Below are positions 1-64,000 of a DNA stretch of 64,000 nt, piece by piece. The stretch covers positions 1-64,000 of the forward strand of contig NZ_OANT01000005.1 of the NCBI RefSeq assembly GCF_900096995.1. Direction: 5' to 3'. Within the stretch, counting starts at the first letter, position 1; each line of letters starts with the position of its first letter. Source of the stretch: Acinetobacter puyangensis. GTDB lineage: Bacteria > Pseudomonadota > Gammaproteobacteria > Pseudomonadales > Moraxellaceae. The position numbers and the translations under genes were made by a program. Below the pieces are notes generated by a model. It saw only the letters and a program-made list of their open reading frames with translations, was not told the DNA's origin and searched no databases.

Positions 1-367
1 TTACGGCTGGATACCTATCATTATTGGGTTGTCTTACCGTGCTCATGATAACAATGCAATATTTCTGTGATTCCTGCTTGTATATGTTCCATAGTTCTAA
101 ACTTTATCCGAAATAGTTCACTTATCCAATTCTAAAAAGAGTATGTTTTTATACTTTTTAGGTATATTAAATCATTTCATTAATTGCACCGAAAGATAGT
201 AAAGATGCTCTCATTTTGTATTTAACCAACCATCCAACTAAACAAAACTTATTATTTTTCATATAATTAATATAGATACACAGCCCATTAGATCTTTTGA
301 TTTTTTAAGTGCGTTTTAACAGTCTAAATTTATATAAATATTATCAGTCCTATCATAAAAAGAATAT
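1..367. other. AT-rich non-coding stretch at left edge
   Basis: No credible reading frame, RNA or terminator is visible here. The sequence is AT-rich and precedes the decayed transposase end that follows. It may hold more IS debris that is too eroded to read. Confidence 0.5.
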
Positions 368-640
368 TTAATTAGGTATGTTATCATTAAGCCAAATCAC
401 AGTAGCAGACAGATAAATAGTACTAAGAAAGTTTAAAGCCAATTTCTCGTATCGAATAACAATGGTCCAGTATTGCTTGAGTTTGACAAAAAAATTTTTA
501 ATTAAATTACCTAATTTGTATAGATGAGAGTCATATTCTCATTGCGGTAAGACATTCTTTTTTGCGGATATCGAAACTTTGCCATATAACAAACTCAATC
601 ACATCAATCACCTGATCTTTATTATTTATTACACACCGAA
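368..640 (-). pseudogene. IS5-family transposase remnant (C-terminal end)
   Basis: Reading the minus strand gives the end of an IS5-family DDE transposase. Visible pieces are DSHLYKLGNLIKNFF, VKLKQYW and IVIRYEKLALNFLS, followed by LSATVIWLN and a stop codon at 368-370. The stretch from 368 to about 537 is open; further upstream the frame is broken and only scraps such as DQVIDVIE can be read. No N-terminal half or inverted repeats were found, so this is an inactive relic. It lies outside the tRNA-derived repeat at 1001. Confidence 0.75.
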
Positions 641-965
641 TTTTGTGTTAATAAAAGATCGACAAAATAGCCATTTATAAAGTGTATTGATTCGTAATCC
701 TTTCAGGTTCAACAAGTAATGGTATATCAATACTTTGTTAGAAACTGACATTGATGTCTGGAATCTTGATATACACTTTTTGACCAGTTATTTTGCAAGC
801 TGTTTAAAGTTCAACCTAACAATCATAAACCTCTAATATAATTTTTGTTTCTAAGAAAACATATAGCCGAGCTTATATTAAATTCGATAATACACAAATT
901 AGAATCTCTTGCTTATTATTTTTCTGCTTACTATTAGCTTACGTTCCCTATATTCCAAATACAAG
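641..965. other. Non-coding AT-rich stretch, possible IS debris
   Basis: There is no convincing gene. The part next to the IS5 remnant is probably more of the same decayed element, but the reading frame is lost. Confidence 0.4.
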
Positions 966-966
966 A

Positions 967-989
967 AAGCCCCAACATTATTGGGGCTA
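967..989 (-). terminator. Rho-independent terminator-like hairpin beside the tRNA-Ser fragment
   Basis: AGCCCCAA and TTGGGGCT form an 8-bp stem. On the minus strand the hairpin is followed by TTTCTTG. It lies directly downstream (minus-strand sense) of the tRNA-Ser 3'-end fragment at 1001-1017, just as the hairpin at 13930-13950 lies downstream of the intact tRNA. It is probably the displaced original terminator of the tRNA gene. Confidence 0.65.
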
Positions 990-1000
990 AATACTTGTTT

Positions 1001-1017
1001 TATTTGGCGGAAGCGGT
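1001..1017 (-). repeat. att-like direct repeat: displaced tRNA-Ser 3' end
   Basis: TATTTGGCGGAAGCGGT is identical to 13958-13974, where it forms the acceptor arm and CCA end of tRNA-Ser(UGA). Both copies have the same orientation, and each is followed on the minus strand by a terminator hairpin. This is the layout left by site-specific integration into a tRNA 3' end. The intervening segment (about 13 kb) would be the island. No integrase gene is seen, so the island is probably fixed. Confidence 0.65.
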
Positions 1018-1149
1018 TTTAGTCACATTAAAAATGTAATACACTGAAAAAAAATAATAAATAAAACATACGTTCAGTTTTTTACTACTATTTTTACTTC
1101 TTAAAAAATCCACCAAATCGTTTGCTCAATCCTTGTTCATTCTAAACTA

Positions 1150-1237
1150 AATTACTATGAATAACCTGATAATGCTGCACTCTGCGACAAATTTGAAGCA
1201 CAGCTGAAAATTTGTCCGAGAGCAGCATATGTTAGGT
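1150..1237 (-). repeat. attC-like imperfect hairpin downstream of the 542-aa gene
   Basis: The two arms pair imperfectly with unpaired bases. Arm one carries TGCTGC and GACAAATTT; arm two carries AAATTTGTC and GCAGCA. The ends are AAC and GTT. On the minus strand the outer box nearest the gene is ACCTAAC, which fits the RYYYAAC consensus of integron attC sites. The far box is GTTATTC, which matches GTTRRRY only in part. The element sits just after the stop codon of the 1238-2866 gene, where a cassette attC would lie. It could instead be an ordinary long hairpin. Confidence 0.4.
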
Positions 1238-2866
1238 TTATATTTCAACTCTAGCCTCCAACTCGCCAAAGTCCGCCCCTTTAATATCTTCATTAATGCA
1301 CGCTATATTTGAACCATAATAAAGGTTGGGAAGTGGCCATCGAATCTGTTTTCCAATGGCATCAATGCAGCAACGAATAATTAATTGAGGAAGAAGATCC
1401 CGAAGGACGTCTCCATACATATCCACCATCGGCAAGTAGTCATACATACTTCGACATCGATCAAAGGTAAATGCATCCAAATGCATTTGTCTTACCTTAG
1501 CCTTATAAGTCCATCTCCGCTGATTATTTATATTAGAGTGGTAAGGTGCACCTAGTTGGTTCAAACTTAACTCCAGCCATAAGTGCGCCATGGGAATGTC
1601 ACAGAACAAGCCACCACGAGCATCTGGAATCGCCAAATTAACTCGCCTAATTTCCTTTTTAATATTATCTGACAGTAACCCATCATAGCCTGAGAGAGTT
1701 TCTGCTAATGACTCCCTAAATTTAGCAGCATCAAGAACTGACGCTCCATCTTTGGGCTTAGAAAACTCATTAAACCAGTACTGCCCTAAAGCTCCTCCCA
1801 TCGATTGCAGTGAGTCTATGAAGTTCCAGAACGGGAAGCTGTCTGGATTAAAAATGCGATCCCCACTGATTATATTGTCATCATTTGACTCTGAATCAGG
1901 TATAAACTCAGACAATAAGGATGAAACATCGCCCATTCGGTCAAACGCTTCTTTGTGGGTTGCTTGATCGGAGCTAAACAATTGCTTTCGCAGCGAGGAA
2001 TTTCTTAAAAATCTTAGAGTGGGACTAATAAAATTTGAGTAGTAAAGTGGGTAACTTGTAGCGAATGCAGAGTAAACTCCACGCATGTTTTTGGAAACCA
2101 TTTGTGATAATTGTTTTGGCTCATATCCATGCGCCGATGCTGGTTCGCTGAACCAAGAAACAAGCTTATTATCCTCTTGGTGTGGTAACTCTCCGTAAAC
2201 AGAGCATTCAACCATTGGTTGAAAATAATAGTAGGCCGACAAAAAGTCACAATTATCTTGTGTAGCGTCAGGCTCGCATGAGTTTACTACCAATACGCTT
2301 AAATCTGAAAGTGCTTGCTCATCAAAAGTAGCATGGAGAACTGACAGTGTTCTGAGGTTCTTTGCAACCAGTGATCCTGTGAAATCAAGATAAATGATGT
2401 CAAACGTGAGATGATTTGTTTTAAAGAAATCCCCTAAAGAACCAGGAAATATCTTTAAATAAGGAAAATTTTCTCGTGCTTTCTCCAAAGCCTTGCTATA
2501 AGTATCTTTGTCTGCCTCAAAAGCCCAAACGTTTTCAATTCGAACTCCGAGAGAAAGGAGGATACGGAGATCATTTTCGGGCTCGGGTCCAGAAAAATAC
2601 GCTACTCGGAGATCCTTGGGAGATTTCTGACCATAGCAAGATTCAGAATACTCTGCCCAATTGTCAAAATATTCTGCAATACGATGGCGTTCTTTTGATA
2701 CATCAAGAACATGAGACAGCACATCATCCCATGCATAGTTCCAAAGTGTCTCTAAATATTCAGAATTGAGTACTCGAGAGGACTTTCTATCTACAGTCAC
2801 TGCTGATATTGCGTGGTGCCACAATTCCTCGCGCGACTTCTCTTTACTATCTTGTGTATAAGACAT
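1238..2866 (-). CDS. Methyltransferase-fold protein of unknown function (542 aa)
   Basis: I do not recognise a named family. Residues of about 85-165 read like a class I SAM-dependent methyltransferase core: a beta strand and loop (VAYFSGPEPENDL), an acidic second strand end (VWAFEADKDTY), and FDIIYLDFTGSL in the place of motif IV. The usual DPPY/NPPY is absent, so a target base cannot be inferred. The remaining 370 residues look alpha-helical and carry no signal peptide or membrane segment. It starts at ATG and lies 52 bp downstream of the PD-(D/E)XK nuclease gene on the same strand, so the two may be co-transcribed. It is flanked by near-identical 15-bp repeats (1226-1240 and 2883-2897) and by attC-like sequence. 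A defence or modification role is plausible but is inference. Confidence 0.55.
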   Translation of the reverse strand: MSYTQDSKEKSREELWHHAISAVTVDRKSSRVLNSEYLETLWNYAWDDVLSHVLDVSKERHRIAEYFDNWAEYSESCYGQKSPKDLRVAYFSGPEPENDLRILLSLGVRIENVWAFEADKDTYSKALEKARENFPYLKIFPGSLGDFFKTNHLTFDIIYLDFTGSLVAKNLRTLSVLHATFDEQALSDLSVLVVNSCEPDATQDNCDFLSAYYYFQPMVECSVYGELPHQEDNKLVSWFSEPASAHGYEPKQLSQMVSKNMRGVYSAFATSYPLYYSNFISPTLRFLRNSSLRKQLFSSDQATHKEAFDRMGDVSSLLSEFIPDSESNDDNIISGDRIFNPDSFPFWNFIDSLQSMGGALGQYWFNEFSKPKDGASVLDAAKFRESLAETLSGYDGLLSDNIKKEIRRVNLAIPDARGGLFCDIPMAHLWLELSLNQLGAPYHSNINNQRRWTYKAKVRQMHLDAFTFDRCRSMYDYLPMVDMYGDVLRDLLPQLIIRCCIDAIGKQIRWPLPNLYYGSNIACINEDIKGADFGELEARVEI

Positions 2867-2882
2867 CTTTTTAGGTTAACTC

Positions 2883-2912
2883 CATATGCTAGGTTTATTC
2901 GGTGAGCCTAAC
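2883..2912 (-). repeat. Cassette-boundary-like repeat and GTTAGGC core
   Basis: CATATGCTAGGTTTA at 2883-2897 matches CATATGTTAGGTTTA at 1226-1240 in 14 of 15 positions, so the 542-aa gene is bracketed by direct repeats. On the minus strand GTTAGGC (2912-2906) fits the GTTRRRY core at which integron cassettes begin. It lies six bases after the stop codon of the upstream nuclease gene. Confidence 0.4.
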
Positions 2913-2918
2913 TATCCA

Positions 2919-3959
2919 TTAAGCATCACTGTCACCTTGCTCATCATCAATCAACTCAAATTTTTTTAGTTCATTGGATACTAAAGTTTGTAACTTATCT
3001 TTAGGTAATAAGAGTTGATACTCAGCCACTCCAATAGGCTTACCTACATCCTGCAACGCAATTTCCACATCTAAATGATCTTTATCAGCACAAAGAATTA
3101 TGCCAATAGACTGATTTTCATTTTCATCTTTTTCTAACCTATCAAGCAATGATAGATATAGGTTCATTTTACCAACGTATTCCGCCTTAAAACTTCCTAT
3201 CTTTAATTCAATCGCAACGAGACTCCTCAAACCACGATGAAAAAACAGCATATCTACAAAATATTCTTTACCGTTATATTCCAGTCGGTACTGATTACCA
3301 ATAAAGGTAAATCCCTTACCAAGTTCTAGTATGAAATATTTTATTTTTTCAATCAAACGTCTTTCTAGTTCCAGCTCTTTAATGGGTTCAGTAATTCCTA
3401 AAAATCCAAGATTATATTGGTCTTGGAATATCTCATTGGCATAGTCTGCATGAGTTGCAGGAAGTGTGGTTTTAAAATTGTTCGATTTTAATTGGGTCTG
3501 TGTTTGACTGTACATGTCCATTTTGATGGCATTCAACAATAAATCTCTTGACCAATTTTTTTCAACAGTTTGTTGCATATACCAATGGCGAATTTCTTTA
3601 TCTTTGATTTTTTCCATCAATAAAATATTATGTCCCCACGGCAATTTCGCCACAGGCTGTGGCAAAATTTCATCTTCTTGATATTCTTTATAAAAAGCTA
3701 ACATCCTACTCAGATTTCGTTCTGAAAAACCTTTTAGGCTCGTAAATTCATGTCGTAAATCTGCCGCTAGTCGTGGGATGACCTTTGCCGACCAACCTTC
3801 CTGTTGCTGGCGTTCAGCTATCATTTTTCCTGTTTGCCAATAAAGCAATATCATTTCAGCATTTACAGAAAGTACTGTTCGTAACCGTGTTTGTTGTATC
3901 GTATTTCTTATCTCATCTAACAATGACTGATATGTTTCAATTGCGATTTCATTACTCAT
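2919..3959 (-). CDS. PD-(D/E)XK nuclease family protein (DUF1016/YhcG-like)
   Basis: This 346-aa cytoplasmic protein has the DUF1016 N-terminal helical region (residues of about 10-160: TRLRTVLSVNAEMILLYWQ, then LKGFSERNLSRMLAFY). A C-terminal PD-(D/E)XK fold follows, with EYFVDMLFFH near residue 232 supplying the Asp and LVAIELKIGSF near 249 supplying E-x-K. The length fits the YhcG/DUF1016 family (about 340-380 aa). Members are often found in genomic islands and next to restriction-modification genes. The gene is followed after 52 bp by the methyltransferase-fold gene. The substrate is unknown; DNA is the usual assumption for the fold. Confidence 0.85.
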   Translation of the reverse strand: MSNEIAIETYQSLLDEIRNTIQQTRLRTVLSVNAEMILLYWQTGKMIAERQQQEGWSAKVIPRLAADLRHEFTSLKGFSERNLSRMLAFYKEYQEDEILPQPVAKLPWGHNILLMEKIKDKEIRHWYMQQTVEKNWSRDLLLNAIKMDMYSQTQTQLKSNNFKTTLPATHADYANEIFQDQYNLGFLGITEPIKELELERRLIEKIKYFILELGKGFTFIGNQYRLEYNGKEYFVDMLFFHRGLRSLVAIELKIGSFKAEYVGKMNLYLSLLDRLEKDENENQSIGIILCADKDHLDVEIALQDVGKPIGVAEYQLLLPKDKLQTLVSNELKKFELIDDEQGDSDA

Positions 3960-4072
3960 AAAAGTACCTAAGCATCTATCTTTGTGAATTTGGCATAACA
4001 GCTTATTTCATTGCATTATCCATGATGACACAAAAGCATAGCACACGTTGAGCCAAAGGATTTTACTACCGC

Positions 4073-5464
4073 TTAATTTACAACCAAAGCATCATTTTCA
4101 AAAACAGCCTGCAAAACTTGATACAAATATTCCACTGCAATCACATTGATAGAATCAATAGATTGTTTTGGTTGATTGACTTTAGGTACAACTACAGTTT
4201 TAAATCCGTTTTTTTGTGCTTCTTTTATACGTTCCTGTGCATTGGGTACAGAATGAATCTCACCAGACAAGCCGACTTCACCAAACACAGCCATATCATG
4301 AGGCAAGGGTTGATTTTTCAGGCTTGATACACAAGCCAATAGAACTGCCAAATCTGACGCTGTTTCTGTAATCCTCAAACCTCCGACAATATTGACATAG
4401 ACGTCATGTTTAAGAATATCTACTTTAGCTTGCTCTTTCATAATGGTTAGTAATAACGACAGGCGATTATGCTCTAGACCTAAAATAAGCTGTCTAGGTA
4501 CATTTTGTGTTTTGCTCACCAAAGCCTGCACTTCAACTAAAAAGGGGCGTACACCATTTCTGCTAACCATGACAACAGATCCAGCAACTGCCTCACCATA
4601 GCGATCCAGAAAAATCATTGCTGGTTTTATGACTTCTTTTAACCCCTGATCTGTCATATCAAAAACACTTAATTCATTGAATACGCCAAAACGATTTTTG
4701 ACTGCTCTTATCATTCGATACTGTGAATCACTTTGACCTTCAAAATACAATACACAATCCACCATATGCTCTAATACTTTTGGTCCAGCTAATGCACCTT
4801 CTTTAGTAACATGACAAACTACAATTAAAGAAATATCTGAATGCTTTGCTAATTTAGTCAGAATGGAGGCAGACTCCTTAATTTGAGTTACACTTCCAGA
4901 AGCAGAGTCAACAGATTCTGTATAAAGTGTTTGAATAGAATCTAGAATCACAACGGCAGATTTGTATTCCATAAGCGTTTCACAAATACGCTCTACATTC
5001 GTTTCTGCCATAACATCTAGCCTGTCCAATGGCAGCCCCAATCGTTTGGCTCGCATGGCAACTTGGGATAGTGACTCCTCGCCAGTGATATATAAAACCG
5101 ATTGATTTTCTGCAATATGAGTCGCTGTTTGTAAAAGCAATGTTGATTTGCCAATGCCAGGATCGCCACCAATTAAAACTACTGATCCAGTGACCAAACC
5201 ACCACCCAATACACGATCAAATTCTCCTATACCTGTTGAACACCGAATTTCCTGACTAAGCTGAACGGCATTTAATTTCGTAATATGATGTTGTTTTCCT
5301 GCATAGCCAGAATGACTTAAACCTGCCGTCGCCCGATGCTGAGTCTTTCTTTCAACTACTGTTTTGCTGTAAGAATTATAGGCTCCGCATTGAACACATA
5401 GTCCTATCCACTTATTCTCCTCCTTACCACATTCACAGCATACATAGACTATAGCTTTAGCCAT
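4073..5464 (-). CDS. radA: DNA repair protein RadA (Sms)
   Basis: RadA is a DnaB-like hexameric helicase that drives branch migration in RecA-dependent recombination. The 463-aa product shows the N-terminal C4 zinc finger (CCECGKEENKWIGLCVQCG), Walker A GGDPGIGKST (98-107), Walker B VVILDSIQT, the RadA-specific KNRFG motif near residue 257, and a C-terminal Lon-protease-like domain with GGLRITETASDLAVLLACVS. The length is normal (about 455-460 aa). It is normally a core gene; here it lies between the two tRNA-Ser repeats, so the island boundary or its history may be more complex than a simple insertion. Two 12-bp direct repeats lie upstream. Confidence 0.97.
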   Translation of the reverse strand: MAKAIVYVCCECGKEENKWIGLCVQCGAYNSYSKTVVERKTQHRATAGLSHSGYAGKQHHITKLNAVQLSQEIRCSTGIGEFDRVLGGGLVTGSVVLIGGDPGIGKSTLLLQTATHIAENQSVLYITGEESLSQVAMRAKRLGLPLDRLDVMAETNVERICETLMEYKSAVVILDSIQTLYTESVDSASGSVTQIKESASILTKLAKHSDISLIVVCHVTKEGALAGPKVLEHMVDCVLYFEGQSDSQYRMIRAVKNRFGVFNELSVFDMTDQGLKEVIKPAMIFLDRYGEAVAGSVVMVSRNGVRPFLVEVQALVSKTQNVPRQLILGLEHNRLSLLLTIMKEQAKVDILKHDVYVNIVGGLRITETASDLAVLLACVSSLKNQPLPHDMAVFGEVGLSGEIHSVPNAQERIKEAQKNGFKTVVVPKVNQPKQSIDSINVIAVEYLYQVLQAVFENDALVVN

Positions 5465-5537
5465 TGTAAAAACTCTATTTTTTAAATTACCTAAATCACC
5501 TTATCAAGTTGAATTTTCAATCTCAAGTAAGGCCATG

Positions 5538-5569
5538 AAATAGAGGGTATTAACTGTAAATAGAGGGTA
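5538..5569. repeat. Paired 12-bp direct repeats upstream of radA
   Basis: AAATAGAGGGTA occurs at 5538-5549 and 5558-5569, a 20-bp spacing of two helical turns. The repeats lie 75-105 bp upstream of the radA start codon and could be a tandem operator. No regulator is recognised. Confidence 0.35.
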
Positions 5570-5694
5570 AAAAATTAAATTGACTTAATCACTTAAGAAG
5601 ATAGATAGGTAAAAATAGCATTGAATTAGTTTACGATTCATTTCGATGATCAATTAAAAAATCAGACTTACACAAAATAATTTACAGACTCAAA

Positions 5695-6042
5695 TTAATC
5701 ATTTAATACCATTTCATCAAACCATACGTGCTCTTTATTTGAACCCAATAAAAATCGATAACCATAAGGTAATGCCATATAAATAGCTAAATCTGGTCTT
5801 TTTTCTATAATATGTGAAAAATGTATATTTTTAAGAGAATCAATATTTCCATTAAAACTATCATCTGTTAACCACCAACCACTCATATGTTCTGGTGATT
5901 TATACCTCACGCCTTTTACTGGCTTCGCACCTTCTAATACTCCATCAGAGACAACAACTAATTGTTCTAAAGTGATAGGAGAAAATTCTTCTTCATAATG
6001 TTTACAACATTCTTTCTGAACTTTCAAAATATCTTTCATCAT
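5695..6042 (-). CDS. Immunity protein, Imm33-like
   Basis: This 115-aa acidic cytoplasmic protein resembles the Imm33 (DUF2185-related) immunity family in its core: VKGVRYKSPEHMSGWWLT, then NIDSLKNIHFSHI and ALPYGYRFLLG. It starts at ATG, overlapping the stop codon of the preceding HNH-type Rhs toxin end by four bases (ATGA). That coupling is the usual toxin-immunity arrangement and supports its job as the cognate immunity protein. The family name is from memory of motif patterns; the immunity role is strongly supported by context. Confidence 0.7.
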   Translation of the reverse strand: MMKDILKVQKECCKHYEEEFSPITLEQLVVVSDGVLEGAKPVKGVRYKSPEHMSGWWLTDDSFNGNIDSLKNIHFSHIIEKRPDLAIYMALPYGYRFLLGSNKEHVWFDEMVLND

Positions 6043-6723
6043 TTTTTAAACTCCAATAATCTTCTTTGTTCTTGTGTAACTTGTCCAGCTTGTTTTCCAC
6101 TGCAATTTTTACAATGAGGATATAAATTTTGACTACTGCCTTTTAAATTTAACCCATTAGCTGGTTGATGATCTGGAATGAAATTACCACTTTTAGTACC
6201 AGGCTCTTTAGTACCACATGTATGGCACCCCTTATCCCTTCCAATGGTGTTAATTTTTTCTCTCTCTTCTTTCGTAAAGTTTCTTTGCGCCCCTCTAGCT
6301 GGGATAGATTTATCAGCAAATCTCCCATGAGTAAGTGTATCTGTCTTTCTAGCCAGTTTTTTAGCTTCTGCCTCCATACCTTGTTTCACACCTTGACTTA
6401 AGGCTGTCTGCTTAAATCCAATCGCAACGACATCTGCCACTTTAGCTCCTTTCGCTTGAGGAGGCTCACCATCAGCTACAGAATCTAAGGTTAAAAACCA
6501 AACCCAATACATACAATATAGGAATATTCCCATCCGGATCGACATATTTATAGGGATTGTTATTGGCATAGGCATAGCGGTTAAAACCATGTAGATTATC
6601 CTCCTGATAATCTACAGGATCCACTCCCAGAAACCGACCTATCACAGGATCATAGTAACGTGCCTGCATATATGACAAGCCACTCTCATCATCAAACGGC
6701 TTACCATGAAAGCAGAAAACTAT
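6039..6723 (-). pseudogene. Orphan Rhs core plus HNH-type toxin end, frameshifted
   Basis: The fragment starts inside the Rhs core (HGKPFDDESGLSYMQARYYD, then GRFLGVDPVDY and NPYKYVDPDGN). The frame is lost around 6490-6560 and resumes at DSVADGEPPQAKGAKVADVV. The remaining toxin domain has CHTCGTKEPGTKSGNFIPDH and LYPHCKNCSGKQAG, that is two Cys pairs around an Asp-His, typical of HNH nuclease toxins of polymorphic systems. There is no start codon, signal or repeat region, so it is an orphan rhs-CT kept as donor DNA or debris. The stop overlaps the downstream immunity gene. Confidence 0.75.
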
Positions 6724-6748
6724 CTTTATTGATTTACAATAGATATAC

Positions 6749-7240
6749 TCAGGAAACTATTGGTTTAGGTTTTAATTGCTCTACCCAGACATTAGGCACA
6801 CCGTTGAAATGATCTCTTAAACGATCTTCTACGTGTTCTGGATCCCATACTGCTGCACGCTCTAATCCTTTTACATCATCATAAGTTGCTGGAATTTCTA
6901 TACTTTCATTACCTTCTGAATAATATATAGAAATAGAATAATCAAACTGATCCTGTTTAAAGAAATAGACTCTTTTGTTCAATTCTTCACTTAATTCAAT
7001 ATTTCCAATAAAATGCCATTTCTCAGATTTAAATGCGTATTTCATTAACCAAACTTTAAATAAAATCTTATGCGATGTTATAAATTTTACATCTTGTTTT
7101 AAATCATTTACTTGCAAATCATAAAATCCTACTAAAGGTGAATCTAAAACGATGCAATAACAATATTTAGAATCACCTAAATCAATTCCAAATATATCAC
7201 CAACCTTTACTCGTCTACGTTTGCGCTTATTATCTACCAT
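6749..7240 (-). CDS. Immunity protein, Imm26-like
   Basis: The 163-aa product begins with a basic stretch and then VKVGDIFGIDLGDSKYCYC and VLDSPLVGFYDLQ, the pattern of the Imm26 family of polymorphic-toxin immunity proteins. No toxin gene is directly upstream on the same strand; instead the truncated Rhs core at 6723 lies just downstream. It appears to be an orphan immunity gene whose toxin end was lost or recombined away. It is cytoplasmic, with no membrane segment. Confidence 0.65.
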   Translation of the reverse strand: MVDNKRKRRRVKVGDIFGIDLGDSKYCYCIVLDSPLVGFYDLQVNDLKQDVKFITSHKILFKVWLMKYAFKSEKWHFIGNIELSEELNKRVYFFKQDQFDYSISIYYSEGNESIEIPATYDDVKGLERAAVWDPEHVEDRLRDHFNGVPNVWVEQLKPKPIVS

Positions 7241-7304
7241 TATTTCCTACCTTTTCATAAACTCTTGAATACGCTGTTGTTCATAATAGTCTTTTTTAGG
7301 GTTT

Positions 7305-10300
7305 TTGTCAGAAACTCCATTAATCGCATTTCCTGAGGTACCCCCTGTAGACAGCGATAATTCTTTAACGCCTATTACGACAGATACGGAATATAAAATT
7401 ACCGATGTAGATAATACCACTGTAAAAATCGATATTAATGGTACTGAGATTACATTTAAATCCTTATCCGGTTCACGTGGTCTGATGCAGGAATTTCAGG
7501 CAACTCAGGTCAAATATCCCGGCGGTAAAATCATCAGTATGACGTATACACCGATTAGTCAAAATGGTGCGGTTGCAGGATATCGTGTTACTGGTATTTC
7601 AGATAATTTAGGCAATAAATTAACCATTAATCGACTGAATATGAATGGTAGTGATACCTCTACCCTCGGAAAACAATTACAGGGCGCAATATCAAGTGTC
7701 GAAACCAATGCGAATAATTTAAATAAACAAACTGCAACCTACACTTATGAGATCCAGAATGTCACATTACAAGGTTCAAGTAAGCCCTATGCAAAGCTGG
7801 TTAAAGCTGTAAGTACTGGAAATGGTACTGAGGACTATTTATATACTGATTATGTTCATAAGGGACTATTCAATAATAGCAGTAATTCTGTCTATGGTGT
7901 TACTCTGCCCTTATTATCTACCCTGAAAAAAGGTGGTGAGACCATACTAAACTGGCAAACCACCTCGGATCAAATCAAAACCTATAAAAATTTAGATTAT
8001 GATTATGCATCCTTGATCTATAAAGAAAGTGTATCCGGCGGTACACTCACACTTAATGGACCTGCGGAAAAAGCCAAATCATTTACAGAAACTTTTGTGA
8101 TCAATCATAGTGGTGAAAATATTCTTTACGACTCTTCTAGCACATTTTCCTGCTTAAAACAAAATGGGTTACCCTTAAAGAAAATTGTTTTTGCAAAAAA
8201 AATCCGTAGACTCACCAGTTTTACCGATAAAAATGGCTATTTAACCAACTTGGCTTATGATGTAAATAACCGCTTAATCACCAGAACACAGGCAGCTAGT
8301 ACCTCCATAGAATAGAGAAGAAAGCAACACTTAACTATTCTTCTGCTTATAATATACCCAATACAATACAAATTGGTAATCTTACCCAGACCAATACCAT
8401 TAACGCACTTGGGCAAGTAACCAAAACAGTTCTCACCTCGACTCAAACAGGCAGCATCAGTAAAACTACTGATTTTACCTATCAAAGCAATGGTCTGCTT
8501 AGTTCAATTGATGGGCCACGTTCTGGCACCATTGATAAAGTTAACTATACTTATGATAGCTACGGCAATTTAGCGACCGAAGCACAACTTGTAAACAATA
8601 CAACGCGTACAACCCAATATGTAGGATACAATAGTTTTGGACAACCTGAGCGTATTGTCTATCCAAATAGCTTAGTCAACAAGTTTGTTTACAATGCAGA
8701 TGGCACAGTTCAAAGCAAAGTTAGCGGTACAGGTGGTACCACAGGCACCATCTCCGGAAAAACGTATAGCTATACCTACGATGCTGTTAAACGTTTGATT
8801 TCTGAAATAAATCCTGATGGAGAAAAAACCTCCTATCGTTATTTTCCTGCTTTTCGATATTTTGTAGATATTACAATGCCCGATGGCAGTATTCTGGTTA
8901 AAACATTTTACCCGGACGGTACACCTGCCATGGAAAGATTAAAAGACAGTAGCGAAAATATTTTTTCTCAAACCTATAATACATTGGATAGCAATGGACG
9001 TATTTTACGTAAACAGAGTGGTACCGACAATGACTGGTATTGGACAGATCACAGTTACGATCTAAATGGCAACCTACTGCAAACCACCTCTCGTTTAGGG
9101 ATTACCGAAAAATGGACATATGATGCACTCAATCGTGCGATTTCTCATACCGATGGATTGGGTAATATTGACACTAAAACTTATGATCTACAAGATAATA
9201 CCCTGATTGCCAAGGATGCATTGAATGCAGGGACCAATCCTTATAGCTATCGCAATGGAAAAACTTTGACTCAAGAAGTAAACAGCGATTACGGCACAAA
9301 AGCATACAACTACAATGAAGCCGATTTGCTAACGCAATCCCTGTATGGTATACGTAAATGTGAAAATACCAGCATTGATGCACTTACTCGTATTGGAAAG
9401 ATTGCCTGTACACATGCCTCAACTACAACTGGCGCCACAGAAGCCCATGATTTCATCTATACATATGACTCAAGCCGTTTTGGTCGTTTAGATACTGTTA
9501 CAGCAAATACGGTTTATGGTGCAACCACCAATTATACTTATGATAACTATGACAGGATTATCAAAAAATCCCAAAACAACAAAGCCATTAGCACATGGAG
9601 CGGCACCAAACCAACGCTGGACGTATCCTATACTTATACCACTGGGGATAAACTCAGTAGTCTTACCCTCCCCTCAGGTCGAAAGTTAACTTATAGTTAT
9701 AGTGGTACAAAACCAAACCAGTTGACCGATCTTAAACTGGATAATGTCGCTCTATTGCGCAGTATTGCCTATAATACAGCAGGTCAGATGACCGGCTGGA
9801 ACTGGGGTACAGGAAATGCCAGTTATACTTGGACTTATGATGCCAGCAAAAATGGTAGTCTGAAAAAAATCAGTAATAAAAATAATAGTGCCGTTGAAAA
9901 TTATAGTATTGACTATAGCTATGACCGTGATGGACGAATTACAAAACTCACCCGTAATAATGGTCTGGTGGATAACTTTACATATAGTAATGCCGATCGT
10001 CTACTCACCGAAACTCGGCTCAATGGCAGTACCAATGTCTATGGCATTAACTATACCTATGATAAAAATGGCAACCGCCTAAGTCTGGCAGCAACAGGTA
10101 CACACCAACAACCCAACGCCAATGTGACCTATACCTATACAGGAAATAAACTGACTAAAGTTAATACTACTAATGTTAGTCATACAGCGAACTTTGAACT
10201 GATCTATGGTGGTTTTACACCAGCTTATGATTATGCCGGTAACCGTCGCTGGAGTGGTAAACAAAACGGGGCTTCCACCGGTTATGAATATTACATGGCA

Positions 10301-11395
10301 TATAACCATAAGAACGAGCGAACTGTACGAGGCTATTCAAATACCAATTCCAACTGGAAAGATAATGCAGTCCAGTTTGTGTATGATGAAAACAGCCATT
10401 TGATTGGTGAATATAATGCAAGTGGTACGCCAATTGTTGAATATATCTGGCTGGGTGATCAACCAATTGCAGCAATCTATGGCAGTGGAACAACAGCAAA
10501 AACTTACTGGATTGTCACCGACGCTCAAAATACCCCAAGACGATTAATCGATAGCACTGATGGTAATACAACTGTATGGGCTTTTGACTCGACTGCCTTT
10601 GGTATAGGTATACCAAGTGTACAGACTGTGAAATTTAACCTGCGCTTTCCCGGTCAATATTACGATGAACTCACCAAACAACACTATAACCTGAACCGCT
10701 ATTACAATCCTGAACTTGGGCGTTATATGGAGCCTGATCGTATTGGACTGGAAGGTGGACTTAATCCTTATATCTATGCTAATGGTAATCCTCTAAGTAA
10801 TGTTGATCCAAGTGGGTTGGAATATTTAGCAAGCGGCTGGTATAATGTATCTAATCCTAGTATTTTTAGTAAAGATCAGACTTGGAAAGGTATTCAAAAT
10901 CAATTTGAAGGTGGAACAGGAGTTTATTATGCTGATCTTCAGAAATTTGGTTTTGAACAGTTTATTGATATTGATCAGCAAATACAGAGTAGTATTCTTA
11001 ACTCTAATGGTTATATGAATAAAGTAATTAGTAGTATTGGAGATAATCAATTTTTTAATTTCGACTGGTCAAAAAAAGCATTTGGTTCAGATTACATTCA
11101 TAGCTTTATAAAAGGAAAAGCATGGCCGTTTGGAAGAATAGCTGGTGATGTTTCAGGTACCATTATTAAGAATAAAGATGGTACATACCTAGCTTCTGGA
11201 GTTATTAATTTTAGATCTGACACTTATAGCTGGAAGCCTGATTATGGTAGATTCTTAGAAGATACAGGAATAAGAGTATTTGGTGCAGTTTTGGGTTCTG
11301 AGCCCTCAAGTTATTATAAAAAAAATAATAATGGTGAGATGCCTATAGAATATCCAAGAAATTTTTGGTTTATTACCCCTGGTAAATGGAAATAG
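7305..11395 (+). pseudogene. Rhs family protein with colicin-M-like toxin end, truncated and frameshifted
   Basis: The first open piece (7305-8313, TTG start) ends at a TAG at 8313. The other frame picks up at once (ATLNYSSAYNIPN from 8324) and runs without a stop to 11395, so one frameshift at about 8300-8323 splits a single gene. There is no signal peptide or N-terminal domain, so the 5' end is also missing. The long piece holds many YD/RHS repeats (YTYDSYGNL, YDALNRAISHTDG). The core motif follows (QHYNLNRYYNPELGRYMEPD, then ANGNPLSNVDPSG at about 10810) and marks the start of a variable toxin end of about 190 aa. That end contains AGDVSGTIIKNKDGTYLASG, then RSDTYSWKPDYGR near residue 820, resembling the D-x-Y-D-x5-H-R catalytic motif of colicin M (lipid II hydrolase) with Asp to Ser and His to Gly changes. 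The toxin assignment is tentative. Confidence 0.75.
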
Positions 11396-11458
11396 AATTT
11401 ATGCCACTATAAAATATAATTTATTTTATGGTGGCTCAAATTAATTGGATGATTTAAA

Positions 11459-11895
11459 ATGAGAAAATATTCTTTATTATTAGCTTTAATTATTTTTTCA
11501 ATATTAATTGTATTTGATTTTTATGGTAAAATTAATTTATTATTTAAGTATGGATCTTTTTTAAAGCAGTATATCTTGGTGAAAATATGCGTAAAAGAGG
11601 TTTTATAATGGAGGGTTGTACATATGTTGACTCAACCAAAAATATAACCAATTATTTAGACCCCATTAATTACAATAAAATAAAAAAACATGCAGATTGT
11701 ATTAATGATAGTAAATTAATATCTGTTAATAATTATTATGAAAAATATAATGTAGCGGTATTTCAATGTAGAAATAACAACCTGATTATAGAATATAGTT
11801 GGACAGATTTCGAAAATTCTTGTTCGATTATGGAAGTAAAAGAGGATTTAAAAATATCCCCTGGTTATACTGTAAAGCATTTAAACTCTCCTTAG
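11459..11895 (+). pseudogene. Membrane-anchored immunity gene for the Rhs toxin, frameshifted
   Basis: The ATG at 11459 opens a reading frame starting MRKYSLLLALIIFSILIVF, one N-terminal membrane helix. It runs on to a stop at 11608. A different frame continues with SFFKAVYLGEN, then GFIMEGCTYVDS and on to 11895. The two join if the six-T run at about 11557-11562 had one more T. The joined protein (about 144 aa) would have a membrane anchor followed by a domain with four cysteines (GCTYV, HADCI, FQCRN, NSCSI). Colicin M immunity protein Cmi also has an N-terminal anchor and a disulfide-bonded periplasmic domain. Position directly after the toxin end supports an immunity role. Either a mutation or a homopolymer sequencing error broke the frame. 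Confidence 0.6.
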
Positions 11896-11937
11896 AAAGG
11901 TAATTAAGTTGCTACTATACTAATAATATATCTATTC

Positions 11938-12250
11938 GAGACAACGTTACTGCTAACTTTGAACCCATCTATGATGGCTTTAGTCCAACTTATGATTATT
12001 CGGGTAATCAATGCTGGGGTGATAAACATAACGGTACGGGTGTAGGTTACTATATGGCATATAACCATAAGAACGAGCGGACTGTACGAGGCTATTCAAA
12101 TACCAATTCCAACTGGAAAAATAATGCAATCCAGTTTGTGTATGATGAAAACAGCCATTTGATTGGTGAATATAATGCAAGTGGTACGCCAATTGTTGAA
12201 TATATCTGGCTGGGTGATCAACCAATTGCAGCAATCTATGGCAGTGGAAC
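11938..12250 (+). pseudogene. Orphan Rhs fragment, cut by the IS element
   Basis: The segment encodes ANFEPIYDGFSPTYDYSGN, then GYYMAYNHKNERTVRGYS and EYIWLGDQPIAAIYGSG. It is nearly identical to 10186-10490 of the main rhs gene from MAYNHKNERT onward. It begins without a start codon and ends abruptly at the left end of the IS3-family element. It is a displaced rhs core segment that once led to another toxin end. Confidence 0.85.
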
Positions 12251-12289
12251 GGTAATCCTCCCATAAATAACCGAAGTTAAAAGTAGAGG

Positions 12290-13135
12290 TTAAGCAGCCA
12301 TTAGAGGTGGCCTTCCTTTATTGGCTTGATGTGGTCTTTCATGATTGTAATGCCTGAGTAGCACTGCTACGCAAGAGTTTGTTGCATAATATTGCACGTC
12401 TTCAAGTGTATCAAATAGATGTTTGCTGAGCCAACTATAACGTATAGTCCGATTATAACGTTCAATATACGCATTCTGCTGTGGTTTACCTGGTTGAATA
12501 TATTCAATACGAATACCGTATTCAGTTGCCCAACGTACGAATTCATGACTGATAAACTCAGGTCCTGAGCAGCATTGCTGCGCAAGGCATCGGATCAATA
12601 ACGGTTTTTCTCGATATTCCAGTAACTGATTGAGTGTTCGAATAACTCGTATTGTCGGTAATGAAAATCCTACTTCAATAGCTAAACCTTCTCGACGGTA
12701 ATCATCAATCACATTTAATAATCGGAATTTGCGACCATCGGAAAGCTGATCGTGCATAAAATCCAGTGACCAGACCTGATTTTCTCGGATGGGTTCTTTC
12801 AATGGTTCAGGCGCATGTCGTTTTAGTCTTCTTCTCGGTTTAATACGCAGATTCAGTGCCAACTCACAGTAAATGCGATAAACCCGCTTGTGATTCCAGC
12901 AGTGACTCTCAACATGCCGTAAATATGAGAAGCATAGACCAAAGCCCCAATCGGAATTTTCCTCAGTGAGTTCAATGAGCTGTTCTGCAATTAAGGCATT
13001 ATCATCACTAAGTTTGGTCTGATAGCGGAAGCAGGTTTCACTTATACTAAATGCAGTACAAGCCAAACGGATACTAACCGCATGCTGGGCAACTGCTTGT
13101 TGAGCCATCTGACGTCGACAAGATGGCTTCACCAC
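12290..13135 (-). CDS. IS3-family transposase OrfB, probably inactive
   Basis: The 281-aa product has the HTH_21 region, then the rve integrase core: VWSLDFMHD (first Asp), [15 protein letters not shown], and [10 protein letters not shown] (Glu). In the usual family motif IRCDNGPEF the second catalytic Asp-Asn is missing: here the protein reads [14 protein letters not shown] because a 21-bp palindromic unit (12566-12586) has replaced the codons. A second 21-bp unit (12355-12375) sits in frame near the C-terminus and replaces the expected Trp-rich stretch before HYNHERPHQ. Both leave the frame open. It overlaps orfA by 7 bp, consistent with -1 frameshift fusion in active relatives. Loss of the Asp should abolish transposition. 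Confidence 0.85.
12355..12375 (+). repeat. Palindromic unit TGAG...CGCAAG inside orfB (copy 1)
   Basis: The unit reads TGAG, arm TAGCA, one base C, arm TGCTA, then CGCAAG (21 bp). It is in frame within the transposase gene and replaces conserved residues. Confidence 0.7.
12566..12586 (+). repeat. Palindromic unit TGAG...CGCAAG inside orfB (copy 2)
   Basis: The unit reads TGAG, arm CAGCA, one base T, arm TGCTG, then CGCAAG (21 bp). Flanks are identical to copy 1 and the arms differ. It replaces the Asp-Asn codons of the CDNGPE catalytic motif, with a net gain of 15 bp. Confidence 0.75.
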
Positions 13136-13395
13136 TTTTTTGACATTGCTTCCTGAATAATCTCTGCCTTTAATCGCTCTTCAGCATACATTTTTTTTAG
13201 TCTGGTATTTTCTGTTTCCAACTCTTTCAGCCGTGCCATCAAAGATGTATCCATACCGCCATATTTAGCACGCCATTTATAGAAGGTCGCATTACTCATA
13301 CCGTGTTCACCACAAAGGGCAGCAACAGGTGTGCCAGACTCCGCTTGCTTCAAGATGGACATGATCTGGCTGTCAGTAAATTTAGATGTTTTCAT
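13129..13395 (-). CDS. IS3-family OrfA (HTH protein)
   Basis: This 88-aa protein has the HTH_Tnp_1 domain ([20 protein letters not shown], then [17 protein letters not shown]) and a leucine-zipper-like tail ([20 protein letters not shown]). The length is normal for IS3-family OrfA. It binds the IS ends and is fused to OrfB by programmed frameshifting in the family. It lies upstream of and overlaps orfB. Confidence 0.9.
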
Positions 13396-13466
13396 GCAGA
13401 ATCTCCTGCTTGTATCTTAAGAGAAAATTCTACTTCTAGCTCCTATTATTTTTAGGGGGGATTACC

Positions 13467-13649
13467 TTATGATGTTTTAAAAGTAATTATTCTGAAATTC
13501 CACTGTGTATTAATGAAATTTCAAATCTTCTAAATGATGAAAAATTAGATTGGAAAGACTTTATTAATGAATCAAATATCTATTTCTCATCAAGAAGCGA
13601 TTTTATTGAATTTATAGTTTGGTTAAGAAATGAATTAATTAAACTATAA
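13467..13649 (+). pseudogene. Truncated immunity-gene end, cut by the IS element
   Basis: An open frame begins at the right end of the IS and ends at TAA (13647-13649). It reads YSEIPLCINEISNLLNDEKL, then DWKDFINESNIYFSS and WLRNELIKL. It has no start codon. The acidic, AT-rich character and its place just before another rhs core fragment fit the tail of an immunity gene whose 5' part was lost at the IS. The family is not recognised. Confidence 0.5.
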
Positions 13650-13673
13650 TCTAAATCAATTAATATGACCAAG

Positions 13674-13835
13674 CACACTAGTCTTGAACTTGGTCGCTAT
13701 ATGGAGCCCGATCCGAGCGAGTTTTAAAGCATTGCGTTAAAAACGAACTGCAAAACGTAGCGAAGTGGGACTGGAAGGTGGACTTAATCCTTATATCTAT
13801 GCTAATGGTAATCCTCTTGCAACTTTAAGCAACTG
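13674..13835 (+). pseudogene. Rhs core remnant with an internal insertion
   Basis: The segment reads LELGRYMEPD, then after about 55 extra bases GLEGGLNPYIYANGNPLA, matching the rhs core at 10708-10800. The extra DNA (about 13712-13767) has short inverted pieces (GTTTT and AAAAC; CGAG and GTAGCGAAG at the ends) and brings a stop codon. After 13835 the similarity ends; the stretch to 13929 shows no gene. Confidence 0.75.
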
Positions 13836-13929
13836 TCCAAAGGCTACCAATTTCATCCAATTACAATTAATGTAATCAGAATTTTAATGTGGTTTGCAAT
13901 GTGGGATAAAATCATAGATAAAAAATAAA

Positions 13930-13950
13930 CCCTTGTTTTTACAAGGGCTT
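13930..13950 (-). terminator. Terminator of tRNA-Ser
   Basis: CCCTTGT and ACAAGGG form the stem, followed on the minus strand by TTTATTTTT. It is directly downstream of the tRNA-Ser gene. Confidence 0.8.
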
Positions 13951-13961
13951 ATTTAAATATT

Positions 13962-14051
13962 TGGCGGAAGCGGTGAGATTCGAACTCACGGAGGACTCGC
14001 GCCCTCGTCGGTTTTCAAGACCGGTGCATTAAACCGCTCTGCCACGCTTCC
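13962..14051 (-). tRNA. tRNA-Ser (anticodon UGA)
   Basis: The 90-nt gene folds with acceptor stem GGAAGCG/CGCTTCC, an encoded CCA end (13962-13964), T-loop GTTCGAATC, a long variable arm and anticodon TGA (plus strand TCA at 14015-14017). Its 3' end is copied at 1001-1017, marking it as an integration target. Such tRNA-Ser genes are common island sites. Confidence 0.95.
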
Positions 14052-14199
14052 AGTGGCGCAAGAATACAAAGCTTTTGATCTTTATACAAGAAAAATTTTA
14101 TTGCTTTATACTCAATTGCATATGGATTAAACAAATTTGGTCGCATTCATTATCATAATCTATGTAACCATGCCAATTCATAGATGAATAAGGTTGAAA

Positions 14200-16230
14200 T
14201 CAAAGCTTTGCAGCCAGTTCCGCACCTTCTCGAATGGCTCTTTTTGCATCTAGTTCACCTGCTAGTTTTGCCCCACCGATGATATGGTATTTTGCCAGTG
14301 TATGTTCTGTTTCTTGCGGCAGAAGCTCTTTGACCGATTCCTGTCCGGCACATACCACGATCGTATCTACACGTAAGAGTTGTTCAATACCATCAACCTC
14401 AACCCACAAACCTTCCTGTGTAATGGCTTTATATTGCACACCACGCATCATGCGGACATGATGTTTCTTCAGTTGAGCACGATGTACCCAACCTGAAGTT
14501 TTACCCAAACCAATTCCCAGTGGTGTAGTTTTTCGCTGTAATAAGAAAATCTGCCGATAAGGTAAATCGACTTCCGCAAGTGCCAGACCACCTTCTGAAA
14601 TATAATTGACATGAGGATCGATGCCCCATTCACGTTGCCAATCCGCCAAAGGTTGTGGTTGTGGCTGAGAAGGCGGCTTTAATAAAAACTCACTGACATC
14701 AAAGCCAATACCGCCTGCCCCAATCACTGCAACCCGATGCCCCACCTCTGCCCCTCGCAGTACTTCGGCGTAGGATAAAACCTGTGGTAAATCTGCACCT
14801 TCTATTTTCAACGGTCGTGGTACTACGCCTGTTGCAATCACGACATCATCAAAACCTTCACGCTCTAATTGTTCCCGATTAATACGGGTATTTAAACGGA
14901 CTTCCACTGCATTTTTCTCAAGCTGAACCTTGAAATATCGAATGGTCTCGTGGAATTCCTCTTTACCCGGTACAACTTTGGCCAAATTAAATTGTCCGCC
15001 CACTTCATGACTTGCTTCAAACAAAGTCACCTGATGACCACGACCGGCTGCAATGGTTGCCGCAGACATCCCAGCGACACCGCCACCGACCACAGCAATA
15101 CGTTTAGGTTTTTTAGTTTTTACATAGACCAGTTCGGTTTCATGACAAGCACGAGGATTAACCAGACAACTGGCACGCTGATTTTTAAAGGTATGATCCA
15201 GACATGCCTGATTACAGGCAATACAGGTATTAATTTCATTGACTCGCCCGGTTGCGGTTTTATTCACCCAATACGGATCGGCAAGAAAAGGCCGTGCCAT
15301 CTGAACCATATCGGCTTTACCCGATGCGATGATCTCTTCGGCAGTATCCGGCATATTAATTCGGTTTGAGGCAATAACAGGCACATTGACATGCTGTTTC
15401 ACATAAGCTGTCACATCGACAAAAGCTGCACGTGGTACAGAAGTCACAATTGTCGGAACGCGGGCTTCATGCCAGCCAATACCGGTATTGAGCAAGGTAA
15501 TGCCGGCTTTTTCCAATGCCTGCGCGACAATCAACACTTCATCCATGGTATTGCCATCATGGACCAGATCCAACATGGACAAGCGAAAACAGATAATAAA
15601 TTTTTCACCGACTTTGGCACGAATAGCTTTGACAATCTCAATTGCCAGACGCATACGCCCCTGAATATCACCACCCCAGCGATCCTGACGTTGATTGACA
15701 TGGCGACTTAGAAACTGATTAAGCAAATAACCTTCTGAGCCCATAATTTCCACTCCATCATAGCCTGCTTTTTGGGCTAGATAAGCAGCTTTTGCATAAT
15801 CGTCAATGGTCACTAAAATCTGTTTATCAGACAGTGCTCTGGGTTTAAATGGAGAAATCGGAGATTTAATTGGGCTAGCAGATACTGCAAAAGGTTGATA
15901 GCCATAACGACCGGAATGCAAAATCTGCATCAGAATTTTTGCACCATGCTTATGCACAGCATGGGTCACCAAACGATGATTTAACACATCCCCCCAACTA
16001 TTCATGGTACCGCCCATTGGCAGCAGCCAGCCCTGACGGTTGGGGGAAATCCCACCGGTAATAATCAATCCAACACCGCCTTTGGCGCGTTCTGCAAAAT
16101 AAGCAGCAAGTTTGGGATAATGATAAAAGCGATCTTCCAAACCACTGTGCATGGATCCCATCACCACACGGTTACGAATTGTGGTAAACCCTAAATGTAA
16201 TGGTTTTAAAACATTGCTATAGCTGGTCAT
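14200..16230 (-). CDS. fadH: 2,4-dienoyl-CoA reductase (NADPH), FadH-type
   Basis: FadH reduces 2,4-dienoyl-CoA during beta-oxidation of unsaturated fatty acids. The 676-aa protein (E. coli FadH is 671 aa) has an N-terminal OYE-like TIM barrel binding FMN (residues 1-340: LKPLHLGFTTIRNRVVMGSM, then DGVEIMGSEGYLLNQFLS). A 4Fe-4S motif, CIACNQACLDHTFKNQRASC, lies near residue 335. The FAD GVAGMSAATIAAGRG and NADPH-binding VIGAGGIGFDVSEFL folds follow. An AGGAAAA ribosome-binding site precedes the ATG. It is transcribed alone toward the tRNA. Confidence 0.93.
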   Translation of the reverse strand: MTSYSNVLKPLHLGFTTIRNRVVMGSMHSGLEDRFYHYPKLAAYFAERAKGGVGLIITGGISPNRQGWLLPMGGTMNSWGDVLNHRLVTHAVHKHGAKILMQILHSGRYGYQPFAVSASPIKSPISPFKPRALSDKQILVTIDDYAKAAYLAQKAGYDGVEIMGSEGYLLNQFLSRHVNQRQDRWGGDIQGRMRLAIEIVKAIRAKVGEKFIICFRLSMLDLVHDGNTMDEVLIVAQALEKAGITLLNTGIGWHEARVPTIVTSVPRAAFVDVTAYVKQHVNVPVIASNRINMPDTAEEIIASGKADMVQMARPFLADPYWVNKTATGRVNEINTCIACNQACLDHTFKNQRASCLVNPRACHETELVYVKTKKPKRIAVVGGGVAGMSAATIAAGRGHQVTLFEASHEVGGQFNLAKVVPGKEEFHETIRYFKVQLEKNAVEVRLNTRINREQLEREGFDDVVIATGVVPRPLKIEGADLPQVLSYAEVLRGAEVGHRVAVIGAGGIGFDVSEFLLKPPSQPQPQPLADWQREWGIDPHVNYISEGGLALAEVDLPYRQIFLLQRKTTPLGIGLGKTSGWVHRAQLKKHHVRMMRGVQYKAITQEGLWVEVDGIEQLLRVDTIVVCAGQESVKELLPQETEHTLAKYHIIGGAKLAGELDAKRAIREGAELAAKL

Positions 16231-16380
16231 AGGATTTTTCCTTTATCTGGCTGCAAAGCACTTATGCAATTTGTTGCATAATAATTTAGAGAGATTTTTG
16301 CCAATTGTAAATGACTATATAAGCGCATATTTTGTGTATAATAAGTCAAGCTTAGCGAAACATTATTTGTACCCTGATAT

Positions 16381-16651
16381 TAGGGTCTGTCAACATTTGA
16401 TAAATAGGTTGCGTTGTAGGCTAAAATTTCTTCAACCGAGGCATGAAACGCAGGCAATGGTTATTCCCTTGTCAAGTTTCATAACGAAGTTTGGGGGAAT
16501 TTTAGCCACAACCCTACGGGACAAGGAGATTTTTTGACGCTACTGCGTTATGAATAGTTCATTTAGAATCACTAAATCTCACTATTCATGCCTTGTATTG
16601 CCTAAAAAATGTCCATTGTCGCAACCATAGATTAAATGGCGACAGACCCTA
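16381..16651. repeat. MITE-like element, copy 1
   Basis: The element has inverted ends GGGTCTGTCAACATTT (left) and GGGTCTGTCGCCATTT (right, reversed). It is flanked by TA on both sides, as in IS5-family (IS427-group) or Tc1-like insertion. It encodes no protein; the small open frame inside is chance. It matches 56483-56767 in the opposite orientation apart from one variable patch (see that copy). Confidence 0.8.
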
Positions 16652-16780
16652 GGTAAATTGAATTTTGTTCATGAAATAGCATAAACGACTCATTCGTATA
16701 ATTTTCTAGTTTTACTCCTATTCAATTTGTATTTTTAAAATTTTGGTCAAAAAACTGACCAATGATGTCATAGGTTTGTT

Positions 16781-18604
16781 ATGTTCAATTGGTTTGAGAA
16801 ACTTGTCGACCCATACCCCAGTAAAAATTTAAACCAGCCTCTACCCAAAACATTTTTTGCGTTTGTCTGGCAAGCCACCGAAGGGATTCGTCCTTATCTA
16901 CTGATTTTATTGTTATGTACTGCCGGTGCAGCAACATTTGAAGTCATGCTGTTTAGCTATATTGGTAAACTGGTAGACTGGATTAGCCAAAGTCAGCCGA
17001 GTACCTTTTTACAGCAACATCAACAAAATTTAATCATACTGGTGAGTATTTTACTGATCAGTATTTTCTTCTCCAGCCTGCAATCATTGATCAAACATCA
17101 GGTGATTTACAGTAATTTTCCGATGCGTTTACGCTGGAGATACCATAATCTGCTGCTTGGGCAAAGTTTGGATTTTTTCCATAACGATTTTGCTGGGCGC
17201 TTGTCGGCCAAAGTGATGCAGACTGCGCTAGCAGTACGTGAGTTCTGGATGATTCTGGCAGACATGCTGGCCTATGTACTGATTTATTTTATTACCATTA
17301 ATGTGGTATTAGGTGCAATTTCACCACTGTTGATGTTGCCACTGATGATCTGGTTAGTGCTGTTTATTCTGATTGCCTCTTACTTTATTCCACGTCTGGG
17401 TAAGGTATCCAAAGCCCAAGCCGATGCACGTTCAATCATGACAGGTCGCATTACCGATGCTTATACCAATATACAGACCGTCAAACTGTTTGCACATGCC
17501 GGTCGTGAAAGTCGTTATGCCAAGGAATCCATGCAGGAGTTTATGGTCACAGTCTATAAACAAATGCGTTTGGGCGTGATGTATCAAATTTCCATCAATC
17601 TGTTAAGTGGTTATTTATATTTAAGTATGATCGGCACAGCGTTATGGTTGTGGATAGATGGCCAGATTGCAATCGGTGTGATCGCAGCAACAACAGCAAT
17701 GGTATTGAAACTCGATAGCGTATCTGAATTTTTGATGTGGCACATTACCGCATTATTTGAAAATATCGGGACCATTCAGGATGGCATGCACACCATGGGT
17801 AAACCGATTGCCATTCAGGATAAACAAGATGCCAAGGAATTACAGGTTACTCAGGGCAGCATCCGGTTTCAGGATGTCTGCTTTGCCTATAACGATAAAA
17901 AAGTCATTAATCACTTTAATCTGGAGATTAAAGCCGGTGAAAAAATTGGCGTGGTCGGACGTTCCGGTGCGGGTAAATCAACACTGATTCAGTTACTTCT
18001 GTATTTTTATCAGATTCAACAAGGCAAGATTCTGATTGATGGGCAAAATATTGAAGATGTGACTCAGGATAGTCTGCGTAAAAATATTGCACTGGTGACG
18101 CAAGACACATCGCTATTACATCGTACTGTTGCAGAAAATATCCAGTATGGTCGTCCAACAGCTACAGACGAAGAAGTCGAACATGCGATTTTCAAAGCAC
18201 AAGCCAGCGAATTTATTCCTCAATTGATTGATTTAAAAGGCAATCAAGGCTTGGCTGCCTATGTTGGTGAACGGGGTGTTAAACTCTCAGGTGGGCAACG
18301 TCAGCGTATTGCCATTGCCCGGGTATTCCTCAAGGATGCGCCTATTTTGGTGCTTGATGAGGCAACCAGTGCGCTAGATTCCGAAGTGGAAGCGGCCATT
18401 CAGCAAAGTCTGGAACAATTGATGCAACATAAAACTGTAATCGCCATCGCACATCGTCTCTCCACCATTGCCAAAATGGATCGCTTGATTGTCCTAGATC
18501 AAGGACAAATCATTGAACAGGGATCACATGAACAGTTGATTGCTCAAAATGGTTTATATGCCCAGTTATGGGCACGACAAAGCGGTGGTTTTCTGGAAAG
18601 TTAA
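16781..18604 (+). CDS. ABC exporter (fused membrane and ATPase domains)
   Basis: The 607-aa half-transporter has a six-helix type IV exporter membrane domain (residues of about 35-330) followed by an ATPase domain. Walker A is GRSGAGKST (near 394), the signature is LSGGQRQRIAIAR, Walker B is ILVLDEATSALD, and the H-loop is AIAHRLST. The architecture is that of MsbA/multidrug-type homodimeric exporters in the inner membrane; the substrate cannot be deduced. It starts at ATG shortly after the MITE and ends at a strong terminator, so it is monocistronic. Confidence 0.9.
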   Translation: MFNWFEKLVDPYPSKNLNQPLPKTFFAFVWQATEGIRPYLLILLLCTAGAATFEVMLFSYIGKLVDWISQSQPSTFLQQHQQNLIILVSILLISIFFSSLQSLIKHQVIYSNFPMRLRWRYHNLLLGQSLDFFHNDFAGRLSAKVMQTALAVREFWMILADMLAYVLIYFITINVVLGAISPLLMLPLMIWLVLFILIASYFIPRLGKVSKAQADARSIMTGRITDAYTNIQTVKLFAHAGRESRYAKESMQEFMVTVYKQMRLGVMYQISINLLSGYLYLSMIGTALWLWIDGQIAIGVIAATTAMVLKLDSVSEFLMWHITALFENIGTIQDGMHTMGKPIAIQDKQDAKELQVTQGSIRFQDVCFAYNDKKVINHFNLEIKAGEKIGVVGRSGAGKSTLIQLLLYFYQIQQGKILIDGQNIEDVTQDSLRKNIALVTQDTSLLHRTVAENIQYGRPTATDEEVEHAIFKAQASEFIPQLIDLKGNQGLAAYVGERGVKLSGGQRQRIAIARVFLKDAPILVLDEATSALDSEVEAAIQQSLEQLMQHKTVIAIAHRLSTIAKMDRLIVLDQGQIIEQGSHEQLIAQNGLYAQLWARQSGGFLES

Positions 18605-18651
18605 TTTCATCTGCTTGTACTAAGCAAAGCAGCTGATGTATCGGGACTTAG

Positions 18652-18700
18652 GCGGATTTCTTTTAAGAATATTCTCTAAGTCCTGCTTTTTTTATATTCA
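18652..18700 (+). terminator. Terminator after the ABC exporter
   Basis: GGACTTAG pairs with CTAAGTCC across a loop containing a second small AT-rich hairpin, followed by TTTTTTT. Confidence 0.8.
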
Positions 18701-18860
18701 AATAAACCCGTCGATTGGTAAAATTCGATAAAATACTGTCAATGATTGATTGTTTTGTTTGACAATATGGTTGTCATTCATATTTTGCTCATGGCATTAT
18801 GAATCCACGACAAGATGTTATCGTGATTGGTTCTGCAATTACATTGTATAGGATATTAAA

Positions 18861-19877
18861 ATGGCGACATTGCACCCAGACCAAGGTATTCCAGGTGTAT
18901 ATGGCTTACTTTTGCTTGATGTGGTTTCTCGTTGGGGCTACAACGATGTTTCATTATTTGAACCTTCTGGCTTAACCAGTGAGCAACTGGCGCATCCTGA
19001 TAGGCGTATTCCGGTGGATGTTGCCAATGCACTGGTAGAACGTGCACTACAACTGACCAGTGAATACAGTCTGGCTTATCATCTGGGTACACAGATGCGC
19101 ATTTCTATTCACGGTTTTATCGGTTATGCCATCATGACCGCCACCAATACTACAGATGCACTGGCGCTAGCTTCCCGTTTTATTCAGTTACGCATGCCAT
19201 TTTTACAGCTTTATTTTTCGACTTTTGGTGACAAAGCCACCATCGAACTAAAATGTAATATCGACCTGCAACCCTTACGCAATGAAATTATTATCGCCTT
19301 AACCATTGGTATCCATACCATGGCAAAAGCCTTAACAGGTGTGGAAATCAGCTCGGAAATTGATTTCGACTTTGATATGCCCAAAGGATTTGAACGCTAT
19401 CTTGAACGTCTAAATTCCAAAGTACGTTTTAATCAGCCGCATTTAATTGCAAGTTTTGATAAAAAATATTTAGGTCTGGAGATGGTACATGCCGATCCAA
19501 TTTCCAGTCAGATTGCCATTAATCAGTGTGAAGCCGAACTGTCAGCACTGGGTGAGCGTCGTCGTATTTCCATGCGGGTACGTGACATTCTCAGCCATCA
19601 CGAGCAAGTCCATCTGGGAATTGAAGCAGTGGCAGAACAGCTTTGTATGTCAGACCGCACCTTAAAACGCCAGCTTGCCTCAGAAGGCACTTCCTTCTCA
19701 ACCATTGTCGATGAAGTACGTTATCGCCGCGCGACCTCCCTGCTTTCACGTACCGATTATAGTCTGGAACAAATTGCCGACGAACTCGGTTATTCTGATG
19801 TAGCGAATTTCAGTCGTGCCTTTAAACGCTGGAGTGGTCGCAGCCCAAGCAATTGGCGTAAAGATCCATATTTATAG
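18861..19877 (+). CDS. AraC-family transcriptional regulator (OruR/ArgR-like domain)
   Basis: The 338-aa protein has an N-terminal Arabinose_bd-type ligand domain (PDRRIPVDVANALVERALQL, then GFIGYAIMTATNTTDALALA). A C-terminal double helix-turn-helix AraC domain follows (LGIEAVAEQLCMSDRTLKRQ, then SLEQIADELGYSDVANFSRA and FKRWSGRSPSNWR). This is the layout of the AraC subfamily with the long N-terminal domain. The ATG at 18861 is preceded by AGGATA. The target is unknown; gcvH follows 82 bp downstream on the same strand, but no operator links them. Confidence 0.9.
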   Translation: MATLHPDQGIPGVYGLLLLDVVSRWGYNDVSLFEPSGLTSEQLAHPDRRIPVDVANALVERALQLTSEYSLAYHLGTQMRISIHGFIGYAIMTATNTTDALALASRFIQLRMPFLQLYFSTFGDKATIELKCNIDLQPLRNEIIIALTIGIHTMAKALTGVEISSEIDFDFDMPKGFERYLERLNSKVRFNQPHLIASFDKKYLGLEMVHADPISSQIAINQCEAELSALGERRRISMRVRDILSHHEQVHLGIEAVAEQLCMSDRTLKRQLASEGTSFSTIVDEVRYRRATSLLSRTDYSLEQIADELGYSDVANFSRAFKRWSGRSPSNWRKDPYL

Positions 19878-19959
19878 CAGATAAAATCATTTGCTTTTTT
19901 GGGATAACATTGTATAAAGCGTCATAAGATATCGCTAATAACCGCATTAAGGAAAATTT

Positions 19960-20334
19960 ATGCAACATCCAGATAATTTACGTTATGCAAAAACACATGA
20001 ATGGGTTCGTATCGAAGGCGATCTTATCGTGACCGGAATTAGTGATCATGCACAGGATGCGTTGGGTGATCTGGTATATGTTGAAGCGCCTGATGTTGGA
20101 CAAGAACTGACTGCCGGTGAACAAGCCGGTGTCGTCGAATCGGTAAAAACCGCATCCGATATTCATGCCCCTGTATCGGGTGTGGTCGTTGAGATCAATA
20201 CTGTACTTGAAGATGATCCGGAAAAAGTAAATGAAGACCCATATGGCGAAGGCTGGATTTATAAAATTAAACCGCACAATATTGCCGATATAGACAATTT
20301 ATTATCCAACAAGGATTATGAAACCGGTTTATAA
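19960..20334 (+). CDS. gcvH: Glycine cleavage system H protein
   Basis: GcvH carries the lipoyl arm that shuttles the aminomethyl group between GcvP, GcvT and lipoamide dehydrogenase. The 124-aa product has the lipoylation site in [18 protein letters not shown] (Lys near residue 65) and the normal length. GGAAAA precedes the ATG. No gcvT or gcvP is in the window, so this is a stand-alone gcvH. Confidence 0.96.
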
Positions 20335-20353
20335 CTGGATTTAAACGATATAT

Positions 20354-20382
20354 CAATACCTTCCCGCAATGAGAAGGTATTG
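20354..20382. terminator. Hairpin between convergent gcvH and copB
   Basis: CAATACCTTC pairs with GAAGGTATTG. It lacks a clear T-run on the plus strand but lies between two converging genes and probably terminates both. Confidence 0.5.
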
Positions 20383-20410
20383 CATCATCTCGATATTAAA
20401 ATATTCTGAA

Positions 20411-21208
20411 TTAAAACTTAAACAGAATTCCTACGCCGTAAAGTCCCGTATCTTTATCACTTGGCTGTTCCGATTTCAATCCCTTGTCATAACGATATGA
20501 AAACTCGATATAGGGCATCACCTGCTTAGAAAGCTCATAGCGTGTTTGTAGTCCGACATTCAACTCTGTTAAGCCTGAACGTCTGGCATAGGGACTATTA
20601 TCTTGAATGCTTACTGTGGCATCAATAAAAGGTTGTGTAATCAGTTTCTGGGTGAGCAGGATATCTCTTGAACTTTCCAGAATCAGACTAATCCGATCAT
20701 TGGATGCAATTTCAACATAGGCATCCGTTTCAAAGAAATATGGTGCCAAACCATGCACACCAATAATTGCGGCATTTGTCGAACGATCTAGGTTTCGATC
20801 TTTGACATGTTTAATTCCGGTTTGAATATCCCAGAACTCAGATAACAAGCGACTATATAAAAGCGATACATCATAATCCGCTGATGCTGATTCTGCCCGA
20901 TTAACATGAGATTTAAGATACAGCTTGTTCTCATCTGTCCCGATCCAATATTTTAGTGCAGATTTCAATTGACCTTGTCTATCATCATCGACAAGCCATT
21001 TATTATCCAACTCGATCAATTGATAGATTTCATTGCCATGTTGATGCATATTTTGTCCATCATTTGCAATTACATTGGAATGCTTATGCAATTGAATAGA
21101 ACTCATATCTGTCTCAGATGCATAAATGAGTGAAGAAGATAAAATAGTCAACAAACCAATACTGATCAAATTGAGTCTAGCAGTCATGGCAAATTTAATG
21201 ATGTGCAT
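20411..21208 (-). CDS. copB: Copper resistance outer-membrane protein CopB
   Basis: The 265-aa protein has a signal peptide (LNLISIGLLTILSSSLIYAS) followed by the CopB/PcoB barrel domain (QLIELDNKWLVDDDRQGQL, then GIKHVKDRNLDRSTNAAIIG and GLQTRYELSKQVMPYIEFSY). The Met/His-rich N-terminal part seen in Pseudomonas CopB is reduced to a short QLHKHSNVIANDGQNMHQHG segment. The gene overlaps the end of copA by 14 bp, so the two are translated together. It is thought to sequester or export copper across the outer membrane. An alternative start is Met-8. Confidence 0.9.
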   Translation of the reverse strand: MHIIKFAMTARLNLISIGLLTILSSSLIYASETDMSSIQLHKHSNVIANDGQNMHQHGNEIYQLIELDNKWLVDDDRQGQLKSALKYWIGTDENKLYLKSHVNRAESASADYDVSLLYSRLLSEFWDIQTGIKHVKDRNLDRSTNAAIIGVHGLAPYFFETDAYVEIASNDRISLILESSRDILLTQKLITQPFIDATVSIQDNSPYARRSGLTELNVGLQTRYELSKQVMPYIEFSYRYDKGLKSEQPSDKDTGLYGVGILFKF

Positions 21209-23093
21209 GATGATCTCCTTGATTCATATCAGAATGTGCAGCAGGCTCGATCTCTGTTGCTGCGACATTTGCAACAATCAGTTTATTCATCATTCCGGCA
21301 GTCATGTGATAGAGCAAATGACAATGAATCGCCCATTCACCCAACTCATCAGCTGTCAATAAAGCTGTCACGGTCTGATTTGGAGGAACAATCAAGGTAT
21401 GTTTATTGGGTAAATCCTGTGCTGCCTGTCCATTTTCCAGTTGCACGAACATGCCATGTAAATGCATCGGATGTGCCATCATACTGTCATTAATAAATTT
21501 CAGACGAATACGTTCACCATATTTCACCTGAATCGGTTTGGCCTGATTAAATTTGTCGCCATTCATGGTCCAGATATAACGTTCCATAGAACCACTCAGA
21601 TGAATCACGATTTCACGTTCTGGTGCTCGGGTATCAGTTTGCGGATGTAAGGCTTTTAAATCTGCATATTGCAAAGCCTTATGCCCCTGTGGTGTGGATG
21701 CATTTGCCCAGCCTTCAACTGTCAGTTGCTGTTGAACTGTTCCCATTTCTGCTTCAACAGCATGCGTATGGTTTGGCGTTTGTTGTATATTCTGATTAAG
21801 ATCATGCGTATGGGGTGAAGAAGGTTCAGACATACTCGACATATGGTCATGCATCATGCCCATATTACTCATGTCATGCCTATGCTCGCTATTCTGAGGC
21901 ATTTGTGCATGCATATGATTCATATTTTCCGAGCTTTCTACTGTCTGCTGATCTCCTGTTTGCTTTTCTACATCAGTAAAGTGCTGTGAATGATCCTCAG
22001 CATCATGCTGCATGTTCGGCATTGGCATATCTTGCATCGACAACAATGCGCGGGGACGATGCTGTGGCATCGCCAAGGTTTTGGCTGTACTATTGTTTTG
22101 CAGCAAATTTGCCAGTGCAAAACCGCTGCGATCAATGGATTCCGCCTGAATTTGATATTGGAGGTCCTGCGGTGCAACAATCACATCATAGGTTTCTGCT
22201 GTGCCAATACGGAACTCATCGACTGTTACAGGTTGTACTGCCTGCCCATCTGCACTGACCACCGTCATTTTTAAACCCGGAATCCGCACATCAAAAAATG
22301 ACATTGCTGAAGCATTGATAAAGCGCAAACGGATTTTTTCACCAGCATTAAATTTGCTAGTCCAGTTCTGTGTAGGGGTTTTACCATTGACCAAAAAGGT
22401 ATAGCCTGTGACATCAGATAAATCGGTTTTTAACATCCGCATCTGACTCCACATCTTGCGATCCTGCCATGTATTTGCCAAACCCTTTTGTTTGACCTGA
22501 CGCAGCACATCAAATAGTGTTTCTCTTTGATTTTGATAATATTCTGCTGATTTTTTTAGATTATTCATGATGCTCTCACCACTTGATAAGTGAAAGTCAG
22601 ACAACATGACGATCTGATCCTGTTCACTATGTTCATCATGGCTCAGGGGTATTTTGCCTTTAGGATAGACAATAAAAGCGCCATATAGCCCATCCTGCTC
22701 CTGTCCCTTACTGTGTGCATGATACCAATAGGTACCATTTTGCCGAATCTTAAAGCGATAAGTAAATTCGCCTTGTGGCTTAATTCCTTGGAACTGATTA
22801 AATCCCGGTACACCATCCATCAATCCCGGCAATAACAAACCATGCCAGTGAATTGAACTGTCCTGATTTTTAAGCTGATTATGCACCACAATCACTGCAT
22901 CATCACCTTCTTCAAAGAATAAAGTGGGTGCCGGAAATTGCCCGTTGACGGTAATTTTATTTGTTGCTTGTCCTGTGATATGAATACTTTGTTCTGCAAT
23001 CGTAAGATGATATTCCCGAACCGCAGACCATGACCACTGTGCCATGCAGAGGCAATATATCGCCAGCAACATGGATAAAAATTTAATTTGCAT
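21195..23093 (-). CDS. copA: Multicopper oxidase CopA (copper resistance)
   Basis: This periplasmic oxidase of the CopA/PcoA family (about 632 aa) converts Cu(I) to Cu(II). Copper-binding motifs are complete: SIHWHGLLLPGLMDGVPG, TYWYHAHSKGQEQDGLYG, HPMHLHGMF and WAIHCHLLYHMTAGMM. A Met/His-rich insert of about 100 residues (MPMPNMQHDAEDHSQH, then NMGMMHDHMSSM) lies near residue 360-450. The N-terminus (MQIKFLSMLLAIYCLCMAQW) is a Sec-like signal without the twin arginine that CopA/PcoA proteins usually carry. The ATG at 23093 follows AAGG; a GTG lies one codon upstream. Confidence 0.93.
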   Translation of the reverse strand: MQIKFLSMLLAIYCLCMAQWSWSAVREYHLTIAEQSIHITGQATNKITVNGQFPAPTLFFEEGDDAVIVVHNQLKNQDSSIHWHGLLLPGLMDGVPGFNQFQGIKPQGEFTYRFKIRQNGTYWYHAHSKGQEQDGLYGAFIVYPKGKIPLSHDEHSEQDQIVMLSDFHLSSGESIMNNLKKSAEYYQNQRETLFDVLRQVKQKGLANTWQDRKMWSQMRMLKTDLSDVTGYTFLVNGKTPTQNWTSKFNAGEKIRLRFINASAMSFFDVRIPGLKMTVVSADGQAVQPVTVDEFRIGTAETYDVIVAPQDLQYQIQAESIDRSGFALANLLQNNSTAKTLAMPQHRPRALLSMQDMPMPNMQHDAEDHSQHFTDVEKQTGDQQTVESSENMNHMHAQMPQNSEHRHDMSNMGMMHDHMSSMSEPSSPHTHDLNQNIQQTPNHTHAVEAEMGTVQQQLTVEGWANASTPQGHKALQYADLKALHPQTDTRAPEREIVIHLSGSMERYIWTMNGDKFNQAKPIQVKYGERIRLKFINDSMMAHPMHLHGMFVQLENGQAAQDLPNKHTLIVPPNQTVTALLTADELGEWAIHCHLLYHMTAGMMNKLIVANVAATEIEPAAHSDMNQGDHHAHH

Positions 23094-23134
23094 CACTTTT
23101 TACCTTAATCTGTTAATTTTTAAAATTGATTTGA

Positions 23135-23608
23135 TTAAGATAAGATTTTTGGTGGGCGTAACAGTGGGATATTGGGCTGTTGAATATATTGCGAACGATA
23201 ATGAGAGTTGAATATGCTATCCGGATTGATTTTAAGACTTAGATCCAATGCATGATGTAATGGATAAAAATAAAATGCATTCATCTGACAATGCCACTGC
23301 GCACAATCCTGACAAGCTACCTGATGGTGGTTGCTCTGTTGCTGGATTGCCTGTTCATTTGACACCTGATCTGCTTGTCCATGACAATCGGGCATGGCCC
23401 TATGATTATGCTGCTGATCTACTTGTTTACTGGCTGAATCATGGCAATGCACTTGCGCATGATGCATATGCCTTTGCTGCGTAAGCGGCTGATGCACAGC
23501 CTGCATACTGATGATATTGACTTGTGCATAGACCTGACTCATCAGCATAGCCAGCGCCATAAAAAACAACATATAAGACTGATGACACTTGTTCATCCGG
23601 AAAGTCAT
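23135..23608 (-). CDS. His-rich periplasmic protein of the copper operon
   Basis: The 157-aa protein has a signal peptide (YMLFFMALAMLMSQVYA) and a middle rich in His, Cys and Gln (HMHHAQVHCHDS, then QQSNHHQVACQDC and WHCQMNAF). It lies 42 bp upstream of copA and is probably the first gene of the copper operon. It resembles the poorly characterised DUF2946-like proteins of cop clusters but I cannot name it. A metal-binding or sensing role in the periplasm is inferred. The start could also be Met-5. Confidence 0.7.
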   Translation of the reverse strand: MTFRMNKCHQSYMLFFMALAMLMSQVYAQVNIISMQAVHQPLTQQRHMHHAQVHCHDSASKQVDQQHNHRAMPDCHGQADQVSNEQAIQQQSNHHQVACQDCAQWHCQMNAFYFYPLHHALDLSLKINPDSIFNSHYRSQYIQQPNIPLLRPPKILS

Positions 23609-23701
23609 ATCAGTATAAAATGCAAAAACATTACCCCAAGCATAACAGCCATTCTCCTGAAAATAAACCTGGAATGACTGAAAGATGGGCTATTTTACAG
23701 T

Positions 23702-24949
23702 TTATGCCGATGCCTTACGTGAGTTTAATTGTCCAGAAATCACTGTACCAATGTTGCGCCGGGCATAATGAAACAGTACTTTTAATGGTGATAACTGCGG
23801 ATTTGGTTGTCGCCCACGGGCAATGGTCTTAAACTGTGCCGCATACCAGATAATTTCCATAATGGCCATTTTGTCGATTAATGCAATGCCGGTTTTAATC
23901 GGTTTGACTGCATATTTAACATCCTGACCATTGAGTAATTGATTTGCCAACTGTGGTTCAACTGCAAATGGACGAGCAATCCCTATGAAATCACATGCCC
24001 CGCTTGCCAATGCATCGTTCATGCCTTTGACGGTACGGAAACCACCAGTGACCATCAATGGACAACTCACCTGTCCACGGATTAATTCGGCAAATTCCAG
24101 AAAATAAGCTTCACGGGCGATGCTGCTCTGTTTGCGTTTTTCTGCCTTTGCCCCTGCCATTGCAGGTGCTTCGTAGGTTCCACCGGAAATTTCAATAAAA
24201 TCAATTCCTGCTGCCGAAATGGCTTTGGTCACTTCAATCGCATCATGTTCACTAAAGCCTCCGCGTTGAAAATCTGCGGAATTGAGTTTTACTGCGATAA
24301 TAAAATCATCACCTGTTTGTTTGCGCACTTCATGATAAATTTCCAGTAAGAAACGCATACGATTTTCAATACCACCGCCCCATTGATCTTGACGAACATT
24401 GGTCAATGGCGACAAGAACTGACTGATTAAATAGCCATGTGCACCATGCAATTGTATGCCTTCAAATCCGGCAAGTTTTGCCAGACGGGCTGATTCACCA
24501 AAGCGGCGGATAATGTCCAGAATTTCTGTTTCGGTTAATGCTCTGGGTGTGGCAAAGGTGGTGGATAAGGTTGAAGAAAATGCAACCGCAGAAGGCGCAA
24601 CTGTTTCCCGATTCAAGCCTCGTGGACATTGACGACCAGGATGCGAAAGCTGTAACAACTGGATCATGCCATATCGTTTACCGACATCCGCCCATTGTTT
24701 TAACAGCGCCATATCCCGCTCATTTTCAAGCACGACCACACCGGGCTCATTTTTTGCTCTGGCATCAACCATGACATTGCCTGCGATGGCACAACCTAGG
24801 CCACCTTTTGCCCAGACTTCATATAATCCAATATGATCGGCATTGGGTTGACCCAAATCATTGGCCAAAGCCTCACTCATTGATGCCTTGATAATACGAT
24901 TTTTAAAAGTATTAGCACGAATCTTCAGTTGATCTTGTAGTTTTACCAT
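23702..24949 (-). CDS. NADH:flavin oxidoreductase, Old Yellow Enzyme family
   Basis: The 415-aa TIM-barrel FMN enzyme shows RIIKASMSEALANDLGQPN, then MIQLLQLSHPGRQ, GIQLHGAHGYLISQFLSPL, NVRQDQWGG and LMVTGGFRTVKGMNDALASG. It lacks the 4Fe-4S and FAD domains found in FadH, so it is a single-domain OYE. It reduces activated alkenes or similar substrates with NAD(P)H; the true substrate is unknown. It follows the yej operon but the 156-bp gap suggests its own promoter. Confidence 0.9.
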   Translation of the reverse strand: MVKLQDQLKIRANTFKNRIIKASMSEALANDLGQPNADHIGLYEVWAKGGLGCAIAGNVMVDARAKNEPGVVVLENERDMALLKQWADVGKRYGMIQLLQLSHPGRQCPRGLNRETVAPSAVAFSSTLSTTFATPRALTETEILDIIRRFGESARLAKLAGFEGIQLHGAHGYLISQFLSPLTNVRQDQWGGGIENRMRFLLEIYHEVRKQTGDDFIIAVKLNSADFQRGGFSEHDAIEVTKAISAAGIDFIEISGGTYEAPAMAGAKAEKRKQSSIAREAYFLEFAELIRGQVSCPLMVTGGFRTVKGMNDALASGACDFIGIARPFAVEPQLANQLLNGQDVKYAVKPIKTGIALIDKMAIMEIIWYAAQFKTIARGRQPNPQLSPLKVLFHYARRNIGTVISGQLNSRKASA

Positions 24950-25105
24950 GTCGATTCCCTATAAATATTTGCTGTTAGTGCTTCCTAGAGCACTGGCGCT
25001 GATGGCTGTGTGTTCGGTGATGATGCTTCTCTATCCATCAAATTTACAATTTAGAGCAATTACTCTACAGAATATATAGTCATGATGCAACAAGTATTTG
25101 ACAAT

Positions 25106-26734
25106 TCACATTGTCAAAAGACTCGCTTCAATCAGTTTTTGTGTATAAGTATCTTGTGGTTGTGAAAATAATTGTGCCGTGTGCTGAAATTCCACCATTT
25201 TGCCATGATGAAGTACCAAAATGCGCTGGCATAATGCCCTCACCACCGCTAGGTCATGACTAATAAATAGATAACTAAACTGAAATTCTTGCTGTAATGT
25301 GCGCAGTAATTTTACCATTGCACGTTGTGTGGTTCGATCCAGTGCCGATGTAGCCTCATCCAGGATAATCAGTTTCGGACGTAAAATTAAGGCTCGCGCC
25401 AATGCTACCCGCTGCCGCTGCCCACCTGACAATTCATGGGGATAACGACCGGAAAAATGTGCAGGCAAATCGACCCGCTGCAACACTTCCTCTACTTTCA
25501 CTGAGATTTCAGATTTCGCAACACCTTGAATTTCTAAGCCTTCCCCAACAATCTGCTCGACATTCATTCTGGGATTGAGGCTGCTAAACGGATCCTGAAA
25601 GACAATCTGGAATTGATGCCGATAAGGTCGCAAATATTTTTCTGACAATTGGTTAAGCCGCAGATTTTCAAGCTGAATTTTCCCGTCACTGTCGATCAAG
25701 CGGGCAATTGCCAGCGCCAAAGAGGTTTTTCCGGAACCACTTTCTCCCACAATCCCAATCGACTCACCCTGTTTTAAATCCAGTGTGATGGGTTCAACCG
25801 CCACCACATAATCCTTGATACGATTGAATAGACCTGTTTTAATCGGATAACGCACCTGTAGATCGGTTAATTGCAACACGGTATGCTGCGAATCCACCTG
25901 TAATGCCTCACCAAAATCATGATCCAATAAATTTTTAGTATAAGTATCTTGAGGATTGTTGAAAATAGCCTGAGTCAATCCCTGTTCTTTAACAAAACCT
26001 TTTTGCATCACGATCACCTGATCAGAAAAGCGTCCAACCAGTTTTAAATCATGGCTAATCAGGATCATGGCCATGTTACGTTGTTGCTGCAAGGATTTTA
26101 GCAGTTGCAACACCTGTTCCTGCAAGGTGACATCAAGCGCAGTGGTCGGTTCATCGGCAATCAGAATCTCCGGATCAAGTGCCAGTGCCATGGCAATCAT
26201 GACTCGTTGCCGTTGACCACCAGACAGCTCATGCGGATAGCGCTTTAATTTTTGTTCTGGATCGGGAATACCCACATCAGACAATAATGCAATGACACGC
26301 TGCCTGACTTGTTGCGTGGATAAACCCTGTAAAAGCAGGGATTCACCAATCAATTTTTCCACCCGATGTAAAGGATTAAGTGCCGTCATCGGTTCCTGAA
26401 AAATCATGGCAATTTTCTGTCCACGAATATGCTGCCATTTTTGTTGATTAAATTGAGATAAATCTTGATGATCAAGTTTGATCTGTCCGGATACGGTCAG
26501 ATTGGCAGGTAATAATCCCAAGATGGCAAGACTAGTGATGGATTTGCCCGAACCACTTTCCCCGACGATGGCAAGCGTTTGACCACGATGTAGCTCAAAA
26601 CTCAAATCGTGCACCAGCGTATGCTGCTCATTCTGAATTTTTAACTGTTCAACATGTAATAACGCAGTTTCGGCTGAGATGTTGTCCTGCATTTGATTAT
26701 TCTGAGCCTTAGCGTTGTCTTGGATCGAATGCAT
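25106..26734 (-). CDS. yejF: Peptide ABC transporter ATPase YejF
   Basis: The 542-aa protein is a duplicated ATPase with two complete halves: GESGSGKSITSLAILGLLP with HELSGGQRQRVMIAMALALD, and GESGSGKTSLALAIARL with HELSGGQRQRVALARALILR. This is the layout of YejF, which powers uptake of oligopeptides (including microcin C in E. coli) through YejB/YejE. The ATG at 26734 is chosen because GAGG lies 9 bases upstream; a GTG at 26749 is also possible. It overlaps yejE by 26 bp. Confidence 0.94.
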   Translation of the reverse strand: MHSIQDNAKAQNNQMQDNISAETALLHVEQLKIQNEQHTLVHDLSFELHRGQTLAIVGESGSGKSITSLAILGLLPANLTVSGQIKLDHQDLSQFNQQKWQHIRGQKIAMIFQEPMTALNPLHRVEKLIGESLLLQGLSTQQVRQRVIALLSDVGIPDPEQKLKRYPHELSGGQRQRVMIAMALALDPEILIADEPTTALDVTLQEQVLQLLKSLQQQRNMAMILISHDLKLVGRFSDQVIVMQKGFVKEQGLTQAIFNNPQDTYTKNLLDHDFGEALQVDSQHTVLQLTDLQVRYPIKTGLFNRIKDYVVAVEPITLDLKQGESIGIVGESGSGKTSLALAIARLIDSDGKIQLENLRLNQLSEKYLRPYRHQFQIVFQDPFSSLNPRMNVEQIVGEGLEIQGVAKSEISVKVEEVLQRVDLPAHFSGRYPHELSGGQRQRVALARALILRPKLIILDEATSALDRTTQRAMVKLLRTLQQEFQFSYLFISHDLAVVRALCQRILVLHHGKMVEFQHTAQLFSQPQDTYTQKLIEASLLTM

Positions 26735-27722
26735 CTCGTGTGGCCTCACCGATATAGATTAATAATGATAAAACAATCGCCAGGGTAAAAAATCCCGACA
26801 ATGCCAGCCATGGTGCATTTAAATTGGTTTTGCCCTGTTCCAGCAATTCGCCCAGTGAAGCAATATCTGGTGGCAAGCCATAGCCAAGAAAATCCAGTGC
26901 CGTTAAAGCTGTAATATTGGCAGTAAGTAAGAACGGCAATTGCGACAAGGTCGAACTCAGCGCATTGGGTAAAATATGACGAAAAATAATTTTTCGGTCG
27001 GATACGCCAAGTGCTCTTGCAGCGCGAATATAATCAAAATTTCTAGCGCGTAAAAACTCGGCACGCACCAGTCCCACCAAAGCTGTCCAGCCAAAAAACA
27101 GCATGATCACAAAAAGCCAATATACACTGGGCGTAAACATACTCACCAGAATAATCACCATAAACAGCTGTGGCAAACCACCCCATACTTCTAAAATACG
27201 CTGTCCGCCAAGATCAATCCAGCCGCCATAATAGCCTTGAATTGCACCAATCGATATGCCGATTAGCGCAGAAGCAGCGGTGAGGAAAATACCAAAAAGC
27301 AGCGAAATACGTAGTCCGTAAATCACCCGTGCCAATACATCACGCCCCTGATCATCCGTCCCAAGCCAGTTTTGTGCAGTAGGCTTGGAGGGTACCGGTA
27401 CGCTTAATTGTAAATTGGGTGTGTCATAAGAAAACGGAATAATCGGATTGAGCATCCAGCCATCTGCTTGGATCAATTGTTGTACCACAGGATCCTTATA
27501 ATCTGCCTCGGTTTCGAACACACCGCCAAACGTTGTTTCCGGATAAGTTTTTAACACCGGAACGTAGAGCTGATTTTTATAGGACACCACAATCGGTTTA
27601 TCATTGGCAATCAATTCTGCACACATGGAAATGACAAAAATAATGGCAAAGATCGCTAGGCAGAACATACCCAGTTTATTTTGCTTAAAACGATGAAGCC
27701 GTTGCTGCATGACTGGTGACAT
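26709..27722 (-). CDS. yejE: Peptide ABC transporter permease YejE
   Basis: This 337-aa inner-membrane permease has an N-terminal helix, a periplasmic loop with NWLGTDDQGRDVLARVIYGL, and the EAA-type cytoplasmic loop RAARALGVSDRKIIFRHILP. It is the C-type permease subunit that pairs with YejB. Its ATG overlaps the yejB stop codon (TAATG), so the two are translationally coupled. Confidence 0.95.
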   Translation of the reverse strand: MSPVMQQRLHRFKQNKLGMFCLAIFAIIFVISMCAELIANDKPIVVSYKNQLYVPVLKTYPETTFGGVFETEADYKDPVVQQLIQADGWMLNPIIPFSYDTPNLQLSVPVPSKPTAQNWLGTDDQGRDVLARVIYGLRISLLFGIFLTAASALIGISIGAIQGYYGGWIDLGGQRILEVWGGLPQLFMVIILVSMFTPSVYWLFVIMLFFGWTALVGLVRAEFLRARNFDYIRAARALGVSDRKIIFRHILPNALSSTLSQLPFLLTANITALTALDFLGYGLPPDIASLGELLEQGKTNLNAPWLALSGFFTLAIVLSLLIYIGEATRDAFDPRQR

Positions 27723-28789
27723 TATTTTGCTCCCCGTGTTTCAAAATCAATGCGGGGATCAATGATCTGATACATCACATCACTGATCAGTCTTAATACC
27801 AAACCTAACAGGGTAAAAATAAATAGCGTCCCGAAAATCACCGGATAATCCCGCTGAGTAATGGCCTCAAAGCCCAACAAACCAATGCCGTCCAGATTAA
27901 AAATAATTTCCACGAATAAATTACCGACAAAGAAAATCCCGATCAATGCTTCGGGTAATCCGGCAATCACAATCAACATGGCATTACGAAAAACATGCCC
28001 ATACAACACCCGATTTTCACTTAAACCTTTGGCACGTGCAGCAAGTACATATTGCTTGGATAACTCGTCCATAAATGAGTATTTGGTTAAATAAGTCAGT
28101 CCGGCAAAACCACCCAGCACCATGGTCAAAAGAGGTAAAGCCATATGCCAGAAATAATCTTTAACTTTTGCCAAAGGACTCAGTTGGGAAAAGTTTTCCG
28201 ACACCAGACCTTGTAGTGGGAACCACTGAAAATAAGAGCCGCCGGCAAAAAAAACGATCAATAATACCCCAAATACAAATGTCGGTACGGCATAACCAAT
28301 CGCCAATAATAAAGAGGTGCTTTTATCAAACAACAAGCCATGTGCTTTGGCCTTTTTGATACCAAGTGGAATCGACACCAGATAAATCAGCAAAGTACTC
28401 CACAATCCTAGCGAAATTGTGACAGGAAATTTTTCATAAATCAGTTGGGTTACGGGTTTATCTTTAAAAAAGCTGGTGCCAAAATCAAAACTTAAATAGC
28501 CTTTTAACATTTGCCAGAAACGTTCATGTGCAGGTTTGTCAAAACCGTATTGTTTTTTTATTTCCTCAACCATTTCCGGACTTAGACCACGGGCACCCTG
28601 ATAATTACTTTCCACGGCAACAGTTTCGCCTCCCTTATTGCCGTTAATGCCCTGTAAAGATTCTGCTTGTTGAATGGCCTGTTCCACCGGACCACCCGGT
28701 GCAATTTGCACAATCACAAAATTAATCAATAAAATAATAAACAGGGTCGGAATAATCAGTAGCAAGCGTTTTAAAATATAGGTTCCCAT
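27722..28789 (-). CDS. yejB: Peptide ABC transporter permease YejB
   Basis: This 355-aa permease has six predicted membrane helices. It begins with the conserved LKRLLLIIPTLFIILLINF helix, and NFVIVQIAPGGPVEQAI follows. The cytoplasmic coupling loop is ARAKGLSENRVLYGHVFRNA. Length and motifs match YejB. It lies 41 bp downstream of yejA. Confidence 0.95.
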   Translation of the reverse strand: MGTYILKRLLLIIPTLFIILLINFVIVQIAPGGPVEQAIQQAESLQGINGNKGGETVAVESNYQGARGLSPEMVEEIKKQYGFDKPAHERFWQMLKGYLSFDFGTSFFKDKPVTQLIYEKFPVTISLGLWSTLLIYLVSIPLGIKKAKAHGLLFDKSTSLLLAIGYAVPTFVFGVLLIVFFAGGSYFQWFPLQGLVSENFSQLSPLAKVKDYFWHMALPLLTMVLGGFAGLTYLTKYSFMDELSKQYVLAARAKGLSENRVLYGHVFRNAMLIVIAGLPEALIGIFFVGNLFVEIIFNLDGIGLLGFEAITQRDYPVIFGTLFIFTLLGLVLRLISDVMYQIIDPRIDFETRGAK

Positions 28790-28830
28790 GTGCTACTCCT
28801 TAACAAAATTCCCGGAAGAAAATCATGCCA

Positions 28831-30675
28831 TTATTGTCGTTTTAGATATTGGTTAACTTTTTGTGCCTTGGCCGGATTCACCCACCAGTAGTTTAAACCG
28901 ACACCCAATTTGGGCTGAACTGCCGGATAATCGTACATGTCCCAGAATGCATACCAGTCCTCCCCTTTGCCATAAGTCAAAATCTGATAATAGCCGGCAC
29001 GCAGCAAGCGATCGAGTACCTTGGTGTTGGTCACCAGTTCTTCACGATGCTGGGAACGAATGATCCGGTTGATGATGGCATCGATCACCGGATCTTTGAC
29101 CCCGGCATAATTATAATTACCCTGCTCATCAGCCGATTGGCTACTCCAGAAACGTGCCTGTTCATTTCCCGGGGTTAGCGATTGCGGCATCACATCGGTG
29201 GTAATGTCATAATCATAATTCTTTTTGCGCTCGATATATTGCGGTACATCCACTTTACGCACCGTGATGGTAATCCCAAGTTTTTTGAGATTACGTACAA
29301 AAGGCATCAGTGTCCGCTCCAGACCGTCCTGATGAATTAAAAATTCAAAACGAATAACCTTGCCTTGTTTATCCAGCAATTGTCCTTGCGGGTTATAGCG
29401 ATAGCCTTTATTGAGCAACATTTGCCGTGCCACCATTAAATTATAACGATTAAATCCACTGGCATCAGATACCGGATACTTCCAGTCGATTAAAACGCCG
29501 CGTTTCACCACAGGTGCAAGTTGATTCAAATAGGGATTTAATACTTTTAATTCCGCCGCAGAGGGTTTGCCAGTTGCCGCAAGCTCACTATTGTCAAAAA
29601 AACTTTGCAGACGCTTATATTTTCCATAAAACAGCGCTTTATTTTGCCATTCAAAATCATAGGCATAACTTAGAGCTTGTCGAAAGAAAATATCATCCAG
29701 CGGCTTACGACGAGAATTTAAAATAAAACTTTGCGTCGGAATTGGATTATGATGCTGAAATTCTATTTTTTTAATCAATCCAGCATTTGCGGCATTAAAG
29801 GTATATTCGGTTGCCCAGCGACGTGACACATATTCAGTCTGAAAGGTATATTGCCCTGTCTTAAATCCTTCAAAAGCAATATCCAACGTGCGGTAATAGA
29901 CATATTTAATCTGATTAAAATTATAAGCGCCTTTATTGACCATCACATCCTTGCCCCAATAATTTGGATTACGTTTGTAGGTGATAGAACGTCCAGCATC
30001 AATTTTGTCGACCAGATATGGGCCACTGCCCATCGGGGCTTGCATAGTGACTCGAGTAAAATCCTTATTTTTTAAATCTTTTTCAGAAAATATTGAAATA
30101 TCAGATACAATCAGTGGCATTTCTTTATTGTCATCCGATTTAAAATCAAAGCGCACGTCATATTTTGATAAAGCTTTAATATCTTCAACTTCGGAAAAAT
30201 AAATGCGTAGTCCCGGTGCACCCTCACTCAGTAATTTTTTAAAAGTATATACCACATCCTGAGCGGTCACAGGCGAACCGTCGCTAAATCTGGCTTTGGG
30301 ATTTAAATGGAAAATCACATATTTGGGCTTATCAGGATCGTAAGTTGCACTGGTGGCAAGCATGGGATACATCACCCCGGGTTCATCCAGAGAAGACGAC
30401 ATCAGCTTGTCATACAGAAATTGCACCCCATCGGCAGGCGATCCCTTACCATTCATACTGTTGAAATTGTCAAATGTCCCTGTCGCAGGCAGAACAATAC
30501 TACCACCGATGGGTGCTTTGGGATTGGCATAAGGCAAAACCGAAGCATTCGCATACAAAGGTTTTTCATCCAAACTAATGTAATTAAACGTTTGTACCGC
30601 AGCATAGGCTTGACTCATTATCATCATGCCTATGGTGACGGTTAACAGCTGTCCAAAGCGTATTTGCAATCCCAT
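28831..30675 (-). CDS. yejA: Periplasmic peptide-binding protein YejA
   Basis: This 614-aa family 5 extracellular solute-binding protein has a signal peptide (LLTVTIGMMIMSQAYA). The SBP_bac_5 fold contains YPMLATSATYDPDKPKYV, then FHLNPKARFSDGSPVTAQDV and FILNSRRKPLDDIFFRQALS. It delivers peptides to YejBEF. The gene starts 18 bp after the end of mltD on the same strand, so mltD-yejABEF may be one transcript. Confidence 0.94.
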   Translation of the reverse strand: MGLQIRFGQLLTVTIGMMIMSQAYAAVQTFNYISLDEKPLYANASVLPYANPKAPIGGSIVLPATGTFDNFNSMNGKGSPADGVQFLYDKLMSSSLDEPGVMYPMLATSATYDPDKPKYVIFHLNPKARFSDGSPVTAQDVVYTFKKLLSEGAPGLRIYFSEVEDIKALSKYDVRFDFKSDDNKEMPLIVSDISIFSEKDLKNKDFTRVTMQAPMGSGPYLVDKIDAGRSITYKRNPNYWGKDVMVNKGAYNFNQIKYVYYRTLDIAFEGFKTGQYTFQTEYVSRRWATEYTFNAANAGLIKKIEFQHHNPIPTQSFILNSRRKPLDDIFFRQALSYAYDFEWQNKALFYGKYKRLQSFFDNSELAATGKPSAAELKVLNPYLNQLAPVVKRGVLIDWKYPVSDASGFNRYNLMVARQMLLNKGYRYNPQGQLLDKQGKVIRFEFLIHQDGLERTLMPFVRNLKKLGITITVRKVDVPQYIERKKNYDYDITTDVMPQSLTPGNEQARFWSSQSADEQGNYNYAGVKDPVIDAIINRIIRSQHREELVTNTKVLDRLLRAGYYQILTYGKGEDWYAFWDMYDYPAVQPKLGVGLNYWWVNPAKAQKVNQYLKRQ

Positions 30676-30692
30676 TATGTCCCCGAATGCTT

Positions 30693-33600
30693 TTATTTAT
30701 TTGGTACGGTGATGGTTTGTCCTAATTGTAACTGACTATTCGGCTTAAGGTTATTCATGTCGGCCAATTCCTCTGTAGAAATGCCATAATTTCTGGCTAA
30801 ACGAATCAGGCTGTCACCACTTTTCACCTTATAACTGGCTGTTAATTTCGGCACATTTAATTTCTGTCCGACACGTAAAGAGGCATTCGATTTCAGTTTA
30901 TTTAAATCCGCAAGATCTCCAACTGACACACCATAACGATTGGCAATAGCAGTCAGACTTTCACCAGATTTTACACTATAACTTTCTGTTGCACCTTTAA
31001 ACCCGCCAGTTGTATTGTTACTTGTATTGCTGACTTCAACTTGTGACGATTTACTCTCTCTACTGTTGTCTTGTGGTGTGGCAGGGTGTTTTTGACCTTG
31101 AAGTTTAAGCGTGGCACCACGGGCAACGCGTGTATTGCTGCTTAAACCATTAAGATCTGCCAACTCCTGTACAGTCAAATCAAACTTATTGGCAATACTG
31201 GTGAGTGTATCACCACTTTGTACCTTATAAGTAGATGGCTTTTCAGGTTCCTGTGCGGCCACTTTAAGTTTTTGACCGACAAAAATATTACTGTTTATGG
31301 TCAGATTATTAAGTGCCGCCAGTTCAGTCAGACTCATTTTATTTTTTTGTGCCACTGTACTTAAATAATCACCAGCAACCACGGTATAGGTCATGGTTCT
31401 AATATTGCTATTTACGCTGCTGTTACTATTGGTTCGTGGTTCCTGTCTGGCTGTATTGCGCTCTGTCTGAACAGTTTGTTTAGGGACATTAATTCTTTGA
31501 CCAACCAATAAATTACTCGATGCGGTTAAATTAGGCGTTAACGCAGCAAGTTCGGCATTTGAAATATTGTAACGATCAGCAATCAGTTTTAAGTATTCGC
31601 CACGTTTTACCGTATAACTTTCGGTTTGGATCTCATCTACTTTGGTTTTATTCGCACTACTGGCTGGCGTATTTTTGCTGTCCGCAGCTTTAAAATTTTT
31701 CGGTTCGACCAGTGTTAAACTTTGTCCGCGGAGTAAATTACTGGTAACCGATAAATTATTCCACGCTGCCAGATCTTGAATACTGACATCAAACTGTTGT
31801 GAAACAGAAGTTAGGCTATCACCGGCTTTCACAACATATTTTTCAGTTCTATTTGCAGTTTTGGCTGTACTGATTTGCACCGGTTTAACATCATAGAGAT
31901 ATAATCTTGTCCCGACAAAAAGCGGACTTTCTGCATTAATCTGGTTCCATGTTGCAATATCGCGCCAGCTCACCCCATATTTGGCCGCAATGGTTGCCAA
32001 AGTATCACCAGATTGAACCGTATAGATATCTCGTTTGCCTTTGGGTGCAACCACTACCACTTCATCACGGGTTTCAAATGCTGGTTTCCCGGTATTTCGC
32101 GCAACCGCATCAGAATTGGTTTTACGCTCTGCATCTGCAACGGCTTTTGGATAAGCATAGGTAATTTTCACCTCCTCGCCTTTTTGTTCAGCGATAGACT
32201 GGCTACTTTGGATTGCTGTCAACCTGATCTTACCATCAAGTGGATCAACAATTTCTGTACCTTTTGGTGCAATTTTTTCAAGTTCCTGTACCACTTGTTG
32301 TCTTTCAACATCGCTTGGCGCTGGCTCTACAATCTTATCGACAATCTGGGTTTGTTTTGCACTAGACAAAGTAGCTGCTGATAGTGTGGTGTCATTGGCA
32401 ATAATAGCTTTTTTCTCAGCATCGCTAATTGGGGGTTCAACTGCGATTTGTTTTACATTTGCCGCAGGCGTAATCGATACTGGCAAGCGTGGTGCACTTG
32501 GCACATCAGCATTTGCCGCAAATTGTGCCAGTGCCGAAGACCCTTTTGGAGTGGATTGTTTTAATACATTCGTGGCTTGAGTAATAACATTTGGACGAGT
32601 CGGCGCTGTTGTCGGTGCCGTAGTGGTCGTGCTAGATGGACTGCGGGTGGTCACTTGTGTGGTTACTGCACTACGTGTTGTCGTGCTTGCTGGTGGCAGT
32701 GTTGGCAACGGCGCACTACCGCCTGCCCATAAACCACCGGAACCAGAAACAGTTTTCATTTTTGCAATTTTATGATCGACTGTCGCATTCACATCATTGG
32801 GAATTAAAACCCGTCTAGGCGCCAATGGATCGGTATAATTGCCACGATGTGCAGGATTGAGTGCATATAATTCACCACGACTCACCCCCGTCAGTTGCGA
32901 CAACTCATTTAAATCAATTGATCCCGGAATCTCCACTTCACGAAAATGGGGACGATTGGCAATTGGCGGTAAAGCCACGCCATACTGATGTGGTTTATTG
33001 ATGATCTGTGCCACTGCAAGGAATCGTGGCACATAATTCATGGTTTCAGTAGGTAATTTTAACGACCAGTAATCTGTCGGTAACCCTGCTGCTTTATTAC
33101 GGTTAATCGCCTGTTGAATCCGTCCGGGTCCGGCATTATAGGATGCCAGCGCCAACTCCCATGATCCAAATTGATTATAGAGACTGGTGAGATATTCATA
33201 TGCCGCACGGGTGGATTCTACGACATCACGGCGGCCATCGTACAATTCACTTTGACGCAAGCCATAAATTTTCCCAGTACTTGGAATAAACTGCCATAAA
33301 CCTGCCGCAGCCGCACTACTGGTTGCAGCCGGATCATAGGAACTTTCAATTACCGGTAACAACGCCAGCTCGGTTGGAATACCACGGCGTTCGGCTTCTT
33401 TTACTGTGTAATATAGATAACGGCTGGCACGGGCACTTAAACGGTCCAGATAAGGCTGTCGTGAAATAAACCAGCTACGTTGTGCATCGATACGCGGATT
33501 GTAAACATTCTGATTTAATTTAAAACCTACCGTCATGCGTTTCCAAACATCACCATGACGTAGAATTTGTAAGCGATCACTTTCAACAGCACGCATATCT

Positions 33601-33812
33601 GTTGCGTAAAGCAGATCTTCTAGGGCATCAAAACTGTCTGCATCAAGCAAATCGCCTTTGGAAACGGACTTGGTTTTGGAAACATGCCCATTTTGCGGTG
33701 TCGAAGTACAACCCGACAAAATCCCGATGGAAGCAATTGCAGCCGTTAAAAAAGAAAGTTTAAACGATTGATTTACTGCATTTTGCCATGCCAAAGCGGT
33801 TGGTTTAAGCAT
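30693..33812 (-). CDS. mltD: Membrane-bound lytic murein transglycosylase D with LysM array
   Basis: MltD cleaves peptidoglycan to 1,6-anhydro products. The start is set at the ATG at 33812 because it is followed by a proper lipoprotein signal ending in ILSGC; an upstream ATG at 33914 would add 34 unlikely residues. The SLT domain (about residues 125-290) has PVIESSYDPAATSSAAAAG with the catalytic Glu, then GLWQFIPSTG and ALASYNAGPGRIQQAI. A low-complexity Thr/Pro linker (TTTRSAVTTQVTTRSPSSTT) follows. Seven LysM modules then appear (for example YTVQSGDTLATIAAKYGVSW and YKVKSGDSLIRLARNYGIS), several more than in E. coli MltD. It is anchored at the outer membrane. Confidence 0.93.
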   Translation of the reverse strand: MLKPTALAWQNAVNQSFKLSFLTAAIASIGILSGCTSTPQNGHVSKTKSVSKGDLLDADSFDALEDLLYATDMRAVESDRLQILRHGDVWKRMTVGFKLNQNVYNPRIDAQRSWFISRQPYLDRLSARASRYLYYTVKEAERRGIPTELALLPVIESSYDPAATSSAAAAGLWQFIPSTGKIYGLRQSELYDGRRDVVESTRAAYEYLTSLYNQFGSWELALASYNAGPGRIQQAINRNKAAGLPTDYWSLKLPTETMNYVPRFLAVAQIINKPHQYGVALPPIANRPHFREVEIPGSIDLNELSQLTGVSRGELYALNPAHRGNYTDPLAPRRVLIPNDVNATVDHKIAKMKTVSGSGGLWAGGSAPLPTLPPASTTTRSAVTTQVTTRSPSSTTTTAPTTAPTRPNVITQATNVLKQSTPKGSSALAQFAANADVPSAPRLPVSITPAANVKQIAVEPPISDAEKKAIIANDTTLSAATLSSAKQTQIVDKIVEPAPSDVERQQVVQELEKIAPKGTEIVDPLDGKIRLTAIQSSQSIAEQKGEEVKITYAYPKAVADAERKTNSDAVARNTGKPAFETRDEVVVVAPKGKRDIYTVQSGDTLATIAAKYGVSWRDIATWNQINAESPLFVGTRLYLYDVKPVQISTAKTANRTEKYVVKAGDSLTSVSQQFDVSIQDLAAWNNLSVTSNLLRGQSLTLVEPKNFKAADSKNTPASSANKTKVDEIQTESYTVKRGEYLKLIADRYNISNAELAALTPNLTASSNLLVGQRINVPKQTVQTERNTARQEPRTNSNSSVNSNIRTMTYTVVAGDYLSTVAQKNKMSLTELAALNNLTINSNIFVGQKLKVAAQEPEKPSTYKVQSGDTLTSIANKFDLTVQELADLNGLSSNTRVARGATLKLQGQKHPATPQDNSRESKSSQVEVSNTSNNTTGGFKGATESYSVKSGESLTAIANRYGVSVGDLADLNKLKSNASLRVGQKLNVPKLTASYKVKSGDSLIRLARNYGISTEELADMNNLKPNSQLQLGQTITVPNK

Positions 33813-34000
33813 ACGAAGTTCCAAAATAATTCTAAAGTCAAATAGGATAAAAACAGCATTGTAGATGACCCTGTCATCATTACAATGCAATTTTATGTAT
33901 AGGTTTCGCCGCAAATGTTACAAGAAATTAAAAAAAATAAAACTGTAATGCGTAACTTTCAAGATTTATGTTTACAATATCCATTCAAATTTGAGAATAC

Positions 34001-34046
34001 TTTAGCCTACAACGCAATCCTTTTATGGATGCTTAACAGCCCCTAG
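34001..34046 (+). repeat. MITE end remnant upstream of rnhA-dnaQ
   Basis: TTTAGCCTACAACGCAATC, then CTTAACAGCCCCTA, is a decayed copy of the right end of the MITE at 56483-56767. It lies 26 bp upstream of the rnhA-dnaQ start codon and may supply part of the leader. Confidence 0.65.
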
Positions 34047-34071
34047 CCATTTTTAAGAAGATGATGTCGAT

Positions 34072-35511
34072 ATGGTAAATTTTGCGCAAGATTATACACT
34101 CTATGTTGATGGTGCCTGTCGAGGCAATCCCGGAATCGGTGGATGGGGTGTTTTAATCATTGATGCGCAAGCAAATAAACAGGAATTATTTGGTGGCGAA
34201 GCCGATACCACCAATAATCGCATGGAATTGACCGCGGCCATTGAAGGCATCAAAGCCAGTCCCAAGGATGCACACTTGGTGATCTATACCGATTCCTCTT
34301 ATGTACAAAAAGGGATCACCGAATGGATCACAGGCTGGAAAGCAAAAAACTGGAAAAATGTTAAAAATCCGGATTTGTGGCAAAAACTTGATGCACTCTG
34401 TGAAAACCGTAACATTGACTGGCACTGGATTAAAGGACATGCTGGACATGAAGGTAATGAAGCCGCAGACCGTTTGGCAAATCTCGGTGCAGATAGTGCA
34501 ACTAAAAAAAAACTGAGCAGTGACACAGGCAATAATATGAATAGCGAAAACACCAAGTCTGAAACAACACAGGACTGGCTTCTGGATGATCCATTTGGTC
34601 TTGATGAGACACCGGAAGAAGATTTGCTCGAATCTGAAATACTGTCCGAAACGGTGACTGATAACACTTTATCAACTGACGCTCAAGAGAAGCTTGAAGC
34701 CCCAATGATAGCAACTATACAGTCAAATCATTCGACTGTAATTGAGCCTGCACTTGCTGAGTTTATCAAGATTACTGATACCACTAATCCACAACACGGT
34801 GAACGCTTACTTATTCTTGATACCGAAACCACAGGTTTTTATTATCAGGATGGTGATCGAATTATCGAGGTTGGTGCGATTGAAATGATTAACCGGCGCT
34901 TAACTGGTAGTTCAATCCATATTTATATTAATCCACAGAAAAAAGTCGGAGAATCTGAAAATATTCACGGTTTAAGCGATGAGTTTCTGGCGGATAAACC
35001 AAAATTCAAACAAATCGCTACGGTGCTTTTCGACTACTTAAAAGGCGCTGAGATCGTTGCACATAATGCCACCTTTGATATGAACTTCCTGGATGCCGAA
35101 TTCGACCGAGCCGGATTCGGAAAGTTGTCCAGTGTCTGTAGTGTGACCGATACCTTATTACTTGCCAAACGCAAGCATCCCGGCCAAAAAAATTCTCTTG
35201 ATGCTTTAGTCCGTCGTTACGATATTCCGGCACGCGACCGTACCTTCCACGGCGCATTACTTGATGCGGAAATTCTCTCAGATGTCTATCTTGCCATGAC
35301 TGGTGGTCAGGTCAGTCTGGATATTGATGAAAGTAATTATACGTCAGAAAGTTCCGAACAACAGGCGAAACGCCTATCTATTGAAATCGATATTCCATTG
35401 ATCCTACCCCATCCAGAAGAACTGCAAGCACATGAGAACTGGATGCAAAAATTTGAAGAAAAAAATCAACAGCCTTGCCTGTTTGCACAAGCTATGAACA
35501 GTGAAAATTAA
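34072..35511 (+). CDS. Ribonuclease HI fused to DNA polymerase III epsilon subunit
   Basis: The 479-aa protein has an RNase HI domain (residues 1-150: LYVDGACRGNPGIGGWGV, ELTAAIEGI, YTDSSYVQKGITEW, WHWIKGHAGHEGNEAADRLA) with the D-E-D-D active site. An acidic linker of about 90 residues follows. The DnaQ proofreading exonuclease then has ERLLILDTETTGFYYQDGDR, IHGLSDEFL, IVAHNATFDMNFLD and RTFHGALLDAEIL. This fusion is typical of Acinetobacter and relatives, where rnhA and dnaQ are adjacent genes in other bacteria. It would remove RNA from hybrids and proofread replication. The linker carries no recognisable motif. Confidence 0.95.
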   Translation: MVNFAQDYTLYVDGACRGNPGIGGWGVLIIDAQANKQELFGGEADTTNNRMELTAAIEGIKASPKDAHLVIYTDSSYVQKGITEWITGWKAKNWKNVKNPDLWQKLDALCENRNIDWHWIKGHAGHEGNEAADRLANLGADSATKKKLSSDTGNNMNSENTKSETTQDWLLDDPFGLDETPEEDLLESEILSETVTDNTLSTDAQEKLEAPMIATIQSNHSTVIEPALAEFIKITDTTNPQHGERLLILDTETTGFYYQDGDRIIEVGAIEMINRRLTGSSIHIYINPQKKVGESENIHGLSDEFLADKPKFKQIATVLFDYLKGAEIVAHNATFDMNFLDAEFDRAGFGKLSSVCSVTDTLLLAKRKHPGQKNSLDALVRRYDIPARDRTFHGALLDAEILSDVYLAMTGGQVSLDIDESNYTSESSEQQAKRLSIEIDIPLILPHPEELQAHENWMQKFEEKNQQPCLFAQAMNSEN

Positions 35512-35689
35512 GGTGTAGATTAATCTCTAAACTCATCTCGAATAAACAATGACTCATAAGAGAAATTTGTAAAAAGCAGACTTTATCTTATTGAGATACA
35601 ATGCTATTGTAACAACAGCGCTCGTCTATCCGTCATCGCAAGACTGGACGAGCAACAAAAATATATGAGCTAGAGAAAGGTGTAAGCCG

Positions 35690-37345
35690 ATGTCATTCCA
35701 ATCATCTTCACATTTTGATTCAACCACATTACTCATTGTTAAAACAGAAATAGACAACACCATAAAAAACGTTGAAGCCGGGGTAACAAGTTTAATCGAA
35801 GATGGTGCTTTACCTTTTGGCATTGATGATGCATTGGTCAATCTTGAGCAATGTTCACATGTGTTGAATTTAATTGACCAACGCTATATTGCACGACTGA
35901 CCGAACTGGTGGCAAAAGTCATGCAAAAAGTCATTCAGGATTCGCAAAAATCACAGATTAAACAAACTGATGTTGAAGCCATGAGCGAAGCGACCAATAT
36001 CATCAAACGCTATCTTGATTTTTTATGCATTCGGGAAACACGTGCACCTCAGTTTCTAATTCCGGTGATGAATAAACTGGAAATCGCATTAGATTTACCT
36101 TTAACCCGTGAAGGTATTTTCCTCAATACATTTCTAGAAACCCTGCAACCTAGTGTAAAATTCGATGCACCGGAAAATTTCCCTGCCAGCCAATATGTAC
36201 TACGATTATATAAACTAAGTCTATTGCATATCCTACAGGATAAGGCAAGTGAGTTAGATTTCCGGGCGATGGCATTATGTGGCCACTATTTTGCGACTCA
36301 AGCGGTCGGCACACCATCTGCACAATACTGGCAATTTGTGTATCTGGCCCTTAAGCATCTTGATCACACCATTTTGACCGAACCGCGGCTACGTGTGCTG
36401 ATCGCAATCGAGCGGCAAAGTACCACATTTGCCCAGTCTCCACGTTTCTTCTCTGCCACACAACACGATTTTGCCGATATTCTTGCCTTATGCTTAAGTC
36501 AGGATTCCGAAGTTTCGCAGGAAATTCGTGCACAGCTCGGTGTCTATGATGATGTTTTAAGTGATAGTCAACTTGAAGTATTAAGCCGCCAACTCTATGG
36601 ACCAGATTTTGATACCATACAAACTGTTGTCGATTTACTTAGTCAAAAAATTACTGATGTGTCCAGCAAAATCGAAATGGGCTTGCATGTTGAAAGTGCC
36701 GAAGTCCGAGAAAACATTTATGATAATTTAAGCGAAGTGGCAAAAATTCTCGACGTCATCAATCTGAACGATGCAGCTCGACAATTACAACAACAAGCTG
36801 ATCATATCCGTGATAATGCGGGTTTGACTGATCCGCAAAATGCAGATCGTTTGATGAATACCTTATTGTTTGCAACCAATTCCTTACAAATTTTAGAACG
36901 TAACTATACCCCTGTTCGCCTTAAGCTTAAATTTAATAATACCCAGATTACGCTGGCTAAAGTTGAAGAAGCACAAGACGCCTTATGTCATGAATCACGC
37001 TTAACACTGGCTAAAGTCTGTAATCAGGTCACGCAATACGCACAGGATCAAGACAATCATGGTTTGCAAACTTTAGCCGAGCAGTTACGTGAAGTCTCTG
37101 GGGCATTATTATTCCTTGAATCGAAACAAGGACATACTATTTTGCAAAAGGCAGCCAATCTCATTGAGCAAAACATTCTGCCAAACAACAAAATATTAAC
37201 ACTGGATCAATTAAGATTACTGGCCAATACCATTATTAGCGCAGACTTCTTTTTTGAACAAATGCAAAATAAACAGCCTTTGATTGAAAAAAGTTTGCAA
37301 GTAGGCGAACAAAGTATCATGACTTTAGAACAAGCGGTGGTATAA
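35690..37345 (+). CDS. FimL-like protein (ChpA N-terminal homologue)
   Basis: This 551-aa, mostly helical cytoplasmic protein matches the size of Pseudomonas FimL (about 556 aa), a degenerate homologue of the N-terminal Hpt region of ChpA that promotes cAMP signalling and type IV pilus function. Visible features are repeated Hpt-like helical segments (VESAEVRENIYDNLSEVAKI, then LQQQADHIRDNAGLTD) in which the phosphoacceptor His is missing. No kinase or CheW domain follows. AGAAAGG precedes the ATG. The gene stands alone between rnhA-dnaQ and nudC. The assignment rests on size and pattern, so it is moderate. Confidence 0.6.
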   Translation: MSFQSSSHFDSTTLLIVKTEIDNTIKNVEAGVTSLIEDGALPFGIDDALVNLEQCSHVLNLIDQRYIARLTELVAKVMQKVIQDSQKSQIKQTDVEAMSEATNIIKRYLDFLCIRETRAPQFLIPVMNKLEIALDLPLTREGIFLNTFLETLQPSVKFDAPENFPASQYVLRLYKLSLLHILQDKASELDFRAMALCGHYFATQAVGTPSAQYWQFVYLALKHLDHTILTEPRLRVLIAIERQSTTFAQSPRFFSATQHDFADILALCLSQDSEVSQEIRAQLGVYDDVLSDSQLEVLSRQLYGPDFDTIQTVVDLLSQKITDVSSKIEMGLHVESAEVRENIYDNLSEVAKILDVINLNDAARQLQQQADHIRDNAGLTDPQNADRLMNTLLFATNSLQILERNYTPVRLKLKFNNTQITLAKVEEAQDALCHESRLTLAKVCNQVTQYAQDQDNHGLQTLAEQLREVSGALLFLESKQGHTILQKAANLIEQNILPNNKILTLDQLRLLANTIISADFFFEQMQNKQPLIEKSLQVGEQSIMTLEQAVV

Positions 37346-37348
37346 CTC

Positions 37349-38116
37349 ATGTCTGTATATCTGGCCTATTTGTTTAGCGAACAAAGTCTGGTGGTCAATC
37401 AAAATCTTGAATTGCCCCAGATTGAAGCCATTCAAAATGATCTTTTTGTCGAGCAGGTTAAAAATAAGGTCATTGTGCGGGATATAAACCCGAATACCCA
37501 GTTACCCGAAGGCTATCAACTGGTTCCGATTCGTGAGTTGATTATGCATTGGTCATCTCATCAATTTGAACAGGCATCCAAAGCCAAACAACTGCTCGAA
37601 TGGCGCCGCAACCATAAGTTTTGTAGCCATTGTGGACACGAAACCGTCGAACATGATACGCAATTTGCAATGGTTTGCCCTACGTGTCATTACTACCAAT
37701 ATCCGCGGGTACAGCCCTGTATTATTACCATTATTACCCGTGGCAAAGAAATTCTTCTGGCCAAAGCCAATCGTAATCAAAATAATATGTATGGTTTGAT
37801 TGCTGGTTTTGTAGAAGTGGGTGAAACACTGGAACAGGCAGTGCAACGTGAAGCCATGGAAGAAATCGGTCTTAAATTAAAAAATTTAAAATATTTATCA
37901 AGTCAACCTTGGCCATTCCCTTCCAATCTGATGATTGCCTTTCATGCCGAATATGACAGTGGCGAAATCGTATTACAGGAAGAAGAAATCGCCGATGCAA
38001 AATTTTTTGCATTTGACCAGCTTCCCAAGATTCCAATCCCGGGAAGTATCGCCTATAAAATGATTGATGATATGGTGCAGCACTTATCCCATATTGATCA
38101 ATCCAAAACGGACTAA
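37349..38116 (+). CDS. nudC: NADH pyrophosphatase / RNA decapping hydrolase NudC
   Basis: NudC hydrolyses NADH to NMNH and AMP and removes NAD caps from RNA. The 255-aa protein has the C4 zinc ribbon (KFCSHCGHETVEHDTQFAM, then CPTCHYYQYPR) and the Nudix box GFVEVGETLEQAVQREAMEE, followed by the NudC signature SQPWPFPSNLMIAF. The length is normal. It starts 3 bp after the stop of the FimL-like gene, so the two are probably co-transcribed. Confidence 0.95.
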   Translation: MSVYLAYLFSEQSLVVNQNLELPQIEAIQNDLFVEQVKNKVIVRDINPNTQLPEGYQLVPIRELIMHWSSHQFEQASKAKQLLEWRRNHKFCSHCGHETVEHDTQFAMVCPTCHYYQYPRVQPCIITIITRGKEILLAKANRNQNNMYGLIAGFVEVGETLEQAVQREAMEEIGLKLKNLKYLSSQPWPFPSNLMIAFHAEYDSGEIVLQEEEIADAKFFAFDQLPKIPIPGSIAYKMIDDMVQHLSHIDQSKTD

Positions 38117-38117
38117 T

Positions 38118-38957
38118 CTAAGGCTGATCAATAAACTCAAGCATCAGCCGTCGGGTTTTAAACAGCCTGTCGATACCTTGCGCCAGCGTAGCAATAATAC
38201 TGACATGTGTCGTTGCCGGGATACGACAGACAGTGACTGCATTTTTGACATGCAGTAAAGCCTGTTGCATCTTCTCGGTATTGTAATCCCCGACCAGTTG
38301 ATCATTACTCGCCAATAACAGCAAATGCCGAATCGAATTATGAAAAGTAAAAAAACTTGGCATAATCAACTCTGGCGCGACAGTCTGGTCAAACGCATAT
38401 TTTGCAATTGGATCGCCACGATGTTCAAACGAATAAGGACCTGCGATCCCAATGATGGCCTGAATTGCATTTAAATTGTGAATGGAATACTGAAATTGCT
38501 CACCATGATACACTGCTGCCATCACATTTAAAGCACCGGCAGAATGACCCAATAAAATGATCTGATCGGCAGCATAGCCATATTGATTGGCTTGTTGTGA
38601 CGCTGACAGCCAGTTAATGGCCTGAATCACATCTTCAACATAAGTCGGATAAAGATGTTCAGGCGCAAGCTGATAATTCATGCAGGCCACATAAAAACCA
38701 TATTTCGCCAGATTCTGTGCCAAAAAAATATAGTCGGTCTTACTGCCATGTTGCCATGAGCCACCATGTACAAATAAAATTAAAGCTTTATTTGCACGTG
38801 GTTGGTTTGGAACATATAAATCCAGCTTTTGTCGATCCGATGCCGTGGCATAGCTTAGATCAGAGTGACACTCGGCATGCTTGCCCACGGTTAACTGATT
38901 TAAAACATAATTCGGAACATCATACCAGTGAAATTTTTCTAAAAATGGTATATGCAT
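38118..38957 (-). CDS. Alpha/beta hydrolase, kynurenine-formamidase/esterase type
   Basis: The 279-aa protein has the oxyanion motif LILFVHGGSWQHGS, the nucleophile elbow ILLGHSAGAL, an Asp in LASNDQLVGDYN and a His in ATTHVSIIATLAQGID. No signal peptide is seen. The HGGSW and GHSAG spacing fits BD-FAE/kynurenine formamidase-like hydrolases; the substrate is unknown. It converges with nudC with a 1-bp gap and lies 6 bp downstream of the BON-domain gene. Confidence 0.85.
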   Translation of the reverse strand: MHIPFLEKFHWYDVPNYVLNQLTVGKHAECHSDLSYATASDRQKLDLYVPNQPRANKALILFVHGGSWQHGSKTDYIFLAQNLAKYGFYVACMNYQLAPEHLYPTYVEDVIQAINWLSASQQANQYGYAADQIILLGHSAGALNVMAAVYHGEQFQYSIHNLNAIQAIIGIAGPYSFEHRGDPIAKYAFDQTVAPELIMPSFFTFHNSIRHLLLLASNDQLVGDYNTEKMQQALLHVKNAVTVCRIPATTHVSIIATLAQGIDRLFKTRRLMLEFIDQP

Positions 38958-38963
38958 GGGCGA

Positions 38964-39737
38964 TTATGGCTCAGCACTCACTGGTGCACTCTGGATATTG
39001 TCCTGTGCCGGTACTTCATTGACAGGCTGTTCCTGATTCGGATCAATCGCAACCGGTGTTGGATCAGCCAACGGTGTAGTGGTGACTGAGCCCAAGCCTA
39101 CACCAGCGACATTGGAACTACTGGCAGCAGCCGGTGCAGCAGAAGCAGAAGCACTACTTTGATTCTGCTCAACGTTATCAATTAAAGTAACAATCTTACT
39201 GACGTTCCCCACATTTTGTAAAACATTATTTAAATCGGCAATTTCCGCATTATTCAAACGCCCCATGACATACAGTACCGCATCTTCGGTATGAATCAGG
39301 ACTTTGCTTTCACGGATTAACGGTGCTCTTAACAATAAAGCCTTGGTATTTGCAGTCACACCAAGATCCTGCATGATAGTGGAATAACTCACCTGATTAC
39401 CGACTGTAATAAAATTATGCACTGCTTTGACATCGGTCATGGATTTGACATTGTCTTCAGCCAATTGTTTTAAATGTTGATCAGGAACTTGTCCAGTCAG
39501 TAACACACTACTGTGAAAACTTTCGATATTGATACGTGACTGCTTAAAGCGAGCATCGAGTTTATACAGATTAATTTTTGCAGTCCGTTCAATCGACTTG
39601 TCAATCACGACTTGTCCCAGACTTCGTTCTCCAGACTCGGTACCCACAGCACTTGAGGTATTATTGGCAATAAAAGACGCACATCCTGTACTTAATGCGA
39701 CAAATAACGATAGAGTTACAATTTTAAAAGTTTTCAC
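38964..39737 (-). CDS. dolP: BON-domain lipoprotein (DolP/YraP-like)
   Basis: The 257-aa lipoprotein (signal LFVALSTGCASF) has two BON domains (RINIESFHSSVLLTGQVPDQ, then KVLIHTEDAVLYVMGRLNNA) and a Ser/Ala/Pro-rich tail. DolP supports outer-membrane integrity and peptidoglycan amidase activation. Gene order (rsmI, lpoA, yraN, BON protein) matches the E. coli yraL-yraM-yraN-diaA-yraP block with diaA missing, which supports the name. The tail is longer than in E. coli YraP (191 aa). Confidence 0.85.
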   Translation of the reverse strand: MKTFKIVTLSLFVALSTGCASFIANNTSSAVGTESGERSLGQVVIDKSIERTAKINLYKLDARFKQSRINIESFHSSVLLTGQVPDQHLKQLAEDNVKSMTDVKAVHNFITVGNQVSYSTIMQDLGVTANTKALLLRAPLIRESKVLIHTEDAVLYVMGRLNNAEIADLNNVLQNVGNVSKIVTLIDNVEQNQSSASASAAPAAASSSNVAGVGLGSVTTTPLADPTPVAIDPNQEQPVNEVPAQDNIQSAPVSAEP

Positions 39738-39777
39738 AAGGACTCCAGCTAACGCACAATTTTAAAAAGCTCATGTG

Positions 39778-40194
39778 TTACATTGTATAAGCATTTTTGA
39801 TCCACTGTAAATTTACCGTTTGTTGCTGCAATAAATCCATAAAATTTTTTGATAAATGCTCGACAATGCTATTTACTGAACAATAATCCAGTGCAACAAC
39901 ATCAAAACGACAATCAAAATGCTCATACTCGGGATATTTTTGTAGAAAATGCTGCGCAGCTAAAATTGTTTTTGCCTGTTTTTTCTCATCCACACTTTCC
40001 AGTGCTGTCGCAAAAGCACTGTATTTTCTGGCCCGAACCTCAGCAAAGACCAGACATTCTTGATCCAGCATAATCAGATCTACCTCACCATAACGGCAAT
40101 GAAAATTACTGTATAAATGCTGTAGCCCCACATGCTGTAAATATGCCAAAACCCATTGTTCGGCATATCGTCCAATTTCAGTCTTTTTATACAT
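39778..40194 (-). CDS. yraN: YraN family endonuclease-like protein (UPF0102)
   Basis: The 138-aa protein has the UPF0102 core: GRYAEQWVLAYLQHVGLQHL, then YSNFHCRYGEVDLIMLD (D) and CLVFAEVRARK (E-x-R), a Holliday-junction-resolvase-like fold. The function is not settled. It lies 3 bp downstream of lpoA. The Lys of a PD-(D/E)XK motif is replaced as in many family members. Confidence 0.92.
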   Translation of the reverse strand: MYKKTEIGRYAEQWVLAYLQHVGLQHLYSNFHCRYGEVDLIMLDQECLVFAEVRARKYSAFATALESVDEKKQAKTILAAQHFLQKYPEYEHFDCRFDVVALDYCSVNSIVEHLSKNFMDLLQQQTVNLQWIKNAYTM

Positions 40195-40197
40195 TCA

Positions 40198-41151
40198 TCA
40201 CAAGGCTTTTACAGCGGTTTTTTGTGATTGAAAACACTGTGGCTCACGGGAAATAATATTATCCACAATTCGAATCTGTCCGGTACGTCCTTTAAATTCA
40301 ACCACACTATTATTCTTACGATTTTGCAAAGCATCTGCAATTTGCCATGCATCTCCACCAAAAGCGATTAATCGCTGAAATGGCATTGTTACCGGCTTTT
40401 GTTTATACGCATCCAGTACGTCTGACCATTGCCCAGTATAAAGTGCAGGCGTATCACAATAAATCATACCTTCCGGAATTGGCTGCTTTTCCTCAATGGC
40501 GAAAGGTAAGGTATAAATGTTTTTACTCGGTAGTTTTTGCTGGGTTAACCATTTACCCGACCCTAACAGCAAAACACCCTGTTTTTTCTTGGAGAAAAAT
40601 GGTAGTTTTTCTTTGACTTCCATTTTATTGCCCCAAAGCTGTGCCATGGCATCATAGAAACTCTGGGTTTGTTCAATGCTATTAGGATCACGCAAGACAA
40701 TAATATTCTCGATACCGTCCCATTGCATACGCTTGGTTAATGCCAATGCATCTTCTTCTTTGGCCAGTGCAAACTGATAAACATTGGCTGATTTGCCTGT
40801 GACTTGATTTAAAGCCAGCGTTTTCACTTTGGGTTGAAGTTTGACCAATTCCTCGACATTTTGTTTATCCAGTGGTCCAATCACCAATTCTGTCGTTTTA
40901 CCGACATTTTTTTGTAAAATACTGGATAATGACTGTCGCTGATGATCAACGAATTTAAACTTGTATTTATTACTCGCTTGATGATTGGCTTGTATCAAAC
41001 CACGCTTAATACTGTCTGTTGCACTGGCCATTGCACCAGTTTCAGGTAGAATAACCAAAATTTCTGCCTGCACCATTGCAGAAACAGCAAATGTAGAAAC
41101 AGTAAGTGTCAAGCTGACCAAAACATTTAAACCTGATTTTTTATATAACAT
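40198..41151 (-). CDS. lpoA: Penicillin-binding-protein activator LpoA, short form
   Basis: The 317-aa protein has a signal sequence (VSLTLTVSTFAVSAMVQA) followed by a type I periplasmic-binding fold (VILPETGAMASATDSIKRGL, then ELVIGPLDKQNVEELVKLQP and IYCDTPALYTGQWSDVLDAY). E. coli LpoA (678 aa) has an extra N-terminal TPR half that is absent here, and the lipobox Cys is also not obvious. It would activate PBP1a at the outer membrane. It is divergent from rsmI, with start codons 13 bp apart. Confidence 0.85.
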   Translation of the reverse strand: MLYKKSGLNVLVSLTLTVSTFAVSAMVQAEILVILPETGAMASATDSIKRGLIQANHQASNKYKFKFVDHQRQSLSSILQKNVGKTTELVIGPLDKQNVEELVKLQPKVKTLALNQVTGKSANVYQFALAKEEDALALTKRMQWDGIENIIVLRDPNSIEQTQSFYDAMAQLWGNKMEVKEKLPFFSKKKQGVLLLGSGKWLTQQKLPSKNIYTLPFAIEEKQPIPEGMIYCDTPALYTGQWSDVLDAYKQKPVTMPFQRLIAFGGDAWQIADALQNRKNNSVVEFKGRTGQIRIVDNIISREPQCFQSQKTAVKAL

Positions 41152-41164
41152 GGAGTTTTTCCTT

Positions 41165-42007
41165 ATGAGTGCTCAATTATTTGTCGTTGCAACCCCGATT
41201 GGGCACTTAGATGACATTAGCTATCGTGCGATAAACGTCCTGAAATCTGTAAAATTAATAGCAGCAGAAGATACCAGGCAATCGGCACCTCTGTTAAAGC
41301 ATTATAATATCACAACACCTTTAACTGCCTGTCACGATCATAATGAAGATCATAAAATAAAATCAATTATCCAAAAGTTACAAAATGGTGAAGATGTTGC
41401 CCTGATTAGTGATGCTGGTACACCATTGATTAGTGATCCAGGTTTTCGTCTGGTGCGTGCAGCACAACAGGTCGGCATACGGGTTACGCCTGTACCCGGT
41501 GCGTGTGCGGCTATTGCAGCACTTTCCAGTGTCGGCTTACCCAGTGATCGTTTCCTGTTTATCGGCTTTCTGCCATCAAAAAGTACGCAACGTCAAACAC
41601 AATTAGAACAACTTAAAAATCATACCGAAACCATTATCTTTTATGAAGCGCCGCATCGTATTGTAGACAGTCTGGAAGATATCAAGACGATTTTTGGTGA
41701 ACAACGTATTATTGGTTTTGCCCGTGAAATCACTAAAACCTTTGAAACCATCGTACAAAAACCGGCTGTAGAACTACTAGAATGGGTTAAACAGGATCCT
41801 AATCAACAAAAAGGTGAAATCGTACTGGTGGTTGCAGGTAATCCACTGGAACAGGATCATCAACAAGATAAAATAGATGAGCTATTAAAGCGTTTACTTC
41901 AGGAGTTAAGTGTAAAATCGGCATCACAGCTGGCGGCGGATCTGACTGGTTTAAAGAAAAAAGTACTGTATCAACGTGCATTAGAGCTAGAAGCTGAAAA
42001 GAATTAA
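41165..42007 (+). CDS. rsmI: 16S rRNA (cytidine-1402-2'-O) methyltransferase RsmI
   Basis: The 280-aa protein has the tetrapyrrole-methylase fold: LFVVATPIGHLDDISYRAI, AAEDTRQSAPLL, LISDAGTPLISDPGFRLVR, and RVTPVPGACAAIAALSSVG. It methylates C1402 of 16S rRNA. The ATG at 41165 is chosen because the family begins at LYVVATPIGN; upstream in-frame ATGs (41150, 40985) fall in the divergent lpoA gene. Confidence 0.95.
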   Translation: MSAQLFVVATPIGHLDDISYRAINVLKSVKLIAAEDTRQSAPLLKHYNITTPLTACHDHNEDHKIKSIIQKLQNGEDVALISDAGTPLISDPGFRLVRAAQQVGIRVTPVPGACAAIAALSSVGLPSDRFLFIGFLPSKSTQRQTQLEQLKNHTETIIFYEAPHRIVDSLEDIKTIFGEQRIIGFAREITKTFETIVQKPAVELLEWVKQDPNQQKGEIVLVVAGNPLEQDHQQDKIDELLKRLLQELSVKSASQLAADLTGLKKKVLYQRALELEAEKN

Positions 42008-42195
42008 ATACTGATTCATTTGTTTTCAACATTAAACTTGCTAAATATTGATGCATTTTTAAACATTTTATTGCTTTTCCCCCAATAAATGTTGCATAAA
42101 TGCACTCAATTGCTCACAGCACCACGTAACTTTTTACATTTTGCTGGTCTATACTTGAGCTTAAATGGAACAAGATAAAGGTTAGGGAGTTACTT

Positions 42196-42741
42196 ATGAA
42201 AATGCCCATCATCTATGGATTTGCTTTTTCTGCACTGAGTCTGTTCGCAGTGCAGACATATGCAGCACAATGGAATCTGGATGGCTCAAAATCAAATGTT
42301 GGCTTTACCACACAAGGTACTGGTGGAACTAAGGCTAATTTCAGTAAAGTTCAAGGCAATGCGACATTTGATCCTAAGAATATTAATAACACCAAAATTA
42401 ATCTTGAGATTAATGCCTCAAGCTTGAGTGCAGGCATTAAAACACCTTTATACAAAGGCAGTAATGGTCTGAATGTCAGCAAATATCCTAAATTGACTTT
42501 TAAGAGTACCGGGATTACAGCCCTTTCAGGTAACCGTTACAAAATGGATGGGCTATTAACCATGCATGGTGTCACCAAACCCACCACCTGGACGCTCAAT
42601 ATCAATCCTGAAGGTGATACATTAGCAATGACCGCCAGCACACAGATTGATCGTACTCAATGGGGCATGACGCATTTTGAGCATTTAATTGATGAAACCA
42701 TCACCTTAAATGCCAAAACCAAATTTGTGAAGGTGCAATAA
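42196..42741 (+). CDS. YceI family periplasmic protein
   Basis: The 181-aa protein has a signal peptide (FAFSALSLFAVQTYA), then the YceI lipocalin-like barrel (WNLDGSKSNVGFTTQGT, FDPKNINNTKINLEINASSL, YKMDGLLTMHGVTKPTTW). Family members bind isoprenoid quinones or similar lipids; the role here is unknown. It is preceded by TTAGGGAG and ends at a bidirectional terminator. Confidence 0.9.
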   Translation: MKMPIIYGFAFSALSLFAVQTYAAQWNLDGSKSNVGFTTQGTGGTKANFSKVQGNATFDPKNINNTKINLEINASSLSAGIKTPLYKGSNGLNVSKYPKLTFKSTGITALSGNRYKMDGLLTMHGVTKPTTWTLNINPEGDTLAMTASTQIDRTQWGMTHFEHLIDETITLNAKTKFVKVQ

Positions 42742-42771
42742 GAAATCATTTCACCTAATTAAATGCCAATA

Positions 42772-42803
42772 AAAAAGCAGACTGGATCACCAATCTGCTT
42801 TTT
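42772..42803. terminator. Bidirectional terminator between yceI and the sutA-like gene
   Basis: AAAAAGCAGACTGG pairs with CCAATCTGCTTTTT. A/T-runs on both sides make it effective in both directions. Confidence 0.85.
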
Positions 42804-42831
42804 ACGCACTTTTTACTTGATAAAAACAGCT

Positions 42832-43083
42832 TTAATCTTTGGCTGATTCGTCTGTCGGCACTTGGGTAATCTTGCCACCCTGTGCTAGGAAACGAGCAAG
42901 CTCATCTTCCAATTGTTCACGAATATGTTGCTTGGCTGTTACAGTTAAACTTTCGGCCTCTACAAGATCCGCATCAGATAAATTTCCCGAATCTTCATCG
43001 CCACCTTTTTGGGCGGCTTTGGCCTCATCTTCGTCTACCGTTTGATCTTCACGATCTTCATCATAGTCATTTGCTTCAGACAT
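42832..43083 (-). CDS. SutA-like RNA polymerase-binding protein
   Basis: The 83-aa protein is highly acidic at the N-terminus (ANDYDEDREDQTVDEDEA) and ends with HIREQLEDELARFLAQGG, then KITQVP. This resembles Pseudomonas SutA, whose acidic tail and FLxRGGKVxEI segment contact RNA polymerase and boost slow-growth transcription. It is shorter than SutA (105 aa). The assignment is by pattern only. It is transcribed alone. Confidence 0.6.
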   Translation of the reverse strand: MSEANDYDEDREDQTVDEDEAKAAQKGGDEDSGNLSDADLVEAESLTVTAKQHIREQLEDELARFLAQGGKITQVPTDESAKD

Positions 43084-43240
43084 GATCGTTCTCCTGCCCC
43101 ATAAAAAATTTCCAGTTTATTTAGGCGAAATTTAACAATCAAAAAACATTTCGCCTAGTCCTATTTTTCAGTTTTTTGTATATTTTTTCATCATAAAGTT
43201 GCTTTTGTTCAATCTTTGAACATAAATGCAAATTTTTGCG

Positions 43241-44488
43241 CTAAACATACCGTGTCTGACGTAATGCAGACAAACCGCTGGCCTGTTCACTAAAAAATTC
43301 GATGAGCTTCGGCTGTCCCGATACAAGATGCATGCCTTCACTTCGCAGCCATTGTAATGGCTTTAATTGGGCTTTATTGATCCAGCCAAGTCCAGACATA
43401 CTATGCATCATCATACTGTTATGCAAACGACGTTGATGTTCATATTTACGCAAGGTTTGAATATTTGCCCATACCTCACGCTGCATATCTTTAAGCAGGC
43501 AATCCACCAATACACCTGCATCAAGACAACCCAGATTGACACCTTGTCCTGCCAGTGGATGAATGACATGTGCCGCATCGCCAACCAAAGCCAGCCCCTC
43601 ACTTACATACTGCTGTGCCTGACGCGCAATGAGCGGAAAAGACGCCCGTGAAACCACTTGCTGTAGCTCTCCCAACATATAATGACTAGCTTGAGTCACT
43701 TTTTGCTGAAATTCTGCGTCACTCAATTGACTGTATTCCTCAGCATAGTCGGATGGCAAAGTCCAGACAATGGATTGCCAATAACCTTCTTGTACTGGAT
43801 TGAGACTGTGCATGGGTAAAAATGCCAGTGGCCCGGTGCTTAAGAAAATCTGCCTAGCAATATGCAAATGCGGTTTTTCTGTTCGGATTGCACAGCTGAT
43901 TGCGGTTTCCTGGTAATTCAGTATATCCAGCTCAATCCCTGCCTGATTTCGTACAAAAGAATTCGCCCCATCGGCACCAATCAATAATTCTGTTTCAAGT
44001 TGCTCGCCTGTACTTAAAGTCACCTGCCATGTATGCGGTAATTTTTCCAGTCGGATTACTTTGACATCATTGCGGTAATTCTTAACTTCTTGTTGCAACT
44101 CGGTTTGAATGGCAAGATTCAAAATACTCGGTTCAACCATACTTCCCAGCCAGTCATGCTGCATAGGCATATGTGCTGTACCCTGCCCAAACAGGATTTC
44201 CCCCATGCCATCACGATTCCAGACTTGCATACCACTATAAGGCTGATGTCGTTTTAAATGCTGCCAGATACCTGCGTGTTGCATCAATTTCATGGATGCC
44301 AGATTGATGGCCAATACTCGTGGATTGGTCTGTGCCAGTACCTGTGCTTCATCCAATCTAGGAGAAGCATCCAGTACTGTTGCCTGAATCCCTGCTTTGG
44401 CCAGTAATAATGCCGTAAGACCACCGACCAAACCACCACCAACAATGATGACCTGACGAATTTTTGCCTGATCCTGCTGTTGTGTCAT
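43241..44488 (-). CDS. ubiI: FAD-dependent ubiquinone hydroxylase (UbiI/UbiF-type)
   Basis: The 415-aa flavoprotein has IIVGGGLVGGLTALLLAKAG at the N-terminus, LETELLIGADGANSFVR in the middle and LVGDAAHVIHPLAGQGVN with LGCLDA near residue 290-310. GDAAH with AGQGVN is the pattern of UbiI/VisC and UbiF. It hydroxylates a ring position in ubiquinone synthesis. It overlaps ubiH by 4 bp (ATGA), and the order pepP-ubiH-ubiI is that of E. coli, apart from an insertion between the first two. Confidence 0.88.
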   Translation of the reverse strand: MTQQQDQAKIRQVIIVGGGLVGGLTALLLAKAGIQATVLDASPRLDEAQVLAQTNPRVLAINLASMKLMQHAGIWQHLKRHQPYSGMQVWNRDGMGEILFGQGTAHMPMQHDWLGSMVEPSILNLAIQTELQQEVKNYRNDVKVIRLEKLPHTWQVTLSTGEQLETELLIGADGANSFVRNQAGIELDILNYQETAISCAIRTEKPHLHIARQIFLSTGPLAFLPMHSLNPVQEGYWQSIVWTLPSDYAEEYSQLSDAEFQQKVTQASHYMLGELQQVVSRASFPLIARQAQQYVSEGLALVGDAAHVIHPLAGQGVNLGCLDAGVLVDCLLKDMQREVWANIQTLRKYEHQRRLHNSMMMHSMSGLGWINKAQLKPLQWLRSEGMHLVSGQPKLIEFFSEQASGLSALRQTRYV

Positions 44489-45693
44489 GCTTTTAACCCC
44501 ATTGCAAAATTTGCCACCATCGGTTTAATCCCCGGTACCAGATCAAAGGCCAAAAGCCCGGTATTCCGTGCCAGTTTGAGAATCGGATTATTATTGCTGA
44601 ATCCACGCACGATACGATCACAGAAGAAAATGACTTTTTTCTGATCGGCCAAACGGGCCTGTTCATAGTTCTTTAATACGTTTTCATCGCCAAGATCCAG
44701 ATGCTGTGCAAATTGATGCTGTAAATATCGCACCAGTACGTGTGCATCGCGTAAACACAAATTAAAGCCCTGACCTGCGACTGGATGAATGGTATGGGCT
44801 GCATTTCCCATCAAGACCACACGACCTGAAACCTGTTGATGTGCCAGCACCTGTGACAATGGATAACAAAACCGCTTACCGGTTTTTTCAAATTTACCAG
44901 CACGGTCACCGTAAGTTTGCTGTAAAGCGTCAAGGAAATGCTGATCGTTTTGCTCACCCAGCCATTCCTGTTCAGTTCCTTTTTTTACCGGCCACACTAC
45001 GGAGCGTCGATATTCTCCCGGTAAAGGCAGTAAAGCCAGCGGTCCGAGTGGGCTGAATCGTTCAAAACCAATCTGTTGATGCGATTTTGAGGTCTGAACA
45101 GTGGTCACAATCGCCACCTGATCATAATCATGTACTTCAACACCAATTCCCAAGGCCTGACGGCAAAAAGAATCTCGACCATCGGCTGCAATGACGAGCT
45201 TGCTTACAAGATTTAATGTTTTTTCGGCCTGTGTTGCAGTTAAATAGACTTGCTCTGCATCCTGACGGAGCGCACTAACACTCACGCCATCAATCAATTG
45301 AATCAAGGCATTTTGTTGAGCTTCACCTAATAGCACCCGACCTAACCAGGCATTTTCAATCACCTGACCAAAACTTTCGACCTTTTCTTCAGTATTGACC
45401 AGTTTGGCTTTACCAAAGCTTCCCTGTTCGGAAATATGTACCTGTAAAATCGGCGTGGCATGTTGTTGTAATTTGTCCCACAATCCCAGTTCCTGATAAA
45501 TCTGTACACTACGACGTGATAAAGCACTGTTACGTGCATCAAAACTAGAATGATATGGAATGTCCTGATCAAGAGCATCGTGAGGATACGTAATTGCTTC
45601 AAGCAATGTCACCTGAATATCACATTTTGCCAACATCAGCGCCAGACTTAATCCTACCATTCCCCCGCCAACAATAATGACTGGATTATCCAT
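44485..45693 (-). CDS. ubiH: 2-octaprenyl-6-methoxyphenol hydroxylase UbiH
   Basis: This FAD monooxygenase (402 aa) has IIVGGGMVGLSLALMLAKCD, the motif LVIAADGRDSFCRQALG and VLMGNAAHTIHPVAGQGFNL with CLRDA, the UbiH form of the motif. The start is the ATG at 45693: AAAGGA lies at normal spacing, while upstream ATGs (45699, 45741) are too close to it or outside the conserved N-terminus. In E. coli it follows pepP; here the zeta-toxin pair intervenes, and the toxin stop codon lies only 15 bp upstream. Confidence 0.9.
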   Translation of the reverse strand: MDNPVIIVGGGMVGLSLALMLAKCDIQVTLLEAITYPHDALDQDIPYHSSFDARNSALSRRSVQIYQELGLWDKLQQHATPILQVHISEQGSFGKAKLVNTEEKVESFGQVIENAWLGRVLLGEAQQNALIQLIDGVSVSALRQDAEQVYLTATQAEKTLNLVSKLVIAADGRDSFCRQALGIGVEVHDYDQVAIVTTVQTSKSHQQIGFERFSPLGPLALLPLPGEYRRSVVWPVKKGTEQEWLGEQNDQHFLDALQQTYGDRAGKFEKTGKRFCYPLSQVLAHQQVSGRVVLMGNAAHTIHPVAGQGFNLCLRDAHVLVRYLQHQFAQHLDLGDENVLKNYEQARLADQKKVIFFCDRIVRGFSNNNPILKLARNTGLLAFDLVPGIKPMVANFAMGLKA

Positions 45694-45707
45694 ATACATT
45701 TCCTTTA

Positions 45708-46427
45708 TTAAAATCGTTGTAGCACATAATGTTGAAACCATTGCGGTACAGCATCCGCCTGTAATACCAATTCTTGTCCGGCATTAACCTCGCATAAAAA
45801 CGCATGCTGTCCGCCATCACTGGAATTATCAAAAATAAATGCCCGATCAGCAGCAAAAATGGCATCAATTAATAATTCCAGACTATTGTAATAACGTTTA
45901 ATGATTTTATCTCTTGCAACAGCATGACCACCAGTTTGTACCCGATATTGCACCCGAGAAACATTAATTTCAGGATCAATCGTCGCAATATAATACAAAT
46001 AGGTTCTATACCCCTGCTGCTGTGCCAGTTGTAAAAATTCTACCTTACTTTGATGTGACATTACCGTTTCAAAGGTAAAAGACTTTTTTAGCCTTAACAA
46101 CTCAATCCTTAAAGAATCTACAAGCGTCGAGGCAAAATAGGAATTTATGCTTATTTTACTGCAATCCAGTAACGTTCCATGAATTAACAAACACTCTGGG
46201 TCAATTGTAATCCGTGGATGATGGCTTAAAAAATCCAAAAAGGCATCTGCGTCAATATGTAAGTCATAAACAGAAAAATCAAATTGAGGGGTCTCTCGTA
46301 ATTGTTTTTCAATATCATCGGCATTGAGATAAAAGCCCAGTATTTTTATAGGTATAATTTCTTTCATGGTACTCTTGCCGGAACCATTAGGACCTGCAAA
46401 CATTCGTAATCGTGGGACTTTCGCCAT
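45708..46427 (-). CDS. Zeta-toxin-like P-loop protein
   Basis: The 239-aa protein begins RLRMFAGPNGSGKSTMKEII (Walker A) and has FYLNADDIEKQLRET (the NADDI motif of zeta/UMP kinase-like toxins), SFTFETVMSHQSKVEFL and an Arg-rich lid (RVQYRVQTGGHAVARDKI). Zeta toxins phosphorylate UDP-GlcNAc and block cell wall synthesis. It is preceded by a 74-aa gene likely to be the antitoxin. It sits between pepP and ubiH, a block that is contiguous in other bacteria, so it is an insertion. Confidence 0.8.
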   Translation of the reverse strand: MAKVPRLRMFAGPNGSGKSTMKEIIPIKILGFYLNADDIEKQLRETPQFDFSVYDLHIDADAFLDFLSHHPRITIDPECLLIHGTLLDCSKISINSYFASTLVDSLRIELLRLKKSFTFETVMSHQSKVEFLQLAQQQGYRTYLYYIATIDPEINVSRVQYRVQTGGHAVARDKIIKRYYNSLELLIDAIFAADRAFIFDNSSDGGQHAFLCEVNAGQELVLQADAVPQWFQHYVLQRF

Positions 46428-46448
46428 CTCACAGCACCAATCAGAAGC

Positions 46449-46673
46449 TTAGGCTGTACGTATAATCTTGCTACCACGAACCACTGATATAGCAGAATGT
46501 ACAGGCTTTATCACTTTTTCAATGCCATCTTTGGACAGCAGTACCAAATGATCATTCTTCACCACCAGCACATCATGCGTTGCCAATGCTTTTTGCTGGG
46601 CATCATGCAAAGCGTCAACTGCTTTCTCTGCAACCTGACGTTCCTGTTGATCAAATTTATGCGTCATCGACAT
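46449..46673 (-). CDS. Probable antitoxin partner of the zeta-like toxin
   Basis: The 74-aa basic/acidic protein (KFDQQERQVAEKAVDALHDA, then LSKDGIEKVIKPVHSAI) has no recognised domain. It ends 21 bp before the toxin gene on the same strand and starts at ATG after GAGGTG. The small size, position and toxin-antitoxin layout support an antitoxin role. Confidence 0.65.
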   Translation of the reverse strand: MSMTHKFDQQERQVAEKAVDALHDAQQKALATHDVLVVKNDHLVLLSKDGIEKVIKPVHSAISVVRGSKIIRTA

Positions 46674-46784
46674 GGCACACCTCTTTTTCCCATTGCATTG
46701 AATATAACAATAAGCCGAATCACTGACAAGCGCAATGCCCTGACGATCCGGCTGATACTGGTAAAATTTGATGTTTGCTTGGGT

Positions 46785-48101
46785 TTAATGACGCATCAAA
46801 TGCTCAATATCATCAATGGATTTAACCACATCTTTGGTTAATACGCGTGGTCCCTGCTCTGTCACGACCACATCATCTTCGATACGGATACCGATACCAC
46901 GCCATTTAGCATCAACCGTATCATCATCAGGCTGAATATATAGACCCGGTTCCACGGTCACCACCATACCTGCCTGATAAAGCCGCCACTGCCCATCAAT
47001 TTTATAGTTACCGACGTCATGCACATCCATGCCGAGCCAGTGCCCTGTACCATGCATATAAAATTGATTATAGGCTTCTGCTTCAATAAGCTCGTTTACT
47101 TCGCCTGAAAGCAATCCCAGATCAACCAGACCTTCAGTCAAAATTCGGGTCACAATTTCATGTGGATGGCGATAATGATTACCCACCTGAGTTGCTTCAA
47201 TTGCAGCCAATTGTGCTTTAAGCACCACTTCATACAAAGCCCGCTGTTCAGCTGAGAATTGACCATTCACCGGAAAGGTACGGGTAATATCGGCAGCATA
47301 ACACTTATATTCACAGGCTGCGTCAATCAACACCAGATCACCGTCACGAAGCAGTTTATTATTTTCAACATAATGCAAAATACAGCCATTTGCACCACCG
47401 CCGACAATACTGTTATAGGAAGGCACACAGCCCTGTTGACCAAAAATATAGTTGAGTTCGGCTTCCAGCGCATATTCCATCATCCCTGGACGCACCGCCT
47501 GCATTGCCCGCGTATGGGCTTTGGCACTGATATTGGCAGCGATTTGCATCAACTCTATTTCTTCGGCAGATTTAATCAGGCGCATTTCATCCAAAATCGC
47601 ATCGAGTTGAATAATCTGCTGTGGCGCACCACCACCTTGACGCTGCTTTTTATTGGCCTGATTACACCATTCACCGACACGTACATCAAACTTTTTGGTC
47701 TGACCGAAACGAATAAATAATTTTTCTTTATTTAGTAAAAATGGCACAATCTCATCATCAAGATCTTCGATGCTAAATGCCTGATCGGCATCATATTCTG
47801 CCAATACACCTTCAATTCCGGCACGATAACCAGTCCAGATTTCCATAGCACGATTTCGTTCACGACAAAATAAAGTATAGCTATAGTCGCCATTATTATC
47901 TGTTTCCAGCACAGCCACCGCTTCCGGTTCATCAAATCCGGTCAGGTAATAAAAACTGCTATCCGCTCGATATTTATAATCTGCATCACGATTACGATAC
48001 ATTTCATCTCGTGTCGCAATGATAGCAATTGCATTGCTTCCCATTGCCTGTACAAGACGCTCACGACGTGAACGAAAAACGGATTGATCGAGTTTAGACA
48101 T
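46785..48101 (-). CDS. pepP: Xaa-Pro aminopeptidase P
   Basis: The 438-aa metallopeptidase has the aminopeptidase P N-domain (residues of about 1-125) and the pita-bread fold with metal ligands in LVLIDAACEYKCYAADITRT, HGTGHWLGMDVHDVG, VTVEPGLYI and GIRIEDDVVVTE. It removes N-terminal residues before proline. It follows ygfB by 28 bp, as in E. coli. Confidence 0.95.
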   Translation of the reverse strand: MSKLDQSVFRSRRERLVQAMGSNAIAIIATRDEMYRNRDADYKYRADSSFYYLTGFDEPEAVAVLETDNNGDYSYTLFCRERNRAMEIWTGYRAGIEGVLAEYDADQAFSIEDLDDEIVPFLLNKEKLFIRFGQTKKFDVRVGEWCNQANKKQRQGGGAPQQIIQLDAILDEMRLIKSAEEIELMQIAANISAKAHTRAMQAVRPGMMEYALEAELNYIFGQQGCVPSYNSIVGGGANGCILHYVENNKLLRDGDLVLIDAACEYKCYAADITRTFPVNGQFSAEQRALYEVVLKAQLAAIEATQVGNHYRHPHEIVTRILTEGLVDLGLLSGEVNELIEAEAYNQFYMHGTGHWLGMDVHDVGNYKIDGQWRLYQAGMVVTVEPGLYIQPDDDTVDAKWRGIGIRIEDDVVVTEQGPRVLTKDVVKSIDDIEHLMRH

Positions 48102-48129
48102 GACTTAACCTTAATATTAAAATATCAAT

Positions 48130-48741
48130 TTAGCTTGGACGGTGCGGAGTAAACATTTCTACAACATTATTGCCTTTATCGGCAAATAAGGTATTTTTAA
48201 GCAATGAAGTTTCGGCGACAGGTAATTTTTTGCGGCCAGTTGACAGACTCAATGGAATTAAGCGTACAAACTCATAAAGTTCGTTAAAGCTTTCTTCGCC
48301 TTCTTCGTCATCATCACCCTCGGTAAATTCAACAGCAGCGACATCCTGTAAATGTTCGATCCATTCTGCTTCATCACTACGAATATGTCCCGATGCCAGA
48401 CCAAAACCGAGCACTACCCCAGCGCACCAGTCTGCCAATGCCGCAACACGTTCTGCAAGCACATGCTGATCATCCGGCAACATGGGTAAATAATCGAGTT
48501 CAGCATCATTTAATGCTGCGGCAATATCCTCGGCTTCTTCGGTCAGCAGTGCCAGCACCTCGTCATCAAGTGGCGGAATTTGCAAGGTATTGAGAATTGA
48601 AATCCACTCTTGTTGTGTGGGCGGGTTGGTTACACAGACAATACCCGTCAAAATTCCATGTAACTCACTGGGGCTTGATAATTCCTCAATCCCACCAAAA
48701 ACTTCTTGCCACGTTTTCCAACCACTAATATCGTCTTGCAT
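48130..48741 (-). CDS. ygfB: YgfB/YecA family protein (UPF0149)
   Basis: The 203-aa acidic protein has the UPF0149 core (GGIEELSSPSELHGILTGIV, then ADWCAGVVLGFGLASGHI). The start is the ATG at 48741; a TTG four codons upstream lacks better support. In Pseudomonas YgfB represses genes affecting beta-lactam resistance; the role here is not known. It is divergent from the coiled-coil gene and precedes pepP. Confidence 0.9.
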   Translation of the reverse strand: MQDDISGWKTWQEVFGGIEELSSPSELHGILTGIVCVTNPPTQQEWISILNTLQIPPLDDEVLALLTEEAEDIAAALNDAELDYLPMLPDDQHVLAERVAALADWCAGVVLGFGLASGHIRSDEAEWIEHLQDVAAVEFTEGDDDEEGEESFNELYEFVRLIPLSLSTGRKKLPVAETSLLKNTLFADKGNNVVEMFTPHRPS

Positions 48742-48806
48742 TCGTATTTCCAATCTCTATACTGCATAATATATTATCGAGTAAATAGGTTTAATGCGAT
48801 ACTACT

Positions 48807-49364
48807 ATGTTAGAAGAATTACAGCATTTACAGCAGCAGATTAAAACGCTTATTGATTATTCGGCAAACTTGCAGCAAAGTTTATCGAATAAAGAACAGC
48901 AACATGCTAAATCTACTCAACAGATACAGTCTGAACTTTTACAGTCGCAAGGTCTAGCCAAAGATTTGGAAAATCGCCTAAATAGCAGCCAGTCCGAACT
49001 AAAACAATACAAAGACGGCATGCAACAATTACAGGGTGAACACCAGAATCTGCATGATAAGTATGTTCGTCTGGAAAATAGCTGTGCCGAACTGCGTAAA
49101 CGTTTTGAAGCGTTAATTGAACAACGCAACAAGTTAAAAACCGACTATGAAACGGTAATTCATCAAAATGAAACATTACAACAACAAATCAAGGAACTCA
49201 CGTTTAACCGTGACCAATTGTTGAAAAAAAATGAGCAGGCCAAACATAAGGTTGAAGCAATTATCCAACGTCTGGCGATCCTAGGTACATCACAAGATAC
49301 CTATGCACAGGAAATTCAGCAATTAGCCCACCCAAATGCAGATGAGAGCAAATTCTATGAGTAA
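48807..49364 (+). CDS. Coiled-coil protein upstream of zapA
   Basis: The 185-aa protein is almost entirely a Gln/Glu-rich coiled coil (LEELQHLQQQIKTLIDYSAN, then LENSCAELRKRFEALIEQRN). In other gammaproteobacteria a short coiled-coil protein (TIGR02449 type) sits here before zapA. A partner of the division protein ZapA is plausible by context, but this is inference. It overlaps zapA by 8 bp. Confidence 0.65.
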   Translation: MLEELQHLQQQIKTLIDYSANLQQSLSNKEQQHAKSTQQIQSELLQSQGLAKDLENRLNSSQSELKQYKDGMQQLQGEHQNLHDKYVRLENSCAELRKRFEALIEQRNKLKTDYETVIHQNETLQQQIKELTFNRDQLLKKNEQAKHKVEAIIQRLAILGTSQDTYAQEIQQLAHPNADESKFYE

Positions 49365-49653
49365 TATTGCAGCCGTTGAATTATGGTTACTCGATAGCAC
49401 CTATAAACTGGGTTGTCCGGTGGACAAGCAAGATGAGCTTAAAGGTGCCGGTGAATTACTGGAACAAAAATTCCGTGAAATGCGAGCTGCCAATCCACGC
49501 ATGGACAATCAGAAAATTGCGGTCATGGTTGCCCTGCAACTGATGCAGGATGTGGTGGAATTGAACAAATCCTTACAAAGCTATAGCCAGTGCGAACATG
49601 TCCTTGGCGATATTATTGATGATCTGGATCAACAACTTAAAAATATTGGCTAA
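49357..49653 (+). CDS. zapA: Cell division protein ZapA
   Basis: The 98-aa protein has the ZapA core (VELWLLDSTYKLGCPVDKQD, then GELLEQKFREMRAANPRMDN and KIAVMVALQLMQDV). It cross-links FtsZ filaments. The ATG at 49357 is chosen since the conserved protein begins MSNIAAV; the 5' end overlaps the upstream gene. The 6S RNA gene follows, as in E. coli. Confidence 0.93.
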   Translation: MSNIAAVELWLLDSTYKLGCPVDKQDELKGAGELLEQKFREMRAANPRMDNQKIAVMVALQLMQDVVELNKSLQSYSQCEHVLGDIIDDLDQQLKNIG

Positions 49654-49729
49654 TATTCTCTTTTAAACACAGGATTGAAAGAATCCGTGAGAAATTTTGT
49701 TATATTTAGATCAATCGCTCGCTTAGCTT

Positions 49730-49758
49730 TTTACAAATCCAAAGATAGCCGTTATAAT
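49730..49758 (+). promoter_or_regulatory. Sigma-70 promoter of 6S RNA
   Basis: A -35 TTTACA at 49730-49735 and a -10 TATAAT at 49753-49758 are separated by 17 bp. The -10 lies 5 bp before the start of the 6S RNA. Confidence 0.75.
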
Positions 49759-49762
49759 AAGT

Positions 49763-49944
49763 CCATCTCTGGGATGTTCGCCAACAGGTCTATTCCCCTG
49801 AGCCGATATCATCACTTACGGATATGGTCTGCATAGTTTTGGTGTATGTCTACCCTGTGTAGAAAACCGAAAAATTATGCGTCGTGTCCACCTTGAACTT
49901 TAGGGTTCAAGGGTAATGATCTGTAGCGGCATTCTGGAGTGTTT
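49763..49944 (+). ncRNA. ssrS: 6S RNA
   Basis: The 182-nt gene has the closing stem (CTCTGGGATGTTCG near the 5' end pairing with GGCATTCTGGAGT at the 3' end), and the conserved CCCCTGAGCCGATA, CGTGTCCACCTTGAAC and GGTTCAAGGGTAATG blocks of the gammaproteobacterial 6S RNA. It mimics an open promoter and binds sigma-70 RNA polymerase. It lies downstream of zapA as in E. coli; the usual partner ygfA is absent, replaced by a toxin-antitoxin remnant. Confidence 0.93.
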
Positions 49945-50002
49945 AATTTAATAATAAAAATATCAACCAACTAATTAATGCCTAAAAATCAAGAGGTGTA
50001 TG

Positions 50003-50233
50003 ATGACGTCTATAACCCTTAACTTGCCTGATGAACTGGTAGAAAAAGTAAAACAAGCCGGTTTGCTTGAGTCTTATCATGTGGAAAATATGTTTAAACA
50101 AGCTTTACTAGCACACGAAGATCAAAAGCTTATGGCTATTCGTCAAGCATTGATAGATGGCGAGCAAAGTGGTGAAGCCAAAGCCTTTGATGTGAATGCA
50201 TTTAAACATAAAATGATTGCTAAACATGGCTGA
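50003..50233 (+). CDS. Antitoxin of a ParDE/RelBE-like pair
   Basis: The 76-aa protein begins SITLNLPDELVEKVKQAGLL, then HEDQKLMAIRQALIDGEQSG, a ribbon-helix-helix or similar antitoxin pattern. AAGAGG precedes the start; the second ATG (50003) has the better spacing. It overlaps the truncated parE-like gene by 8 bp. Confidence 0.75.
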   Translation: MTSITLNLPDELVEKVKQAGLLESYHVENMFKQALLAHEDQKLMAIRQALIDGEQSGEAKAFDVNAFKHKMIAKHG

Positions 50234-50387
50234 ATATCTGCTTAGTCCCTTGGCTGAACAAGATATGGAAGACATTTTTGACTACACTGTAGAACAATGG
50301 GGTTTTGACCAAGCCATGATTTATTTTGATCATAGCATTTCAAAAATTGGCAGATACATCATATCTAATTGGTCATGCCGGACTTGA
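50226..50387 (+). pseudogene. Truncated ParE-like toxin
   Basis: The frame begins AEYLLSPLAEQDMEDIFDYT, the N-terminus of ParE/RelE-family toxins (about 95 aa). After about 47 residues it runs into a REP-like element at 50372 and stops at 50387, so the C-terminal half with the active surface is missing. Confidence 0.8.
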
Positions 50388-50478
50388 TCCGGCATCCAGT
50401 ACGGTATATGCAAGCAAAACGGTTATGGACGCTCTGGATTCCTGAGATGCGACTAAAGCATCGCAAGGCAGGAATGAC
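50372..50478. repeat. REP-like palindromic element carrying a TGAG...CGCAAG unit
   Basis: The ends are inverted (GTCATGCCGG at the left, CAGGAATGAC at the right). The right part contains TGAG, arm ATGC, seven bases, arm GCAT, CGCAAG at 50443-50467. The element has removed the end of the ParE-like gene. Confidence 0.65.
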
Positions 50479-50544
50479 TGTACGTTAAACTTGACAACCC
50501 TGCTGCCCTAAAGGGCAAAGGGTAATAAATATTGTTTTGAAAGA

Positions 50545-52968
50545 TTAAAATTGCGTCTTTACAGAAAAAGCCACTGTTCTTGGGTCGCCTAAATAGTTAC
50601 TACTTGTCCAGTAATCTTTGCCTGTCAAGTTAGAAATTGTCAGATTAAATATGGTTGAGTGTTGTACAATCTGAGTATTGTATCTTACACCTACATCAAA
50701 TAAGGTATAAGCAGGAATCTTATCGGTATTTGAAGTATTACCATACTTTTCACCAGTATAATACGCTCCACTACTAAGGGTTAAACCTTCAATTGCTGGA
50801 ATCTGATATTCAGCATAGATTTTTGCCATTTTAGCCGCTGCATTGGTTGGTTTTTTACCTTCAATTGCTGAATCATTGAATTTTTCCACACTTAAATCCA
50901 TCCACGTACCTCCGCCTATAAGGGTTAGATGATCTGTGGCTTTACCAGTAAAAGTAAATTCTAGCCCCTGATGGATTTGTTCGCCATCCTGAACATATTT
51001 TGGTATTGGCGTTGCATTATCAGAATACTGGTTGGATTTTTCTATCCTAAATAAAGCAGTTGTAAATAATAATCTATCATTGAAACTATATTTCGCCCCA
51101 ACTTCATACTGTTTACTGACAAGTGGGTCAAGTATCTCTCCAGCATTTGAGTAAGTATCTCCTACTATCGTACCTTGCTCTAAGCTTTCAATATAGGTTA
51201 CATAAGTGGTTAAATCTGTAAAAGGTTTGTACATTAAAGATAAAGTGGGTGTTAATGCAGATTTATTATAAGGTTTATTTTTTATTCCACCACTATAAGC
51301 TGTTTGAATTACTGTGGCATAATTTGCTCCAATTAAAGCATTCCATTGCTCATTAAATACAATATCATCACCTATTAAAATATTTTTATATTGTGTTTTT
51401 GAAGCAGGTATGATTTTACTACTAGATATAATATTATCTGAAATAGATAAATTTTTTATATCATTTAAAGTTAATCCTGTTAGATAAGTCCATTTAGTCC
51501 AATTTTGTGGTTGTTTCACTTGAGAATAATTTTCTGAATAACCTATAGTTAAAAGATGATTTACTCCTAAAGTTTCTAATTTACTATCTAAATATACACT
51601 TCCTGCATAATTTTCCATTTCTTGTGCTTGAGAAGAATATTTACTGGAATAAACATCAAATAATCCATCAGTTCTTGTATATATTAGTGGTCCTCCTATA
51701 TATTTTCTATCTGCTTGTTCATAAAGAAAAGAATTTCTAAGAGTAAATATATCATTGATATCCCATTTTAAACTTGATACTACCCTATCATTTTTTTCAT
51801 CAGTAGATGCCCAATTTGGAAAAAAACTTTTACTTACATCAAGTTTAGGACGAATTGTATTTGAACTTACTGTAATAGGAAGTTTTTGCTTTGTTCTTTC
51901 TAATTCTCTATGTACATAATTAAGATCCATATAAAAGTTTTCTGTGGGTTTATAATCCAGTGTAAAGCTGATAAACTTTTGTTCTTTTCCAATATCTGCA
52001 ACAGAATCACCATTTTGATATAGTGCATTCACTCGATAACCAAAAATATTATTTTTATCGAATTGCCCACTTAAATCAATATGTCCATAATATTGATCAC
52101 CACCATAGTTTCCTATTTTTATACTTTTTTTATTTTCAAGTGTTGATTTTTTGGTGACATAATTTACTGCCCCACCAACTCGTCCTCCACCATATAAAAA
52201 TCCGGTTGCACCACTAATGGTTTCAATTCTTTCTAAATCCTCCATCGTGGTAAAGCTATACCATCCAGCTAATGGGAGACCATTAATCACAGCATTATTT
52301 GAAGAAAATCCACGAATCACATTATAGTAATTTCCACTCCACTGATCTCCCCCATCTTGAGTGATCGGATTCATTTTAAAAATTTGTGCCATATCATTGG
52401 CTTGTACATTTTCGATGAGTTCTTGCGGAATTACCGTCATCGAATACGGTGTATCCTGTAAAATACGTTCTCCCCAAATTCCCACGCCAGTAATATTTTT
52501 CACTAAGTAACCATCTTCGGCACTGCCATTTTTTTCTGCCGTCACAGTAATCACAGGAAGTTGAGCAACATTTGAATCATTTGTGGCGACCCGACGGCTA
52601 GCACTTGCAACCACATTAATCGGCTTGAGTTGCCCCATATCACGAACTTGCTGTTTTTCTTGTTGTTCTAATTTTTTTAAACTATATACCGTCCCATCAG
52701 CATTTTTAACCAGTTGTAGACCACTTCCAGCCAAGGCCAGATGAAATGCTGTATCAACAGCATAGTTACCATGAATCGCAGGTGCAGTTTTATCTTTTAA
52801 AACTTGCGGATCAGCGCTCATACTTACATTATTCTGGCGGGCGATTTGTGCCAAGGTTTGCGCCAATGGTGCAGATGCAATCTGATAAGTTGATGTTTGT
52901 GCAAAAGCAACGTGCTGCATACTTGCCACAATAGCAAGTGTTAATACGTGATAACGAATAAGTAACAT
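50545..52968 (-). CDS. TonB-dependent siderophore receptor, FecA type
   Basis: The 807-aa outer-membrane receptor has a signal peptide (VLTLAIVASMQHVAFAQ), an STN signalling domain (APLAQTLAQIARQNNVSMSA, then AIHGNYAVDTAFHLALAGSG), a plug (QDTPYSMTVIPQELIENVQA, then NNAVINGLPLAGWYSFTTME) and a barrel ending in Phe (VAFSVKTQF). The STN domain signals to FecR on substrate binding. The substrate is a ferric siderophore, of unknown type. It belongs with the fecR/fecI genes upstream, although a toxin-antitoxin pair has been inserted between. A 12-bp palindrome GCCCTAAAGGGC follows downstream. Confidence 0.92.
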   Translation of the reverse strand: MLLIRYHVLTLAIVASMQHVAFAQTSTYQIASAPLAQTLAQIARQNNVSMSADPQVLKDKTAPAIHGNYAVDTAFHLALAGSGLQLVKNADGTVYSLKKLEQQEKQQVRDMGQLKPINVVASASRRVATNDSNVAQLPVITVTAEKNGSAEDGYLVKNITGVGIWGERILQDTPYSMTVIPQELIENVQANDMAQIFKMNPITQDGGDQWSGNYYNVIRGFSSNNAVINGLPLAGWYSFTTMEDLERIETISGATGFLYGGGRVGGAVNYVTKKSTLENKKSIKIGNYGGDQYYGHIDLSGQFDKNNIFGYRVNALYQNGDSVADIGKEQKFISFTLDYKPTENFYMDLNYVHRELERTKQKLPITVSSNTIRPKLDVSKSFFPNWASTDEKNDRVVSSLKWDINDIFTLRNSFLYEQADRKYIGGPLIYTRTDGLFDVYSSKYSSQAQEMENYAGSVYLDSKLETLGVNHLLTIGYSENYSQVKQPQNWTKWTYLTGLTLNDIKNLSISDNIISSSKIIPASKTQYKNILIGDDIVFNEQWNALIGANYATVIQTAYSGGIKNKPYNKSALTPTLSLMYKPFTDLTTYVTYIESLEQGTIVGDTYSNAGEILDPLVSKQYEVGAKYSFNDRLLFTTALFRIEKSNQYSDNATPIPKYVQDGEQIHQGLEFTFTGKATDHLTLIGGGTWMDLSVEKFNDSAIEGKKPTNAAAKMAKIYAEYQIPAIEGLTLSSGAYYTGEKYGNTSNTDKIPAYTLFDVGVRYNTQIVQHSTIFNLTISNLTGKDYWTSSNYLGDPRTVAFSVKTQF

Positions 52969-53220
52969 CTTCTAAAACCCCCAACAAAGTGGAAAAATAA
53001 TTGATTCACCTTATATGTCACTTAAGAAATGCAAATCCCCTCAACAGAATCGATTTTTTTTTGATATTTTGTTTTATATGTTTATTTTTCATTCACATCC
53101 AATTTTTCCTGATAAAATTATTTTACAATTTGGGTAACAACTGATTCATTTAAAATTTGATCATCACACATAATATTCTGTTATGATTTTATGATAAACA
53201 GAGGAGTTTTAGGTTAAAAT

Positions 53221-53442
53221 ATGAGCATAGCACAAGCAATATTTCTGCAAGTTCAAAATTTACCCGAAGACCAAGCTAAAGAGGTTTTGGACTTCGCAAA
53301 TTTTTTAGCGCAAAAATCAACATCCGCAGAAACTAACCACAAGGGTAAAAGAAAATCTAATTTATTGAAAAATAAAGTGAAAATTATTGATGAGGACTGG
53401 CATAAACCAAACTATACTATTGAGGAAGATTTTTATCAATGA
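53221..53442 (+). CDS. DUF2281-type antitoxin (VapB-like)
   Basis: The 73-aa protein (AIFLQVQNLPEDQAKEVLDF, then ANFLAQKST) matches the DUF2281 antitoxin pattern; the tail IEEDFYQ is acidic. It overlaps the PIN-domain toxin by 4 bp. It lies antisense to the surrounding fec genes. Confidence 0.75.
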   Translation: MSIAQAIFLQVQNLPEDQAKEVLDFANFLAQKSTSAETNHKGKRKSNLLKNKVKIIDEDWHKPNYTIEEDFYQ

Positions 53443-53822
53443 ATTGTTATTTATTAGATACCCAAATTCTAATTTGGTGGATAAGTAATGCTGAAAAACT
53501 CCCTTTATCTATTTACCAATAGATCGAAGATCAAAATAATATAATTTTTGTAAGTGCTGCAACGATATGGGAAATAGGAATTAAGCAATCCATAGGTAAA
53601 TTATATGTCAGCGATCATTTACTGCAAGATATTGTACAACATGGATTTGAATTACTAAATATATCAGCACAACATGCAGACTATGCAGCAAAATTACCTT
53701 TATACCATCGGGATCCTTTTGATCGTATGCTCATTGCTCAAGCCAGTATTGAGCAGATTCCGATATTATCTACAGATAACTTGTTTAAACTATATTTACC
53801 ATTTCCATTCATTCAAGTATAA
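53439..53822 (+). pseudogene. PIN-domain toxin (VapC-like) with an in-frame stop
   Basis: The gene begins MNCYLLDTQILIWWI (first PIN Asp) and continues with IFVSAATIWEIGIKQS, then RDPFDRMLIAQA and ILSTDNLFKL. Codon 28 is TAG (53520-53522), followed by an open frame to TAA at 53822. The reading would be YQ-stop-IEDQNNI, so a single change of a Gln or Lys codon broke the gene. All conserved Asp and Glu positions remain. The antitoxin upstream is intact. Confidence 0.85.
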
Positions 53823-54014
53823 AATGTACAAAACATATTCCACATTTGGCATAATTTCTCTAATTTAAATTGGAACCCTTTTAGATAAAATAATTTGGGG
53901 CTGAACTACATAAAATTTTAGAGTCAAAGTGTAAAATATCTCATATCCATCAGAAAGCTTATTAAAATTTTTACATACAAGGCAACATCCTTTGAATTGA
54001 TCAACATTGAATAC

Positions 54015-55007
54015 TTAACTTTTTGCATTGATATAGACTAAATCCAGTTTTTTATAGACTTTAATCGGTTGCGTACTTTGCAAAATTTGTAAAATCTTAT
54101 CGGTATCGTTGAGATAAAACACACCATATACTCTAATGGTTTTGGCCTGTTCACTCAGATAAATAGGGCCGTTGTGATAAGGTTTGATCAGGGTAATAAA
54201 TTCGGACAATGGCATGTCCTCAACCTGTAAAACACCATCTTTCCAGCTTGCCAGTTGATTTGCTGCAATATTCACATCATGAATTTGATCTTGGTCCACC
54301 CGGACAACCTGTCCCTGCTCTACCACTTTGGATTGATGGATATTACTTGCTTTAACCGTATGTTGCAGTACTGCAAGATCACTATAATTTTTATGCTTTT
54401 GCACCATGAATTCTGTACCGAGTGCCTCCATCTGTGCTTGCTCGGTATGTATCACAAATGGACGCGTTGGATCGGCTTTGACATCAGCAATTAATGTACC
54501 GTCCAATAGATAAATATTTCGCCCTTGCGCGTTATAATCTACCTTGATTGCAGAATATGCTGCCAAAGTAATTTTACTGCCATCTTTAAGCGCAATTTCT
54601 TTTTGCTCTGCGGTTTGCGTATAGTAATCTGCTTGTATAAATGATAGAGGTCGGGTTTGTTGTAACCATAATACAGTGCCTAGCACAGCAATAATGACAA
54701 ACGATGTTCCACCTTTAAGCATACGTTTGGTATGGCGTTTTTTGGCTTGTAAGACTGTTTTTGTGATTGCCTGAACGGGTAAGTTTGCTTCCAGACTTTG
54801 TTGTTGTAACTGTTGAAAAGGCCGGTCAATGTCATGCTGTAAGTTTTGCCATGCCTGCTGATGTAAGGGATTTTCATACAACCACTGCTGAAAATCCTGT
54901 TGATTCTGCTCTGTTGTTAAACCAGATTCCAAAAGCACCATCCAGTCGATTGCCTGTAACATGACCGTATCGAGTTGTTCAGGATTATTTTTCAGTTCAT
55001 CAGTCAT
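54015..55007 (-). CDS. FecR-like anti-sigma / signal transducer
   Basis: The 330-aa protein has the FecR N-terminal cytoplasmic domain (AIDWMVLLESGLTTEQNQQD, then FQQWLYENPLHQQAWQNL), one membrane helix (SFVIIAVLGTVLWL near residue 105) and the periplasmic domain (EIALKDGSKITLAAYSAIKV, then YLLDGTLIADVKADPTRPFV). It passes the signal from the STN domain of the receptor to FecI. It overlaps fecI by 8 bp. Confidence 0.92.
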   Translation of the reverse strand: MTDELKNNPEQLDTVMLQAIDWMVLLESGLTTEQNQQDFQQWLYENPLHQQAWQNLQHDIDRPFQQLQQQSLEANLPVQAITKTVLQAKKRHTKRMLKGGTSFVIIAVLGTVLWLQQTRPLSFIQADYYTQTAEQKEIALKDGSKITLAAYSAIKVDYNAQGRNIYLLDGTLIADVKADPTRPFVIHTEQAQMEALGTEFMVQKHKNYSDLAVLQHTVKASNIHQSKVVEQGQVVRVDQDQIHDVNIAANQLASWKDGVLQVEDMPLSEFITLIKPYHNGPIYLSEQAKTIRVYGVFYLNDTDKILQILQSTQPIKVYKKLDLVYINAKS

Positions 55008-55530
55008 TCAGGATATTTTTACGTTGCAATAAACAATGAATTGTAGCCTGTTTGATATAACGTTCAACTGTTGCCAAGGAGAGATTCATGATTTGGGCAA
55101 TTTCAGGATGCGTTAAAAGTTCCAGTTTCTTTAGTAAAAATGCGTGTTGTACCTTGGGTTTTAACCCGTCTAACAGTAAATCAATACGATTTAGGGCATC
55201 TTGTATCATACAGAGTTGTTCGGCAGGAATGGATTCTTCTACACCATAATCCTGCAAGCTTTGCAAATAGGTTTGTTCCAGATCTTGCTTACGCCAGAAA
55301 TTAAATAATTTTCGTTTGGCAATGGTTAGTAAAAATGCACGTTGTTCCCGAATTTGAGGTATTGCCTGAGGTTTTTCTAATAGCGATAAAAAAGTGTCTT
55401 GCACAATATCAGACGCCATATCAGGACGATGCGTCAATTGTTTTTTTAAATAATTATTCAGCCAGACATGATGATCCCCATAAAGTCGATTCATATTCTC
55501 TTGTGTAGCTGAAGACATAGCAGAACTCAA
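55000..55530 (-). CDS. FecI-like extracytoplasmic sigma factor
   Basis: The 176-aa sigma factor has region 2 (HHVWLNNYLKKQLTHRPDMA, then DIVQDTFLSLLEKP) and region 4 (QHAFLLKKLELLTHPEIAQI, then MNLSLATVERYIKQA). It would direct transcription of the receptor gene. It is preceded by a Fur-box-like sequence, consistent with iron control. Confidence 0.92.
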   Translation of the reverse strand: MSSAMSSATQENMNRLYGDHHVWLNNYLKKQLTHRPDMASDIVQDTFLSLLEKPQAIPQIREQRAFLLTIAKRKLFNFWRKQDLEQTYLQSLQDYGVEESIPAEQLCMIQDALNRIDLLLDGLKPKVQHAFLLKKLELLTHPEIAQIMNLSLATVERYIKQATIHCLLQRKNILND

Positions 55531-55548
55531 TCAATAAGACTTAGCAAT

Positions 55549-55569
55549 AAATGATAGTGATTATTATTT
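55549..55569 (-). promoter_or_regulatory. Candidate Fur box upstream of fecI
   Basis: AATGATAGTGATTATTATT resembles the 19-bp Fur consensus (alternating NAT(A/T)AT hexamers). It lies about 20 bp upstream of the fecI start codon. Confidence 0.5.
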
Positions 55570-55785
55570 ATTTCAATAAATTTGGCAATACTTTTTATGA
55601 ATCTGCTATTGAGTTCATTCGACAAGCAAATACCTGCTCTTTAAAGAGAATAAAAATTTTGTATTGCTTAACTTTAGCCTGCAAAAATAGTCATAAATTT
55701 ATTGTAACATCTTAGAAATTTTGATTTTATCTTAAGTACATTCTATTAAACTCAAACTAATATTCTCTTGATTCAATAGGTGGCT

Positions 55786-56481
55786 ATGAAAAAGCTGGTG
55801 GTGTTTTCAGGTGCAGGCATGAGTGCGGAAAGTGGTATTCAGACCTTTCGTGATCACGATGGCCTTTGGGAAAATTATGATGTCCGTGATGTCGCCACAC
55901 CCGAAGCTTGGGCAAAAAATCCAGAATTGGTACAACGGTTTTATAATCAGCGTCGTAAACAAATTCTTGAAGCACAGCCCAATCTTGCCCATCAATTGAT
56001 CGCCAAGCTTGAACAACAATTCTCAGTAACTGTGATTACCCAAAATATTGATGATCTACATGAGCGTGCCGGGAGTCGCAATGTCGTGCATTTACACGGT
56101 AATATCAGACTGGCCAAAAGCTCGGCACCAGACGCACAATATACAACAACCTTTTATCCAATCGAAGGCTGGGCACTTGACCTGGAACGGGATCGATGTC
56201 CACAAGGTTACCCCTTACGACCACATGTAGTATGGTTTGGCGAGGCTGTACCGGAATATGAACGTGCCATCGGCCTTGTACGTCAAGCCGATATTTTTAT
56301 TGTGATTGGTTCAAGTCTTAATGTTTATCCAGTTGCAGCACTGGTTGATGAAATTCAGAGTGATTGTCTGGCTTTTTTAATTGATCCAAAAGCAGATCAA
56401 AGCCGAGTTCCCAAACAATATCAACGGATTCTCATGACGGCAAGTGCAGGTATGCAATACTTAACGACGCAACTCATTTAA
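55786..56481 (+). CDS. cobB: NAD-dependent protein deacylase, Sir2/CobB family
   Basis: The 231-aa sirtuin has the NAD-binding motifs VVFSGAGMSAESGIQTFRDH, VITQNIDDLHERAGS, HLHGNIRLAK, RPHVVWFGEAVPEYERAI and GSSLNVYPVAAL. The zinc Cys quartet is reduced (no CxxC pair at the usual place), as in many class III proteins. It removes acyl groups from lysine. The ATG at 55786 follows AGGTGG; a GTG two codons upstream is a poorer start. Confidence 0.93.
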   Translation: MKKLVVFSGAGMSAESGIQTFRDHDGLWENYDVRDVATPEAWAKNPELVQRFYNQRRKQILEAQPNLAHQLIAKLEQQFSVTVITQNIDDLHERAGSRNVVHLHGNIRLAKSSAPDAQYTTTFYPIEGWALDLERDRCPQGYPLRPHVVWFGEAVPEYERAIGLVRQADIFIVIGSSLNVYPVAALVDEIQSDCLAFLIDPKADQSRVPKQYQRILMTASAGMQYLTTQLI

Positions 56482-56482
56482 T

Positions 56483-56767
56483 TAGGGTCTGTTGACATTT
56501 CGTTTATGATTGCGACAGTGGTTGTTTTTTAGGCAATACGAGGCATGAATAGTGAAATTTAGTTATTCTAAATGAACTATTCATAACGCAGTAGTGTCAA
56601 AAAACAACCCTGTCCCAAAGGGTTGTGGCTAAAATTCCCCCATACGTCGTTACAAAGCTTGACAAGGGAATAGCCATTGCCTTCGGTTTGTCTTGCGGAG
56701 TACACTCCTCATCTGAAGAAATTTTAGCCTACAACGCAATCTATTTATCAAATGTCAACAGACCCTA
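56483..56767. repeat. MITE-like element, copy 2
   Basis: GGGTCTGTTGACATTT and its inverted copy bound the element, with TA outside each end. It matches 16381-16651 in reverse orientation; this copy carries an extra 24-bp patch that includes the palindromic unit at 56692-56711, and the other copy has a different 12-bp patch in the same place. Its right end supplies the stop codon of the GNAT gene. Confidence 0.85.
56692..56711 (-). repeat. Palindromic unit in MITE copy 2
   Basis: The unit reads on the plus strand CTTGCG, arm GAGT, AC, arm ACTC, CTCA (20 bp), that is TGAG...CGCAAG on the minus strand. It is absent from MITE copy 1. Confidence 0.7.
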
Positions 56768-57190
56768 TAGTTTTTTCATAAAATATTTAGGTGATTCGAT
56801 ATAACCTTGTTGATTATAAAATTGATGGGCAAGCTGTCTACGTTCATGGCAATGTAACTCTATACGATCACATCCCCTTAGCTTTGCAATTTCCACACAT
56901 TTTTGCTCTAGCATGTGTCCAATACCCTGTTTTTGGCATTGTTCAGACACAACAAGATAGTCAATCCGCGCAAAATCACCAGCGAGTGCGATCTGCAAAA
57001 TAATAGAAATCGAAATAAAGCCAACAACCTGTTGGCAATCATCTACTGCGACAAAACAATAATTATTGGGACTTGCAAGAATGAGATTTAACTTACCATG
57101 GATAAAATGATCAGTTGCAGGATAGCCAAGCTCCGCCAGTAATTTCACAATCTCTGGACAATCCTCTAGCCTTCCTGCTCTGATTTGCAT
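56765..57190 (-). CDS. GNAT family N-acetyltransferase
   Basis: The 141-aa protein has the GNAT fold: IRAGRLEDCPEIVKLLAELG, then ARIDYLVVSEQCQKQGIGHM with the Q-x-x-G-I-G acetyl-CoA loop, and CHERRQLAHQFYNQQGYIES. The substrate is unknown. The start is the ATG at 57190 (GGAG 9 bases upstream); a TTG lies five codons earlier. The stop TAG is contributed by the MITE end at 56765-56767, so the C-terminus may have been changed by the insertion. Confidence 0.85.
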   Translation of the reverse strand: MQIRAGRLEDCPEIVKLLAELGYPATDHFIHGKLNLILASPNNYCFVAVDDCQQVVGFISISIILQIALAGDFARIDYLVVSEQCQKQGIGHMLEQKCVEIAKLRGCDRIELHCHERRQLAHQFYNQQGYIESPKYFMKKL

Positions 57191-57233
57191 TTTTACTGCT
57201 CCCAATTCTTCGAATTATTGGCAATATATAAAA

Positions 57234-57692
57234 TCATTTGCACTTTGACATCTTGCTTAACGAAGCGCTTTTTTTCATATAACGTTCTGCAATAATGTCA
57301 TAACACCATTGATAAATAAATGTATACACCATAATACTCATCGCCAGACCAATATCTAGTAATAAGGCATTTATCAAACTTAAATTCATCATCCAAGCAA
57401 TGATCGGCACAGTAAATATCAGTAATCCACCTTCAAATCCAATTGCATGTAGGATACGAATCGCCACTGTACGCTGGGTCCAGCCCTGAAACTTTTCAAT
57501 TTTTTCAAAGTAGTGATTAAATAACATATTCCAGAACACAGAGATCACACTCATGATCACCCACAATACCGTGGTATGTAGTAGATTTGCTTTTAACAGT
57601 AAACTCAGTAATGGTGTGCCAATGATTAATAAAATCAACTCATAACACACCGCATGAATCACACGCTGTTTTAATTGTTGCTTGGCTTGCAT
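57234..57692 (-). CDS. PACE-family multidrug efflux transporter (AceI-like)
   Basis: The 152-aa protein has two tandem BTP domains and four membrane helices: RVIHAVCYELILLIIGTPLL, SVISVFWNMLFNHYFEKIEK, RILHAIGFEGGLLIFTVPII and MSIMVYTFIYQWCYDIIAER. Glu-18 in HAVCYE corresponds to the essential Glu-15 of AceI from Acinetobacter baumannii, which exports chlorhexidine. It is a proton-driven exporter of biocides or polyamines. It stands alone. Confidence 0.92.
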   Translation of the reverse strand: MQAKQQLKQRVIHAVCYELILLIIGTPLLSLLLKANLLHTTVLWVIMSVISVFWNMLFNHYFEKIEKFQGWTQRTVAIRILHAIGFEGGLLIFTVPIIAWMMNLSLINALLLDIGLAMSIMVYTFIYQWCYDIIAERYMKKSASLSKMSKCK

Positions 57693-57810
57693 GATAAACT
57701 CACAAAAATTGTATTAATTGATGTTAGCCATCATATATCTTGTTATTTGAATAATAAAATTAGATTCTTTCAGAAAAACTGAAAGATCAAAACACATACC
57801 AAATAAATAT

Positions 57811-57841
57811 AAAGGAGAGTTGCCAAATACGACTCTCCTTT
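57811..57841 (-). terminator. Terminator downstream of copZ
   Basis: AAAGGAGAGT pairs with ACTCTCCTTT, a 10-bp stem with a 10-base loop; AT-rich sequence follows on the minus strand. Confidence 0.75.
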
Positions 57842-57873
57842 CATTGTCTTTTAGATTACGGGTTAAGATATCA

Positions 57874-58074
57874 TCAGGCTTTTAAGGTTGCCGGATAACC
57901 CTCTTCCTGTAAAATTGCAATCACCTGATCTACACTTAGCGCATTACTCTCAACATCGACCTGTTTATTGGCCAAATCCACATTTACTTTGGCAGCGGCA
58001 TCTACACCATGCAAGGCATTATTGATCGCACGCACACAATGACCACAAGACATATTTTCAACTGTAAATTTCAT
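57874..58074 (-). CDS. copZ: Copper chaperone CopZ-like (HMA domain)
   Basis: The 66-aa protein is one heavy-metal-associated domain with the copper motif MSCGHCVRAINNALHG near the N-terminus. It carries Cu(I) in the cytoplasm to the exporter CopA. It is transcribed divergently from copA from a MerR-type promoter that shares an inverted repeat with the copA promoter. Confidence 0.92.
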   Translation of the reverse strand: MKFTVENMSCGHCVRAINNALHGVDAAAKVNVDLANKQVDVESNALSVDQVIAILQEEGYPATLKA

Positions 58075-58195
58075 TTTTTCACCTACTGTTTATTTTCTTA
58101 CAAAAAAACTGAATCTGGATAGCTCAACTAAATCATTGTCATCGCCTTTGGCTTTAACCAGTTTGAACCGCTATACAAAAATTCAATAATCACCA

Positions 58196-58226
58196 ATATA
58201 AAGTTTTCTATCATGGTAAGGTCAAG
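58196..58226 (-). promoter_or_regulatory. copZ promoter with long spacer (CueR-type)
   Basis: On the minus strand a -35 TTGACC (58226-58221) is followed after 19-20 bases by an AT-rich -10 (TTATAT or TATATT). The over-long spacer is typical of promoters untwisted by MerR-family activators such as CueR. Confidence 0.6.
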
Positions 58227-58253
58227 CATAAAATAATCCTTGACCTTACCATA
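58214..58253. promoter_or_regulatory. Perfect 14-bp inverted repeat between copZ and copA
   Basis: ATGGTAAGGTCAAG (58214-58227) is the exact complement of CTTGACCTTACCAT (58240-58253), separated by 12 bases. Each arm carries the -35 box and left half of a CueR-type operator, one facing each gene. Confidence 0.8.
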
Positions 58254-58271
58254 GGGTTAAAGTTCATAGTC
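58241..58271 (+). promoter_or_regulatory. copA promoter with CueR operator
   Basis: A -35 TTGACC (58241-58246) and -10 CATAGT (58266-58271) are 19 bp apart. Between them ACCTTACC and GGTTAAAGT form the imperfect dyad of a CueR box. The copA start codon lies 45 bp downstream. Confidence 0.75.
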
Positions 58272-58315
58272 GTGTAATATTGTTAAAAACTGCACACAGA
58301 TGAGAGGCATAACCA

Positions 58316-60793
58316 ATGCAAAATACATCAGAACAAAAATTTGATCTGGACATTAGCGGGATGAGTTGTGCCTCGTGTGTCGGGCGAGTTGAACGTGCCT
58401 TAAAAAAAGTTGAAGGCGTAGAAAATGCCAACGTCAATCTGGCAACCGAGCGGGCAAATGTTAATGCCAATCATCAGGTAAAAGCCGAAGATTTAATTCA
58501 AGCAGTCACGCAGGCCGGTTATTCGGCAAACTTACATCATGCTGCTACAGCGCAACATATTCAGCTTGCAGTTGAGGGAATGACCTGTGCCTCATGTGTC
58601 GGGCGAGTTGAACGTGCCTTAAAAAAAGTTGAAGGTGTAGAAAATGCCAGTGTCAATCTGGCAACCGAACGTGCGGATGTCGATTTTAATGCGCCAGCAG
58701 TAGCACAAGATCTGATCACAGCCATTGAAAAAGCAGGCTATGGCGCACAAATTCTAAAACAGCAACAAAATCGGGATCTGGATCAGAAACGTCAAGAAGA
58801 AGCCCAGAGTCTATACAAAGATTTAATCATTGCAGTAGTTCTTGCCGCACCTGTCTTTGTATTAGAGATGGGCGGTCATCTTATTCCAGCCTTTCATCAC
58901 TGGATCATGGCAAACATCGGCATGCATAATAGCTGGCTGCTTCAGTTTGTTCTGGCCACACTGGTACTGATTTTTCCGGGTCGCAGATTCTATAAAATTG
59001 GGATTCCGGCATTGTTTCGTGCAGCACCGGATATGAATTCTCTGGTTGCAGTCGGTACACTTGCAGCGTATAGCTATTCCGTGATCGCAACCTTCCTGCC
59101 ACAGCTTTTACCAGAACAAAGTATCGTAGTTTATTATGAATCGGCTGTGGTGATTATCGCGCTGATTCTCTTCGGACGCTATCTGGAAGCCAAGGCAAAA
59201 GGTCGTACCACTCAGGCAATACAACATCTAATTGCCTTACAACCGAAAATTGCCCATCGTAAAAATGGTGATCATTTTGAAGATGTAGAGATAACGTCAT
59301 TACAAAGCAATGATATTATCATGATAAAACCAGGAGAAAAAATCCCAACAGACGGAACTGTCATTGATGGATCAAGTTATGTCGATGAATCAATGATGAC
59401 CGGAGAACCGATTGCGGTTGCCAAAACCATGCATGATCAAGTCATTGGCGGTACAGTAAATCAACAAGGTAGTCTGACTGTCAAAACCACTGCTGTAGGT
59501 GAACAGACTGTTCTGGCGCAAATTATTAACATGGTTGAGCAGGCGCAGGGATCAAAACTCCCCATTCAAACTCTGGTTGATCGGATTACCCTATGGTTTG
59601 TTCCGGCGGTGATGCTCTTGGCATTGATCACCTTTTTTGTCTGGCTATTCTTTGCACCACAGACAGGTTTAAGTCTGGCATTGGTCAATGCAGTCGCTGT
59701 GTTAATTATTGCTTGTCCCTGTGCCATGGGCCTTGCTACGCCAACTTCAATTATGGTGGGTACAGGACGTGCTGCCGAAATGGGCGTGTTATTCCGTCAA
59801 GGGGAAGCTTTACAACGACTCAAAGACTGCAAAGTTGTGGCCTTTGACAAAACCGGAACCTTAACGTTAGGCCAACCACAGCTTACCGATTTTATGTGTG
59901 TCGAAGGACAAGATGAAACTAATCTACTGCGTTACGCTGCCTCACTGGAATCACAGTCCGAACATCCAATTGCAGATGCCGTAGTTCATGCAGCCAAAGA
60001 AAAAAATCTAAGCTTATTTCCTATTCAACAGTTTCAGGCCATTGTCGGTAGTGGTATTGAGGCACAGATTGAGCAACACAAGGTTTATCTGGGTGCAGTA
60101 CGCTTTATGCAATCTCTAAATCTATCAGTTAGCCATTTCTCTGTACAAGCCGAACAACTGGCCAATCAGGGTAAATCACCATTTTATCTAGCAATAGATA
60201 ATCAAGTGCTTGCAATTCTTGCCATTGCCGATCCGCTTAAACCTGACAGCCCGTCTGCGATTCAGGCTTTGCACACCCTTGGTTTAAAAGTAGCCATGAT
60301 CAGTGGTGACAATAAGACCACCGCAGAAAATATTGCCGCACAGCTTGGCATAGATACTGTGATTGCAGAGGTTTTACCGGAAGAAAAAGTACAGGCATTA
60401 ACACAATTAAAACAGCAATATGGTGTAACGGCCTTTGTCGGTGATGGTATTAATGATGCACCAGCACTTGCTTCGGCTGATATTGGGATTGCCATTGGTA
60501 CAGGGACTGATGTTGCTATAGAAACAGCCGATGTGGTGTTAATGTCTGGTAGTATTCAAGGCGTGGTTAATGCGTTTGCATTGTCTCAGGCGACTATTCG
60601 TAATATCAAACAAAACCTGTTCTGGGCCTTTGCCTATAATGTGGCCTTGATCCCGATTGCCGCAGGTATTTTGTATCCCGTGAATGGCACACTGCTCTCG
60701 CCTATGTTTGCAGCGGCAGCCATGGCATTATCATCTACATTTGTATTGACTAATGCCTTAAGGTTAAAACGGATTCGTATTTCACAACATTGA
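58316..60793 (+). CDS. copA: Copper-exporting P1B-type ATPase
   Basis: The 825-aa pump exports Cu(I) across the inner membrane. It has two N-terminal HMA domains (GMSCASCVGRVERALKKVEG and GMTCASCVGRVERALKKVEG), eight membrane helices, the transmembrane IIACPCAMGLATPTS site, the phosphorylation motif DKTGTLT, the HP locus SEHPIADAV and the hinge GDGINDAPALASADIG. The two HMA domains are nearly identical in DNA over about 90 bp, offset by 219 bp, suggesting a recent duplication or gene conversion. It shares a promoter region with copZ and leads into cueR, whose start overlaps the neighbourhood of its stop. Confidence 0.96.
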   Translation: MQNTSEQKFDLDISGMSCASCVGRVERALKKVEGVENANVNLATERANVNANHQVKAEDLIQAVTQAGYSANLHHAATAQHIQLAVEGMTCASCVGRVERALKKVEGVENASVNLATERADVDFNAPAVAQDLITAIEKAGYGAQILKQQQNRDLDQKRQEEAQSLYKDLIIAVVLAAPVFVLEMGGHLIPAFHHWIMANIGMHNSWLLQFVLATLVLIFPGRRFYKIGIPALFRAAPDMNSLVAVGTLAAYSYSVIATFLPQLLPEQSIVVYYESAVVIIALILFGRYLEAKAKGRTTQAIQHLIALQPKIAHRKNGDHFEDVEITSLQSNDIIMIKPGEKIPTDGTVIDGSSYVDESMMTGEPIAVAKTMHDQVIGGTVNQQGSLTVKTTAVGEQTVLAQIINMVEQAQGSKLPIQTLVDRITLWFVPAVMLLALITFFVWLFFAPQTGLSLALVNAVAVLIIACPCAMGLATPTSIMVGTGRAAEMGVLFRQGEALQRLKDCKVVAFDKTGTLTLGQPQLTDFMCVEGQDETNLLRYAASLESQSEHPIADAVVHAAKEKNLSLFPIQQFQAIVGSGIEAQIEQHKVYLGAVRFMQSLNLSVSHFSVQAEQLANQGKSPFYLAIDNQVLAILAIADPLKPDSPSAIQALHTLGLKVAMISGDNKTTAENIAAQLGIDTVIAEVLPEEKVQALTQLKQQYGVTAFVGDGINDAPALASADIGIAIGTGTDVAIETADVVLMSGSIQGVVNAFALSQATIRNIKQNLFWAFAYNVALIPIAAGILYPVNGTLLSPMFAAAAMALSSTFVLTNALRLKRIRISQH

Positions 60794-60831
60794 AATACGA
60801 TTTAGAAACGATTAAGAGTATTTTATACATT

Positions 60832-61233
60832 ATGAATATCAGCAAAGCTGCCAAGGCCACAGGCATTTCCGCCAAGATGATTCGCTATTATGAAGAGATT
60901 GCCTTGCTGCCCAAGGCAGTTCGTAGCGCCGCCGGTTACCGGGAATATTTTCCCGCTGATATTGAACGGCTAAAATTTATTTATCAAGCCCGTCAACTGG
61001 GCTTTTCCCTTGATGAAATCAAAATTTTAATCCAGCTCTGGCAAAATGAGCATCGCCACAGTGCCGATGTCAAGGCACTAGCGCAGCAACATGTCCAGCA
61101 ATTACGGGGGAAAATTTCACAAATGCAGCATATGGTCGATTATTTACAAGATCTGATTGCTTCCTGTGCTGGCGATGAAAATGCCCATTGCAGCATACTG
61201 GAAAAGATCCGGCATCCAGATCATCACGTATAA
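60832..61233 (+). CDS. cueR: Copper-responsive MerR-family activator CueR
   Basis: The 133-aa regulator begins NISKAAKATGISAKMIRYYE, the MerR helix-turn-helix. It has the dimerisation helix (DVKALAQQHVQQLRGKISQM) and the Cu(I) loop CAGDENAHC with the C-x7-C spacing of CueR. The ATG at 60832 is chosen because it begins the conserved N-terminus; upstream in-frame codons overlap copA. It should activate the copA and copZ promoters upstream. Confidence 0.93.
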   Translation: MNISKAAKATGISAKMIRYYEEIALLPKAVRSAAGYREYFPADIERLKFIYQARQLGFSLDEIKILIQLWQNEHRHSADVKALAQQHVQQLRGKISQMQHMVDYLQDLIASCAGDENAHCSILEKIRHPDHHV

Positions 61234-61371
61234 GATTTTTGAGATTTAACTCAAACTACACTGTTCTCTGAAGTCAAAATCTAAATGTTCGCTAATTCAA
61301 CAATGATTTTTTGGTCGCGGTAAAAATTATGCTAATTTAGCGCCTTGTTTTTTACCTGATCTATTTGTGAT

Positions 61372-62568
61372 ATGTCTATACCTCCCGTCCCTGCCACTGG
61401 CAAAAATTATCATCTCAAATGGGTTATTTTTGCCCTCGCCATTGGCAGTTTCTGCATTGGTACCACTGAATTTCTGGCGATGGGACTGATTCAGGAAATT
61501 GCACAGGGGCTTAATGTATCAATCAGTTCAGCCGGGCATTTTATCAGTGCTTATGCCATTGGCGTTACCATCGGTGCGCCCATTATTGCTATTTTGGCAG
61601 CAAAAGTACCCCGTAAAAAAATGCTCCTTGGCTTAATGCTATTCTATGCGCTGGCAAATCTAGCGACTACATGGGTCAACTCTCCAGAAACCATGCTGCT
61701 CTCCAGATTTATTGCCGGTCTACCCCATGGTGCTTATTTTGGTTTGGCAGCCTTGGTGGTTGCCGATCTTGCCGGTCCGAAAAAACGCTCCAGTGCCATT
61801 GCACAAATGATGATGGGACTGACCATCGCCAATGTGATCGGCGTACCTCTGGCAACATGGCTCGGTCAAAAATTTGGCTGGCAAACAGGGTTTCAACTTT
61901 GCTCAGTGATTGCGGTACTCACGCTGGTCGCTATTGCTGTTTTTGTTCCTGTCACCAAAACACCACAGCATGCCAGTATTCGTAATGAATTATCAGGCTT
62001 AAAAAATATCAATATGTGGCTAACCCTTTCGGTTGGTGCAATTGGTTTTGGCGGAATGTTTTCGGTCTATAGTTATGCTTCTCCCATCCTCACCAACTAT
62101 ACCCATGCCGATATTAAACATGTACCGCTGGTACTGGCTATTTTCGGTATTGGCATGGTGCTGGGCGGATTAATTTCAGGCTGGCTTGCCGATAAAAACC
62201 TGAATAAAACCATTGTTGGTGTATTGATCGGTTCTGCCTGTGCATTTGTGATCGCATATTTTTGCATGGATCATCTTTATAGTGCATTTATCGCATTTTT
62301 CTTAATTGGTTTTACTGTGATCGGTTTAGGTGGTCCAATCCAGACACGTTTAATTGATGTGGCGGGAGAAGCACCAAATCTGGCTGCTTCACTGAACCAT
62401 TCCGCTTTTAATATTGCCAATGCATTAGGCGCATTTGTTGCGGGTTGGGCAATTGATCATCAGTTGGGTTGGCTGTCACCAATCTGGATTGGTTTTATCT
62501 TAAGTCTTATCGGTTTATTGATCTTCTGGATTGCCTATCAATATGATTTAAAAACTCGTCAGATTTAG
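61372..62568 (+). CDS. MFS transporter, DHA1 family (AraJ-like)
   Basis: The 398-aa inner-membrane protein has 12 predicted helices and the DHA1 motifs: FCIGTTEFLAMGLIQEIAQG at helix 1, HFISAYAIGVTIGAPIIAIL, then LSRFIAGLPHGAYFGLAALV and LAASLNHSAFNIANALGAFV near the C-terminal half. It resembles the sugar/drug efflux group (AraJ, YdhP, NepI). The substrate is unknown. It stands alone. Confidence 0.9.
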   Translation: MSIPPVPATGKNYHLKWVIFALAIGSFCIGTTEFLAMGLIQEIAQGLNVSISSAGHFISAYAIGVTIGAPIIAILAAKVPRKKMLLGLMLFYALANLATTWVNSPETMLLSRFIAGLPHGAYFGLAALVVADLAGPKKRSSAIAQMMMGLTIANVIGVPLATWLGQKFGWQTGFQLCSVIAVLTLVAIAVFVPVTKTPQHASIRNELSGLKNINMWLTLSVGAIGFGGMFSVYSYASPILTNYTHADIKHVPLVLAIFGIGMVLGGLISGWLADKNLNKTIVGVLIGSACAFVIAYFCMDHLYSAFIAFFLIGFTVIGLGGPIQTRLIDVAGEAPNLAASLNHSAFNIANALGAFVAGWAIDHQLGWLSPIWIGFILSLIGLLIFWIAYQYDLKTRQI

Positions 62569-62584
62569 CAAACAGTGTCTATCA

Positions 62585-63010
62585 TAACGTCAGTTCGGGA
62601 TAAAAGTATTTGTTTTGTATAAATAAAATTAATTTCAATGAAAGAATCACGACGGGGTCTTACAAAAATAGGCATATTTTAGGATTAACTGAGGCATGTA
62701 TGCCGCAAGGTCTTGCACTGCGATTGAAATATATTTCAATCTTGTTCAAGTTCGACCTGAGAGGCATTGCCTCGCAAGGCTTTCGGGAGGAGTGGTATAA
62801 CCACGCAAGGGCAAAACCATCTTGCGCATGAGGAATATATTCCGTAAAGCTGCTCACTGCGAACTCGGTCAAATACCGCTAAAAAACAAATTAATTGAAA
62901 AACATTATTTTGCAGATCCTTGCGCCATATATGGCTCATGACCTCGAACAAGCAGCGGACGCTGCTACGAAACCAATTTCTTCTACTCACCTTATCCCGA
63001 ATTCACGTTA
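62585..63010. mobile_element. 426-bp inverted-repeat-bounded element with a string of short palindromes
   Basis: TAACGTCAGTTCGGGATAA (62585-62603) is matched at 17 of 19 positions by the reverse complement of 62992-63010. Inside, at least five TGAG...CGCAAG-type units lie close together (62690-62709, 62758-62778, 62789-62809, 62829-62849, and 62919-62938 in reverse). Other perfect hairpins accompany them (62705-62716, 62723-62740, 62741-62750, 62951-62966). No protein is encoded and no target duplication is clear. It may be a MITE-like carrier or a landing site in which palindromic units have piled up. Confidence 0.65.
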
Positions 63011-63045
63011 ACCCAGAATAGACATTAAAATAAGGAATTTAAAAT

Positions 63046-63150
63046 TCATCTATAAATTAAGAAACCTATACCAACACCTATAATTGAATATACAATCATA
63101 ACAAAAAATACGAACCAAGTTTTATTTTTACGCTTTAAAAACTCTTTCAT
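63046..63150 (-). CDS. Small single-helix membrane protein (34 aa)
   Basis: The frame reads MKEFLKRKNKTWFVFFVMIV, then YSIIGVGIGFLIYR, a basic N-terminus followed by one strong membrane helix. The upstream AGTG is a weak ribosome-binding site. The size and composition fit real small membrane proteins but also chance; no homologue is recognised. Confidence 0.4.
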   Translation of the reverse strand: MKEFLKRKNKTWFVFFVMIVYSIIGVGIGFLIYR

Positions 63151-63697
63151 CACTAATTTAACCTAATTTAACTTTGATATCAGTATTATTGCAGAATATG
63201 AAATATTACTTGCTATAACAGCCTAATATAAACCTTTAACGCTCGTAAGCTGGATTATAGTTTCTCATGATTATAAAATCAAAAGAACCTGTAAATTTCT
63301 TTCATGATTGTGATCCTGTGTAGCTGACGTGACACCACTCAAAAAGTTTTGCTTTATAAGAAATATTACCTATAGAGTTTAGTTAACAATAATATTATGA
63401 TAAATTTATATTATTTTTTAAATATACAGATTTACTTTAATATTCTATAACAGAATAGTGTGTTTTTTACACTACATGATCATCATATATTTTTTTCATA
63501 CTATCCACAATTATAAAAACCTCTAAGCAATTGAAACTTATTTTATTTATACAAAATTTATAGCCAAAAAGATTTGTAGGTTGTTGAGATTTGATCTCTA
63601 AATTTGGCAACACATTCATTCAATAAATTTCGATCAAAATCAGAATATAAAAACATGAGGATTACCTTTTTTAATTACTTTATATTTCAATAGATAA
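63151..63697. other. AT-rich non-coding stretch
   Basis: I see no convincing gene, RNA or repeat in this AT-rich stretch. Confidence 0.5.
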
Positions 63698-64000
63698 TTA
63701 GCTGATCTTTTGTCTACTCTTATTATACTGAATCTGTGTCTGTATATATTCAGCATATACAGACAGTTTTTCGTAAATATGCTCGGCATAAAACATATCT
63801 TCAATAAAACTCTTAGCTTGAATACTATTTAACGTTTCTACTTGTGTCAATAATTTAGCATTTTTATTTGAAAAAAGAGCACATAACTTAATATATTCTT
63901 CATCCTTATTTTTAAATAATAATTTACGCATATTAATGAGTTGGCTATCTATAATTTTTTGCTGATCCTGAGTTGAAACTACAAAAATATCAACCTTTAG
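63698..64000 (-). CDS. Hypothetical protein, runs off the right edge
   Basis: The frame is open from the window edge (VDIFVVSTQDQQKIIDSQLI at the left end of the protein as seen here) through RKLLFKNKDEEYIKLCALF, then AKSFIEDMFYAEHIYEKLS to a stop at 63698. At least 100 residues are visible and the N-terminus is outside the window, so an internal Met at 63931 is probably not the true start. It is Lys/Gln-rich, cytoplasmic in character and not recognised. Confidence 0.55.
   Translation of the reverse strand, partial: LKVDIFVVSTQDQQKIIDSQLINMRKLLFKNKDEEYIKLCALFSNKNAKLLTQVETLNSIQAKSFIEDMFYAEHIYEKLSVYAEYIQTQIQYNKSRQKIS

Follow-up and report, generated by a model that had tools for sequence, protein, structure and literature searches.

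The window analysed here, a stretch of 64,000 nucleotides, contains at positions 62585–63010 an element filled with short palindromes, whose arms differ from copy to copy while their flanks, TGAG on one side and CGCAAG on the other, remain the same. This raises the question of whether the palindromes form a single structure or are separate units, recognisable by structure together with flanks, and by what process such units could reach a site. The first-pass annotation had listed five units with arms GCAT, AGGC, TGGT, GAAT and CCAT, two of them with an altered flank (GGAG at 62789 and CGTAAAG at 62829), and two additional hairpins at 62723–62740 and 62953–62968, all inside an element bounded by inverted repeats; units, arms, flank variants, hairpins and bounding repeats were all recovered at these positions.

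Palindromic units and their carrier

The window possesses the following features, the first ten of which belong to the element, hereafter called the carrier.

62585..62603, plus strand: left terminal inverted repeat of the MITE-like carrier, conserved in aligned copies
62992..63010, minus strand: right terminal inverted repeat of the carrier, 89% complementary to the left one over 19 letters
62690..62709, plus strand: unit at site C', inner GCATGTATGC (copy alignment, locus L034)
62723..62740, no strand assigned: other hairpin, ATTGAAAT-AT-ATTTCAAT, part of a ~60-nt insert that long carrier copies have between AACC and GGTT
62758..62778, plus strand: unit at site A, inner AGGCATTGCCT; other copies have AGCTATAGCT or an empty allele
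62789..62809, plus strand: unit at site B, GGAG for TGAG, inner TGGTATAACCA; other copies have AAACATCGTTT or an empty allele
62821..62856, minus strand: reversed outer unit at site D, interrupted by a nested unit; uninterrupted in carrier copy C13a (TGAGCAGCACCGCTGCGCAAG)
62829..62849, plus strand: nested unit, oppositely oriented to the outer one and missing from C13a, inner GAATATATTC, degenerate end CGTAAAG (copy alignment)
62919..62938, minus strand: unit at site E, inner CCATATATGG; empty allele in other copies
62953..62968, no strand assigned: hairpin AGCAGCG-GA-CGCTGCT, a part of the carrier kept with few changes in 13 aligned copies
12355..12375, plus strand: unit TGAG-TAGCACTGCTA-CGCAAG in an IS3-family transposase gene, in frame, six letters replaced
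12566..12586, plus strand: unit TGAG-CAGCATTGCTG-CGCAAG in the same transposase gene, replacing the Asp-Asn codons of DNGPEF
12290..13135, minus strand: IS3-family transposase ORF with these two in-frame units (sequence comparison)
50443..50467, plus strand: long-loop unit TGAG-ATGCGACTAAAGCAT-CGCAAG, located in a different repeat (pattern search)
56692..56711, minus strand: unit TGAG-GAGTGTACTC-CGCAAG, between ORFs (pattern search)

A strict definition of the unit (TGAG, three paired outer letters, an inner length of 10, 11 or 15, and CGCAAG) is satisfied seven times in the 64-kb window, whereas 200 first-order Markov controls average 0.005 such units and never have more than one; the pattern is therefore not due to chance. 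Only three of the seven lie in the cluster, the other four being located elsewhere in the window; the units at 62789 and 62829 fall outside the strict set because of their altered flanks. The search patterns partly impose the fixed flanks. When 89 rows of a single IS family, collected on the basis of similarity, were scanned with a tolerance of one flank mismatch, every unit detected had exact TGAG and CGCAAG.

Among the units, three classes of loop are recurrent: NNN-TATA/TGTA/CATG-NNN, NNN-CAYTG or TAYTA-NNN, and NNN-C-GAYTAAA-G-NNN. When the search places no constraint on the arms, all three outer pairs are present in 112 of the 132 genus matches and 28 of the 31 own-genome matches among those listed (31 of 38 in the own genome). 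Counted as distinct sequences among the listed matches, 18/33 have all three outer pairs, compared with a mean of 2.1 and a maximum of 8 in 2000 shuffles. A wider set gives 27/35 for 10-letter and 32/39 for 11-letter inners (maxima of 9 and 10 in 500 shuffles) and 8/11 for the small 15-letter class (maximum of 6 in 500 shuffles), and is biased upward, part of its DNA having been chosen at palindromic-looking places. The fourth stem pair is likewise above shuffles (32/35, maximum 30; 32/39, maximum 29), and the fifth displays no covariation (22/35 and 23/39; shuffle means 22.6 and 23.1). The wider set includes 14 different outer arms in class 10 and 13 in class 11; ten different fully paired 10-letter inners occur among the 31 listed own-genome matches. 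Arms also vary at fixed places, as paired variants AGGCATTGCCT, AGCTATAGCT, AGGTATTACCT and AGATATTATCT at carrier site A, as TGGTATAACCA, TGGCACTGCCA, TGGTACTGCCA (one T-G pair) and AAACATCGTTT at site B, and as CAG-TATA-CTG and CAG-CATG-CTG at IS site 161; some of these same-site differences may represent independent insertions rather than in-place changes. Because the stems covary, it is the shape that is conserved and not the stem sequence. Complementarity above shuffles thus supports compensated arm changes with fixed flanks, from which the first-pass annotation had inferred units defined by structure plus flanks.

The carrier is found in about a dozen copies in its own genome (G000; 3.78 Mb in 35 contigs) and meets the criteria of a MITE, having terminal inverted repeats, no transposase and several dispersed copies. 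ORFs inside it do not exceed 84 codons; their family membership, the parent transposon and a target duplication remain unidentified, and a search for carrier copies on plasmids gave no match. Among MITEs of Acinetobacter, MITEAba12 resembles the carrier in its terminal inverted repeats, exclusively short ORFs and several copies. MITEAba12 has terminal repeats GGCTTTGTTGCACAAA and a 9-bp target duplication (PMC6382973); the carrier has other terminal repeats, and MITEAba12 duplicates its target whereas the units replace target letters.

The whole carrier folds better than its shuffles (z −5.3 to −6.5), as would be expected if the cluster were a single structured RNA or a MITE hairpin with covarying stems, a reading to which we give hardly any credence: units are missing from other carrier copies, the same units are also found within IS genes, within REPs and between genes, no Rfam match was obtained over the carrier up to E = 1 (so the test for a known structured RNA is not met), and empty and occupied pairs outside the carrier contradict it. 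One structured RNA was rejected on the ground that units are absent from other copies and occur elsewhere.

Some pieces of the window also recur on their own. The GATTGAAATATATTTCAATC piece (approximately 62710–62758) stands without the rest of the carrier in L034 (G000:C17:101021-101469), and matches to this region (query 136–184) recur in other genomes, which may mark it as an insert in its own right. Many of the genus's genomes contain matches to a 28-letter part at 62821–62856. The repeat at 50380–50520 (CTGGATTCC...GGAATGAC region; L036, L046) contains long-loop units in more than one copy.

Occupied and empty sites

In an alignment of 13 carrier copies, units are present in some copies and absent in others. 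The site C' unit is found in four of the 13, the whole insert is absent in eight, and C13a has CACTTCG. Losses of 6–7 letters at carrier sites A, B, C' and D were judged by eye from this alignment; site D in genome G062 loses seven letters, and site E loses six. Occupied and empty alleles thus exist in the MITE carrier and in several IS3-family elements as well, whereas a lack of empty-site alleles in relatives would have spoken against the first-pass interpretation.

Readable occupied/empty pairs number 11 of 16, in which 20, 21 or 25 letters were gained and six (seven pairs) or seven (four pairs) were lost; two of the four 7-letter losses represent one site on different backgrounds. No target duplication is present in the 11 readable pairs, 6–7 target letters being lost instead. 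The five unused rows are MITE-A, MITE-B, MITE-D (neighbouring units misled the matcher), MITE-C' and ISX39 (which landed on 761); the weak MITE C' pair, with a left flank of 15/25, gives five lost letters.

Nearly identical IS pairs fix the junctions to the letter. At site 161 of an ISAba2-like element, plasmid MK134375 reads CTCCC-AAGATA-GGTTG and locus L076 reads CTCCC-TGAGCAGTATACTGCGCAAG-GGTTG, with 706/710 letters identical outside the patch, in which 6 letters have become 20. The same change from 6 to 20 letters separates L096 from pTol5 (408/410 identical outside the patch). Compared with an intact relative at ~89% identity, the IS3 transposase of the window has two units, each in place of six letters. 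In ISX, site 474 loses six letters and sites 761 and 953 lose seven each; at site 39, six lost letters are followed by three changed ones. REPs probably have occupied and empty alleles too: units stand inside REP-like sequences after GTAGGG at two places in the own genome and two in genome G031, with ~7 letters missing relative to neighbouring REPs. This rests on comparison with those neighbours, there being no empty allele of these loci.

Letters beyond the right edge are changed in some cases (four of the next seven in L096, one of the next seven at site 474, three at site 39), and such extra changes make replication template switching or short-patch illegitimate recombination the main rival explanation. 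It would require no dedicated enzyme: with one to three homologous letters as a guide, a stalled strand would copy a remote hairpin and return; single strands would come from natural transformation, hairpins survive exonucleases, and paired arm changes would arise when one arm served as the template for repairing the other. Short-patch double illegitimate recombination is known in A. baylyi. Units of identical sequence occur in unrelated contexts, which suits this process, as does an edge preference that is biased and not fixed: across 78 independent contexts, TGAG is preceded by A in 41, C in 20, G in 14 and T in 3 (A or C in 61/78), and CGCAAG is followed by G in 43, A in 28, T in 7 and never C (G or A in 71/78). 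However, a broad spread of losses would be expected of it, and the loss is six or seven at all 11 readable pairs; moreover, the IS units keep exact flanks even though one mismatch was allowed. We consider template switching rather unlikely. The constancy of the lost length leads us to favour an unidentified enzyme acting on single-stranded hairpins.

The duplex energy between the two flanks averages −6.9 versus −5.8 kcal/mol, beyond all 200 shuffles (72 contexts), and strong enclosing stems (≤ −8) number 19 versus 15.6 expected, with a shuffle maximum of 27. A hairpin loop as a required target was rejected, the excess being only weak. Copying of the arms from the target was likewise rejected, as the arms did not, in general, match the letters that were lost (judged by eye, not computed).

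Distribution and interruption of transposase genes

The pattern TGAGN{8,24}CGCAAG has 64 + 62 matches in the own genome and, read backwards, 15 + 8. For one loop class (class 10), TGAGNNNTRTANNNCGCAAG is found in 93/149 genomes of the genus and its reversed control in 0/149, so that the excess implied by the first-pass reading is seen both in the own genome and in the genus. In the family, TGAGNNNTATANNNCGCAAG occurs in 58/249 genomes and 4/16 genera. Beyond Acinetobacter only genus g10 is prominent (3/4 genomes, 4 to 7 copies each); g5 and g9 together have five single matches, and the control has three matches outside the genus. All 97 plasmid records matching the window's IS3 element are from Acinetobacter. 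The sampled high-copy loci of G126 (20/20) and G062 (18/18) each collapse into two families with shared flanks, meaning that carriers were amplified and that true insertion events are fewer than copies; the high copy number of these genomes was therefore rejected as proof of unit jumping. In G062 (L174, L176, L179) and in the own genome (L039/L040), inverted unit pairs lie ~18–20 letters apart with their TGAG ends facing, in a REPIN-like manner.

The ISAba2-like family was sampled by scoring about two best candidates per genome, plus a few other loci. Among its 89 rows, which include double fetches (L076/L250, L255/L322, L262/L316), 36 have between one and three units, located at the five positions 39, 161, 474, 761 and 953 in mosaic combinations (161+474, 161+761, 161+474+761, 474+761, 39+161, 39+761). 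Flanks agree with an empty copy in 55–60 of 60 letters per side in most rows, several having 53–54 and the lowest readable 51; L298 at 795 and L315 at 658 are without a usable match. On a FastTree tree of 86 rows, from which three short copies were left out, site 761 needs 10 changes (11 rows, with L298 and L315 uncounted under the position rule), site 161 needs 9 (19 rows) and site 474 needs 5 (7 rows), numbers that recombination between IS copies can inflate. Either the same place has been hit repeatedly, or very short tracts have been exchanged between IS copies, and a same-site occurrence can therefore be such an exchange and not a new insertion. At site 761, L291 and L292 share letters 4–5 positions out, on both sides, with the empty relative L239, and these letters are absent from most other unit-bearing copies at that site. 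Recombination within IS copies also contributes to the mosaics.

Plasmid annotation supports an IS3 assignment for relatives of the window IS and for the ISX, L069, L096 and L071 types; several further IS3 assignments of unit-interrupted transposases, and the motif names used here, are our presumption. A unit replaces Asp-Gln of HSDQGSQY in L071, takes parts of Ser-Asp-Arg of HHSDRGVQY at ISX 953, and at ISX 761 takes the Gln-Leu-Trp that directly precedes VSDFTY. In L069, L071, L096, L204, L205, L207, L230 and L232, the loss is of Asn-Cys or Gly-Asn immediately ahead of (W/CH)DNAxxE. Units are placed after HS in L193 (another IS) and after MDGK in L211. Sites 161 (in OrfA), 474 and window 12355 lie outside the named motifs, and site 39 precedes OrfA. 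If motif codons are indeed hit more often than expected, a possible reason is that units can move between IS types where the codons are conserved.

Frames are open on both sides in 22/101 unit contexts, among which only IS3 transposases were identified by family search. At loci with a coding-strand CAGTATACTG unit the proportion is 8/12 (e.g., 231 + 75 and 243 + 63 codons), and dN/dS between open-frame pairs is 0.05–0.31, with dS up to 0.94. Both values would suit functional insertions, in which recoding, bypassing or splicing leaves the gene working. We find this highly improbable: four of the 12 loci (L187, L200, L206, L211) are not open on both sides, units of 20 letters break the frame or add an in-frame TGA, and the lost Asp-Asn, Asp-Gln and Asn-Cys codons could not be restored by excision. 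The nearly identical empty relative of L096 implies that the coding constraint predates the insertion. Unit-bearing transposases are very probably inactive, as inferred from the lost codons, and with conserved codons gone from its transposase gene, an IS copy that carries a unit should no longer be autonomous. In genome G014, three loci (L187–L189; the L187 frame is not open) share a unit and its position in what seems to be one IS3-type element, which suggests that unit-bearing copies can still be moved.

Known systems and a possible mechanism

No description of a TGAG–CGCAAG hairpin family was found in the literature searched, which did not cover most subscription journals. The first-pass statement that no described family has this pattern holds to that extent, and the format itself is REP-like. 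Like REPs and REPINs, the units are small, high-copy palindromes with little loops and, at one end, a short tag that stays unpaired, and they too occur as inverted pairs (e.g., C12:35408/35447). The test of an unpaired conserved tag at one end is met in three loop classes. Three further REP tests are not met: the tag is TGAG and not GTAG, CGTC or a listed degenerate form, the stem is not conserved within the family in a genome, and no associated RAYT is flanked by the same repeats. The units also differ in their CGCAAG tail and free stem letters, and in replacing 6–7 target letters, in IS genes and REPs, with no cognate RAYT seen. REPs and REPINs are proposed to act as single-stranded hairpins (PMC2817692, PMC3116915, PMC3733652, PMC8266576) and complementary changes occur in REPIN spacers (PMC3116915). 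The GTAG/CGTC palindromic repeats combine an unpaired tetranucleotide tag with a stem-loop, as the units do, some lie within genes, and stem or loop sequence is what distinguishes one family from another (PMC3733652). No word begins with TGAG in PMC3733652 or PMC2817692, nor with "Acinetobacter" in PMC3733652.

Mitochondrial hairpin elements of sponges and fungi offer a further comparison. As described in PMC2800124, they are thought to be mobile, include an in-gene hairpin insert without a frameshift, and have conserved stems, variable loops and a few complementary substitutions. The units display a largely reverse pattern, and the mitochondrial elements belong to organelle genomes. Single units also fail the MITE test of a target duplication.

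Searches for a mobilising enzyme were confined to PF01797 and NF047646, and none was found for the units. The own genome lacks any match to the Y1 transposase model PF01797, which matches 26/149 genomes of the genus, without association: class-10 units are present in 17/26 genomes with a match and 76/123 without. The IS200/IS605 test (Y1 in the genome or tracking with the units) is thus not met, and a Y1/IS200 transposase was rejected as mobiliser, being absent from the own genome and not tracking with units. The RAYT model NF047646 matches 12/148 genomes, the own included (two above cut-off). The own match lies below the cut-off (E 5.5e-11) in a 180-codon ORF, L325 (G000:C24:300800-305300, ORF 1950–2492), which PF01797 misses; it is ringed by GTAGGGGCGTATTGCATACGCCC and GTAGGGGTCTATTGTATAGACCC REPs (of the GTAGGGGCGTAT... 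type), and one unit lies ~240 bp upstream, inside one of those REPs.

It could be argued that the units are ordinary REPs or REPINs moved by a RAYT (TnpA-REP), unusual only in their tag, given the common format, the inverted pairs, the complementary changes in REPINs (PMC3116915) and the unit near the own RAYT-like gene. We regard this as improbable, since the repeats at that gene are GTAGGGGCGTATTGCATACGCCC and similar, with the unit inside one of them, and six of the 12 RAYT-matching genomes have class-10 units. That the unit sits in a REP of another type indicates that units can be inserts in REPs and are not that gene's own; as the cognate REP of the RAYT-like gene they were rejected, the surrounding repeats being of another type.

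The units occur as discrete presences and absences, with 20–25 letters in place of 6–7, their stems covary, and they share positions on different IS backgrounds. Most likely they are REP-like mobile hairpins whose insertion relies on a single-strand process yet to be identified; no movement has been observed directly. On balance we lean, without great assurance, towards one genus-wide family of very small mobile hairpins, each swapped as a single strand for 6–7 target letters. In the putative format, a TGAG tag that stays unpaired leads into a stem whose letters vary freely so long as they pair (covariation backs four pairs) and which closes on a small loop; the CGCAAG tail is likewise unpaired, and G or A is the usual next letter. 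The hairpin would be recognised as single-stranded DNA by its shape and flanks, and an enzyme or a replication-coupled process would exchange it for the target letters; both steps are inferred. IS200/IS605 and TnpA-REP proteins act on single-stranded hairpins (PMC8266576). Further spread may be second-hand, with carrier MITEs amplifying together with their units and unit-bearing IS copies being transferred and recombining with empty ones.

A bolder claim, that these hairpins of 20–25 letters, recognised by their shape and flanks and with stems that evolve freely, constitute an undescribed class of mobile element which an unknown single-strand process exchanges for a constant 6–7 letters, and which builds up in other mobile elements and disarms them at conserved catalytic codons, is possible, and we offer it only tentatively. 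Any mechanism must explain the near-constant replacement of 6–7 letters, along with the shape-defined hairpin, its fixed flanks, the repeated use of particular sites and the lack of a linked gene in the searches made. The units visibly interrupt transposase genes, and they may influence both IS activity and the annotation of pseudogenes in Acinetobacter.
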